DNA of 35,921 bases, from positions 1 through 35,921 of IMG/VR virus record IMGVR_UViG_3300037858_000060; one strand, 5' to 3'. This document shows, piece by piece, positions 1-35,921 of this stretch (positions are counted from its first letter, which is position 1; each line of letters opens with the position of its first letter). Source of the DNA: a virus. A program made the translations under genes and the position numbers. The notes under the pieces were generated by a model. The model saw only the letters and a program-made list of their open reading frames with translations. It was not told where the DNA came from and did not search any database.

Positions 1-1
1 A

Positions 2-1054
2 TGGATCACCGCGCTAGATGCGAGCGATAAAGCGTCGCTGCACTCCCCGGCCCGCCGCCGGGAGCGACACGCTATGATTGCCAATCACCAGGACGATCGG
101 CGGGAAATGCAGGCCCGCCACGCGCAAAAGTGGCATGATCTGCTGACACAGCAGCACCGTGAGCAATTGCAGCAAGGCACGGCAGCGACCGATCTGCACC
201 AGGGGCAACGCGCGGCCCTGATGACCAATCAGAGTGACGAGATCGGGGCACTGATCGGCTCACAGAACCGCGATCGTGGCCTGATTGCACAACGCCATGA
301 GCAGATGCGCAAAGAGGAGCGCAACCCGCCGCGGCCCCGGCAGCAGCCGCGCCCCGCGCCTGCGCCTGCGCCTGCGCCAAAACCCGCGACGCCTGAGGCG
401 CATGCATCACCTGGCGGCACACCTGTCAGTCAGGCATTTCGTCTTGCCAGTGGCCGCGTGTATCAGGTTGGCATGATGACATTACAGGCGATCGACGCAG
501 TGCATGGCGATGGCCGACTGCCGAAGATCCCGATCAATCCGACCCGTAAAACAAAGGACGGCGTAGGGTTCTATCGGGCCTATGGGCATGCCCCACACGA
601 CATCTTGATCAATCCACAGAGTAACAATCCGCACATCTATCTAACACACGAGATCGGACACTTCCTCGATCATCAGGCGATGGGGGGAGGTGGGCAGTTT
701 GCGTCTGAGCTTCATCCTGATTTTCAGGATTTCCGGGATGCCGTAGCACAAACCGAATCCATTCAGCAATTGCACCACTTGAAAAGCGCGCCACAGATAC
801 CTGGATTTGGACGAAACGCGAAGGCTCCCAGGGAGTATATTAGTTACCTGCTCCAGCGGCGGGAGATCTGGGCCCGCGCTTATTCGCAATACATCGCTAT
901 CCGCAGCGGCGATCCGCGCATGCTTGCCGAGTTGCGCCGTCTGCAAAATGACAAATCGCCCATGAAGATGCAATGGGACGATGCCGACTTTGAACCTGTT
1001 GCTGCTGCGATTGACAAGATCCTGGAGAAAAAAGGATGGAAACCCCCACAGTAG
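2..1054 (+). CDS. Putative HEXXH zinc metallopeptidase, virion-associated (5' partial)
   Basis: The first ATG in frame is at 74, but the frame is open back to base 2 with no stop. The upstream codons continue the same charged helical character, so the gene probably starts outside the window. Counting from the ATG at 74, the protein has a charged Gln/Arg-rich helical start, then a Pro/Ala linker (about residues 85-110). A C-terminal domain follows with HEIGH at 192-196, a gluzincin-type HEXXH zinc site. E264, in the context REIWARAYSQY, is a plausible third ligand. This pairing of HEXXH with a downstream E..AR..xQY is typical of peptidase domains found in phage and mobile-element polyvalent proteins. 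It could process virion proteins or act in the host after ejection; the substrate is unknown. The end overlaps the next gene by 19 nt. Confidence 0.75.
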   Translation, partial: WITALDASDKASLHSPARRRERHAMIANHQDDRREMQARHAQKWHDLLTQQHREQLQQGTAATDLHQGQRAALMTNQSDEIGALIGSQNRDRGLIAQRHEQMRKEERNPPRPRQQPRPAPAPAPAPKPATPEAHASPGGTPVSQAFRLASGRVYQVGMMTLQAIDAVHGDGRLPKIPINPTRKTKDGVGFYRAYGHAPHDILINPQSNNPHIYLTHEIGHFLDHQAMGGGGQFASELHPDFQDFRDAVAQTESIQQLHHLKSAPQIPGFGRNAKAPREYISYLLQRREIWARAYSQYIAIRSGDPRMLAELRRLQNDKSPMKMQWDDADFEPVAAAIDKILEKKGWKPPQ

Positions 1055-1257
1055 AACATTTAGCGCAGCTGTACGGGATTGATCTGGCGCTGGCTGCCTT
1101 CATTCTTTCGTTTGAAGATGATGCACACAACAGCGATATCATCGAGATCGGCCCCGATGGGCAAGAGCGGCCCGCCCCGCCGGGGATCGGGCTGTTTGAT
1201 GACGATCCGCCCGCCGGGCCGCGCCTGGTCGTGCCAGTGAATAGGGGGATACAATGA
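1036..1257 (+). CDS. Small acidic hypothetical protein
   Basis: This is a 73-residue acidic protein I do not recognise. The start at 1036 is supported by a GGAG at 1024-1027, 8 nt upstream. The start lies inside the 3' end of the peptidase-like gene, and the stop overlaps the ATG of the following giant gene by 4 nt (ATGA), so the three are translationally coupled. It has a short helical N-terminus and a Pro/Gly/Asp-rich tail, with no membrane segment or cysteine cluster. It may be a small partner of the neighbouring virion proteins, but nothing in the sequence shows a function. Confidence 0.65.
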   Translation: METPTVEHLAQLYGIDLALAAFILSFEDDAHNSDIIEIGPDGQERPAPPGIGLFDDDPPAGPRLVVPVNRGIQ

Positions 1258-4200
1258 GCGCAACACGCGAGATCATCAGCAAGGCCCGCAAAGGTGAGCG
1301 GGTGAGCGGCGCGAAGTATTTGCGCCGGGAGTGGGATGCACAGCATGCCCGCTGGAACTATGTCTATCCGGAGGTGCACGCCGCTCGCCCGCCGCGCACG
1401 AAAAAGAAAGAGCCGCCGAAGGTTGAGCCAGATCGGCACGGCTACATCAGCACGGCTGACACCGCCAAACTGATCCGGCATGAACTGGGGGAAACGTTCT
1501 GGGATATTCGGTTCAGCGTCCGAAAGACCCATGGCAATGCGATTGATGTCAAGTGGATGGATGGCCCGGCTGAAGAGACGGTCAGATCCCTAACTAGTCA
1601 TTACCGAGGAAGCGACTGGGATTCCATGCAGGATCTATCAGTCCCGCGCCGTAGCACCTACAATGGTCGCAGCGTACGTTTCAGCGCTGACCATGTTTTC
1701 ACAAAGCGCGATTACTCGCCCGCATTCCTGACTGCCGTGGCTGCCAGGGTTGCCGCGCAATTCGGCGTCGATCCTCCGACGATCAAAACACACGAGGATG
1801 GCAGCGCGTACATTGCGAGCGATGAGAAGAATATCCAGATAGGCGGCCATGGGCCATTGCTGTCAGAGCGCGTCATGCGGGAAGCTCACCAGACCAATGC
1901 GTCTGATATATTGGGCAAACCTCGCCGTGAAGCGCGCCCGACACCGCCGCCTGAACCCGCTGCCCCCAAAGAGCCCGCGGCCCCGGTTGATCCGTCTGCC
2001 GTGCCCTCATACGAGGTCAAGCACGATCGGGACTGGACATGGCTTGCATTCGACGCAGAGCCGAACAGCGCCATAGGCGAGGCATTGAAAACACTGGGGT
2101 TTCGTCATTCAACCAAGCGCAGCGGCAAATGGGGCAAGCACGCATGGTACAGCAAGCAACACGTAGATGATCAGCACATCCACGACGCCCTGAGCGGCGC
2201 CACAGCCCCCGCGCCGCCTACCCCGGCAGGCGTCCCGGATACAGGCACGGATCGACCACAGGAGCCCACACAGCAAGCCAGCGCCAGCCCCGCGGGCAAG
2301 TTGCGCAGCATGGCGGATACGATGCAGAAACAGATCGACGCGAAACGCAATCCGGCGATCGGAGAGCAGCGCGCAACCGCCCGCCGCGCGCGCATTGCGG
2401 AAGGCATGGGGAGGGATGCCGATCGGCTACAGCGCTTCCAGGGGATGCTGAGCAACCTGGCCGACGCGCACGACAACAACCCGGACGCGCTCCCCAGGCC
2501 GCTGCAAAAACTGAACAATAAGGCCGGGCTTGAATATCTGTTCAATGAGGCGCTCAGGCAGGAATACGACGAAGAGCAGCTCGATCGGTATGGGTCTGAA
2601 AAATACAAAACCACCGGCCCGAGCATGCCGCCGCCGGGGTTTCAAGACACCGCCCGCAAGGCACTGCTACGCGCCGGGGTGAATAATCAGAACATCGTGT
2701 ATGCAGTCCATGCATTGCGCGAACTGATGGGGAAACAGGCCGAAGCCACTCCCGAGCAGCAGGTCAAAGCGAAAGAGCGCGAATTGATCGGCATGAAGAT
2801 CGCCGGATACTTCCCGACGCCCGATCCCCTCGCGCGGCGCCTGGTCTCCGAGGCCGATATAGAGCCCGGTATGAGCGTGCTAGAACCGAGCGCGGGCAAA
2901 GGCAGCATTGCCGACGTGATCCGACAGGAGCACCCCGAAACCGCGCTCGATGTGGTTGAGTTCAACTCGCGCCTGGGGGAGATCCTTCAACTCAAGGGAC
3001 ACAACCTTGTCGAGATTGATGCACTGCAACACAAGGGCAAATACGATCGCATCGTGATGAACCCGCCCTTTGAAAAAGGTGCCGATATCGATCACGTCAA
3101 GCACGCATTCAGCAACCTGAAGTCCGGCGGGCGCGTCGTTGCGATCATGAGTGAGGGCCCCTTCTTTCGCAACGATCGCAAATCGGAGGATTTTCGCGCC
3201 TGGCTGGATGAGATGGGGGGCTATAGCGAACAACTCCCCGCGGGGAGCTTCCAGAGCAGCGACAGCCCCACCGGCGTGAATACGCGCATGGTTATCATCG
3301 ACAAGCCGGGCAAGTCCGAATCAGCGCCAGCGCAGCACCCCGGAAGTGCGGTGCATACGCATTCGGCAGGCGCACCCCACGGGCAGCAGCCCGCGCCACA
3401 CGGGACAGAAAAACCCCTGTTGCGTCGCTTCCACCAGAAGGTACATAAAACCCTGGATATACTGAAGGACAGAGACCTTCCGGAAGCAATCTGGCAAACA
3501 ATGGGCGTCTCATCTAGCACGTATGAGCGGGAAGGATATACAGCAGGAATAGAAGCACTGTCTCTTTTGTTTGCGGGACGGTCGGCCCTTACGTCAACGG
3601 ATGAGGCGATCAGCGAAATAAGCGATAAACTAGAAGAGATCGATGCGCAAATCAAAGAAGGCGGGCTTGCCAATTATGCTTTGCGGCACATCCAGGGTCA
3701 GCGTATGGCTTTCACTAATGCCCATCGAGCGTTTGCTACCGGGAACCTGGACCGTATCGGGGTACCAGACGATCCTCCCACCGCGCAGCAGCACCCCGGC
3801 CCGGCAGGCGACGCCCGCCACCCGGCAGACGACGTACACGAGGCTGCGACGGGCGCCAGCTCGCAGACAACCAGGAAGCCACAGCCAAAGCTGCACGTGC
3901 GGATGGGGAAGGTACCCACGGCGCCGCAACTGTCGAAACGGATAGATGAGGCATTGCGGCACTTCTATGTCAATCGGCACGAGCGCGACTTGAGCGCCCT
4001 CGGACTCCCGAACCATCCCGACGTGCGCGACGGGTACAGTCGAGCGCTGAATAAGGTACAAAGCGCGCTCGCCGCCAATGAAGACGGCAAAAGGCCATCC
4101 GCGAAAGAGGTGCATGCGTTCCTCGAAAAGGAGATCGCCGCGACTGACAAGGCACTGGCAAAAGAAACAGGTGAGCACGTGCGCCCGTACCTGACAGGCT

Positions 4201-6947
4201 TCAAGCTCGGGTTTGAGAAGGTACTCGAAACGCTTCAAACGGGCGATCTTGATGCGCTCTACAACCCGGTTGAGGCGCCTACGCCCATACCAGAGCCGCC
4301 CGCGCCGCGCAAGCCCGAGCGGCCCGTGTTTGGCACCGGCGCGCCCGAACCATCACGCCGCCGCACCAAAAAACCAGCCCCCGAACCAGAAGCCGATCAG
4401 TTGATGATGTTTTCGCGCGCGCGGCGCCTGCTCCACCGCTCGCGGGCGCGCCAGCACGAGGAGGGTGATATGCACAGCAACAGCCGCACGCGGGAGCTAC
4501 TGAACAAAGCCCGCGGCACGGGCGCCCGCAAACCAGGATCGCGCTACATCAGCCGGGAGTGGGATCATACTAACCAGCGGTGGAAGTATGAGTATAACAC
4601 CAAGAAGCCGCCACAGCAGCGCGGCGCGCATACGCAAGATGATATGCATCAGCAGCGAATGGAGTCCCATCCGGCGCAGCAGCCGCCGGGCCGGGAAGCC
4701 TACCAAGACCCGCATGAGCCGAAGGTAATCCACAGCACTGAACACAAGGAGTATGGAGAAGCCCCCAACGGCGATATCATGAGCCGTACAAAAGGCGGCG
4801 TGTGGCGTTTCGAGAGCACGAAGGCGGCATGGAAGCACAGCCCTGACAATCCGGAGTCACCGCGGTATGAGAAACCAAAAGAACAGACCGCGCCAGAACA
4901 ACAGCCCGCACCGAAGCGCCACACTAAACCCGTCGAGAGTCGCACGCAGCGAACACTGTCCCCCCAGGAACAACAAATCGAAGCAGACGCGATTGCGGCG
5001 TTTGTGAACCAGGCTGCCAGCGCAACACCAGAGCAGCGCCAGCAAGTTATCGCCCGGATGCAGCACTATGCCACAGCCGAGAGCGAGTGGGGCGAACGGC
5101 TGGTATACCAAGGCCACAAGATGAGTGTGGCGGGCGTGCAAGAGGCAATCCGGCAGATTGAAGCGATTGACGCCAAGCGCGAATTGGCTGGGCAACAGCC
5201 GCCGCAGTCCGACGCGCCCTACACCCGCGTGCAGACTGCCGGGCCGGAAGGCGACGCGCCCAAAGGGGCGCCGATCCCGCCGCGTCAGCCCGATCACGGC
5301 ACCCAGCGCGCCATGATCGACTCCTCCGAGATGGAGTCCGATCACCTCCAGCAAGAGCAGGCGAAGATCGACGCACTTAGTACGCCTGAACAGGCGATCA
5401 AGCACCTGAACAAGATCGATGCCGACATACGGCGCGCGCAAAAGAAGCGCAACGATCCGAGCGCGGCGTATACTCTCAGCAACCTGGAACAACTCAAGTT
5501 GCACGCGGAAAAGAAGCTGCGCCAGCTCCGCGGGGAGCGCGCCGCCGCGGGCCGGGAGAAGGCCGCCGCCAGCCGGGAGAAGGCACAACAAGATATCGCA
5601 GGACTGGAAGACCTCCCGCCAGATACGCCAAAGCGAGAGGTGCGGGCCGCTGTGGAGCGGGAGCACGACGAAACGAAGGCTGCTATTGAGCAGGCGCGCG
5701 CCGATGGCTTGCTCAATGACCGGGAGTATGATCGTGCAACGACGCTACTGTTTCGGGACGTGAGCCCGCACAAGCACCACAAGTCGAGTGTGGCGAATAT
5801 GCGGAACGCGGTAAGTGTGGCGCGCGATATCCGCAAACAGATCGAAGATCGCCGCGCCGAACAGCAGCAGCAAGAGGCGCCCGCCTTACCCTCGCTGGGC
5901 AAGCACCCGATCCGCTACCAGCCCGCGCGCGATCCGGCGAATATCCGCATAGAAATGCAACTAGGCAACACAGAAGTGACGTTCGCACCGGAGGATCATG
6001 GGTCGATCCATGTCGCGTTTAGCGGCGGGCGCATGTCGAAACAACTCCTGGATAATATCGCCGCTGAATTCGGCGGCACTGTGGACTATAAGAACAAGCG
6101 CAGGCTCGGCGATAACACGATGCTGTATATCAACTTTGAAGACAAGGCCCCCCACCTGGGGATGCTGGCCCGACACTTGCAGCAGGCACAGGAGTCGCAG
6201 CAGAAGAAAGTCAATCCCGCCGCCGCCAGCGCCGAACGAAAGCAGGTCATGGAGCAGGTTGATCAGCGACGCCAGGCAGCCGTGCACAAACTGACTGAGG
6301 CCGCCGCCGCGGAGTTGATCACCGAAGAGGAGCGACAGGAGCACCTGAGCCGCTTCAAGCGCGTCATCCCCATGCGCCAGGCCGATCACCTGGTGAGGGA
6401 TATGGGCACAGAGATCCGGCAGTGGCAGCAGGCGCGGGTGCAGGTCGCGCAGATTGATCAGGACATTGATCGCGTGCTCGCAGAGAAGCGCAGCCAGCAA
6501 AAGCCCAAAGCCACGCGCCCTGAGTTCGGGCAACCCGTGCCGCGCAAGGGGGCGGGCAAGCGCAAGCCCACAGAACCACAGAGCCCCGGCAACGCAGAAC
6601 AGCAGATGATGTTCAGCCGCCGCCGCTCCCGCACGGCGGAGCTGCTTCGCAAGGCGCGCGGCGATCACCCGATCGGCTCCCGCGGGCACTGGCACGAACA
6701 CATGGACGACTACCGCGCGGCCAAGAAGCGCGGCGATCACGAGGGCAGCCGAAAAGACTACCTCGATCACGTGACCGGCGGCTGGGATCAGGAGCAAGAG
6801 AGCGAGAGCGAGCGGCGCAAAGACCTGAAGGAACTGCGCCACCTGGAAGCGGAAGCGCGTACCCTTCGAGAGGGGCCGCAATTACGGAAAGTCCAGCACA
6901 AGATCGCCCGCCTACAAAAGCGCTTGAAGATCACCCCTGCGGCCTGA
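1254..6947 (+). CDS. Giant polyvalent protein with LPD29-like and N6-adenine methyltransferase domains
   Basis: This is a 1897-residue modular protein; an AGGGGG precedes the ATG. Visible parts in order: an N-terminal module with REIISKARKG and RYLRREWD-like motifs (2-38); a domain resembling Large Polyvalent protein-associated Domain 29, with FSVR and IDVKWMDGP (about 62-195); a small WLAFDAEP domain (about 259-315); and a class I SAM-dependent methyltransferase with motif I EPSAGKG (544-550) and catalytic NPPF (603-606), the signature of amino-methyltransferases acting on adenine. Helical linkers follow. A second copy of the N-terminal module starts at 1073 and a third, partial one near 1785. 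Junctions 1 and 2 both carry an MMFSR motif. Phage P1 DarB also joins a methyltransferase to a helicase in an ejected antirestriction protein; here the helicase lies in the next giant gene. The role in protecting incoming DNA is inferred. Confidence 0.8.
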   Translation: MSATREIISKARKGERVSGAKYLRREWDAQHARWNYVYPEVHAARPPRTKKKEPPKVEPDRHGYISTADTAKLIRHELGETFWDIRFSVRKTHGNAIDVKWMDGPAEETVRSLTSHYRGSDWDSMQDLSVPRRSTYNGRSVRFSADHVFTKRDYSPAFLTAVAARVAAQFGVDPPTIKTHEDGSAYIASDEKNIQIGGHGPLLSERVMREAHQTNASDILGKPRREARPTPPPEPAAPKEPAAPVDPSAVPSYEVKHDRDWTWLAFDAEPNSAIGEALKTLGFRHSTKRSGKWGKHAWYSKQHVDDQHIHDALSGATAPAPPTPAGVPDTGTDRPQEPTQQASASPAGKLRSMADTMQKQIDAKRNPAIGEQRATARRARIAEGMGRDADRLQRFQGMLSNLADAHDNNPDALPRPLQKLNNKAGLEYLFNEALRQEYDEEQLDRYGSEKYKTTGPSMPPPGFQDTARKALLRAGVNNQNIVYAVHALRELMGKQAEATPEQQVKAKERELIGMKIAGYFPTPDPLARRLVSEADIEPGMSVLEPSAGKGSIADVIRQEHPETALDVVEFNSRLGEILQLKGHNLVEIDALQHKGKYDRIVMNPPFEKGADIDHVKHAFSNLKSGGRVVAIMSEGPFFRNDRKSEDFRAWLDEMGGYSEQLPAGSFQSSDSPTGVNTRMVIIDKPGKSESAPAQHPGSAVHTHSAGAPHGQQPAPHGTEKPLLRRFHQKVHKTLDILKDRDLPEAIWQTMGVSSSTYEREGYTAGIEALSLLFAGRSALTSTDEAISEISDKLEEIDAQIKEGGLANYALRHIQGQRMAFTNAHRAFATGNLDRIGVPDDPPTAQQHPGPAGDARHPADDVHEAATGASSQTTRKPQPKLHVRMGKVPTAPQLSKRIDEALRHFYVNRHERDLSALGLPNHPDVRDGYSRALNKVQSALAANEDGKRPSAKEVHAFLEKEIAATDKALAKETGEHVRPYLTGFKLGFEKVLETLQTGDLDALYNPVEAPTPIPEPPAPRKPERPVFGTGAPEPSRRRTKKPAPEPEADQLMMFSRARRLLHRSRARQHEEGDMHSNSRTRELLNKARGTGARKPGSRYISREWDHTNQRWKYEYNTKKPPQQRGAHTQDDMHQQRMESHPAQQPPGREAYQDPHEPKVIHSTEHKEYGEAPNGDIMSRTKGGVWRFESTKAAWKHSPDNPESPRYEKPKEQTAPEQQPAPKRHTKPVESRTQRTLSPQEQQIEADAIAAFVNQAASATPEQRQQVIARMQHYATAESEWGERLVYQGHKMSVAGVQEAIRQIEAIDAKRELAGQQPPQSDAPYTRVQTAGPEGDAPKGAPIPPRQPDHGTQRAMIDSSEMESDHLQQEQAKIDALSTPEQAIKHLNKIDADIRRAQKKRNDPSAAYTLSNLEQLKLHAEKKLRQLRGERAAAGREKAAASREKAQQDIAGLEDLPPDTPKREVRAAVEREHDETKAAIEQARADGLLNDREYDRATTLLFRDVSPHKHHKSSVANMRNAVSVARDIRKQIEDRRAEQQQQEAPALPSLGKHPIRYQPARDPANIRIEMQLGNTEVTFAPEDHGSIHVAFSGGRMSKQLLDNIAAEFGGTVDYKNKRRLGDNTMLYINFEDKAPHLGMLARHLQQAQESQQKKVNPAAASAERKQVMEQVDQRRQAAVHKLTEAAAAELITEEERQEHLSRFKRVIPMRQADHLVRDMGTEIRQWQQARVQVAQIDQDIDRVLAEKRSQQKPKATRPEFGQPVPRKGAGKRKPTEPQSPGNAEQQMMFSRRRSRTAELLRKARGDHPIGSRGHWHEHMDDYRAAKKRGDHEGSRKDYLDHVTGGWDQEQESESERRKDLKELRHLEAEARTLREGPQLRKVQHKIARLQKRLKITPAA
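4458..4472 (+). promoter_or_regulatory. Internal ribosome-binding site and in-frame ATG inside the giant gene
   Basis: GAGGAGGGTGAT leads directly into an ATG at 4470 that is in frame with the surrounding gene (residue 1073). The Shine-Dalgarno match is stronger than that of the annotated start at 1254. Translation from here would give an 825-residue protein beginning MHSNSRTRELLNKARG, a repeat of the full-length protein's own N-terminal motif. The site therefore probably produces a separate C-terminal isoform, or marks where two once-separate genes fused. Confidence 0.5.
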
Positions 6948-6958
6948 TGTGCTATAAT
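6946..6958 (+). promoter_or_regulatory. Possible extended -10 promoter after the giant gene
   Basis: A perfect TATAAT at 6953-6958 is preceded by TGC, giving an extended -10. No good -35 is present at 17 nt; a TTGAAG lies too far away at 6924-6929. A terminator starts about 17 nt downstream, so only a very short RNA, or read-through into the exported-protein gene, would result. A near copy (11 of 13 bases) follows the last gene of this block at 16962. Confidence 0.35.
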
Positions 6959-6974
6959 GACCATAACGGGAGTG

Positions 6975-7001
6975 CCCCGGCCTATTCAGGTCGGGGTTTT
7001 T
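6975..7001 (+). terminator. Rho-independent terminator
   Basis: A 9-bp stem (CCCCGGCCT pairing with AGGTCGGGG, one G-U pair) closes a four-base ATTC loop and runs straight into five T residues at 6997-7001. It sits 28 nt after the stop of the methyltransferase-bearing giant gene. It separates that gene from the exported protein and nuclease genes, so those need read-through or their own promoter. Confidence 0.85.
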
Positions 7002-7048
7002 GCGTGTTCTGAACGGCCTATGTATTCACTCAGTGAGAGGAGTATGGT

Positions 7049-7576
7049 ATGCGGTCTATTTCGATCCCGATGCATTTTGCAGGTGCCGCGCTGCTGGCCC
7101 TGGCTATTCTGGCGGCTCTCGCCCTGATGACAGTACAGAGCCCTCCGCCCGCCGATGCCCAGATCAACACCACGCGCGGGACGGAGTTGGTTATGTTTCG
7201 CCCTGGCAGTGCCATCGAGGCCACCGACACGATCTACACCCCGCTGACGGCGGGAGGCGTGCAAATCGCAAATGTGCAGGGCTACAGCAGCGCAGACGTG
7301 TTCGTCTCTACCACCGTCGCCAGCGGTACCGCGCAGGTCGTGATCACGCCTCAGGTGAGCCCCAACGGCAGCGATTGGTACGATCTCATTCATCCGTTTG
7401 TGAACAGCTCCAACGCTGCCGCGACGGTCGAACTCAATACCCTGACGATCAACACTGTCGGCGGCGCATACACCAGCTTCGATCTGGACGGGCGCTACCT
7501 GCGATTTGAGATCGTCCCGACCAATGTGGACGCCAGCAATCACATTGATCCTGAGATCCTTGTGACGCTGCGCTAG
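7049..7576 (+). CDS. Exported or membrane-anchored hypothetical protein
   Basis: This is a 175-residue protein. AGAGGAG at 7036-7042 fixes the start at 7049 rather than the out-of-frame ATG at 7044. Residues about 8-30 form a strongly hydrophobic Ala/Leu segment ending near a PPPADAQ stretch, which looks like a signal peptide with a possible cleavage site or a single N-terminal anchor. The rest is rich in Thr, Val and Ser, with alternating polar and apolar residues suggesting a beta-sandwich. A secreted beta-rich protein is odd between two cytoplasmic or virion giants and may be a cargo gene, for instance a surface-altering protein. I recognise no family. Its TAG overlaps the GTG of the next gene. 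Confidence 0.7.
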   Translation: MRSISIPMHFAGAALLALAILAALALMTVQSPPPADAQINTTRGTELVMFRPGSAIEATDTIYTPLTAGGVQIANVQGYSSADVFVSTTVASGTAQVVITPQVSPNGSDWYDLIHPFVNSSNAAATVELNTLTINTVGGAYTSFDLDGRYLRFEIVPTNVDASNHIDPEILVTLR

Positions 7577-7926
7577 TGGATCGGATGCGCCGCGCGCTGC
7601 TGCGCTATCGCCTTGACGATGACCGCCCGAACCCTGAAACGAGCCTGGAACGCCTGATCCGTCAGGCACTCGATCAGGCGGGCTATACCTACACCGATCA
7701 GGGCCGCATCGGTCGCTATCGGCCTGATTTTATCGTCACACTGCCCGATGGGGCGCGCGTCGTGATCGAATGCGACGGGCCGCACCATCAGCAGCCAGCG
7801 CAGCAGCGCAAAGACCACCGGAAGGATGCCGCCTACAAAGCCGCCGGGTATCGGGTGTTTCGATTTACGCAGCAGGAGATCAAGCACTCCCCTGTTGCCT
7901 GCATACAACGTATATGGCACGATTAG
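7576..7926 (+). CDS. DUF559-family endonuclease-like protein (PD-(D/E)XK/Vsr fold)
   Basis: This is a 116-residue protein starting at GTG 7576, which shares one base with the upstream TAG. The core matches DUF559 nucleases: an RYRPDF segment, then VVIECDG (the E-x-D of the active site), a following HH, and a C-terminal KAAGYRVFRF strand before a closing helix. DUF559 proteins have the very-short-patch-repair endonuclease fold and often occur as free-standing or fused DNA nucleases. At this length it is a complete single domain. It may nick host or competitor DNA, act in DNA processing, or be a mobile free-standing nuclease. Its stop lies inside the start of the helicase gene. Confidence 0.8.
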   Translation: MDRMRRALLRYRLDDDRPNPETSLERLIRQALDQAGYTYTDQGRIGRYRPDFIVTLPDGARVVIECDGPHHQQPAQQRKDHRKDAAYKAAGYRVFRFTQQEIKHSPVACIQRIWHD

Positions 7927-10900
7927 TTCCTCCACAGCCGCATGTTTCATCTCGCACGCGCGCTCTGATCGAGCGCCGCCGCTACGTGACGCGCCGCCTG
8001 ATGTGCTCCATGCACAAAGGCAACCAGACCCTCTGGGGGGAGCTGACCCTCCACATCCCCGCGCGCCCGTGGGGCGATCACATGAGCAAGCGCGCGCCCG
8101 ATCCGGGCACGCGATGGATCACAGTGCACCCCAACGGCGAAAACACCACCGGCGTGCCGATTATGATCCGCGAGAGCAAGGAGTCGCCCGGATCGTATTA
8201 CGTGGTCGGCGGCGCCGGGGGCAAGATGAACCATATGAAGCTCACCGGCGTGAAGAGTAAAGAGCAGCACGAGAAAGAGCAAAAAGAGCGCCAGCGCGAA
8301 AAGCGGCAGAAGAAGAAAGAAGAAGAGCAGGAGCTTGCGAAAGAGGGTAAGCTCGATAAAAAGAAGGCCATGGATGAAGCGGTCGAGCGCGCTAGCGCCG
8401 AAAAGGACACCGATCGCATCAAGGCCAAGATGCAAGACATTCTCCCCCTGATGGGCATGAACCCGGCAGAATATGCCTTCAACCCCGATCCAGAGACAGT
8501 CAAGGGGATCAAGCCCGACAGCGCTGCCTATGCGATGCTCGAGTATCAGTACTATCGCAAACTCGAAACCCAGATGGATCGCAATCTGGATGAGATGGTA
8601 CGCCAGCAGCTCATGAAAGACCGCGAGCGCCTCGAAAACGAGGGGATCTCGTTTGCGCTCCAAAAGGAGGGCCGCGGGATCGACCTGGCCGCCGCGTTTG
8701 AAGGGCAGAAGCAGGCAGAAGCCGAGCTTGGCGACATCGATCACGAGATTGAAAACGCCCGCACGCGCGGCGATGAAGACGCGGTTGATCGCCTGGAGAA
8801 GCGCCGCGAGGAGGCGCAAGAGGAGCACGATCAGCATAGCCAGACGATCGATGAAGCTGGTAGCACGCTCTCAATCGACGAGGCGAGCGGCTACAAACCG
8901 AACCAGGGCAAGGGCTACGACGCGACGACCAAAAACCGCGCGATCCAGTCCATGATCGAGAGTGGCGAGCTGGATCATGAGGCGCTGCGCCAGCAGGCCG
9001 AAAACGACAACGACGGCGAGCAGGCGCTTTCCGATGTGGCGAATATCGTTGCGAGTGGTGGCGCGATTGAGCAGGTAGACGACGATGGGCAGCCGATCAT
9101 GAGCCCGGATGATCTGTGTGCCGCCGATATGGAAGCGCGCCGCAACCTGCTCGCTAAAGCTGCTGAACACGCCGAAGCGGGCGACTATGACAAGGCTTTC
9201 GGGCATTGGAAGCGCGCCGAAGCGCTTGTCGAAAAGTGGCGCCGCCGCGCCGATAAGGCACACGCGAAAGACCACGATGACTCCAAGATGACCGGCAGTG
9301 AGTACCTCGGGCTGGTCGCCAAGGCGGTGCACGACGGGCGCAACAATGCCAAAAAGATGAGCCAGGCCAGCAAGCGAGGCGCCACCCAGATCCCTGAGGA
9401 GCTGCAACAGGCCAAGGTCGAATATGACCAGATGAAACAGGCGCTCGCGGCAAAGAAGAAATACGACGCCATGAAGGCGAATATGCAGCGCAAAAAGGAG
9501 CAAGCCAAAGAAGAAGGGGCCGCCGCAGGCTACGCGATCGATACCGACGCGATCAATGATAAATTTGACGTGGACGCCCTCTCCTCAGATCAGGCACTCG
9601 TGAGCGCAGAAGAGGCGCTCCGCATTCAGCAGCAAGCCGATATCAATAGCGCGCTCCTGAAAAAGGTAGAGGAAAGTCCTGAGCTCATGAGCCAGCTCGA
9701 TATCTCACGCACGCAGTTGCAGCGCGCCATGGCGCAACACGTGAGCGCGGGCGCCTTTGCGGGCTTCGGGAATGCGACCATGCTGGGCGCGGGTGATATC
9801 CTCGCCGATCGGGCGCTGATCGATACATTCGGGGTGAAGGGGGCCGCGTCGATCCTGGCCACGCACCTGCGAGACAACCTTGACGATGACCGCTATAACG
9901 CGCTCGTGGAAGGCATAGAAGCCTACCACGGCGAAGAGGGCACCCGCCGCGCATCGGATGCCGTTGCGCGCGCGAAGGAAGCCTATGCGGAGGCGCGCGA
10001 TATCGCGTTCGGCGATATCGAGGATCCGAGCGATCCCGTGTCCATGCAATACCTCAACGACAAGCGCCGGGCGCTGCTCGAGCACACCATGCACGACCTG
10101 GGCCGCACGATCGGCGAATTGCGCTCGCATGCAGAGCTCCTCAACGCCCTGAAAAAGACCAAAAAAGGCGACAAAGACGATCCTTTGCGCCGCCTGACGA
10201 TGCCCATGGGTGATGCGGACGAGGATAGCATCATCCAGAATTGCGCCGCGCTGGGGCTGGAACGCGACGATTACCAGATCTCGCAGGATGTCGCGGGCAA
10301 GGTCGTGTTTATCCAGGGGGACGCGATCAGCAAGCTGGCCCGCTCTGACCTGACGCAGGAGGAGATCGACGCCTCTGCTCACGGGCAGGCGATCAAAACC
10401 GGCGGCCATGATGAGTCGGGCTGGCTCCCGGCAGGCATTGCGCGCCGCGTGCAATCGACTATGGACGGGCCTACGCCCGAACCGCCTGTGTTCGGCGTGC
10501 AGCCTGAAAAAGAGCACTTCGCGGGCCTGCGCGGCGATGACCTGCACGAATATGTCTCCGATTACATCGGCAGCCACGTCGCAGACGGGCGCCCCGTTAT
10601 GCAGGTTGTGGCCGATCTGCAATCGGCTGCCTTCCATAGTGATTACTTAGAGCCTGCCAGCGCTGGCGGCGTGGATATGTTCGGAGATGAGATCCCCGGC
10701 AGCAATCAGGCAGAAGAGATCGATCAGGCGATCAAGAAGCTGCTGCCCCAGTTCGACCATTCCAAAGACTGGACACCCGACACCTTGCGCGCCTTCGAGC
10801 AAGAGCGGGAAGAGGCTGCACAGCAGCTCGCGGAGCAATACCGCACAAAGCAGGGCCTCAGTGCCGACACGCTACACACGCAAGGCGTCGCCATGGATCG

Positions 10901-13742
10901 CATCGCCGAAACCGATATGTTCGGCGAAAGCAGCACGCCTATGGGCAATCACACTGTCGAGGCAGTACACCGTGCGCTGGCAAAGAACCCCGCCGCGGTG
11001 CTGGCCTTCAAGTCCCCCATGGAGCTGAACCCGAAGGAGAAGAACGCCCTCCGCGACTACTGGTGGAAACATCTCTCACCCGAAGGGAAAGAAGCCTCAT
11101 CAGAAGCGAAGAAGCGCCAGCAAGCCGAAAAAGACAAAAAGAAGGACACTGATGACGATCTCACTGCGTCGATGTTCGGCGATGCCTTCGGGGATAGTGG
11201 CGACGTGTCGAGTTACGATCTGGGCACTGATGACCCGCGCCTGCACCAGGAATATGGGCCGGATGACACGATCGAGATCGATGTATGGGGCACGAAACAG
11301 AAGGTGAACGCGCGCGAATGGCAAGAGGCCGAACTCGAAAAGCGCCGCCAGAACCATGGCGATATGTTCGGCAACGACACCGGCGAAGATGGCGCGATGG
11401 GCGCCGGGGATGATGAGGCGAAAGCGCGCCACGCCTGGGATCGTTATCTGCAAGCGCACGGCTCTAATCAGGATCTCGCCTATCGATCGCTGCAAGAGCA
11501 CATGCAAGGCGATTTTGCGCAAGAGTTCGCGGGGCATTACAACCGCCTGACTGGCGAGCCGCTGAAGCTCGGCAAAACCGCGCTCTCTATGAGCGACGCG
11601 CACCAGGTGGGCCTGGCGCCGTCTCACCAGTTTGAAGAGCGCCTGAACGAAATGCGCAACCCCATGGCGCGCGAAATGGCAGAAGTCGGGCGCGGCGCCT
11701 CGGGCAAGTTCGTGGCAGGCGCGCGCGGGGAGGCCGCCGCGCAATCGTTGCGCGTCAAAGGCGAGGAACAGCGCGCGCTCTTTCAGGAGAAAGAGGCCGA
11801 GCGCAGCAACAAGAGCATGCGCGCTACGCTGGGACATCGGGCCGAACGCCAGATCGCAGGCATTGTCAACGAGGTAGGCCATGCCTGGAACCCGAAGGCC
11901 GATCCTGTGTCGCTCTTTCCCGTCTCCATGGGGGATGATAGCGAAAAGGGCAAGCGCTTCTACAAACAGCAGCGCGCCGTCAAGTTGATCGAGCATCAAA
12001 AGAAAGTGGGGCTCTGGTTCGGGGCTGGCTCTGGGAAGTCGCTGACCACGCTGGCCGCCTTCACGCATCTCGAAGACCAGGGCCAGGTCAAGCGCGGCAT
12101 TTATGCCGTTCCTAGCGTCGTACAAAAGCAGTTCGGGGGAGAAGCACAGCGCTTCCTGGATCCGACCAAACAGCGCGCCGATGGGCGCACGGGCTACAAA
12201 TGGCACGCGGAAGCGGGTGCGAGCCGCGAAGAGCGCCATGCAGCCTATCGGGATCAAAATACCGACTTTGTTGTCGTTACGCACCAGGGGATCCGTGATG
12301 ATGCAATCCACGCCCTGAGCGAGCACCAGGGGATAGATCACGGGGATACCGTTGACTGGTTCAATGGCCTGAGCCGGAGCGACCGCGCGGAAGCGATCAA
12401 GGGTGCGTTCGATCATATGGGCTGGCATAACCTGGATTACCTCTATGTGGACGAAGCCCACTACACGAGCAACCGGATCGGCAAAGAGAACAGCACCATG
12501 GCCAACGTCATGGATGCGATCGGCGATAATGTCAGCCATCAGGTTCTCGGATCGGGAACTCCCGTCAAAAACGACGCATCGGAAGCCTATGACTACCTCT
12601 CCAAGCTCGACCCGGATCGATTCTCCGATCGCGGCGAATTCATGCGCCGCTACGGCAGCAATACCCAGTCTCACCGGGAGGCGTTGCAGCGCCTTACGAG
12701 CCGCTACTTCTACCAGGATCGCGTGGAAAGCGGCGTGGAAGGCCACGTCAAAAAGAACGAGATCAAGCTCTCGGGGCACCAGCGTACGCAATACGACGCG
12801 GCACAGCAGGCATTCAACGCGATCAAAATGGAGCGGCAAGCCGCCAAAAAAGAAGGCCGCCCGATCGATAGCGGGATCCTGACAGAGCACATGCGGACGC
12901 TCTCGCCCAACTCATTCGCCGATCTGGATGAGGGAGACCACGAGGACAAAGCGCGCTCGCTGCTGCCTGCCATCGGGACGATCAAGGAGGCGGCCTTTAA
13001 TCGGATCATCAACGGCGGCAAGTTTGAGACCAACGCCAAAATGCAGCACATCTCGCAGATGGCCGATCAGTATCGTAACGCCACAAACCCCCGCACGGGC
13101 AAGAAAGGCGTGCCGGGCGTCGTGTTTGCGCGCAACCTGGAGACGATCGACGAGCTCAAGCGCGGCCTGGAGGCGCAAGGGCACCGCGTTGCGACACTCA
13201 CCGGCACCATGACCGGCGATGAGAAGGACGCCGCCCGCCGCGCCTTTGCGCCGGATAGTAAGCGGGATGAGGATGCGACGGCGGATATTATGATCCTGTC
13301 TGACGCGGGTAATACCGGCCTCAATTTACAACGCGGCGGCTGGCTGGTGCACGTTGACACGCCGATGACCAGCCCCGTAAAAGAGCAACGCGACGCGCGC
13401 ATCAACCGCATCGGGCAGCAAGCCGATGTCGATCTGCACGAGTTGATCACAGACACGCCCTTCGACGGCGCCGCCCAGCGCCGCCTGGCGCGCAAGGCGC
13501 ACACGTCGCACGTCTTTCAGGATCCCAGCCACACCGTTGACGATACGGGCCTCGCTGCGCACGTCAACGCGGCGTATAAGCGCGCCACAGGCCAGAAGAT
13601 GCGTGGGCAAGCCGTAGGCGAAGACAACCGACAGCAGCGCCGCGCGGCAGTAGAGACCGCGCAACGGCTGCGCGATGAACGCAAGGCAGAGCAGGAGGAG
13701 CGCCAGCGTGCCAAGAAGCAAGAAGCAGAAGCAGAAGCGTAA
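7914..13742 (+). CDS. Giant polyvalent protein with C-terminal SNF2/DEAH helicase
   Basis: The frame is open from upstream. I place the start at ATG 7914, overlapping the nuclease stop by 13 nt, because GC-rich third positions already mark this frame from about 7950. ATG 8082, after GGGG, is the main alternative. The protein has about 1942 residues. Near the N-terminus lie TRWITVHPNGE and a VVGGAGGKM motif, familiar from phage polyvalent proteins. A very long charged helical region follows, with several MFG motifs (for example DMFGDE, DMFGES, DMFGND). Counting from 7914, the helicase has Walker A GAGSGKS (1370-1376), DEAH (1513-1516) and motif VI QRDARINRIGQ (about 1826-1836), an SNF2 pattern. 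Phage P1 DarB carries a comparable helicase together with a methyltransferase. An ejected DNA-translocating antirestriction role is inferred. Confidence 0.8.
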   Translation: MARLVPPQPHVSSRTRALIERRRYVTRRLMCSMHKGNQTLWGELTLHIPARPWGDHMSKRAPDPGTRWITVHPNGENTTGVPIMIRESKESPGSYYVVGGAGGKMNHMKLTGVKSKEQHEKEQKERQREKRQKKKEEEQELAKEGKLDKKKAMDEAVERASAEKDTDRIKAKMQDILPLMGMNPAEYAFNPDPETVKGIKPDSAAYAMLEYQYYRKLETQMDRNLDEMVRQQLMKDRERLENEGISFALQKEGRGIDLAAAFEGQKQAEAELGDIDHEIENARTRGDEDAVDRLEKRREEAQEEHDQHSQTIDEAGSTLSIDEASGYKPNQGKGYDATTKNRAIQSMIESGELDHEALRQQAENDNDGEQALSDVANIVASGGAIEQVDDDGQPIMSPDDLCAADMEARRNLLAKAAEHAEAGDYDKAFGHWKRAEALVEKWRRRADKAHAKDHDDSKMTGSEYLGLVAKAVHDGRNNAKKMSQASKRGATQIPEELQQAKVEYDQMKQALAAKKKYDAMKANMQRKKEQAKEEGAAAGYAIDTDAINDKFDVDALSSDQALVSAEEALRIQQQADINSALLKKVEESPELMSQLDISRTQLQRAMAQHVSAGAFAGFGNATMLGAGDILADRALIDTFGVKGAASILATHLRDNLDDDRYNALVEGIEAYHGEEGTRRASDAVARAKEAYAEARDIAFGDIEDPSDPVSMQYLNDKRRALLEHTMHDLGRTIGELRSHAELLNALKKTKKGDKDDPLRRLTMPMGDADEDSIIQNCAALGLERDDYQISQDVAGKVVFIQGDAISKLARSDLTQEEIDASAHGQAIKTGGHDESGWLPAGIARRVQSTMDGPTPEPPVFGVQPEKEHFAGLRGDDLHEYVSDYIGSHVADGRPVMQVVADLQSAAFHSDYLEPASAGGVDMFGDEIPGSNQAEEIDQAIKKLLPQFDHSKDWTPDTLRAFEQEREEAAQQLAEQYRTKQGLSADTLHTQGVAMDRIAETDMFGESSTPMGNHTVEAVHRALAKNPAAVLAFKSPMELNPKEKNALRDYWWKHLSPEGKEASSEAKKRQQAEKDKKKDTDDDLTASMFGDAFGDSGDVSSYDLGTDDPRLHQEYGPDDTIEIDVWGTKQKVNAREWQEAELEKRRQNHGDMFGNDTGEDGAMGAGDDEAKARHAWDRYLQAHGSNQDLAYRSLQEHMQGDFAQEFAGHYNRLTGEPLKLGKTALSMSDAHQVGLAPSHQFEERLNEMRNPMAREMAEVGRGASGKFVAGARGEAAAQSLRVKGEEQRALFQEKEAERSNKSMRATLGHRAERQIAGIVNEVGHAWNPKADPVSLFPVSMGDDSEKGKRFYKQQRAVKLIEHQKKVGLWFGAGSGKSLTTLAAFTHLEDQGQVKRGIYAVPSVVQKQFGGEAQRFLDPTKQRADGRTGYKWHAEAGASREERHAAYRDQNTDFVVVTHQGIRDDAIHALSEHQGIDHGDTVDWFNGLSRSDRAEAIKGAFDHMGWHNLDYLYVDEAHYTSNRIGKENSTMANVMDAIGDNVSHQVLGSGTPVKNDASEAYDYLSKLDPDRFSDRGEFMRRYGSNTQSHREALQRLTSRYFYQDRVESGVEGHVKKNEIKLSGHQRTQYDAAQQAFNAIKMERQAAKKEGRPIDSGILTEHMRTLSPNSFADLDEGDHEDKARSLLPAIGTIKEAAFNRIINGGKFETNAKMQHISQMADQYRNATNPRTGKKGVPGVVFARNLETIDELKRGLEAQGHRVATLTGTMTGDEKDAARRAFAPDSKRDEDATADIMILSDAGNTGLNLQRGGWLVHVDTPMTSPVKEQRDARINRIGQQADVDLHELITDTPFDGAAQRRLARKAHTSHVFQDPSHTVDDTGLAAHVNAAYKRATGQKMRGQAVGEDNRQQRRAAVETAQRLRDERKAEQEERQRAKKQEAEAEA

Positions 13743-14052
13743 GCAGCGCCAGCAGAGCGGGCCGGAACAGCATCTTAAGCAACTGGAAAAGCAGCATACG
13801 AAACTCGCTGCGCTGCTCCATGTTGCCGATCAACAAGATCAGAAGATCCGAGAGGCGGCGATCGCGGCGCATGACCAGATCAACGAGCAGATCAAACAGA
13901 TCGCGCCACAACTCAGAGCGCAGGGGGCGCGGCCCGATCCGGAGCTGTCGAAACGATATGGAGAGCTGCTCAAGAAGCGGAAGCAGCTCCATGGGCTAAT
14001 CGTCGGGGCCCGCGATCGGCACTGGGATCGCGGGCATCCGTCGCCGATCTAG
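13708..14052 (+). CDS. Small basic coiled-coil protein
   Basis: I chose GTG 13708 over ATG 13675 because AGGAGG at 13693-13698 sits 9 nt before it. The product is about 114 residues. It starts with a very basic Lys/Arg/Gln tract of about 20 residues, then Gln/Glu/Leu heptads predicting coiled coil (about 22-95). The first part overlaps the 3' end of the helicase gene in another frame, so the two are coupled. A basic tail plus coiled coil could mean a small DNA-binding or scaffold-like virion protein. I recognise no family. Confidence 0.65.
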   Translation: MPRSKKQKQKRKQRQQSGPEQHLKQLEKQHTKLAALLHVADQQDQKIREAAIAAHDQINEQIKQIAPQLRAQGARPDPELSKRYGELLKKRKQLHGLIVGARDRHWDRGHPSPI

Positions 14053-14061
14053 GAGGGGCTT

Positions 14062-15393
14062 ATGCGGATCAAATTGCACGCGCGCGAATACTCCCGCTAT
14101 GCGGGCATGCATCAGATCGGCGCAACGCTCTATGAGGCAACGCCAGCGCAGACATGCGAGATCGCCCTGACCCGTCTCGATGGGTACGGCGATATTGCCG
14201 TGCAGACGATCACACCCCCAACAGAAAGCGCGCCGATCACGTTCGATCTGCGAGATCTCACAACACACCTCGATCCTGATCTGAACTGGGCCCGACAGGG
14301 GGATTATGCGATCGTGGCCCGCGAGCCCGAGGGCGGCCCCGAGCTGGCCCGCTCGCGGTCGTTTGCCGTGCGGACGGTGCCAATCTCCGAACTCAAACAT
14401 ACCTACCTGATGGGCCTGCCGCTGCACGTTGAGGCCGTGCTCGCGCCGGTTGCACAACCGAAGGCGATCACAGGCGTAGCGATCACCTACGTCGATCCGG
14501 GGATGCTCAAGGGCCCGGGCGTGCTGGTCTACCAGTCCGAGCCGCGCGCGCTGAGTTGGCGCGGCGGGCCCCTGGTGCAGGTTGATGGGGACGATCTACA
14601 GACCCTCACCCTGCTGACGCCCGAAGGCGACGCCTATGTACAAATCGAGGTCGATCCGGATCTGCTGCCGGATAGTTCCATGCCCGAAACGCTGATCATT
14701 GATAACTGGCGCCTGACAGATGAGCGGCTCATGGAATATCTCGCGCGCGCCTATGGTACAATCCAGACCCGGCTGCAATTACAGCTCGAAACCGCGATCA
14801 TCACCACCGATCCGGCGGCGGGCCTCTACTATGACCAGATCGCCGATGCGCGCATCTATGAAAGCGGCAAAATGACCACGATCCCACTCGAAACGCCGCT
14901 CGCGCGCCCGCTCCAGCGGGTGATCACAATCGAGGGTTGGCACGCTGGTCAGCACGTGTTGAGCCTGCCTGATGAGTGGATTACGATCGATGAGCGATCT
15001 GCGATCATCACGCTGGTGCCGACCACCGGCAGCGCATTGCTGCAAACACACGCCGGAACCTACCTGTATGGCCTGTTGCGCCAGCGGCGATTTATCTCTG
15101 ATTTCTGGCACTTTCGCGTGGTCTCTGGCCTGCGCGCCCTGGATGGCGATTACACCCCGATCCGGGAGGCGATCGGCATACAGGCCGCGCTCTCTGCGCT
15201 GCAAGACCTCTCGCTCGCCGCTACGACGGGCCGCACCTCCCGCAGTGCCAGCCGGGAAGGGGTGTCGGAAAATTGGAGCTACAGCCCGCAGGGTGCCTAT
15301 AGCGAGAAGATCGGCTACTATCAGCAGTGGCTTGACACCAACGTGCCGCGCCTGCGGCAACGGTTTGCGGGCCCGAATATCGTGGTGCTGTAA
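14062..15393 (+). CDS. Putative phage neck/connector structural protein
   Basis: This is a 443-residue protein with a strong Shine-Dalgarno (AGGAGGGG) and ATG at 14062. The N-terminal half is beta-rich with evenly spaced Thr/Val/Asp strands. The C-terminal part is helical and ends in a segment rich in Tyr, Gln and Leu (YYQQWLDTNVPRLRQRF). A helix-rich C-terminus with a Ser-rich loop before a YxxxL helix resembles conserved proteins found between head and tail genes in contractile-tail phages, but I cannot name the family with certainty. It shares one base (TAATG) with the Cys-motif gene downstream, which supports a head-tail joining cluster. Confidence 0.65.
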   Translation: MRIKLHAREYSRYAGMHQIGATLYEATPAQTCEIALTRLDGYGDIAVQTITPPTESAPITFDLRDLTTHLDPDLNWARQGDYAIVAREPEGGPELARSRSFAVRTVPISELKHTYLMGLPLHVEAVLAPVAQPKAITGVAITYVDPGMLKGPGVLVYQSEPRALSWRGGPLVQVDGDDLQTLTLLTPEGDAYVQIEVDPDLLPDSSMPETLIIDNWRLTDERLMEYLARAYGTIQTRLQLQLETAIITTDPAAGLYYDQIADARIYESGKMTTIPLETPLARPLQRVITIEGWHAGQHVLSLPDEWITIDERSAIITLVPTTGSALLQTHAGTYLYGLLRQRRFISDFWHFRVVSGLRALDGDYTPIREAIGIQAALSALQDLSLAATTGRTSRSASREGVSENWSYSPQGAYSEKIGYYQQWLDTNVPRLRQRFAGPNIVVL

Positions 15394-16130
15394 TGCCCCT
15401 GTCGAATAGCCTGCACGACATACCCGCCCAGCGGCGCCTGACCCGCGAGTTAGGCGAATACGTGACCCACTACCCCGTGCTGCCGTGCTCGTGCGCCCGT
15501 GAGCAGCCCGAGGGGCATCCGCTGCCCACGTGCCAGGTGTGCGGCGGCTCGGGGCGCGCCTATGGGCACGGGCGCCGCGTGCGTGGCCTGGTCGCGGCAC
15601 TGAACAGCGGCGATCGCACGCTGCTGCAAAGCGGGCTCGCCATGCCTGGGGACATGACCTTTTCACCTGAGGTGCTGCCCGCCGGGCAGCTCGTGATCAG
15701 CGATTACGACGTGATCCGCCTGGGCTACGGGCAAGCCTACGAAGGCGATACACTGATCCGGGGTGAGGATCTGCTCAGCTATCGCCCGTCGCTGATCCGC
15801 CTGGTCGAGCAACACAATCCCTCGACTGGCGCGCGGATCTGGTTTCAACGCGATCTCGACTATACTATCGAAGGGCGCCGCGTCGTCTGGGCAGCCGGGC
15901 GCGGGCCCGCGATGGGGGCCGCCTATGCCGTGCGCTATGATGCAATCTATGACTGGGTTGTGTATCCGGGTGTGACGGTGCAACGGATCGACCGCGGCGC
16001 GGGCCTGGGGCAGCGGGTGCTGCTGCGGAAGCGCCACCTGGCAGGCGTGGGCGCGGTATTGCCCGACGATCAGCCAGTGACCTGGCAGGCAACGCTGCCA
16101 GCCGACACGATCACGGCGGTGTGGGAATGA
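15393..16130 (+). CDS. Phage structural protein with CxC-CxxC zinc motif
   Basis: This is a 245-residue protein. C32 and C34 plus C47 and C50, followed by GGSG, form a DnaJ-like treble-Cys knuckle likely to bind zinc or an iron-sulfur cluster. Such short N-terminal Cys pairs followed by GxG occur in neck or head-completion proteins of many tailed phages. The rest is beta-rich (for example WFQRDLDYTIEGRRVVW), similar to stopper-type domains. It is coupled by one-base overlap to the gene before and by ATGA to the gene after, so all three are probably made in similar amounts. A connector role is inferred from order and motif. Confidence 0.7.
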   Translation: MPLSNSLHDIPAQRRLTRELGEYVTHYPVLPCSCAREQPEGHPLPTCQVCGGSGRAYGHGRRVRGLVAALNSGDRTLLQSGLAMPGDMTFSPEVLPAGQLVISDYDVIRLGYGQAYEGDTLIRGEDLLSYRPSLIRLVEQHNPSTGARIWFQRDLDYTIEGRRVVWAAGRGPAMGAAYAVRYDAIYDWVVYPGVTVQRIDRGAGLGQRVLLRKRHLAGVGAVLPDDQPVTWQATLPADTITAVWE

Positions 16131-16957
16131 GTCATTTTGCGATAGCGATCGACCTCTCTGCTATTGAAGCGGCTGCCGAGCGGGCCGCGCGGCCCGATCT
16201 TGAGGTGCTGCGTCGGGGCATGATGAGTGCTGCGCAACACGTGCGCGATACGTGGGCCAGTGCCGTGCAGGGGGCGATGCTGCCGGGTATGACGCGCCCT
16301 GTGCACGATGATGACTATTACGAAAGCCTGCACACGGGAGAGGCGCTACAACTCCCTGAGCCACTCCACGCGACGGTGGTATGCACCTATGAGCACGTCG
16401 ATCGCGTAGAGGATGGGTACGCGGGATTTGATATCAAGCCCGGCCTGTTGCGAAGCAAGTCTGCCAAGACGGGCAAAAAGGGGCAAAAATACATCGCCGT
16501 GCCCTTCCGGCACATGACTCCACAAAAAGGCACCAGTGCCAACCGGGCGCACGGCGCGGTGATGCCGCCCGATGTGTACAAGATCGTGCGGAAGTCGGGC
16601 GCATTCCAGGATCCTGGCGATCCGGGGATGGGTGAGCAGCTCGGGCAGCGCAGCAAGCTGGCCGCGGTCGTGAACCTTCAGGCGCTCGCACGGGATGAAG
16701 AGGCGCCGATGGCAACCAATTACACCTGGAAATATGGCCTCTACCACGGCATGCGGCAGATCAAAAAGCAGTATGGCAAGACTGAACAATCTACCTACTG
16801 GACATGGCGCACGGTGTCAGAGCGCAGCGATCCGTCATCCTGGATCCACCCGGGGCAGGCAGCCAACCCGGTGATCGCCGCGGTGATCCGCGCCACGGAG
16901 GCGGATGTGCAGCGGATCGTGCTCGCTGCCGCGCGCGCCGCGTGGGGCGTGGAATAG
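16127..16957 (+). CDS. HK97 gp10-like neck/tail-completion protein
   Basis: ATG 16127 overlaps the preceding TGA (ATGA). An in-frame GTG at 16121 is possible but less likely. The product is 276 residues: an N-terminal helix with AIDLSAIEAAAERAA, a middle basic stretch, and a C-terminal block TYWTWRTVSE-R-SDPSSWIHPG. The pattern FRTVS..SDPxSWxHPG followed by a long helix is characteristic of gp10-like tail-terminator or completion proteins. It is the last gene of the left plus-strand block. Confidence 0.7.
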   Translation: MSHFAIAIDLSAIEAAAERAARPDLEVLRRGMMSAAQHVRDTWASAVQGAMLPGMTRPVHDDDYYESLHTGEALQLPEPLHATVVCTYEHVDRVEDGYAGFDIKPGLLRSKSAKTGKKGQKYIAVPFRHMTPQKGTSANRAHGAVMPPDVYKIVRKSGAFQDPGDPGMGEQLGQRSKLAAVVNLQALARDEEAPMATNYTWKYGLYHGMRQIKKQYGKTEQSTYWTWRTVSERSDPSSWIHPGQAANPVIAAVIRATEADVQRIVLAAARAAWGVE

Positions 16958-16961
16958 CACG

Positions 16962-16974
16962 GATGTGGTACAAT
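16962..16974 (+). promoter_or_regulatory. Possible extended -10 promoter after the neck genes
   Basis: GATGTGGTACAAT has a TGG directly before TACAAT and lies 5 nt after the last neck gene. It matches the element at 6946 in 11 of 13 bases. No convincing -35 is present. No good gene follows on the plus strand for over 500 nt. The intergenic stretch 16958-17138 otherwise contains only two inverted repeats, so any transcript would be a short non-coding RNA. Confidence 0.3.
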
Positions 16975-17051
16975 AGCGCCGTGCTTCTGCGTAGCTTTCC
17001 CTCCGTGCTGCCGGAAGCAAGCCCCATAGAACCCTACCTGACTACCTCCCT

Positions 17052-17081
17052 GGTGCGCCGGAGTTGGCCCTCCGGCGCGCT
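17052..17081. terminator. Strong GC hairpin, possible terminator without T-tract
   Basis: GCGCCGGAG at 17055-17063 pairs perfectly with CTCCGGCGC at 17070-17078 around a six-base loop, with two further weaker pairs outside. Neither strand has a T-tract after it, so intrinsic termination is uncertain. It lies between the end of the left plus-strand block and the end of the leftward repressor gene, where a two-way stop signal would make sense. Confidence 0.4.
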
Positions 17082-17115
17082 CCACCTTGTAAGCTCTGTT
17101 GCATTCTCCTGGCAG

Positions 17116-17145
17116 AATGTAATTTTTGAGCCGAAAAGTTACATT
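17116..17145. repeat. AT-rich inverted repeat at the 3' end of the repressor gene
   Basis: AATGTAATTTTT (17116-17127) and AAAAGTTACATT (17134-17145) are inverted copies matching at 11 of 12 bases, separated by GAGCCG. It overlaps the stop codon of the leftward XRE gene. Read leftward, the hairpin ends in no clear T-run, so it may be a weak terminator or a protein-binding palindrome (TGTAA-N-TTACA type). Confidence 0.5.
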
Positions 17146-17384
17146 TGGGACGCCTGATCTGGCACGACGTGCAATAACTGGCCAGGATCGACACCGAGTG
17201 CAGCCGCAACCGCCTCAAGCTGCTCCAGGTGCAGCATGCGCAACGGGCGCCCGTGCGACTTGCCGTCCGAGGTGCTATACCAATAGCGCCGCACGGCGCC
17301 CATGCTGACACCCGCGCGCTGCTGGAGGGCGTACATCGTGAGCCCCTGCGCTTCTGCGATCGGTTTGACGTTCAACCTAATCAT
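17139..17384 (-). CDS. XRE/Cro-C1-type transcriptional regulator
   Basis: The frame is open further up to 17447, but I place the start at the ATG at 17384, which follows AGAGGGGGGGG by 4 nt. The upstream codons overlap the promoter. The 81-residue product has a helix-turn-helix of the Cro/C1 type: LTMYALQQRAGVSMGAVRRYW includes the turn and recognition helix, followed by LEAVAAALGVDPGQLL, the conserved final helices of XRE domains. It is a minimal DNA-binding domain with no peptidase or ligand domain. It is transcribed away from the early block and shares a symmetric promoter with it. It probably represses both directions; which of the palindromes it binds is inferred. Confidence 0.85.
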   Translation of the reverse strand: MIRLNVKPIAEAQGLTMYALQQRAGVSMGAVRRYWYSTSDGKSHGRPLRMLHLEQLEAVAAALGVDPGQLLHVVPDQASQM

Positions 17385-17418
17385 TCCGCCCCCCCCTCTT
17401 TGTGCGATTTCCAGGCTT

Positions 17419-17461
17419 AGTATATACCGAGCTTGACATGTTGTCAATGAGGGTGTATACT
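17419..17461. promoter_or_regulatory. Mirror-image divergent promoter with shared -35 operator palindrome
   Basis: Rightward: TTGACA at 17433-17438, a 17-nt spacer, then TATACT at 17456-17461. Leftward: TTGACA on the minus strand at 17447-17442, a 17-nt spacer, then TATACT on the minus strand at 17424-17419. The two -35 boxes form the palindrome TTGACA-TGT-TGTCAA. The outer parts are also inverted copies: AGTATATACC against GGTGTATACT, 9 of 10 after reversal. A dimeric repressor bound at the centre (17440) would block both promoters at once. The rightward start would lie near 17468 and feed the gene at 17511. The leftward start would lie near 17412 and feed the XRE gene. Confidence 0.85.
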
Positions 17462-17510
17462 GACCTTAGTACATATGCTGTACTCGATACACATTAGGAA
17501 GGACACACCT

Positions 17511-17864
17511 GTGACTGATACCAATACCCCCTACACCGTGCACACCATTGTCTATGGGCCTGACTATGCCAATCAGGTTACGGCACTGCTGGGCACGCGC
17601 CCGTCCACGTATAATCAAGACGCCCGATTGATTGACAACTGTGTCCACACCGGCGGCGGCACGATGCGACCGTTTGATACCTACTGCAATCTCGCCACGG
17701 GCACGGTGGTCAAGATCATCCATTACGGCATATCGTATGACCGCGTGCTGGTCTTTGCTGATAAGGCTGCCTACGACGCCTATGAAACGGAGCGCCGGAG
17801 GGCACAGCTCGATCCTGAGACGCTCCGAATGCCGGGTGAAATGAAGATCACCCGCGGGTTTTAA
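17511..17864 (+). CDS. Hypothetical early protein, first gene of the rightward block
   Basis: GTG 17511 is preceded by AGGAAGGA at 17496-17503, which is better placed than the ATG at 17475. The 117-residue product is MTDTNTPYTVHTI..., with a Tyr/Thr-rich mixed alpha-beta pattern and a conserved-looking VKIIHYGISYDRVLVFADKAAYDAYE segment split by charged turns. I do not recognise the family. As the first gene after a strong consensus promoter controlled by the XRE site, it is probably expressed early, and might be an anti-repressor or a takeover protein. No motif proves that. Confidence 0.7.
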   Translation: MTDTNTPYTVHTIVYGPDYANQVTALLGTRPSTYNQDARLIDNCVHTGGGTMRPFDTYCNLATGTVVKIIHYGISYDRVLVFADKAAYDAYETERRRAQLDPETLRMPGEMKITRGF

Positions 17865-17865
17865 G

Positions 17866-17902
17866 TAGCAGCAGCAGCGGGTCGGCGCAGCGCTGGCCCG
17901 CC
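17866..17902 (+). repeat. 37-nt leader repeat, copy 1
   Basis: A 37-nt intergenic element identical to the one at 18121-18157, starting one base after the stop of the preceding gene. Its core can fold as GCGGGTC pairing with GGCCCGC (one G-U pair) around an AGCGCT-containing loop. It is followed here by CATACCACAAGGAG, the ribosome-binding site of the next gene. Confidence 0.85.
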
Positions 17903-17923
17903 ATACCACAAGGAGAAATCACG

Positions 17924-18118
17924 ATGCGACGCTACACCCCCACCTATGCAGTGAATTGGTATCACGACTGGGAGAACGAGGACGAAGATGGCTACAGCTT
18001 GACTGCGCTCTGCGATGCTTGCGCCCAGGCTGGTGCTGAAATCGACTGGGCTAGCGCCGATGATGGCACGACAGGGTGCTGTCATTGCTGCGGGCGCGAA
18101 CAAGAGGTCATCCGGTAG
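17924..18118 (+). CDS. Small Cys-rich (zinc-ribbon-like) acidic protein
   Basis: This is a 64-residue protein with AGGAG 8 nt before the ATG. It has an acidic N-terminal half (YHDWENEDEDGYS). It also has a cysteine set CDAC (residues 30-33) plus CCHCC (52-56) near the C-terminus, spaced as in a small zinc ribbon. It lies between the two identical 37-nt leader repeats. Small zinc-ribbon proteins are common in phage early regions as host-takeover or regulatory factors. The specific role is unknown. Confidence 0.7.
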   Translation: MRRYTPTYAVNWYHDWENEDEDGYSLTALCDACAQAGAEIDWASADDGTTGCCHCCGREQEVIR

Positions 18119-18120
18119 GA

Positions 18121-18165
18121 TAGCAGCAGCAGCGGGTCGGCGCAGCGCTGGCCCGCCTGGAAGGA
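18121..18165 (+). repeat. 37-nt leader repeat, copy 2, extended by ribosome-binding site
   Basis: Positions 18121-18157 repeat 17866-17902 exactly. Positions 18143-18165, ending TGGAAGGA, recur as 23 identical bases at 18965-18987. The element thus joins the hairpin module to the Shine-Dalgarno of the gene at 18173. Confidence 0.85.
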
Positions 18166-18172
18166 TAGCGAT

Positions 18173-18604
18173 ATGAGCGACCACAAACCCGTAAACCTGA
18201 CAATCCAGGGCACATACAGAGGCTATGCCGTGTCGGTATCCCTGGAATGCAGTCTTGACAGTCTGGATAAAGCCATAAACCGCCTGCAAGCACGCGGCGT
18301 TGAGCCGCTTGCAGATCCGGCCCCGAGCAAGGGCAGCAGCAGCAGCAAGGGCGGCGAAATACTCGAAGGTACCGTCTACAGTATCTACACGACACGAGCC
18401 GATCTGCTCAAGTTCGAAGTCGCAACCGGAGAAGCACAGCGTATGCCGTGTGTGGCGTTCGCTGGCACCGCTGAAAGCATCACACGGCATATTGAAATGG
18501 GCCGCGTTGTGACGCTCGAAGGCTACACAAAGCACGATGAGAAGTGGGGGAGCTCGTTTGTGGTCTCGAAGGTGCTCAAGTCTGAGCCGCGAGCCGCCGC
18601 ATAA
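18173..18604 (+). CDS. Putative OB-fold-like early protein
   Basis: This is a 143-residue protein; GGAAGGA lies 7 nt before the ATG. The N-terminal part (2-45) has two strands and a helix (YRGYAVSVSLECSLDSLDKAINRL). A Ser-rich linker (about 52-59) leads to a C-terminal beta domain with GTVYSIYTTR, then RVVTLEGYTKHDEKWGSSF. The last pattern resembles the final strands of OB-fold single-stranded-DNA-binding domains. A nucleic-acid-binding role is plausible but not proven. It lacks the acidic tail typical of true SSB. Confidence 0.6.
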   Translation: MSDHKPVNLTIQGTYRGYAVSVSLECSLDSLDKAINRLQARGVEPLADPAPSKGSSSSKGGEILEGTVYSIYTTRADLLKFEVATGEAQRMPCVAFAGTAESITRHIEMGRVVTLEGYTKHDEKWGSSFVVSKVLKSEPRAAA

Positions 18605-18666
18605 CCGGCAGTAGAATGAAAGCAATACACGGCCTGGGTAGCCTGGGCCGCCAGAAAGGAACCACC

Positions 18667-19011
18667 ATGGAGGCGACCACCATGCATAGCGGCGTTGTCT
18701 GGTTTGACCGGGCCTGTGATGAACGACCTATGTATCGCAAGCCATTTCTGCTTCGTCTCCACACAGAGACAGCCCATCACGTTGTAACCGAGGCGTCGGT
18801 TGAGGCGTTTCTCCGCCGATGGATGAAACCGCAACGGCTGAACAATGGCACGGTGCCAATTGCGCAGAAGGTTGCAACGTATACCGCAGAGCTTGAGCAG
18901 CTCGGATATTGCTTTATCACGCGCCACGACAGCATGACGGGCCTGGAGGTCTACTATGTGCCGACAGCGCTGGCCCGCCTGGAAGGAGATTACCATGGCG
19001 ACATTTGTTAG
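18667..19011 (+). CDS. Hypothetical early protein
   Basis: ATG 18667 follows CCAGAAAGGA by 6 nt, so I prefer it to the ATG at 18616, which would cut into this leader. The 114-residue product is mixed alpha-beta, with no cysteine motif or membrane segment. Its last 9 codons coincide with a copy of the 23-nt leader element, so the coding sequence and the next gene's ribosome-binding site share DNA. I recognise no family. Confidence 0.6.
   Translation: MEATTMHSGVVWFDRACDERPMYRKPFLLRLHTETAHHVVTEASVEAFLRRWMKPQRLNNGTVPIAQKVATYTAELEQLGYCFITRHDSMTGLEVYYVPTALARLEGDYHGDIC
18965..18987 (+). repeat. 23-nt leader element, copy inside the end of a gene
   Basis: CAGCGCTGGCCCGCC followed by TGGAAGGA is identical to 18143-18165. 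Here it encodes the last residues (A-L-A-R-L-E-G-D) of the upstream gene and supplies the Shine-Dalgarno for ATG 18995. Confidence 0.8.
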
Positions 19012-19351
19012 TCCTGGCATCGTGCTCGACTATGAACCGAGTACCGATTGTTGGATAGCCAGCGCGCCGTACTATATGATAGGCAAGCACGCCGATGCGA
19101 GCGCCCTGGAGGGGGAAATCCGCGCGGCCTATTACAACCCTGATCCGTATTTTGTGGCTAACATTGTGAAGCGCGGCATCGAAGAGCTCAGGATCAAATG
19201 GGGATCTACAGTGGGCGATCTGCCGTTCCTGTTCATCGCGGGTGAGGGGCAAGAAGGATACCAGGTACCAGACAACTGGCTCGCAGAGTTTCAAGCCATC
19301 GCGGCCCGGTGGGGCTGGGAGACGTACGAACGTGAGGAAGCGGCATGTTAG
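18995..19351 (+). CDS. Hypothetical early protein
   Basis: GGAAGGAG precedes ATG 18995; the first in-frame ATG at 18956 lies inside the upstream gene and lacks a site. The 118-residue product has a short N-terminal beta region (IVLDYEPSTDCWIAS), then helices, ending in ARWGWETYEREEAAC. It overlaps the previous gene by 17 nt and the PP-loop gene by 7 nt, so it may be made together with that enzyme. The family is unknown. Confidence 0.6.
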   Translation: MATFVSPGIVLDYEPSTDCWIASAPYYMIGKHADASALEGEIRAAYYNPDPYFVANIVKRGIEELRIKWGSTVGDLPFLFIAGEGQEGYQVPDNWLAEFQAIAARWGWETYEREEAAC

Positions 19352-20349
19352 AAAGAGATGCAACGGGAGCAGTACAGCCCCCAGCGCCTCGCCTTGATCA
19401 ATTCAATCTGTTCCATGTGGGCATGTCAGGCGGTAAGGACTCCGCCGCGCTCGCGCTTTGGTCTTGGTATGAGAGTGGAATTCCACGCGATCAGATTCGC
19501 GTGGTGTTTTGCGACACCGGGAACGAAGACGCCCTGACCTATGCCTTTCTCGATTATCTGCGCGAATTATTTCCGATCGAAACGCTCAATCCAGAGTATG
19601 ATTTTTACGAGTTGGCCAACAAAAAAAAGCGGTTTCCGTCGCCCAAGGCGCAGTTTTGTACGCAATTCCTGAAAATCATCCCCAACCGGGAGCATATCAT
19701 GCGCCTGATGCGAGAAGGACATGAGGTGTGCAAACTGAACGGCGTGCGCCGCGAAGAAGGGCATAGCAGCAATACACGCAGCACCGCAGAGGCATGGGAG
19801 TTCGATGCGGGCCCGTACTGCTGGACACACCGTCCGCTGCTACACTGGACAATTGATGATATCTGGGAGATGCATCGGCGGTATCTCTCACTCGATCGGG
19901 TGTGTGATTTGATCGCCGACGATCCGACAATGCAGCCGGAGCGAAAACAGCAACTTATTGAGCGGATGCGCCAGAAGGGCGTGCCGCGCAACCCGCTGTA
20001 TGAAATGGGGGCCTCGCGCGTGGGGTGTTTCCCATGCATTAACTCTCGCAAAGCGGAACTGCGATCGCTAGCAAAGTTCCGCCCTGAGCGGGTCGATTAT
20101 CTTGAACAAAAAGAGCAAGAGATCCGCAATCGGCATGGGCGATCAACGTTCTTTGCGCGCACGCACGTGCCTGAGCACCTGCGAAGTCTGGAGGTATCAA
20201 CCGCCAGCGGTGAGACGGTCAAGGTGCCGACGATCCGCGATGTGATCGAGTGGGCACAGACGGCGCGGGGTGGGTGGCAGTTTGACATGGACTTCGATGA
20301 TGACGATTTGCCTGTAAGTGCCTGTGACGTAGGCGGTTTTTGCGAATAA
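19345..20349 (+). CDS. PAPS-reductase / DndC-like PP-loop ATP pyrophosphatase
   Basis: This is a 334-residue PP-loop enzyme. Residues 28-33 are SGGKDS, the ATP-pyrophosphatase loop. FCDTGNE (55-61) matches the adenine-binding strand. C105 in FCTQFLK, RREE (135-138) and GASRVGCFPC with C228 and C231 follow the PAPS reductase/DndC pattern, with enough cysteines for an iron-sulfur cluster (a further C near the C-terminus). CysH reduces PAPS to sulfite, while DndC activates sulfur for DNA phosphorothioation. Phage versions of this family often stand alone. No dndB, D or E partner or other sulfur gene is visible here. A nucleotide- or DNA-modifying role is possible but unproven. Confidence 0.85.
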   Translation: MLERDATGAVQPPAPRLDQFNLFHVGMSGGKDSAALALWSWYESGIPRDQIRVVFCDTGNEDALTYAFLDYLRELFPIETLNPEYDFYELANKKKRFPSPKAQFCTQFLKIIPNREHIMRLMREGHEVCKLNGVRREEGHSSNTRSTAEAWEFDAGPYCWTHRPLLHWTIDDIWEMHRRYLSLDRVCDLIADDPTMQPERKQQLIERMRQKGVPRNPLYEMGASRVGCFPCINSRKAELRSLAKFRPERVDYLEQKEQEIRNRHGRSTFFARTHVPEHLRSLEVSTASGETVKVPTIRDVIEWAQTARGGWQFDMDFDDDDLPVSACDVGGFCE

Positions 20350-20365
20350 CCAGAAAGGACACACC

Positions 20366-20650
20366 ATGATCACCTTCAATGAGCAGAGCGGCGGGTGCAT
20401 CGTTGCCCGCCTGCACACCCCCACCTGCGTGCAGATCCTTGGCAGCATCACGGCGCGCCCGGTGTCCGGCTCACGTCGCTGGCTCCCGGCCATGGTAACG
20501 CAATGGGGCCCGGATCGTTATCACTACGAGATCACGACACACACCGGCGATACAGCAACCTGCGAAACCTACACGGCGGCACAAGAGCACTTCCGCCACC
20601 TGGGGCAGGCGCTTCGTGCTGAGCTGTGCGGGGAAGGGGGCGCGGCATGA
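20366..20650 (+). CDS. Small hypothetical protein
   Basis: This is a 94-residue protein with the leader CCAGAAAGGACACACC before the ATG, the same sequence type as the leaders of the genes at 17511 (GGACACACC) and 18667 (CCAGAAAGGA). It is rich in Thr/Ala with an SRRWLPAMVTQW segment and a helical C-terminus. Nothing identifies a family. Its TGA overlaps the next ATG. Confidence 0.6.
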   Translation: MITFNEQSGGCIVARLHTPTCVQILGSITARPVSGSRRWLPAMVTQWGPDRYHYEITTHTGDTATCETYTAAQEHFRHLGQALRAELCGEGGAA

Positions 20651-20883
20651 GCTTTCGTCCGAAGGGTCGCCGCACGAAGGCGCAGCGCGCGGCGGATGCC
20701 TCGCTTCACGAGGTGCCAGCCCGCCCGGCGTGGCAGCGCGGTTGCTGTGCGGAGTGTGGCGCGCCGATCACCGGCCCGGGCGCTGGGGCGGCGCATGCCT
20801 TTCGCATCGTCTGCCAGACCTGCACGACGCGCGCCGCGGCGGCGTATTTTATGGTCAGTGAACACACAAAAGCCCCGGGGTAA
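20647..20883 (+). CDS. Small zinc-ribbon protein, last gene of the early block
   Basis: I use ATG 20647, in the ATGA overlap with the gene before, rather than the in-frame ATG at 20626. The 78-residue product has a basic N-terminus (FRPKGRRTKAQRA), then CAEC and CQTC pairs about 20 residues apart (a treble-clef or ribbon-type zinc site), and a short helix. Its stop lies within the stem of the converging terminator. Likely a nucleic-acid-binding factor; the partner is unknown. Confidence 0.65.
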   Translation: MSFRPKGRRTKAQRAADASLHEVPARPAWQRGCCAECGAPITGPGAGAAHAFRIVCQTCTTRAAAAYFMVSEHTKAPG

Positions 20884-20893
20884 TCCTCGGGGC
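20868..20893 (-). terminator. Terminator of the leftward tail operon (possibly two-way)
   Basis: GCCCCGGGG (20872-20880) pairs with CCTCGGGGC (20885-20893), with one G-U pair and a TAAT loop. On the minus strand the stem is followed by TTTT, so it ends the tail operon whose last gene stops at 20936. On the plus strand it comes at the very end of the early block, but the tract after it is only CTTCG, so rightward termination is weaker. Confidence 0.8.
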
Positions 20894-20935
20894 CTTCGTG
20901 TACGCCTGTGGTCTTTCAACCACTCTTATTATACC

Positions 20936-21367
20936 CTACCCTTGCAGTGTCAGGCGCATTTTTCGCGTGAGAATATAGTCCTCTGCTCCTGCCGCCTTGC
21001 TCACGGCAGGGAAGTTGGCCGCCGCCACCATGTACCCGCTGTCGGCGGTGGCGCTGCCTGACACAAACAACCCCATCTCTCGAAGTGTCCCGTTTGCTAC
21101 GCCTACCGCATACTCTGCCGTGCATTGGATCGTGCGCGTCGGACTCACGCTCACGGCGCCGCTGTCGTCGAGATACTCGACCGTGGCCGCCACGCGCGCC
21201 AGCTCGTTGTGCAGTGTCGCCTGGTCAACGGCGGGTTGGGGCGTCACGTCTGCGCTATCCCACGCGCTGAGACCCTCGCCCACAGCGAGGTAGATCGGCC
21301 CGCCGTTGACAAGCAAGTGAGCAAGTGAGACTCCGAGTTGATCCGTTACCAGTGCATCTTGTGCCAT
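20936..21367 (-). CDS. Small tail-tip protein (paralogue-like to the 26541 gene)
   Basis: This is a 143-residue protein with GGAGGA upstream of the ATG. It has IYLAVGEGLSAWDS, then VDQATLHNELAR, a Thr-rich strand set, and GTLREMGLFVSG near the C-terminal third. The order (VGxG, LxNEL, then NxxxxEMGxF) parallels the 170-residue protein encoded at 26541-27053, where the matching pieces are LGIGDD, LQAAVNKHY and NEWGIFN. It is the most promoter-distal gene of the tail operon, directly after the gpI/beta-propeller gene. A tip or fibre-associated role is inferred. Confidence 0.65.
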   Translation of the reverse strand: MAQDALVTDQLGVSLAHLLVNGGPIYLAVGEGLSAWDSADVTPQPAVDQATLHNELARVAATVEYLDDSGAVSVSPTRTIQCTAEYAVGVANGTLREMGLFVSGSATADSGYMVAAANFPAVSKAAGAEDYILTRKMRLTLQG

Positions 21368-21370
21368 AGT

Positions 21371-23431
21371 TCAATCCTCCAGTGTGGCGCGCCCGAGGTC
21401 GTATTGCAGGCCCGCGCGATAATCCGTGAGTATATAAGCAATAGGAGCCACATTACCGTACCCATGCGTCTTGAGACTATGCACAGTCACATTGCCGGGC
21501 AGATCCGGCAGTGGAACGGTAAAGCTGCGTGCATCGTCCTTTGCGAGATCGTCAAAAGCCACAATGTGCAATCCGTCGATCGTGTCCTCGTCAAACGCAT
21601 ACATGCACTGTGCTGACTGGTGCCACGCGGGGCAGTGTGTGCGATAGCTCAATGGAGTGGTGTCGAGCGTAGCTTCAAATGCCAACGTGGCAGGATTGAG
21701 GCGCGCAACCCCCCTCGTGTTTGGGGTGCCCTCGAAACGGTGCATCTCACGCCCTGTTATCAGGTAGATTGCATCTGTGGTAGGGACATAAACCAGATGT
21801 TCATAGAATGGATTCGCTGGCTCATCCATTATGCCAGTAGAATATGGGCCGATCTCTACACTGCTCTGTGTGATGACCAGTGTTGCTGGATCGATCGCGT
21901 TCACGATGCACCCTGGATGTCTTCCGTAAGATCCCAAGCTCTGATATGCGCCACTTGATGAATGAAACACATATTGCAGCAGCAAAATACGATCGGTGGG
22001 TGCATGGTATATCATGCGCCCTGGCCAATACCACCAATTTGTGCCTGTCGGCATCTCAGCAACGACCGAGCGCGCAATCGGGTCGATCTGGAGAATTCGC
22101 GCGTAGTACCTATCGATCACGTACACATGGCCGGTAGACGGGACATACAAAACATCCTGGATAAAGATCCGCTCATACGATGGAATGATATCAAACTCGG
22201 TGGTGGCGCCTGCCTGATCAATAATCTGAATGGAATCATACGTAGCTTCTGTTTTGCCGCTGCTGGCCCATATTTCATGTGTCTCGGGCACATAGGTCAT
22301 ATGGGCAAATGGAGGCACAGGATCGCCGGTTTCGCCGGGTGTGTCGATCTGCCATTCAGATGTAGCACTAATGTATATGCTGCGCCGCAATGGGTCGTAT
22401 GCAATGCCGAATGGTATGTTTTCCGCGCTGAATCCATCTCGCCACAAAATGAGATCATATGTCTCGTACGTCTGGATTGGAATATGCTGCACCTCATGCG
22501 TGCGCCAATTGATCAGGCTGAGGTAGTACCAGTAATGAGTAGCGTGGTAATGAATAACGGGATCCTGGCGCGCTGTCCAGAAAACCGCGATATAATCCCG
22601 CATCGCATTGCCTGCGATAGCATCACTGCGCGCATACTGATCGGGGAAATCCAAGTAGCTGGCCTGGATACCCTCAGCCGGGAGGCTCAGCACGACCAGG
22701 CCGCGCATGTAGAGCGTGTAGGTTGTGCCCACCGCTTTGTAGCGGTCGATCAGGGCACTAATCCGATCGAACTCGGACTCCACATCTACATCCGTCGGCA
22801 CTTCGAGCGTCACTTCAAAATGGCCCGCCGTGGGGGCATCCACAACCGTGCCGCGGTAGCCCTCGCTGAGTTCGATCAGGCGGGCGATCCCGCCCGCGGT
22901 CGTGCGCGGGAGGGTGAGCTCATACAAAAAGCGCCGCCGGTAGTCGGGATCACTCTCGCCAGCAAGGCGCGGCACATTCCAGAGAATGCCCCAGAAATCG
23001 AGCCACGCGCCCGCCACGAGGCGAATATCAGTCTGTTGCAGCAGCAGGCCGGTATCTCTGCCGGATTGGCGCAGGCCCGCCGCCAGGGGCCGCACAACGC
23101 GCCACAGGCCCGCCGTGTAGGCGCCCAGTGTAGCCGCCTGCCCGCTGTGCAGCGTATGCGCCGCGGGGATCAGGCAATGCGCGCCCACGTCGGCCCAGTC
23201 TGCCGCCTTGAGTGTTGCCCCCAGCGCCGCGGGGAGTGCCGCGATCAAGGTGGCGATCGTGTACTCTGCAAGCTGGTAGGTGCTGCTGCTTTCGCCGATG
23301 ACGACGGCGATCGCCTCATCATCGATCTGGATCCACGCAGCTGCGTTCGGTGCCAGCCCGATCACCTGGATCGCCAGCGGGGAGGCGTTGATCGCCGGGT
23401 GTAGGGATTCAATCAGGTCGATCGATGTCAT
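21371..23431 (-). CDS. Baseplate gpI-like protein fused to a beta-propeller receptor domain
   Basis: This is a 686-residue protein; its ATGA overlaps the gpJ gene. Residues about 125-250 look like the P2 gpI/tail-protein-I class that pairs with gpJ: LDFWGILWNVPRL, then RRRFLYELTLPRTTAGGIARLIE in two pieces. From about 250 to the end, six or so repeats of the form xYxPxxxxIYxxx (for example AYDPLRRSIYIS, TYVPETHEIWAS, LYVPSTGHVYVID, IYHAPTDRILLL, VYVPTTDAIYLIT) indicate a YVTN/NHL-type beta-propeller. The propeller part is clearly richer in A+T than the N-terminal part and its neighbours, suggesting separate acquisition. It is probably the host-binding end of the baseplate. Confidence 0.8.
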   Translation of the reverse strand: MTSIDLIESLHPAINASPLAIQVIGLAPNAAAWIQIDDEAIAVVIGESSSTYQLAEYTIATLIAALPAALGATLKAADWADVGAHCLIPAAHTLHSGQAATLGAYTAGLWRVVRPLAAGLRQSGRDTGLLLQQTDIRLVAGAWLDFWGILWNVPRLAGESDPDYRRRFLYELTLPRTTAGGIARLIELSEGYRGTVVDAPTAGHFEVTLEVPTDVDVESEFDRISALIDRYKAVGTTYTLYMRGLVVLSLPAEGIQASYLDFPDQYARSDAIAGNAMRDYIAVFWTARQDPVIHYHATHYWYYLSLINWRTHEVQHIPIQTYETYDLILWRDGFSAENIPFGIAYDPLRRSIYISATSEWQIDTPGETGDPVPPFAHMTYVPETHEIWASSGKTEATYDSIQIIDQAGATTEFDIIPSYERIFIQDVLYVPSTGHVYVIDRYYARILQIDPIARSVVAEMPTGTNWWYWPGRMIYHAPTDRILLLQYVFHSSSGAYQSLGSYGRHPGCIVNAIDPATLVITQSSVEIGPYSTGIMDEPANPFYEHLVYVPTTDAIYLITGREMHRFEGTPNTRGVARLNPATLAFEATLDTTPLSYRTHCPAWHQSAQCMYAFDEDTIDGLHIVAFDDLAKDDARSFTVPLPDLPGNVTVHSLKTHGYGNVAPIAYILTDYRAGLQYDLGRATLED

Positions 23432-24504
23432 AGAACCATCTCCGTAACCGTCGGGTTGCCATTAAGTGCGATCTCTTCATCCTCTGCCGCTGCTACATCG
23501 TCTGCCGGTGCGGTAAGATTGAGCGTCACGATTCCAGGTACTTCGAGGATCGCGCTGATCAACCGCTCCAGATACAGAGGCTCGCCGATGCTAAGTGCAT
23601 CAAAAAACGCCCGCACCCGATCGCGTACCGAGGTCTGCACCATGGTGAGGGTGTAGTTTGCAGCAGGCAATACCTCAACTGCCACACTCGCCAGATTGAG
23701 CGCCGCCGCGCTCGTGGTCATCTGCACCCCGGCGGCCTTGTATGCCTGCACGAGTGCATCAGCCGCGCTCAGCAGGGCCGCGCTCGGGGCGTTGCCGCTG
23801 CCATTCGATACATAGCAGATCGCCACACCTGGCGACACGTCACGCGCGCGCGCGCTCATCACGCGCTCGATCACGATCCCGCTCGCCGGGTCGGTGATCA
23901 CGGCCTGCTCGGCGGCATACTCGACTGCGGATGCGCTGGCACGATGAAAGGAGCGCACGAATGTCGCAAAGCGCTGCAACCGCTCTTCGTCGGTCTCCGC
24001 ATCCGCGCCCGTCACAATCGCGGCGGGATTGGTCACGCTCAAGCCTGACAATGCGCTGCCGATCTCGATGATCGTCCCCGCGGGCGTGTTGTACAGTTTA
24101 CCCGTGCCAATCGCCAGGATCGGCACCTCCAACGTGGTGCCGATCGGGCCGCTGGGAAACGTCGCCGCGGCCTGCGTGCGATAGATGCGCGCGGTGTTGG
24201 GCACGCGCACGACAGTGCCCGCCGGAATAGCGATCGCGGTGTCAATCTGCGCGGTGGCAGTGAAGCGCACGATCCCGTATGCCGCGCGGGCCGGGCGCCG
24301 ATCGAACTCCCAGATCCGATAGGCGGACTCCGTGATCGCCTGCTGCGTCTGGTCATAGGCGCTATAGTACGCAGTTTCGAGTTGCGCGGCCATGAGCTCG
24401 AGCAACGAGCGCATGACCGATCCGGGTTGCAGATCGGTCAGCTCGGGCGTTTGCAGCCGCGCATAGGCGGCCATGTCGATCAGATACTCCTCAAACGTCG
24501 GCAT
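23428..24504 (-). CDS. Baseplate protein J (gpJ/gp6-like wedge)
   Basis: This is a 358-residue protein. The N-terminal part DLQPGSVMRSLLELMAAQLE is the characteristic start of baseplate J proteins. A central beta domain follows with IPAGTVVRVPN and NTPAGTII. Then comes the conserved GADAETDEERLQRF and a C-terminal region ending in a helix-strand pair (LERLISAILEVPGIVTLNL). It forms the wedge of the contractile-tail baseplate together with the gp25- and gpI-like proteins encoded on either side. It overlaps both neighbours by 1-4 nt. Confidence 0.9.
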   Translation of the reverse strand: MPTFEEYLIDMAAYARLQTPELTDLQPGSVMRSLLELMAAQLETAYYSAYDQTQQAITESAYRIWEFDRRPARAAYGIVRFTATAQIDTAIAIPAGTVVRVPNTARIYRTQAAATFPSGPIGTTLEVPILAIGTGKLYNTPAGTIIEIGSALSGLSVTNPAAIVTGADAETDEERLQRFATFVRSFHRASASAVEYAAEQAVITDPASGIVIERVMSARARDVSPGVAICYVSNGSGNAPSAALLSAADALVQAYKAAGVQMTTSAAALNLASVAVEVLPAANYTLTMVQTSVRDRVRAFFDALSIGEPLYLERLISAILEVPGIVTLNLTAPADDVAAAEDEEIALNGNPTVTEMVL

Positions 24505-25343
24505 TACAACCTCACACTCAGATCAACAATATCCGACGCGGCGATCAGGCGCGCGCTCGCGGTTACGGTGGTACCCGATGCCGTGATCACTACCTGCTCA
24601 ACCGATACAATCCGCGGATCATCCAGGGCACTGGTTGCGAGCTGGCTTTGCATCAGCGCGCGGATCGCGGCGGTACTCTCGCGTCCTACATACGCCTGCG
24701 CGCCGTTGCCGTAGTCCGGATGCCGGAGCAGCCCGCCGGGACTCACGATCAGGCGGTGGCGCATTTGCTGCTGTAAATTGGCCACGCCGCCGACGGTGGC
24801 AATATCGCCCTCAGGTGTAAACAGGATTCCGGCCTCAGGATCGACCGCCAGATCGCGCCCATAGCGATCGTTTGCGCTGCGCTCGCTGGTGCTGCCCCCT
24901 GGAATGAGTAACGTTTCGCCCGGGCGCGCCACGCGCCCCGCGACGGCAAGCGGCGGCGGATGCACCCGGATCGTCGTCTGGGCCGGGTGTGGCTGGGTCA
25001 GCGGCTCCTGAAGCGCTGCCAGCCGCCCGCTGCTGCTCGCCAGCGTCGCGGCTTCGATAATCTGCGCGCCGTCGGCCTGGCGCCGCGTGAATACCAGCCG
25101 CATACCCGGGCGTAGCAGGGGGCTGCTGCTCGCCAGCGTGATCTGGGTCTGCCCTGGCGCGGCGGGCAGATCGAGGGTGAGCGTCGCGAGCAGCGCACCG
25201 TATTGCAGCAACGGATCGTCGCTGATATAGGGCGGCCTCAGGTCGTTGGCCTGGGCGATTGCGCGCCACTGCCCCGCGTCGCCATAGTAGGCTACGGACA
25301 GGCTGTGCAGCGTGTCGCTGGTCGTGAGTTGATGCACGGTCAT
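24504..25343 (-). CDS. LysM fused to gp25/gpW-like baseplate wedge protein
   Basis: This is a 279-residue protein. Residues about 3-65 form a LysM-like domain (LHSLSVAYYGDAGQWRAIAQAN). The middle is beta-rich, with Pro-rich linkers. Residues about 160-279 match the gp25/gpW lysozyme-like wedge family: DLAVDPEAGILFTPEGDIA, then LQQQMRHRLIVSPGGLLRHPDYG, and a final VSVEQVVI strand. gp25-type proteins link the wedge to the sheath. They are usually about 110-140 residues, so this is a fusion with a LysM/XkdP-like part. It lies immediately upstream of gpJ in the operon, as is usual. Confidence 0.85.
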   Translation of the reverse strand: MTVHQLTTSDTLHSLSVAYYGDAGQWRAIAQANDLRPPYISDDPLLQYGALLATLTLDLPAAPGQTQITLASSSPLLRPGMRLVFTRRQADGAQIIEAATLASSSGRLAALQEPLTQPHPAQTTIRVHPPPLAVAGRVARPGETLLIPGGSTSERSANDRYGRDLAVDPEAGILFTPEGDIATVGGVANLQQQMRHRLIVSPGGLLRHPDYGNGAQAYVGRESTAAIRALMQSQLATSALDDPRIVSVEQVVITASGTTVTASARLIAASDIVDLSVRL

Positions 25344-26536
25344 GGATCAGCCCTCCAGCCAATGCCTGCAAGGAGCCGATCGAGCGTCGCCACCCGATCC
25401 GGCGGGCGCGTCATCAGCGGATCCTGTGTTTCCAGGATAGTCAGCGCGTCCGCGGCGCCCTCTGTCAGGATCGGCCCGCCATACCCCTCGGCGGGCGTAG
25501 CGATGTGCCCATACAGCGCGCGCCAGAGCACCCGGCGCAACGCCCCGAACGTCGCATGCTGCGCCTGCGGATAGTGCGCCGCCGGGCGCAGGTCGTGACT
25601 GGCGGCCAGTGCCGTCTGTAAAAGACGCAGCAGCAGCGCGCGGCCCTCGGCGTCATAGTTGCGCCCGGCACTCTGATTGATCAGGCGCGCCAGTTGAAAG
25701 ATCGACGGGTGCCGCCTGAGGTAGTGCCGCCGATCGGCAGTCCATGACCACGTTTCGACCTGCACATCGCTCTGTAGGAGCGTCGCAACCTCGGCCATGG
25801 CAGCATCTTCTGCCCCAAGATCTTCCCGGAACCAGGACTCCCGCGCGATCGCGCTCTCGTCCCCAACGTGCTCCCGATCGCCCCATGTTGAGGCGTCGGC
25901 AGCGGCAAAGGCGTCGCCAAGTTGAAACCAGAGCGAAGCATCGGCCATGGTGTCGGTGTCGGCAATGACCAACCCCCGATCTCCCCATGTGCGACTTTCG
26001 TCAATACTCCCAAGATCGGCTGTTTTGACGATCGGTGGAGCAGATTGATCGCTGAATGTGTTAATCGGAGAGATCTGAATCCAGACACGCCACTGATCGC
26101 CGGGAAGCATGTCAAGTGGAGGATCAAGGGCCCCTCGCACGATCAGCCGTTCGTTTGTCAGATCTGCCGGGGCATGCGTCTGCCAGTTTGCCCAGAACAG
26201 CCCCCACGATCCAACAGAGATTGTTGTGCTTCCTGTATTCATCAAATATGAGGAAACCTGAAAAACGATACCTACGTCCAGAAGATCATTTTCCTGATAG
26301 AACACAACACCAGGCTCATTGAGTGGCATATCTACGCCCGTGTCAGTTGCTTCAGCAGGGGTGGCATTTGTGCTGATGGAAGATACAAGATGATCGACGA
26401 CCGGAGTCCGTGATCCTGTCAACATGCTAATAAACAGCGACGCGCCGCCGTGCGTGAGTTTCCCGGTTGCATATGACACAAGAGTACTGTGTCCAGGGCG
26501 AGATATAGTACATCGAGGGTCGTCGAACCATGTCAT
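25340..26536 (-). CDS. Tail/baseplate structural protein of unknown type
   Basis: This is a 398-residue protein. The first half (1-170) is beta-rich and lower in GC than its neighbours. Residues about 171-260 contain repeated Asp-rich units with TWGDRG and TWGDREH. The last third is helical, with GRNYDAEGRALLLRLLQTALAASH. It overlaps the LysM-gp25 gene by an ATGA. No family recognised; position between the wedge genes and the small tip protein suggests a baseplate or fibre-network component. Confidence 0.6.
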   Translation of the reverse strand: MTWFDDPRCTISRPGHSTLVSYATGKLTHGGASLFISMLTGSRTPVVDHLVSSISTNATPAEATDTGVDMPLNEPGVVFYQENDLLDVGIVFQVSSYLMNTGSTTISVGSWGLFWANWQTHAPADLTNERLIVRGALDPPLDMLPGDQWRVWIQISPINTFSDQSAPPIVKTADLGSIDESRTWGDRGLVIADTDTMADASLWFQLGDAFAAADASTWGDREHVGDESAIARESWFREDLGAEDAAMAEVATLLQSDVQVETWSWTADRRHYLRRHPSIFQLARLINQSAGRNYDAEGRALLLRLLQTALAASHDLRPAAHYPQAQHATFGALRRVLWRALYGHIATPAEGYGGPILTEGAADALTILETQDPLMTRPPDRVATLDRLLAGIGWRADP

Positions 26537-26540
26537 AGCA

Positions 26541-27053
26541 CTAACTCAACGTAATAGTAACACTCAGTGTCCACGTCGTGCCTACAGTTTTCGTCCCAAG
26601 CGTCTCAACCTTCCGATTCAGCATCCGCCCTGCACTGGCCGCGTTGAAAATGCCCCATTCGTTCCATGCAAAATTTCCGTCATTCGCGCCAAATGTGGCG
26701 GTAAACACGACGGTCGCGGCGGCGGCGTCGGTACCGTCGGTGTGCTGGACACTATCGACAAGCTGATAGTGTTTATTCACAGCGGCTTGCAGATCGGTCT
26801 GTTCTGGATCTTCTGCCGTGTTGTCATCGCCGATCCCAAGATGCGCGTTTGATGCATCGAACGGAGGCACTGTGGTGCCTCCGAGCAGGCGGAGGTAGAT
26901 CGCGCTAGCGCCCCCATACATCAGCATGTTCCCGTCCCGATCGAGCCGCTCATACGGTTCAGGCGCCTCCCCGGCGGCGATCTGTGTGCCTGACCAGTTG
27001 CCCGCGCGCTTTTCTACATTCCATACAACATTCCAGTGTGCTCCGTCTTTCAT
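26541..27053 (-). CDS. Conserved phage tail-tip/baseplate protein
   Basis: This is a 170-residue protein. TAGGAGG precedes the ATG and also contains the stop of the LysM gene. It has LLGGTTVPPFDASNAHLGIGDD in two parts, then TDLQAAVNKHYQLVD, and ends with FAWNEWGIFN followed by LNRKVETLGTKTVGTTWTL. This block order, with the NEWGxF and LGTK motifs, recurs in small structural proteins of tailed phages. The precise position in the tail is not evident. See the paralogue-like gene at 20936. Confidence 0.65.
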   Translation of the reverse strand: MKDGAHWNVVWNVEKRAGNWSGTQIAAGEAPEPYERLDRDGNMLMYGGASAIYLRLLGGTTVPPFDASNAHLGIGDDNTAEDPEQTDLQAAVNKHYQLVDSVQHTDGTDAAAATVVFTATFGANDGNFAWNEWGIFNAASAGRMLNRKVETLGTKTVGTTWTLSVTITLS

Positions 27054-27064
27054 CGTGTTGCCTC

Positions 27065-27763
27065 CTAACTAATCGTGAGTATTTGCCCGGCGTCGATCAT
27101 GTCCGGGTTACGGATCCCATTCAACTCGACAATAGTGTCGATCGTCGTGCCAAACATCCCCGCAATTGCCGTGAGGCTATCGCCCGCCTGCACAGTGTAT
27201 GCCTGGGGCTGCGTGGCCAGGCTCAAGAGCGCCTGGCTATCAGTCTGGGCCTGGGCCAGCGCTGGCCCCGCGGAGAGGGTAATGCTATTGGTACGAACAG
27301 GCGTGTAGGGCGTTGCAATCACATGGCCGCCGCTGGTCTCCCGCAGCACGTGCAAGGTGAGCGAAAAGCGGCGGATCAGCGGGCTCTGTTTGTGCTGCTG
27401 CAAGCGCAGCCCCGAGCGATCCGGGGCAACCTCAAACGAGAGGCCCGCGATAGTATCGGCAAAGGTCATGCTGACGCTCTGCGGGTTGCTCGCCGCGCTG
27501 GCCGCGTTGAGATACGCCTGATAGAGATTTTTCAGGCTCACGATCGCGGCCCTGCCATCCGGACGCCCCTTCCGATCGCCCACGCCCCACCCGGTGGCCG
27601 CGCTCAGGGTGATCGTCCCGATCCCGCTCCCGAAATGATCGAGGTAGGCCCCCGCGAACGTGGGCACGGCATTAGTCAGGGCTGTATAGGAGATCTCGAG
27701 CGAATCCGGGCCGATCGGGAATTCCCACACCGTGCCCTGGAATCCAAGTGTATACCCACTCAT
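27065..27763 (-). CDS. Baseplate LysM protein (gp53/XkdP-like)
   Basis: This is a 232-residue protein. Residues about 187-232 form a clear LysM: YTVQAGDSLTAIAGMFG, then VELNGIRNPDMIDAGQIL. LysM modules in tails bind peptidoglycan and organise baseplates such as XkdP or gp53. The N-terminal 180 residues are mixed beta with IGPDSLEISYTA and a helical segment. The family and context fit an assembly or wall-binding component of the baseplate. It overlaps the next upstream gene by an ATGA. Confidence 0.8.
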   Translation of the reverse strand: MSGYTLGFQGTVWEFPIGPDSLEISYTALTNAVPTFAGAYLDHFGSGIGTITLSAATGWGVGDRKGRPDGRAAIVSLKNLYQAYLNAASAASNPQSVSMTFADTIAGLSFEVAPDRSGLRLQQHKQSPLIRRFSLTLHVLRETSGGHVIATPYTPVRTNSITLSAGPALAQAQTDSQALLSLATQPQAYTVQAGDSLTAIAGMFGTTIDTIVELNGIRNPDMIDAGQILTIS

Positions 27764-27960
27764 GGCGTTGCCTCGATCATGATCTCCCCATTGCCCTCGA
27801 GGATCAGCGTGCCATCTATGCGCAGCTCCTCGACCAGCGTAATCGTGCTGCTGTTGATCAGCCGTCCGGAGGTATCAATCGCCCCCGGGCCCTCTGCCGT
27901 GAGCGGGCCGCCGTTCGTGAATGTTCGCAGGATGAGTAGCGTGTAGTCATCTATGTGCAT
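27760..27960 (-). CDS. Small beta-rich tail protein
   Basis: This is a 66-residue protein of mostly beta strands (LLILRTFTNGG, SSTITLVEELRIDGTLILEGNGEI). Its ATG lies 2 nt after the stop of the spike/fibre gene, and its end overlaps the LysM gene. The rhythmic Ile/Leu/Gly pattern resembles a short stretch of beta-helix, as in spike tips or adaptor proteins. It could cap or extend the spike encoded just upstream. No family assigned. Confidence 0.55.
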   Translation of the reverse strand: MHIDDYTLLILRTFTNGGPLTAEGPGAIDTSGRLINSSTITLVEELRIDGTLILEGNGEIMIEATP

Positions 27961-27962
27961 CG

Positions 27963-30110
27963 TTAGCCTACAATCAGCCGCGCGCCGTTTTGTAGCGCGA
28001 TCGTGCCATAATTCGCCGCGCCTGGCGGGAGGCGCATGTCATACTCTGGCGGCACGGTGATCGTGCTGCCGATTGGCACGCGCCGCCGCTGCAAGGCATA
28101 GTCGATCAGATCGGTCGTGTAGTGGTGATCGCCGTGTATGCCTACGTCCTCACTCGGCAGCAGCCGCGGATCATCGGCAGCCACCGCCAGCCCGGGCGTC
28201 GCATCGCCCGCCGCTGCGAGCTGCACAAATCCGGGCGCGCTGGTTGTCGCCAGCGCATGCAGATCGCCGCCGCCGCGCTGCCCGTGTTGTGCGTCGTTGA
28301 TCGTGCCTGCGAGCTGACTGAGATTGTCCGGCGGATCGGTCGGGCTGCCCATGCTGTGTGTGTGATTCACGGGCGCAAACTCCGCCGCGTGCATCCCGTC
28401 GATCGTGTCGGCATCGAGCCCGCTCCCGCTGCCCTGTGGCGCGATATCTGCCGGGGCATGCCCGTGCACCTCAGGCGCGGCGCCGCATTCATCGGGCGTA
28501 TGGGTGTGGTCGATCGGCGCGGCACCTACCGAGCCTGGTGTATGGGTGTGATCTGCTGCTGCTGCACCGAGCTCGGCGGGTGTATGGGTGTGATCGTCCG
28601 CCGCGGCGCCGATATCCGCCGGGGCGATCGGATCGCTGCCTCCGTTCGCGTGCGTGGCCGCGTGGGCGCGCGGATCGTGTGCGTAGGCGGGCAAGAGGCG
28701 GCTGTCATTGCCCTGCACGGCGCGCCCGCTCTGGGTGCTGCTGTCGTTGGCGAGCTGGACAAACCCGGGCGCGGCGGTCGTCGCCAGTGCATGCAAATCG
28801 CCGCCGGGCTGCTGCCCGTGCTGGCTCTCGCTAATGCTGCCCGTGTGGCGGTCGCTGTCGATCGCGTGGGGCAGCGGCACGTGTTCATAATCCTGGGTCA
28901 GGCGGTAATCGCTGCCTTGCACGGCGCGCCCGCTCTGGGTGCTGCTGTCGTTGGCGAGCTGGGCAAACCCGGGCGTGTCGGTGGTGCCCATGGCATGCAG
29001 ATCGCCGCCCGGTTGCTGGGTATGCTGCTGCGCCGTAATCACGCCCGCGATCAGGCTCAAGGTGAGCGGATCGACGCCTCCGGCGTGATGCTCGGGCGCG
29101 TGCGGGCCGGGTGCTACGAAGTCGGACACGGCCAGGCGGCCCGTCTCCGACATAATGAGGCCCGTCCCGATCTCCGAGATATGCCCATCGCTGCCGGTAA
29201 CGATCCCGCTCCGCGGGCGCACATCGGAGATCTGAAGGCCATACGACAGCACCTCGGGCTCTGGTTCGGGCTCCGGTATCACACCCGCCCCAACGGGCAA
29301 GGTTTGCTGGTGCAGCGTGAATTCCGGGAAAATCGGATGCTCATGATCGCCGCGCGCGAATGTCTCACTGCTGCCCGGGCTCCCGCTGTAGGTATCTGCC
29401 GGTGGGGTGCCAGTTTCCCAGTCAACCGGGTGTGTGTGATCCTGTCGGGAGAATTCGAGCCCGCCGCCCGCCGCGCCTGGCGGGCCGATCGGGTTCGGGG
29501 TCTGGTCTGACCAGATGACTGGCACGTCGTTAATGTAGAAATGCGTGCCCACGGTCACGCGGATCGCATCGCCTTCGATGGAAACGCGGATCCCGTTGCT
29601 GTTTTGCAGCACGATCGGCACGGCGGGCCCTGAGGCATTCAGGGCACCCGCAAGCGTGGCTGGATCGCCTTCTCCGACGCGCATAGTCACGCCGGGCGCG
29701 TGCCATTCGCTGGTGCCATCGGCAAAGTGCAGCGCGGTCTGCCTGCCGATCTGGCGCTCGATCGTTGTGTCCTCGGGCCGGGTGAAGAGCGCGCTATCGG
29801 TGGGGTGGAGAAAGCCGATAGCGATCGGCATATCGGCATGGCCCTGCAAAAAGAGGATGATTGCATAGGTGTCATTCTGGCCCGTGGCCGCCGCGGATCC
29901 GTCGCTCACTGGCGGGAGCCCTGCCGCGCCGAACGCGCGCCCGGCAAACGCATACGAGATCACGACGTTCTCAACCCGCCCGCCGTCGAGTAACTCAACC
30001 GTGATCGTGTCGCTGGGCTGGTCATAGGCGACCACGCGCCCGATCACCAGGTGGAACGCGGCGCGCCCGGGCGCGTGTTGTGGCTGGAGTCCTGGTTGCT
30101 GATGCATCAT
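27963..30110 (-). CDS. Baseplate spike (gpV-like) with collagen-like and HxH fibre repeats
   Basis: The frame is open up to 30242, but the start is ATG 30110, overlapping the upstream TGA (ATGATG). The product is 715 residues. The N-terminal part has FHLVIGRVVAYDQ and a GFLHPTD motif, matching the OB domain of gpV/gp45-type spikes. After it come repeats: two long units with GGDLHALATT, APGFVQLA, STQSGRAVQG, and several DHTHTP and DHEHP units. HxH motifs bind iron or zinc in T4 and P2 fibre tips. The DNA for the repeated units contains a 45-nt perfect repeat. Spike and fibre functions are thus joined in one protein that probably pierces and recognises the host. Confidence 0.8.
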   Translation of the reverse strand: MMHQQPGLQPQHAPGRAAFHLVIGRVVAYDQPSDTITVELLDGGRVENVVISYAFAGRAFGAAGLPPVSDGSAAATGQNDTYAIILFLQGHADMPIAIGFLHPTDSALFTRPEDTTIERQIGRQTALHFADGTSEWHAPGVTMRVGEGDPATLAGALNASGPAVPIVLQNSNGIRVSIEGDAIRVTVGTHFYINDVPVIWSDQTPNPIGPPGAAGGGLEFSRQDHTHPVDWETGTPPADTYSGSPGSSETFARGDHEHPIFPEFTLHQQTLPVGAGVIPEPEPEPEVLSYGLQISDVRPRSGIVTGSDGHISEIGTGLIMSETGRLAVSDFVAPGPHAPEHHAGGVDPLTLSLIAGVITAQQHTQQPGGDLHAMGTTDTPGFAQLANDSSTQSGRAVQGSDYRLTQDYEHVPLPHAIDSDRHTGSISESQHGQQPGGDLHALATTAAPGFVQLANDSSTQSGRAVQGNDSRLLPAYAHDPRAHAATHANGGSDPIAPADIGAAADDHTHTPAELGAAAADHTHTPGSVGAAPIDHTHTPDECGAAPEVHGHAPADIAPQGSGSGLDADTIDGMHAAEFAPVNHTHSMGSPTDPPDNLSQLAGTINDAQHGQRGGGDLHALATTSAPGFVQLAAAGDATPGLAVAADDPRLLPSEDVGIHGDHHYTTDLIDYALQRRRVPIGSTITVPPEYDMRLPPGAANYGTIALQNGARLIVG
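28714..28758. repeat. 45-nt direct repeat inside the spike/fibre gene, copy 1
   Basis: Bases 28714-28758 are identical to 28918-28962, and similarity continues into the following AAACCCGGGCG. A more divergent copy of the same protein unit lies near 28220. Such nearly perfect repeats in a fibre gene indicate recent duplication and could recombine. Confidence 0.8.
28918..28962. repeat. 45-nt direct repeat inside the spike/fibre gene, copy 2
   Basis: Identical over 45 bases to 28714-28758 and encoding the same STQSGRAVQG part of the fibre unit. The spacing between copies is 204 nt, a multiple of 3, so recombination between them would keep the reading frame. Confidence 0.8.
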
Positions 30111-30562
30111 TCTCCCCAGAGTTCTTCGATCGTGTGGGCAAGGATACCCTTGAGATCGTCGCCTATCTCGAATCGCCCTGCATTGATCTCCAGACTGCGC
30201 CGGATATCGCCGGAGGCGTGGCGCTCGCTGGCAGCCTTCCAATCGATCAACATCTCCAGGAGATCGAGCAGGGTCATGTCGCGGATGCCGTCTGGAAAGT
30301 GTTCCGGGTGATGCCGATTGTTCGCATAATGATGCGATAGGGCCGTCTGCCGCATCTCCTCAAGGATCTGGTGGTACGCATCGCTGCCGTAGTCGATATC
30401 TCGCGGCAGCGGCGTGTAGCGGTCGAACATCCCCTTTTCTGGCGCTACGAGCTTGCTCCCATCGTGCATCATTGCCCGGAGCTGCAACCGGTGGATCGCC
30501 TCAAACAGGAGCACCTGCACCCGGCGGATGTGGGCAAGTGTTTCGTGTGTACTATCTGCCAT
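30107..30562 (-). CDS. DUF5662 family protein in the tail operon
   Basis: This is a 151-residue protein with GAGGAG before its ATG. It has HIRRVQVLLFEAIHRLQLRA, then MMHDGSKL and HHYANNRHHPEHFPDG, followed by LLDLLEMLIDWKAASERH. This matches the DUF5662 family of phage and bacterial proteins, whose His/Asp-rich helical core (H-D...HHxxNxHHPEH) looks like an HD-type metal site. It is unusual to see it between a hub and a spike gene. It may be an enzyme expressed with the tail genes rather than a structural part. Confidence 0.85.
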   Translation of the reverse strand: MADSTHETLAHIRRVQVLLFEAIHRLQLRAMMHDGSKLVAPEKGMFDRYTPLPRDIDYGSDAYHQILEEMRQTALSHHYANNRHHPEHFPDGIRDMTLLDLLEMLIDWKAASERHASGDIRRSLEINAGRFEIGDDLKGILAHTIEELWGE

Positions 30563-30571
30563 GACGGCTCC

Positions 30572-31819
30572 TCATGCCGGGCACCCGCGCACGACGCCCA
30601 ACGTCGTGCGGTAGCTGCCCCCTTCAACCGAAAACTCATGCGACACTGATGCAACGTAGTATTCCCATCCCAGATCAGGAAAGCGCGCATACGTGCCCGG
30701 CTGCGTCCCTGCCCCTTGCACCGTGATCGAGCCGGAGCGAAAGCGCGCATTATCCACGTTCGCGCGATACATCCAATCATTCAGGCTCGCGGCAATCTCT
30801 AGCGTGTTGCTGCGCTGCTGCTCGGCTTCCGCGTGCGGAATGCCAACGAGGGCCGGGATCAGGGTTGTGGCCACCTCTAGCGGACGGAATCCATACAGAT
30901 CGAGCGCGCCTTGATCGAGCTTCGGGTTTCGTTGCACGTCGATCCCTTCTGCTTTTACTGCTTGCCGCTCCAGGAAGCTGTAGACGGGATACGTGAAGTA
31001 ATAGCTATACACCTCATTGTCGGAGGTGCTGACATTCATCTGTTCAATGCTCGTATTCGGGATCGTGTGGAATGCCGCGCTATAGGAGGAGTCGATCCAT
31101 GCATTGCTGTAGGTTTTGAGCGGCGCATACCGAAACACCAGATCGGGCCCGTCGAGTCGGTCGATCACAAACATCTCGATCCATGGCCTGCTGGCGTATT
31201 GTGAGAGCAAATTCCACACGCTGCCCGTGAATTGCTGAATACTCAGGCCATTGACTGCCAGATCGCGCGGCACCTTGACCGCCGTGCGGAGCTGCGGGAT
31301 CGCGCTGTTGCTGCGCGTGAGCGCGTCTATGTTCGGGCTCACGATGCTGCGATTGACCCCGACGACAAATTGCTGTGGCGTGATCAGTCCACTCCCGAGG
31401 CCGAAGTTGATCTCTAGTCGCGCCTGCGGGATCAGGCTCATGGTCGGATCAAGCTCGTTGAGGTAATACACCTGGAATTGCATCAGGAGCTTCCCATAAT
31501 CCCGTCCGTTGATCTGCACGCGGCGTGTGCCGGGCGCGGTCGTCTGGCTCACGTTATCAACAAAACCGCGCATAATCAGATCGAGGATCCCCGTGCTCGT
31601 TGGGGTTCGCGCCATGTATATCTCGATATAATCCATAGGCGCGATCCGGTCTGCCAGTGATCCGGCGCCCGTGAGCGTGAGCGACCATTGTCCGGCGGGC
31701 TGATTGATCCCGCGAGAGACATGCCCACTCAGGATTTCCGAAGTGAGATCGATCTCGCCTTCGCTGCGGGTGTGGATCGCAGCGCGGATCTTCGGGCTGT
31801 AGGACGTGACCTGTCTCAT
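30572..31819 (-). CDS. Baseplate hub protein (gp27/gpD-like)
   Basis: The start is ATG 31819, overlapping the tape-measure stop (ATGA); the longer frame to 31924 would run into that gene. The product is 415 residues. The N-terminal part with YSPKIRAAIHTRSEGEIDLT and a beta-rich DYIEIYMARTP segment, a central domain with RVQINGRDYGKLL, and a C-terminal SGSITVQGAG-Q-GTYARFPDLGW fit the hub/gpD ('late control D') architecture. The hub sits at the tail tip, under the tape measure, and carries the spike. Order tape measure-hub-spike supports it. Confidence 0.75.
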   Translation of the reverse strand: MRQVTSYSPKIRAAIHTRSEGEIDLTSEILSGHVSRGINQPAGQWSLTLTGAGSLADRIAPMDYIEIYMARTPTSTGILDLIMRGFVDNVSQTTAPGTRRVQINGRDYGKLLMQFQVYYLNELDPTMSLIPQARLEINFGLGSGLITPQQFVVGVNRSIVSPNIDALTRSNSAIPQLRTAVKVPRDLAVNGLSIQQFTGSVWNLLSQYASRPWIEMFVIDRLDGPDLVFRYAPLKTYSNAWIDSSYSAAFHTIPNTSIEQMNVSTSDNEVYSYYFTYPVYSFLERQAVKAEGIDVQRNPKLDQGALDLYGFRPLEVATTLIPALVGIPHAEAEQQRSNTLEIAASLNDWMYRANVDNARFRSGSITVQGAGTQPGTYARFPDLGWEYYVASVSHEFSVEGGSYRTTLGVVRGCPA

Positions 31820-34800
31820 AACATGCCCCCGGGACGCCGATCGGGCGTGTTCATGCGGATGCCAGCGAAAGGATCTTGCTGCTGCGTAGCGCGGGGCTGT
31901 ACGGTCGTGCCGCCGCCGGGCCATTCGATGCGGATCGGGTCGATCTGCACGCGCACATTGATCGCGGCCTCCTGCGCCTCGTCTGCCGTGATCGCGGGTC
32001 GCTCGATCTGTTCGCGCAAGTCCTGCGCCAGATTGGCAGGGAGTACCATTTCTTGCCGGTGGAGCAGCGCGGGCTGCTCATCCTCTGGCACATTCCACCA
32101 GCCGCCCGCGGCACTGGCGACGATCGGCGCGCGCTCACTGGCAACGTTGCCAGTGAGACCACCCGCGGCGGGTTCTCGGGTTGAGAACGGCCCGCCGGTT
32201 ATACCTGCGAACGGTGCCAGATCGGCCCCTGGTGCCAGCGTGGGCACCTCCCCCGCGCCCGGGCGTTGTTTCATGCGTTGGGACGCGCGATCGGGATCGG
32301 CCTGCTCAGCAGCAGGCCCCGCGGCGGGTTCAGTGTCGGCCTGGTCGATCTCGCGCCCCTCAACTGCACCCCGGAACCCGCGCAAGGCGCGCGTGGCCTC
32401 GTCGAGCGCGCCCGCGAAGGTCATGAGCGCCTCGGCGTCGCTGTCGGCTTCGGGGTGCTCGCGTTCGGCCTCCTGGCGGCCCTCCTGCGCGACTTGCTCG
32501 CGCGCCTCTTCGGCCTCCCACTGGCGGCGCCCGGCGGTATCGAAGCGATGCATGCCGAAAAAGGTATCTCGGTAGCCTTCCTGAAATCCACCTTCCCCGC
32601 CAGTCAGGGCATTCCAGGCCCCGCCCCCGGCGCCCGCGATCACGCTGGGGATGCTCCACGCGACCGCCCCAACGCCCTCGGCAACATCGCCGATCCCTTG
32701 CTCGCCGGATGTGAGCTGCTGCACGCCGCGCCCCATCGTTTCGCGGTGGTGTTCGCTCAAGATGCGCTCGGTGCCCAGCCCGCGGTGGGCGATCTCCGAT
32801 CCGCCGAACACGGCAGCCAGCGGTGCCAGCACGCCCGCGATCGTCGCGCCTGCCCCTGCTGCCCCGGTGGCCCCTGCGGCGCCGGTCGCACCCGCGGCGC
32901 CGGTCGCACCCGCTGCCCCTGCTGCGCCGGTAGCACCTGCGGCGCCACCGAGCCCGAGCGCGCTCCCGATCGATCCGAGAATACCCCCGCCGCCGGTGGC
33001 GGCGCCCGCGGCCCCGGTGGCGGCCCCTGCCCCCCCGATACCCAGCGCCCCGCCGATCGTGCTGAGAATACCCCCGCCCCCGGCAGCAGCACCCCCGGCG
33101 GCACTGACCGCGCCGCCGATGCCCAGCCGGGCGCCGATCGCGGTACCTGCCTTACCCAGGGCCCACTGGCCCGCCGCGGACGCGCCCGCGCCCGCCGCGC
33201 CGCCCATGGCGATCGGCGCCAGCCCACCCAGCGGGCCGGGTGCCATGCCGCCGATCTCCATAAACTTCAACGCCAGTTGATCGGCAGCATTTGCAAGCTC
33301 GTAGAGCTTCTTCCCGCTCTGCTCGGCAGCAGCCGTCATGTCACTTTCGAGTTTCGCGCGCTCTTGCCCCTCCGACAGTAGCGCGCCATCCTTGCCCGCC
33401 TGGGCAACCTGTTCAAAGAGCGCGTCGCGATCGGTCGTGCTGACCGCTTCTTGCCCGGTGAGTTGCTCAAATTCGCGCGCGGCGGCGGCGATCTGTTCGG
33501 GCGTCTCTGCGTTCTGAATATCGGCAAGCAAGCCCCACGAGCTGACATCAACATCCTGGAGTCCCTGCTCCCCGAGCTGCTCTTGCAGTCCCCCGAGGCG
33601 CGCGGCCTGGAACTGCCCATCCTGCATGAATGCCTGTTCCAGACCCTCATACTGATGCATTGACAGGCCCGTGAGCTTGCTGGCTGCCATCAGGCGGTAT
33701 TCTTCAGGCAGGTCGATCTGGCTCACGGACTCCATGACCGCCTGCAAGTTGCTCTTGCCGGTGGGGCCCGTGCCTGCAAGCCCCTCCTCTTTGAGGTATT
33801 CGTACTGTGCCAGCGAAAGCGCGCCCGGCTCCCCACCTGCGAGCGTGCGGTACATGAACAGCTCCGCCGCCTCGCCTTGCGGATTGGTGATCGCCTGGTT
33901 CATTTGCCCCAGCAGCGCAGCGCCCTGCTGCCCCTGCATGCCCCGGATGCCGGTTGCATTCAGTGTCGCCAGCGCCGCGGCGGCGGTGTCGGTGCCGGTT
34001 GGGGTGAGCAGGCGACTGCTCATGGTCTGGGTCAGGCCCGTGATCGCCCCGATCACCTCTCCCTCGCGGCCTTGCATCTCGCCCGCGCTCACCGCGTCGG
34101 CGATCAGTGCCGCAAACTGGCGCGGCTCAAGTTGCGCGTTCCGTCCGGACGTGATTCCCATCTGGGCAGCGCCACGGAAGTAGCCGCCCGACTCCATCAG
34201 ATCCATACCATAGGCGCGCGCGAAGCCTGCCTGCACCTGCACCTGATCGGCAACGCCTTCGGCACCGGCGCGGCCCTCGGTGCGGGCGATCATCCGATTG
34301 AGCGCGATCACCTGGTCGTTGTGGAAGCCATGTGCGCGGCCCGCGGCAAGCACTTCATCGCGGTATTCGGCATACGAGCGGCCTAACGCCTTGACGGCGC
34401 GCGCTTCGTCATCGAGGATCTTGATATGCTCGCGGTAGGATTCGAGGCCCCCGGCGACACGACTGTACATCGCGCCCGCGCCAAGGCCCCCGGCGGTAAG
34501 TGTTGCAAGGCGCCCAAGGTTCTGCTGGGCAAAGCCGCCGATCTGGCCTCCCAGACCGCCGCGGGTGTCGTCGCTGCGCTCGATCTGGCCTTCCAGGTTT
34601 GTGACGTTCGCGCGCGCCTCCTCAAGCTGCTTGTTCAGCTCGGGCAAGCCGCCGCCGCCCGCGTCGATCTCCTTTTCGAGGCGATCGACCTCTTCACGCG
34701 CCTTGGATAGCGCCTGCGTCAGGTCTTGCCCCGTGCGCGCGCTGCCGAGCTCGCGGATCTGCCGCCCGGCCCTTTCAAGGATGCCGCGCAGCCCTTCGCC

Positions 34801-34881
34801 TTCTTTCCCGGCCTGCTTGAGGCTATCGAGCAGGCCGCGCAGATCGGCGCGTCCCTTTACTTCAATGTCGATATTCGGCAT
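31816..34881 (-). CDS. Tail tape measure protein
   Basis: This is a 1021-residue protein. The N-terminal 120 residues are charged coiled coil (DLRGLLDSLKQAGKEGEGL). The middle is helical with YGMDLMESGGYFRGAAQMG and LTGLSMHQYEGLEQAF, typical of tape-measure scaffolds. Residues about 548-735 are Gly/Ala-rich, with low-complexity GATGAAGA units and hydrophobic stretches that could span a membrane during DNA delivery. The end is disordered with charged residues. The ATG lies 1 nt after the stop of the chaperone frameshift ORF. Tape-measure length sets tail length, about 0.15 nm per residue, so a tail near 150 nm would be expected from that rule. Confidence 0.9.
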   Translation of the reverse strand: MPNIDIEVKGRADLRGLLDSLKQAGKEGEGLRGILERAGRQIRELGSARTGQDLTQALSKAREEVDRLEKEIDAGGGGLPELNKQLEEARANVTNLEGQIERSDDTRGGLGGQIGGFAQQNLGRLATLTAGGLGAGAMYSRVAGGLESYREHIKILDDEARAVKALGRSYAEYRDEVLAAGRAHGFHNDQVIALNRMIARTEGRAGAEGVADQVQVQAGFARAYGMDLMESGGYFRGAAQMGITSGRNAQLEPRQFAALIADAVSAGEMQGREGEVIGAITGLTQTMSSRLLTPTGTDTAAAALATLNATGIRGMQGQQGAALLGQMNQAITNPQGEAAELFMYRTLAGGEPGALSLAQYEYLKEEGLAGTGPTGKSNLQAVMESVSQIDLPEEYRLMAASKLTGLSMHQYEGLEQAFMQDGQFQAARLGGLQEQLGEQGLQDVDVSSWGLLADIQNAETPEQIAAAAREFEQLTGQEAVSTTDRDALFEQVAQAGKDGALLSEGQERAKLESDMTAAAEQSGKKLYELANAADQLALKFMEIGGMAPGPLGGLAPIAMGGAAGAGASAAGQWALGKAGTAIGARLGIGGAVSAAGGAAAGGGGILSTIGGALGIGGAGAATGAAGAATGGGGILGSIGSALGLGGAAGATGAAGAAGATGAAGATGAAGATGAAGAGATIAGVLAPLAAVFGGSEIAHRGLGTERILSEHHRETMGRGVQQLTSGEQGIGDVAEGVGAVAWSIPSVIAGAGGGAWNALTGGEGGFQEGYRDTFFGMHRFDTAGRRQWEAEEAREQVAQEGRQEAEREHPEADSDAEALMTFAGALDEATRALRGFRGAVEGREIDQADTEPAAGPAAEQADPDRASQRMKQRPGAGEVPTLAPGADLAPFAGITGGPFSTREPAAGGLTGNVASERAPIVASAAGGWWNVPEDEQPALLHRQEMVLPANLAQDLREQIERPAITADEAQEAAINVRVQIDPIRIEWPGGGTTVQPRATQQQDPFAGIRMNTPDRRPGGML
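32860..32950. repeat. Low-complexity 18-nt tandem units in the tape measure gene
   Basis: Units of about 18 nt (core GCGCCGGTCGCACCCG at 32879 and again at 32897) encode the GATGAAGA-type Gly/Ala repeats of the tape measure. They show a few drifted copies rather than a CRISPR or other array. Confidence 0.6.
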
Positions 34882-34882
34882 A

Positions 34883-35326
34883 TTAGAGCCTATCGATCTC
34901 GCTCATGATATCCTCAGGCATTGCCGGGATGTCTTCCCACGCATCCCCGTCAATATCGTCCAACTCCGATAGCAGGCCCTCTTCATCCAGATCGGTCTGG
35001 TAGCTCTCCGTGGTCGATTCGCCCTTGATCATCCGCTGGTATGCCTGATGCGTATAGAACTCATCGAGGCGTTGTAATGCGGTCGTGTCCAGATAGCGCG
35101 GATCGGACGGCGGGAGCTGGTAATGCTGGCGAAACCAGAAATCAACGCCCCGCGCGGCCTCATGCGCTCGCTGGCGTTTCGTGCGCGTCCACTCCCGCAC
35201 GAAACGTCGCTCCGTTGCTCTGGTAGCCCTCCCAGACCTGGACAAGCGCGGCCACATCGGTGAGTTTTTCCCAGTCCCACCCGGCGGGCGCCTGGCGGCA
35301 GGCGGTTTGCAGTTCGGCCAGCACAA
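34883..35326 (-). CDS. Downstream part of tail assembly chaperone (frameshift ORF, gpGT-like)
   Basis: This frame is open from 35326 but has only a weak TTG start there. Its convincing part begins after about 35265: FWFRQHYQLPPSDPRYLDT, an acidic C-terminus, and a stop one base before the tape measure. The frame is offset from the upstream chaperone by -2 (equivalent to +1) and overlaps it by more than 150 nt. In lambda, Mu and many others the chaperone pair G and GT is made by programmed frameshifting; Mu uses -2. An independent GTG start in FVREW, with GGAG upstream, is the alternative. Confidence 0.75.
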   Translation of the reverse strand: MCWPNCKPPAARRPPGGTGKNSPMWPRLSRSGRATRATERRFVREWTRTKRQRAHEAARGVDFWFRQHYQLPPSDPRYLDTTALQRLDEFYTHQAYQRMIKGESTTESYQTDLDEEGLLSELDDIDGDAWEDIPAMPEDIMSEIDRL

Positions 35327-35480
35327 ACGCCAGATCGGCGTGTAAATTGCTGTCCCCCTCGGGGATAGGCCCGCCGTAGATTTCCTCTGCCAGCGGGCGC
35401 AGGCGGATCCGTTCGCGGATAGTCAGATCGCCCGCAAAGGTAAAGGTTCCGGCGGGCGTGGTGACGTTAAAGGTTTCCAT
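35160..35480 (-). CDS. Tail assembly chaperone (gpG-like)
   Basis: This is a 106-residue protein. AAGGAG precedes its ATG. The start METFNVTTPAGTFTFAG, then ERIRLRPLAEEIYGG and DLAFVLAELQTACRQAP, matches the small acidic chaperones located between the tube and tape-measure genes. They coat the tape measure before tail polymerisation. Its 3' part overlaps the second chaperone frame, which carries the slippery GGGAAAAAC (35272-35264 on the minus strand). Confidence 0.8.
   Translation of the reverse strand: METFNVTTPAGTFTFAGDLTIRERIRLRPLAEEIYGGPIPEGDSNLHADLAFVLAELQTACRQAPAGWDWEKLTDVAALVQVWEGYQSNGATFRAGVDAHETPASA
35264..35272 (-). promoter_or_regulatory. Candidate ribosomal frameshift site (GGGAAAAAC)
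   Basis: Read on the minus strand the message is TGG GAA AAA CTC in the upstream frame. A tRNA on AAA can re-pair with AAA two bases back, after which AAC TCA CCG continues the downstream frame. The A5 run would also allow -1, but that frame gives a poor protein. A second candidate, TGGGAGGGC, lies at about 35226-35234. Confidence 0.45.
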
Positions 35481-35500
35481 GAGGCTCCTTGTTCACACCA

Positions 35501-35527
35501 CACGCCCCGCCAGTGCGACGGGGCGTG
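35501..35527 (-). other. Hairpin between tail tube and chaperone genes
   Basis: CACGCCCCG and CGGGGCGTG form a perfect 9-bp stem with a 9-base loop. No T-tract follows in the minus-strand direction, so it is more likely an RNA-processing or partial-attenuation structure than a full terminator. It would fit the need for much more tube than chaperone protein. Confidence 0.5.
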
Positions 35528-35544
35528 CATCCCTCATCCGGCGG

Positions 35545-35921
35545 CTACATATCGCCTTCGGTGTCCAATGCCATAAAGGTGGCATTCCGCATGATTGTCC
35601 GGTGCGCCTGGAATTGCGCTGAACCGGATGCATACGTGCAATTGCGGTATTTCTTGACCAGCTTCCCTTCGCGGGTGTCGAAGATCTCCACATCAAAAAC
35701 GAGCCCCCGCAGGGCGTCGTCTCCATTGCCCGGAACGAAGCCTTTCTCTACTAGCAACTCATTTTTGAGCACGGCGAAGTTGGTCTGCAAGGTGTGCCGT
35801 GCCACGGTAGGGACATACTCCTTCACGTGGATATCCCCGATCCCGCTTTGTGGCTCGACTCCGTAGTCATCTGAGCAATCGATCGACTGCATCAGGCCAA
35901 CAGTTTGCCCGTCCATGGTGA
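35545..35921 (-). CDS. Contractile-tail tube protein, C-terminal part (5' partial)
   Basis: The visible frame reads MDGQTVGLMQSIDCSDDYG, then GIGDIHVKEYVPTVARHTL. The M is only 5 nt from the window edge and the frame is open beyond it, so it is probably an internal methionine. Sequences of the type VxDGxxVGxxxSxxxSDDYG-EP-SGIGD normally follow 15-20 residues of the tube fold. The C-terminal part ends FMALDTEGDM. Its position just before the chaperones fits the tail tube; the sheath gene would lie further right, outside the window. Confidence 0.75.
   Translation of the reverse strand, partial: TMDGQTVGLMQSIDCSDDYGVEPQSGIGDIHVKEYVPTVARHTLQTNFAVLKNELLVEKGFVPGNGDDALRGLVFDVEIFDTREGKLVKKYRNCTYASGSAQFQAHRTIMRNATFMALDTEGDM

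Follow-up and report, generated by a model that had tools for sequence, protein, structure and literature searches.

Two adjacent giant genes on a viral genome fragment raise the question of whether an adenine methyltransferase (MTase) and an SNF2-type helicase found side by side are the two halves of a divided DarB, the antirestriction protein of phage P1, with a nuclease as part of the same unit, as the original prediction proposed. DarB is contained in the P1 head (PMC9024508) and is one of the DarB-type MTase-helicase dyads described in phages (Iyer et al. 2017, PMC5512222). The window, i.e., the whole stretch of DNA analyzed, corresponds to one linear virus record in IMG/VR (35,921 bases) and carries baseplate genes of the myophage type on its minus strand. 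We consider it probable that the two giants (P0001 and P0002) are separate head-packaged, ejected myophage proteins, with the solo translocase as the constant element and the MTase partner as an exchangeable one, and that the two genes between them (P0003 and P0004) are inserted.

Genomic setting of the giant genes

Upstream of the giants, on the plus strand, an ORF at positions 74 to 1054 encodes a zincin protein with a HEIGH motif (647 to 661); its frame is still open at the start of the window, and the protein may therefore be longer. Residues 174 to 321 match phrog_4529, "minor head protein and DNA pilot" (E = 5e-13). With this zincin/minor-head gene on the 5′ side and neck-like and structural genes on the 3′ side, P0002 lies in a head gene cluster, and the HEXXH protein and neck-like genes noted beside the giants are indeed present. 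The protease and capsid genes that accompany relatives of P0002 are not adjacent to it in the window.

P0001 carries a predicted HsdM/TaqI-type adenine MTase

The ORF at 1254 to 6947 (plus strand) encodes P0001, a polyvalent protein of 1897 amino acids with Pfam/PHROG matches, in which an LPD29 domain (PF18847; 1446 to 1718, residues 65 to 155; E = 6e-17) precedes a module formed by a helical domain and a gamma-class adenine MTase (2271 to 3368), delineated by AlphaFold, Foldseek, and profile matching. The MTase domain itself, at about residues 473 to 697, matched Pfam MTS (2.6e-5) and phrog_15406, "DNA methyltransferase" (2.6e-87), and contains an S-adenosylmethionine (SAM) motif, LEPSAGKG (2880 to 2903), and NPPF (3060 to 3071), in agreement with the anticipated 1897-residue NPPF adenine MTase. 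The best Foldseek matches of the modeled module (pLDDT 90.9) were type I M subunits (3e-10 to 1e-9), and M.TaqI was matched at profile level (E = 1.5e-5). Together with NPP(F/Y), the predicted Rossmann-like fold and N-terminal helical domain are those of gamma-class N6-adenine MTases, and by sequence and model the class of the P0001 enzyme is the HsdM/TaqI type. The combination of LPD29 and MTase in one large late-region protein conforms to the description of polyvalent proteins by Iyer et al. (2017).

Single-sequence scans returned no relatives of P0001 or of P0002, and alignment queries were needed for both. Viral contigs with the P0001-type MTase module number in the hundreds, and most have no P0002-type helicase; the helicase was missing from 78 of 80 loci carrying the module.

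P0002 is a solo SNF2-type giant

Counted from its first ATG, the second giant ORF (7770 to 13742) encodes 1990 amino acids, and the previously proposed length of about 1942 corresponds to a start at 7914. Because both positions fall within the nuclease gene and homologous proteins start just before the WITVHP block, 8082 is the best start, which gives a P0002 of 1886 amino acids (8082 to 13742, plus strand). The size was thus revised, and the identification as an SNF2-type DEAH helicase stood. The SNF2/Rad54-type ATPase domain (11979 to 13586) retains an intact Walker A motif (GAGSGKS, 12021 to 12041), DEAH (12450 to 12461), and motif VI (QRDARINRIGQ, 13386 to 13418), and matches Pfam SNF2-rel_dom (4e-9) and Helicase_C (1e-6), with RapA as its best PDB sequence match (3e-14). 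Comparison with homologues delineated a conserved N-terminal block (WITVHPNG to GGAGGK, 8115 to 8225) and a conserved helical middle region (9729 to 11111), the model of which (pLDDT 78) had no match among solved folds (best Foldseek E value, 0.28). The N-terminal block was also considered as a general tag and rejected: apart from full helicases, it turned up at just three loci (L106, L107, and L109), and at two of these it seems to belong to a fragment of the helicase N terminus.

By sequence, P0002 is one of the solo SNF2-type giants encoded in head gene clusters, a family that is widespread. It falls in phrog_62 ("DNA helicase," PHROG category DNA metabolism), with full-length homologues, i.e., comprising N-terminal block, middle region, and ATPase, in Bordetella phage PHB04, Morganella phage Mecenats66, and Thermus phages, and with relatives in at least 163 viral contigs of IMG/VR. 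Most of the named homologues adjoin portal/minor-head genes or sit just 5′ of protease and capsid genes. In PHB04, the gene order is DarB-type dyad (2097 amino acids), Ulx-like protein of 108 amino acids, and solo helicase; the family of the 108-residue protein matched P1 Ulx (hmmsearch, 1.8e-9). In Thermus phage Lalka27a, genes annotated as DarB-like and Ulx-like lie at 0.03 to 6.6 kb, and the solo helicase lies at 35 to 40 kb. A DarB-type protein was encoded in the fetched flanks of 34 of 77 nonredundant solo-helicase loci, usually with a Ulx gene after it. Neither recognized MTase type was within reach at 24 of the 77, so a linked MTase is not always there for the solo helicase to act on.

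The MTase-helicase pairing recurs in other loci

At least four further loci have a P0001-type MTase giant directly 5′ of the solo helicase, with gaps of 23 bp (L009), −4 bp (L093), 222 bp (L175), and 292 bp (L201); the same pairing is likely in L101 and L102, judging from partial genes at the contig starts. No DarB is found near these pairs, and Ulx is absent there as well. For six P0001-type giants among 79 loci, the probability of no overlap with DarB by chance is about 0.03, a value to be read with caution, since the numbers are small, the sequences are related, and the loci were chosen. Three of the paired MTases have the N terminus of DarB-type dyads, in L009 and L093 by blastp and in L175 by eye. 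P0001 itself lacks it, and its placement in the DarB "slot" is accordingly drawn solely from gene order and the MTase module. These sequence data suggest that MTases of the P0001 type fill the DarB slot as an alternative cargo; a DarB-type gene could also sit beyond the ends of the fragment. Of the four-gene order sought in other phages, the succession of MTase and helicase thus recurs, but the exported protein/nuclease pair was not found between them.

An inserted pair of genes separates the giants

As had been noted, two genes lie between the giants, one for an exported protein and one for a DUF559 nuclease. P0003 (7049 to 7576, plus strand; 175 amino acids) has a hydrophobic N terminus in its translation and is predicted to be exported, and P0004 (7576 to 7926, plus strand; 116 amino acids), whose start overlaps the P0003 stop, is a DUF559/MTES_1575 nuclease (Pfam, 2.3e-13) with intact PDF (7723 to 7731) and ECDGPHH (7768 to 7788) motifs. 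A hairpin resembling an intrinsic terminator (6974 to 6997, plus strand; 10 pairs, 7 of them G-C, and a T tail), with by far the longest stem of the plus-strand sites in a terminator scan, lies between the MTase gene and this insert. Relatives of P0003 were found in none of the helicase or MTase loci, with one weak match in the viral-contig search; P0004 had none in that search and none in phage records. DUF559 matches occurred in 9 of 35 records, none at the position of P0004 as far as mapped. Since P0004 has no counterpart at that site in other loci and follows the terminator-like hairpin, it is probably a mobile insert, and P0003 and P0004 most likely form an inserted, nonconserved unit (a moron or homing-type endonuclease) outside the machine. 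The placement of the nuclease within the unit is thus not supported, given its lack of conservation in any relative and its position downstream of a strong terminator-like hairpin.

Probable virion cargo and a candidate targeting motif

That both giants are virion cargo, as anticipated, is likely because a protein of phage H66 with the same MTase (52% identity to P0001) is annotated as verified in virions by mass spectrometry. For the solo SNF2 family, a literature search found no published virion proteomics. Unrelated presumptive cargo enzymes of these phages (SNF2, DarB-type dyad, pyrophosphatase, and RelA-like) share a short N-terminal motif in which hydrophobic residues precede K and A or S. 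A similar motif, E[IL][IL]xKAR[GK], occurs three times in P0001 (all on the plus strand): EIISKARK (1269 to 1292), a candidate targeting sequence; ELLNKARG (4494 to 4517), preceded by QLMMFSR (4398 to 4418); and ELLRKARG (6639 to 6662), preceded by QQMMFSR (6600 to 6620). BLAST had found no common signal in the Dar proteins of P1 (PMC9024508), and it is against this background that a short candidate motif on unrelated cargo is of interest.

Origin and possible roles of the two giants

Descent of P0001 and P0002 from one divided MTase-helicase gene whose products still work as one enzyme is very improbable. The two activities do stand side by side, with the MTase before the helicase as in DarB, and there is some sequence similarity: the MTases of P0001 and P1 DarB are, by sequence, distant relatives of the same broad gamma class (profile E value, 7e-7; blastp, 0.03 to 0.2), and the SNF2 domains of P0002 and DarB are weakly and locally alike (1e-4 to 1e-3). 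Against common descent, a tree of helicase domains separates 26 solo from 35 DarB-type sequences by a single branch with 100% support, with P0002 on the solo side, and the conserved N-terminal and middle regions of P0002 did not align to DarB. The solo family and an intact DarB also coexist in many phages, including the isolated PHB04 and Lalka27a, and the MTase module generally occurs without the solo helicase (see above). A split by descent is rejected on the basis of tree, coexistence, and domain makeup. It is also unlikely, if slightly less so, that P0004 belongs to an injected machine, for example one in which it breaks down host DNA and the MTase marks the DNA of the phage. Its position between the giants and its intact catalytic motifs would fit such a role, but no relative has it at that position, the hairpin parts it from the MTase gene and leaves it coupled to the exported protein instead, and related endonuclease ORFs occur within inteins of DarB genes, which is a setting of the homing type.

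A functional rather than evolutionary equivalence is a more serious contender, though still short of an even chance: an MTase and an SNF2 giant of unrelated origin would form a two-subunit antirestriction complex on ejected DNA in place of DarB. Their recurrence side by side in a number of diverse loci that lack DarB, the short gaps, and the DarB-type N termini of three replacement MTases speak for it; the frequent separate occurrence of P0001-type MTases and solo helicases, the lack of Ulx in the paired loci, and the sampling limits on the no-overlap estimate speak against it. Somewhat less plausible is that P0002 serves DNA handling in the head, early replication, or transcription, e.g., RapA-like clearing of RNA polymerase, and not antirestriction. 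The RapA match, the PHROG category, and the many phages that carry the family without either recognized MTase type agree with such a role, but the head-assembly location and the N-terminal motif common to unrelated cargo point to packaging and not to early synthesis. The signs of packaging would still be compatible with a RapA-like protein that is ejected.

Under the preferred reading of two separately packaged, ejected proteins, the HsdM/TaqI-type module of P0001 would act on the phage DNA as it arrives, methylating its adenines; activity, specificity, and timing are all inferred. P0002 would move along the double-stranded DNA during entry and strip away or block host restriction complexes or other proteins, which may perhaps open the DNA to the MTase. 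The slot just 5′ of the solo translocase is occupied in many relatives by a fused DarB-type MTase-helicase plus Ulx; here, and in four or more further loci, a P0001-type MTase giant occupies it instead. It is from this alternation that we infer a constant translocase with an exchangeable MTase partner. More tentatively, the solo SNF2 giant may be an undescribed, widely conserved part of Dar-like ejected systems in which DarB-type and HsdM-like MTases interchange behind the same N terminus, with the N-terminal cargo motif as a capsid-targeting signal. Telling the fused dyad and the solo giant apart matters, as a shared "DarB-like/helicase" label can merge two proteins that sit side by side in many phages. 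The isolated phages PHB04, Mecenats66, and Lalka carry the solo family, which makes these ideas testable.

Comparison with known systems

Like DarB of P1, the window combines a phage-encoded adenine MTase with an SNF2-type ATPase in a head region, with a proposed methylation of ejected DNA. DarB is one fused protein, whereas here the activities are encoded by separate ORFs that have two further genes and a terminator-like hairpin between them, and both catalytic domains are from other families; no LPD36-MTase-helicase fusion was recognized in the window, and Ulx had no match in its six frames. With type I HsdM and M.TaqI, P0001 shares the predicted fold and NPPF motif of gamma-class adenine MTases. 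Unlike the HsdM system, its module sits within a giant polyvalent protein, and no specificity subunit was recognized in the window. Two giant internal proteins share the helical-plus-MTase module of P0001 (46 to 52% identity), one from Pseudomonas phage H66 (3787 amino acids) and one from Vibrio phage vB_ValP_FGH (2634 amino acids). They carry other accessory domains (LPD23, LPD3, LPD38, and zincins), and no P0002-type helicase was detected in these two phages, in contrast to the window. P0002, in turn, is homologous from end to end to the phrog_62 solo SNF2 giants of PHB04, Mecenats66, and the Thermus Lalka, Cumys, and phiMa phages, and shares their head-gene-cluster location; it differs from them in its longer variable parts and is divergent, with about 30% identity overall and up to 43% in the ATPase domain.

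The four-gene region

The original prediction's placing of the four genes was borne out by the open reading frames (ORFs) and their translations. P0001, the giant carrying the adenine methyltransferase (MTase), spans positions 1254 to 6947 (1897 aa). For P0002, the SNF2-type helicase giant, the frame is open from 7770 and its 5′ portion overlaps the nuclease gene; the best start is 8082 (1886 aa), because homologues begin just before the conserved WITVHPNG block. P0001 is of MTase class and P0002 of SNF2 ATPase class, both with intact catalytic motifs. The window, a linear virus record of 35.9 kb, is a fragment. The baseplate, hub, and lysin genes on its minus strand are those of a phage with a contractile tail, and neither a capsid nor a protease gene was recognised in the window. 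In relatives, genes resembling P0006, P0007, and P0008 (13742 to 16957 in the window) come after the genes for protease, scaffold, and capsid; in the window P0006 directly follows the helicase. A PAPS-reductase-like gene at 19345 to 20349 is found among the late genes (PF01507, 1e-17; phrog_424, 3e-41).

A solo helicase family separate from DarB

P0002 belongs to phrog_62, with at least 163 relatives detected in IMG/VR by profile scan (80 kept) and 22 further loci in genomes, 4 of which match near the N terminus only. Searches of phage records by tblastn gave matches in isolated myophages, i.e., Bordetella PHB04, Morganella Mecenats66, and Thermus phages. The similarity, at ~30% identity, spans the N-terminal block, the helical middle, and the ATPase domain. 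The helical region (~460 residues, 9729 to 11111) is conserved across solo SNF2 giants and had no match among solved folds.

That the pair descends from a split DarB was not borne out. In a quick ATPase-domain tree, a single branch with 100% support divided all 26 solo helicases from all 35 DarB-type proteins, P0002 lying opposite the latter. In PHB04 a fused DarB-type MTase-helicase ("dyad," 2097 aa) comes first, followed by a 108-aa gene and then by the solo helicase, which four small genes separate from the capsid gene; the 108-aa family matched P1 Ulx (1.8e-9). In Lalka27a, the genes annotated as DarB-like and Ulx-like are distant from the solo helicase. Among 77 solo-helicase loci (after reduction at 90% identity), the fetched flanks contained a DarB-type protein in 34, a P0001-type MTase in 6, Ulx only in 4, and none of the three in 24, the upstream sequence being too short in the other 9. 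Over 36 whole records from phages or viruses, each at least 50 kb long, a manual count put DarB in ~22; ~12 had neither MTase type. The tree split and these co-occurrence counts indicate that P0002 is a separate protein which often accompanies DarB. At one locus (L056:3354-9551), a polyvalent protein with LPD3, ADP-ribosyltransferase, pyrophosphatase, DUF6582, RelA/SpoT-like, and LPD1 domains adjoins the solo helicase and a Ulx-like gene.

Recurrence of the MTase-helicase pair

The arrangement itself proved real and recurrent: an MTase giant precedes a solo helicase in L009, L093, L175, and L201, and probably also in L101 (gap of 1118 bp) and L102 (MTase partial, at the contig start). No DarB-type helicase-bearing protein was within reach in any of these loci. 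The best evidence that a P0001-type MTase can replace DarB comes from dyad-type N termini: the L009 and L093 giants share theirs with the PHB04 dyad (for L009, 52% identity over 164 residues), and that of L175 is similar by eye. The N terminus of P0001 itself differs from the dyad type. Exclusion of DarB by P0001-type giants gave a P of ~0.03 (6 giants among 79 loci), a weak figure given related sequences and chosen loci.

The P0001 and P0002 families are independent. At least 559 P0001-module relatives were found in IMG/VR, and within the flanks of 80 fetched P0001-type loci only two, L175 and L201, had a P0002-type helicase, directly downstream of the MTase. The P0001 MTase domain is ~50% identical to segments of podophage giant proteins (233 records), including a 3787-aa protein of Pseudomonas phage H66 annotated as "verified by mass spectrometry as part ..."; neither H66 nor Vibrio phage vB_ValP_FGH is among the 14 phage records with a P0002 match. 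The predicted model of the helical-domain plus MTase module (pLDDT 90.9) had type I M subunits (StySJI, Vibrio vulnificus, PacII) as top solved matches, with TaqI lower; the high full-length RMSD means that the MTase class is supported and the domain arrangement is not.

A probable insert between the giants

P0003 (exported protein) and P0004 (DUF559 nuclease), whose genes share one base, both lie behind a terminator-like hairpin (6974 to 6997), and neither was found at this position in any related locus. DUF559-type ORFs of relatives occur inside inteins of DarB-type genes, so a homing-type or moron origin is a better fit for these two genes than membership of the machine. Two such inteins (L030:5211-5771 and L034:4821-5825) directly follow the Walker B motif, with the pattern DEGH or DEAH, then CFPAGT ... 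VHN, then C/S-F/Y-KNLY. The endonuclease ORF is nested in a different frame (5455 to 5763 and 5101 to 5817, respectively), the intein frame remaining open. An out-of-frame homing endonuclease is known from a phage methylase insertion, of HNH type and not in an intein (PMC11855218). L202 (record G019) has a third DUF559-type ORF, located inside the stretch covered by a DarB-type gene; there the intein pattern search gave no match.

Virion cargo and possible roles

P1 DarB requires an N-terminal signal, its first 30 residues being enough to send a reporter to the capsid (PMC9024508). A loose motif (a pair of hydrophobic residues, one optional position, K, then A/S/G/T, within the first 30 residues) was present in 33/45 solo helicases and 25/29 dyads of this phage group, counts inflated by related sequences, in 1/84 neck or Ulx proteins, and in 103/1113 other ORFs of ≥250 aa. 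In a stricter version the first two positions are hydrophobic, the third is hydrophobic or T, and KA or KS follows. Manual reading of the only annotated PHB04 region gave this version in 4 of 23 complete genes, namely those for the RelA-like protein, the pyrophosphatase, the dyad, and the solo helicase. It also occurs in 9 of 22 short pyrophosphatase ORFs, several with uncertain starts; P1 DarB does not fit it. P0001 has three copies of a similar motif, E[IL][IL]xKAR[GK], and the window's P0002 no clear copy. P0001 is therefore likely to be packaged in the virion, and packaging of P0002 is plausible. QLMMFSR (4398 to 4418) lies before the second KARG motif and QQMMFSR (6600 to 6620) before the third; speculatively, P0001 resembles three joined cargo proteins, and these repeats may mark cleavage or clamp-binding sites.

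Both giants would be packaged and ejected with the phage DNA, P0001 methylating the entering DNA and P0002 translocating on it, perhaps in cooperation. For an SNF2 enzyme that enters with DNA, the role that suggests itself most naturally is to translocate and so block or strip host complexes; P0002 may instead act in DNA entry or in a RapA-like way. The two-gene arrangement is a variant on the known polyvalent/Dar theme.

Follow-up and report, generated by a model that had tools for sequence, protein, structure and literature searches.

The whole stretch of viral DNA that was analysed, referred to here as the window, is 35,921 bases long, and tail and baseplate proteins are among its products. 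The region of interest is a 127-nt gap between two divergent genes, both of which are preceded by ribosome-site-like sequences. On the minus strand, with an ATG start, lies the sole leftward gene, encoding an 81-aa Cro/C1-type HTH regulator of the HTH_26 family (17139..17384). On the plus strand, the first rightward gene starts with GTG and encodes a 117-aa protein with a predicted alpha/beta fold (17511..17864). The gap is occupied by two predicted sigma70-type promoters, both reading TTGACA-17-TATACT. The rightward promoter (17433..17461, plus strand) consists of TTGACA at 17433-17438 and TATACT at 17456-17461, whereas the leftward one (17419..17447, minus strand) consists of TTGACA at 17447-17442 and TATACT at 17424-17419. 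Each matched the sigma70-type consensus at 11 of 12 positions, and each has a 17-bp spacer, which is the optimal length for sigma70 promoters. The two -10 boxes are separated by 31 bp. Taking transcription to begin 7 bp past each -10 box, the predicted starts fall at ~17468 (rightward) and ~17412 (leftward), ~56 bp apart.

An earlier note on this DNA had reported TTGACA-N17-TATACT on both strands, a fusion of the two -35 boxes into TTGACA-TGT-TGTCAA, and outer 10-mers (AGTATATACC and GGTGTATACT) forming inverted copies at nine of ten positions. All three were confirmed from the sequence. The promoters share DNA in the manner of overlapping divergent promoters, in that their -35 boxes interlock over 17433-17447, a palindrome that is the first candidate operator and is the same in the one viral relative described below. 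The site is probably an overlapping divergent sigma70 promoter pair, and the promoter and family searches supported its position beside a gene for a minimal HTH protein of the Cro/C1 type.

The observation is well beyond chance. Across the window, only these two sites scored at least 11/12, with one further site at 10/12. First-order Markov simulations (n=300) produced on average 0.053 sites of at least 11/12 in a window, and in none of them did an overlapping divergent pair arise. A chance origin of the pair was ruled out by these 300 simulations. The exact symmetry ascribed to the region held for the boxes only and did not extend to the whole of it: the 8-nt spacer arms agreed at 3/8 positions, which is about the chance level, and the outer symmetry is mostly that of the two -10 hexamers.

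The description of the leftward product as a minimal 81-residue XRE protein was borne out, as it scored 28.8 bits against Pfam HTH_26 (PF13443), above the curated cut-off of 22. Its single-sequence structural model (pLDDT 77) resembled SaPI2 Stl, SinR, the C-proteins and P22 c2, with a best Foldseek E-value of 7e-4. A run of eight C residues at 17389-17396 (G on the coding strand) lies in the ribosome-site region of the gene and is seven residues long in the relative; translation might be tuned by slippage in this tract, or the run may reflect an error in sequencing. Beyond the other end of the gene, a hairpin followed by TTTTT on the plus strand (17100..17130) sits between the HTH gene and the converging structural operon. 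It is a possible terminator of weak predicted stability (z -1.36), and it was not reported by the terminator scan.

The relative, IMGVR_UViG_3300037726_000040 (viral, 30,564 bases), is identical to the window over the 43 bp that span both promoters. The architecture, which the earlier note had proposed to look for in related phages, was therefore present in the one relative found. This conservation says little about selection, because the nearby identity is ~99.5%. Protein scans for more distant viral relatives returned only the same record, and neither blastn of 16900-20900 nor tblastn of the HTH protein gave a match among 50,697 phage records. Two entries (L002 and L003) were omitted from the locus listing as copies of this relative.

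The symmetry of the 43 bp would also suit a hairpin or cruciform element, such as an RNA structure or a site of replication or recombination, whose resemblance to promoters is secondary. As plus-strand RNA, the 43 nt are predicted to form 16 pairs (-17.2 kcal/mol, z -3.99), with a G-U pair in place of the one outer mismatch. However, two consensus promoters with spacers of precisely 17 bp, set between divergent genes, already account for the sequence without a hairpin, and the predicted transcripts begin outside it. No Rfam match was found in 16900-18200, and the sole relative, being identical over the 43 bp, carries no covariation information. We regard this reading as highly unlikely.

The rightward unit is a run of small genes. 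The first product, the 117-aa protein, could not be assigned to any Pfam, PHROGs or NCBIfam family; its low-confidence model suggested an alpha/beta protein with no apparent HTH-like arrangement, and the fold had no PDB match at E < 0.001. It is followed by a gene for a 64-aa protein without a clear family (17924..18118, plus strand) and by a ~2.19-kb accessory segment (18166..20354, plus strand), where the alignment to the relative breaks and no match was found. Within this segment lies a PAPS-reductase-like gene (19345-20349, plus strand; PF01507, 64.9 bits). Since the segment is missing from the relative, the cargo of the rightward operon is exchangeable. An intergenic repeat, AGCAGCAGCAGCGGGTCGGCGCAGCGCTGGCCCGCC, was observed at 17867-17902 and 18122-18157, ahead of two rightward genes, and the relative carries a variant of it with another loop.

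An HTH protein beside divergent promoters, together with weak PHROG matches to phage repressors (phrog_4583, E 4e-4), recalls a lysis/lysogeny switch of the lambda type, in which two repressors oppose each other. Against this, no second HTH was found among the rightward proteins scanned, a set from which short or divergent proteins could escape and which comes from a possibly fragmentary record. None of the window proteins scanned was identified as an integrase, with the same reservation that the record may be incomplete. A switch of this type is improbable here.

Boxes, spacing, gene layout, HTH family and conservation in one relative were read from the sequence, and from these we infer promoter activity, exclusion, protein binding and the sign of feedback. 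It is fairly likely that the promoter pair is a control point between the one-gene leftward unit and the rightward accessory operon, with the repressor acting there. The leftward arm would drive the lone HTH gene and the rightward arm the accessory operon. Because each -35 box sits within the spacer of the other promoter, the holoenzyme would bind in one orientation at a time, and simultaneous occupancy is sterically unlikely given that the predicted starts are only ~56 bp apart. Competition between the promoters is expected, as both are near consensus. The repressor most likely binds this region and would set the level of both units. If it occupied the central palindrome, both promoters would be shut, resulting in negative autoregulation; this corresponds to homeostasis rather than to a switch.

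A perfect inverted repeat, AGTACA-N5-TGTACT (17468..17484), coincides with the position predicted as +1 for rightward transcription and is a second candidate operator, as simple as the first, or possibly a 5' hairpin. It is unique in the window, and apart from the central palindrome the gap has no further perfect 6-bp inverted repeat, which raises the possibility that the true operator lies here and not at the central palindrome. Binding at 17468-17484 would shut the rightward promoter only and would free the leftward one by relieving competition, so that the repressor would raise its own promoter in a self-reinforcing either/or state. A switch is more natural with this operator, as only the rightward promoter is blocked. 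On the other hand, chance alone should yield ~0.4 such repeats per gap of this length (an arithmetic estimate), and the repeat is therefore a lead only. It was also absent from the words enriched upstream of HTH relatives. We hold this alternative as a tentative possibility.

The description of the site as a natural either/or switch found no support, as exclusion alone amounts to time-sharing without memory, and no opposing regulator was found among the rightward proteins scanned. The either/or property itself is plausible and of a kind already known. That one protein at 17468-17484, tilting the contest between two equally strong promoters towards its own and with polymerase competition replacing a second repressor, would yield a stable either/or state is unlikely.

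We considered how relatives of the regulator are arranged in bacterial genomes. Sampling covered Chloroflexota, Bacillota and a few single genomes of other phyla. When the single protein was used as query (E 1e-5), 6/400 Chloroflexota genomes and 0/398 Bacillota genomes gave a match; a 7-row profile found relatives in 25/158 genomes of one Chloroflexota class. A Chloroflexota host of the virus is no more than hinted at. After duplicates and short regions had been removed, 40 distinct upstream regions of Chloroflexota relatives remained, and ten of these carried divergent promoters scoring at least 10/12 each; shuffled regions gave on average 0.12 such pairs per 40, with a maximum of 2. TTGACA was the most enriched 6-mer, occurring upstream of 18/41 relatives (window included) against 3.8 expected, and a search for an operator motif by word enrichment upstream of the relatives returned mainly pieces of TTGACA.

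The Chloroflexota HTH_26-like loci (L228-L262) resemble the window in having a homologous regulator and TTGACA-like -35 boxes in both directions with ~17-bp spacing. They differ in that none is interlocked: seven of the ten pairs stand clearly side by side, back to back and without overlap, with 7-35 nt between the 5' ends of the -35 boxes, and the apparent overlap of the remaining three rests on poor -35 boxes. This regulator group thus habitually has predicted divergent promoters, and among the upstream regions seen the interlocked arrangement of the putative boxes is particular to the window. Because seven of the ten pairs do not overlap, overlap appears to be no conserved requirement, and the crossed layout is best regarded as a variant, given that the clear Chloroflexota pairs do not share it.

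Among viral contigs, the palindrome was followed by TATANT at spacings of 16-18 in at least 118 loci. The counts, among the matches listed, were 13 at spacing 16, 99 at 17 and 12 at 18, whereas the control spacings of 19, 20 and 21 gave a flat 18, 13 and 17 (47 viral loci). A peak at 17 is typical of sigma70 promoters, and the sharp peak against the flat control indicates that the palindrome serves as a -35 box in general. For the comparison of downstream genes, sites without an open reading frame of the set size were dropped (15/124 with the right spacing, among the matches listed, and 12/48 with the wrong spacing), as were duplicate proteins. This left 90 viral downstream proteins, alongside a control set of 31 that was too small and varied for comparison. 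The commonest product was a late sigma factor, with 10 members among the 90 proteins listed; RecA and DUF6433 were among the 25 commonest of 38 Pfam families, and XRE was absent from those 25. The viral palindromic -35 box thus usually appears to drive genes other than XRE. Nine loci (L067, L081, L092, L102, L110, L122, L139, L146 and L163) carry viral genes of a single family that matches the late sigma factor; ahead of each gene stands TTGACA-N3-TGTCAA, flanked at spacing 17 by TATAAT in one direction and by TAGAAT in the opposite one.

These viral loci bear on the reading that a single promoter of the pair functions in the host of the phage, the other being fortuitous. In most of them a good -10 box lies on one side only; TATANT on both sides at 16-18 was found in 5/118 (among the matches listed), versus 0/47 controls. 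In the window, by contrast, both sides score 11/12 at spacing 17 and each leads to a gene with a ribosome-site-like sequence, making a single functional promoter quite unlikely.

The interlocked layout was also sought in bacterial genomes. The earlier note had called such symmetry rare, which was an overstatement: exact matches to TATA-N7-9-TTGACA-N3-TGTCAA-N7-9-TATA occurred at 55 loci in the 84,980 genomes scanned. In 25 of these 55, which were pre-selected for TATA on both sides, TATANT lay at spacing 16-18 on both sides. A rough uniform-base expectation is ~2 matches in 257 billion bases, a figure that AT-rich genomes would raise. The pair adjoined XRE-DUF1232 genes in Bacillales (L171, L181, L202, L214, L218 and L220) and TetR genes in Lachnospiraceae (L175, L207 and L212). 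Regulator families were confirmed by Pfam for L171, L218, L202, L175 and L212 and assigned by sequence resemblance for the others; HTH-segment matches were 62-68% for L181, L211, L214, L217 and L222. These loci share with the window the interlocked -35 palindrome, a -10 box on each side and an adjoining regulator, but the regulators are unrelated to that of the window. As the layout occurs beside unrelated regulators, a -35 box readable on both strands may be an easy means of letting operator and promoter share their bases.

Several Bacillales loci form a near-perfect palindrome over the whole 43-47 bp, spacers included, in contrast to the 3/8 of the window spacers. Their spacer arms agreed at 7 or 8 of 8 positions in L198, L202, L214, L217, L218 and L220 (palindromic promoters at L198:51, L202:6038, L214:4635, L217:381, L218:5059 and L220:5069). 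The arms vary among species yet stay complementary, as if half-sites change together, and these promoters may be more unusual than the site in the window. The divergent gene beside the XRE-DUF1232 gene was of the LytR-CpsA-Psr type in L211 and PLD-like in L218.

We fetched 24 Bacillales-class loci with an XRE-DUF1232 regulator. TTGACA-N3-TGTCAA was kept, with no second promoter of at least 10/12 detected, in L264, L269, L275, L279 and L283, and L277 carried a near-match with one mismatch. Two of these, L269 and L275, have the palindrome far upstream, and a different promoter was called there; other Bacillales XRE loci, such as L265, L267 and L280, had no such palindrome. The Bacillales XRE palindrome is likely an operator doubling as a -35 box. 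It serves as an analogy only, because the HTH family differs from that of the window. Two further observations concern other loci. In a Caldilineaceae genome (L180:2719-2759), the pattern lies inside a longer near-perfect inverted repeat that overlaps the start of a small ORF, which we take to be antitoxin-like. Near the TetR gene of L196 and L208, extra TGACAC-N2/3-TGTCA-like palindromes occur away from the promoter, which suggests that they are the TetR operator.

A literature search turned up neither an interlocked -35 palindrome nor any mention of these 15-mers; its thin coverage of subscription journals makes this weak evidence of absence. The site is a tidy variant of an already known type of control region and represents no novel class of switch. 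For plasmid pLS20, it is established that overlapping divergent promoters exclude each other (PMC4207663). Its Pc/Pr pair, controlled by RcoLS20, resembles the window in placing a repressor gene and its target operon on overlapping divergent promoters, and RNA polymerase itself takes part in the regulation, a feature shared with our reading of the window. The favoured arrangement in pLS20 sets the -10 box of one promoter on the -35 box of the other, the promoter strengths differ several hundred fold, and control includes DNA looping (PMC4207663). In the window, interlocking is confined to the -35 boxes, and each promoter is close to consensus.

The bidirectional promoters of E. coli and Salmonella resemble the window in their near-symmetric DNA and in two exclusive polymerase orientations, which are predicted for the window (PMC12825309, PMC10268837). 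They share a -10 element with starts 7-25 bp apart, as opposed to interlocked -35 boxes and ~56 bp here, and with its separate -10 boxes and widely spaced starts the window falls outside the Warman/Grainger definition of a bidirectional promoter (PMC10268837). In E. coli, competition is reported to matter only under strong transcription; the basal activity of five tested promoters was too low for it, but when one direction was strengthened the opposite one was repressed (PMC12825309). These weak promoters reached strong competition only through a better -35 box or added activators (PMC12825309). The window, in comparison, offers a clean natural case in which near-consensus promoters should compete strongly.
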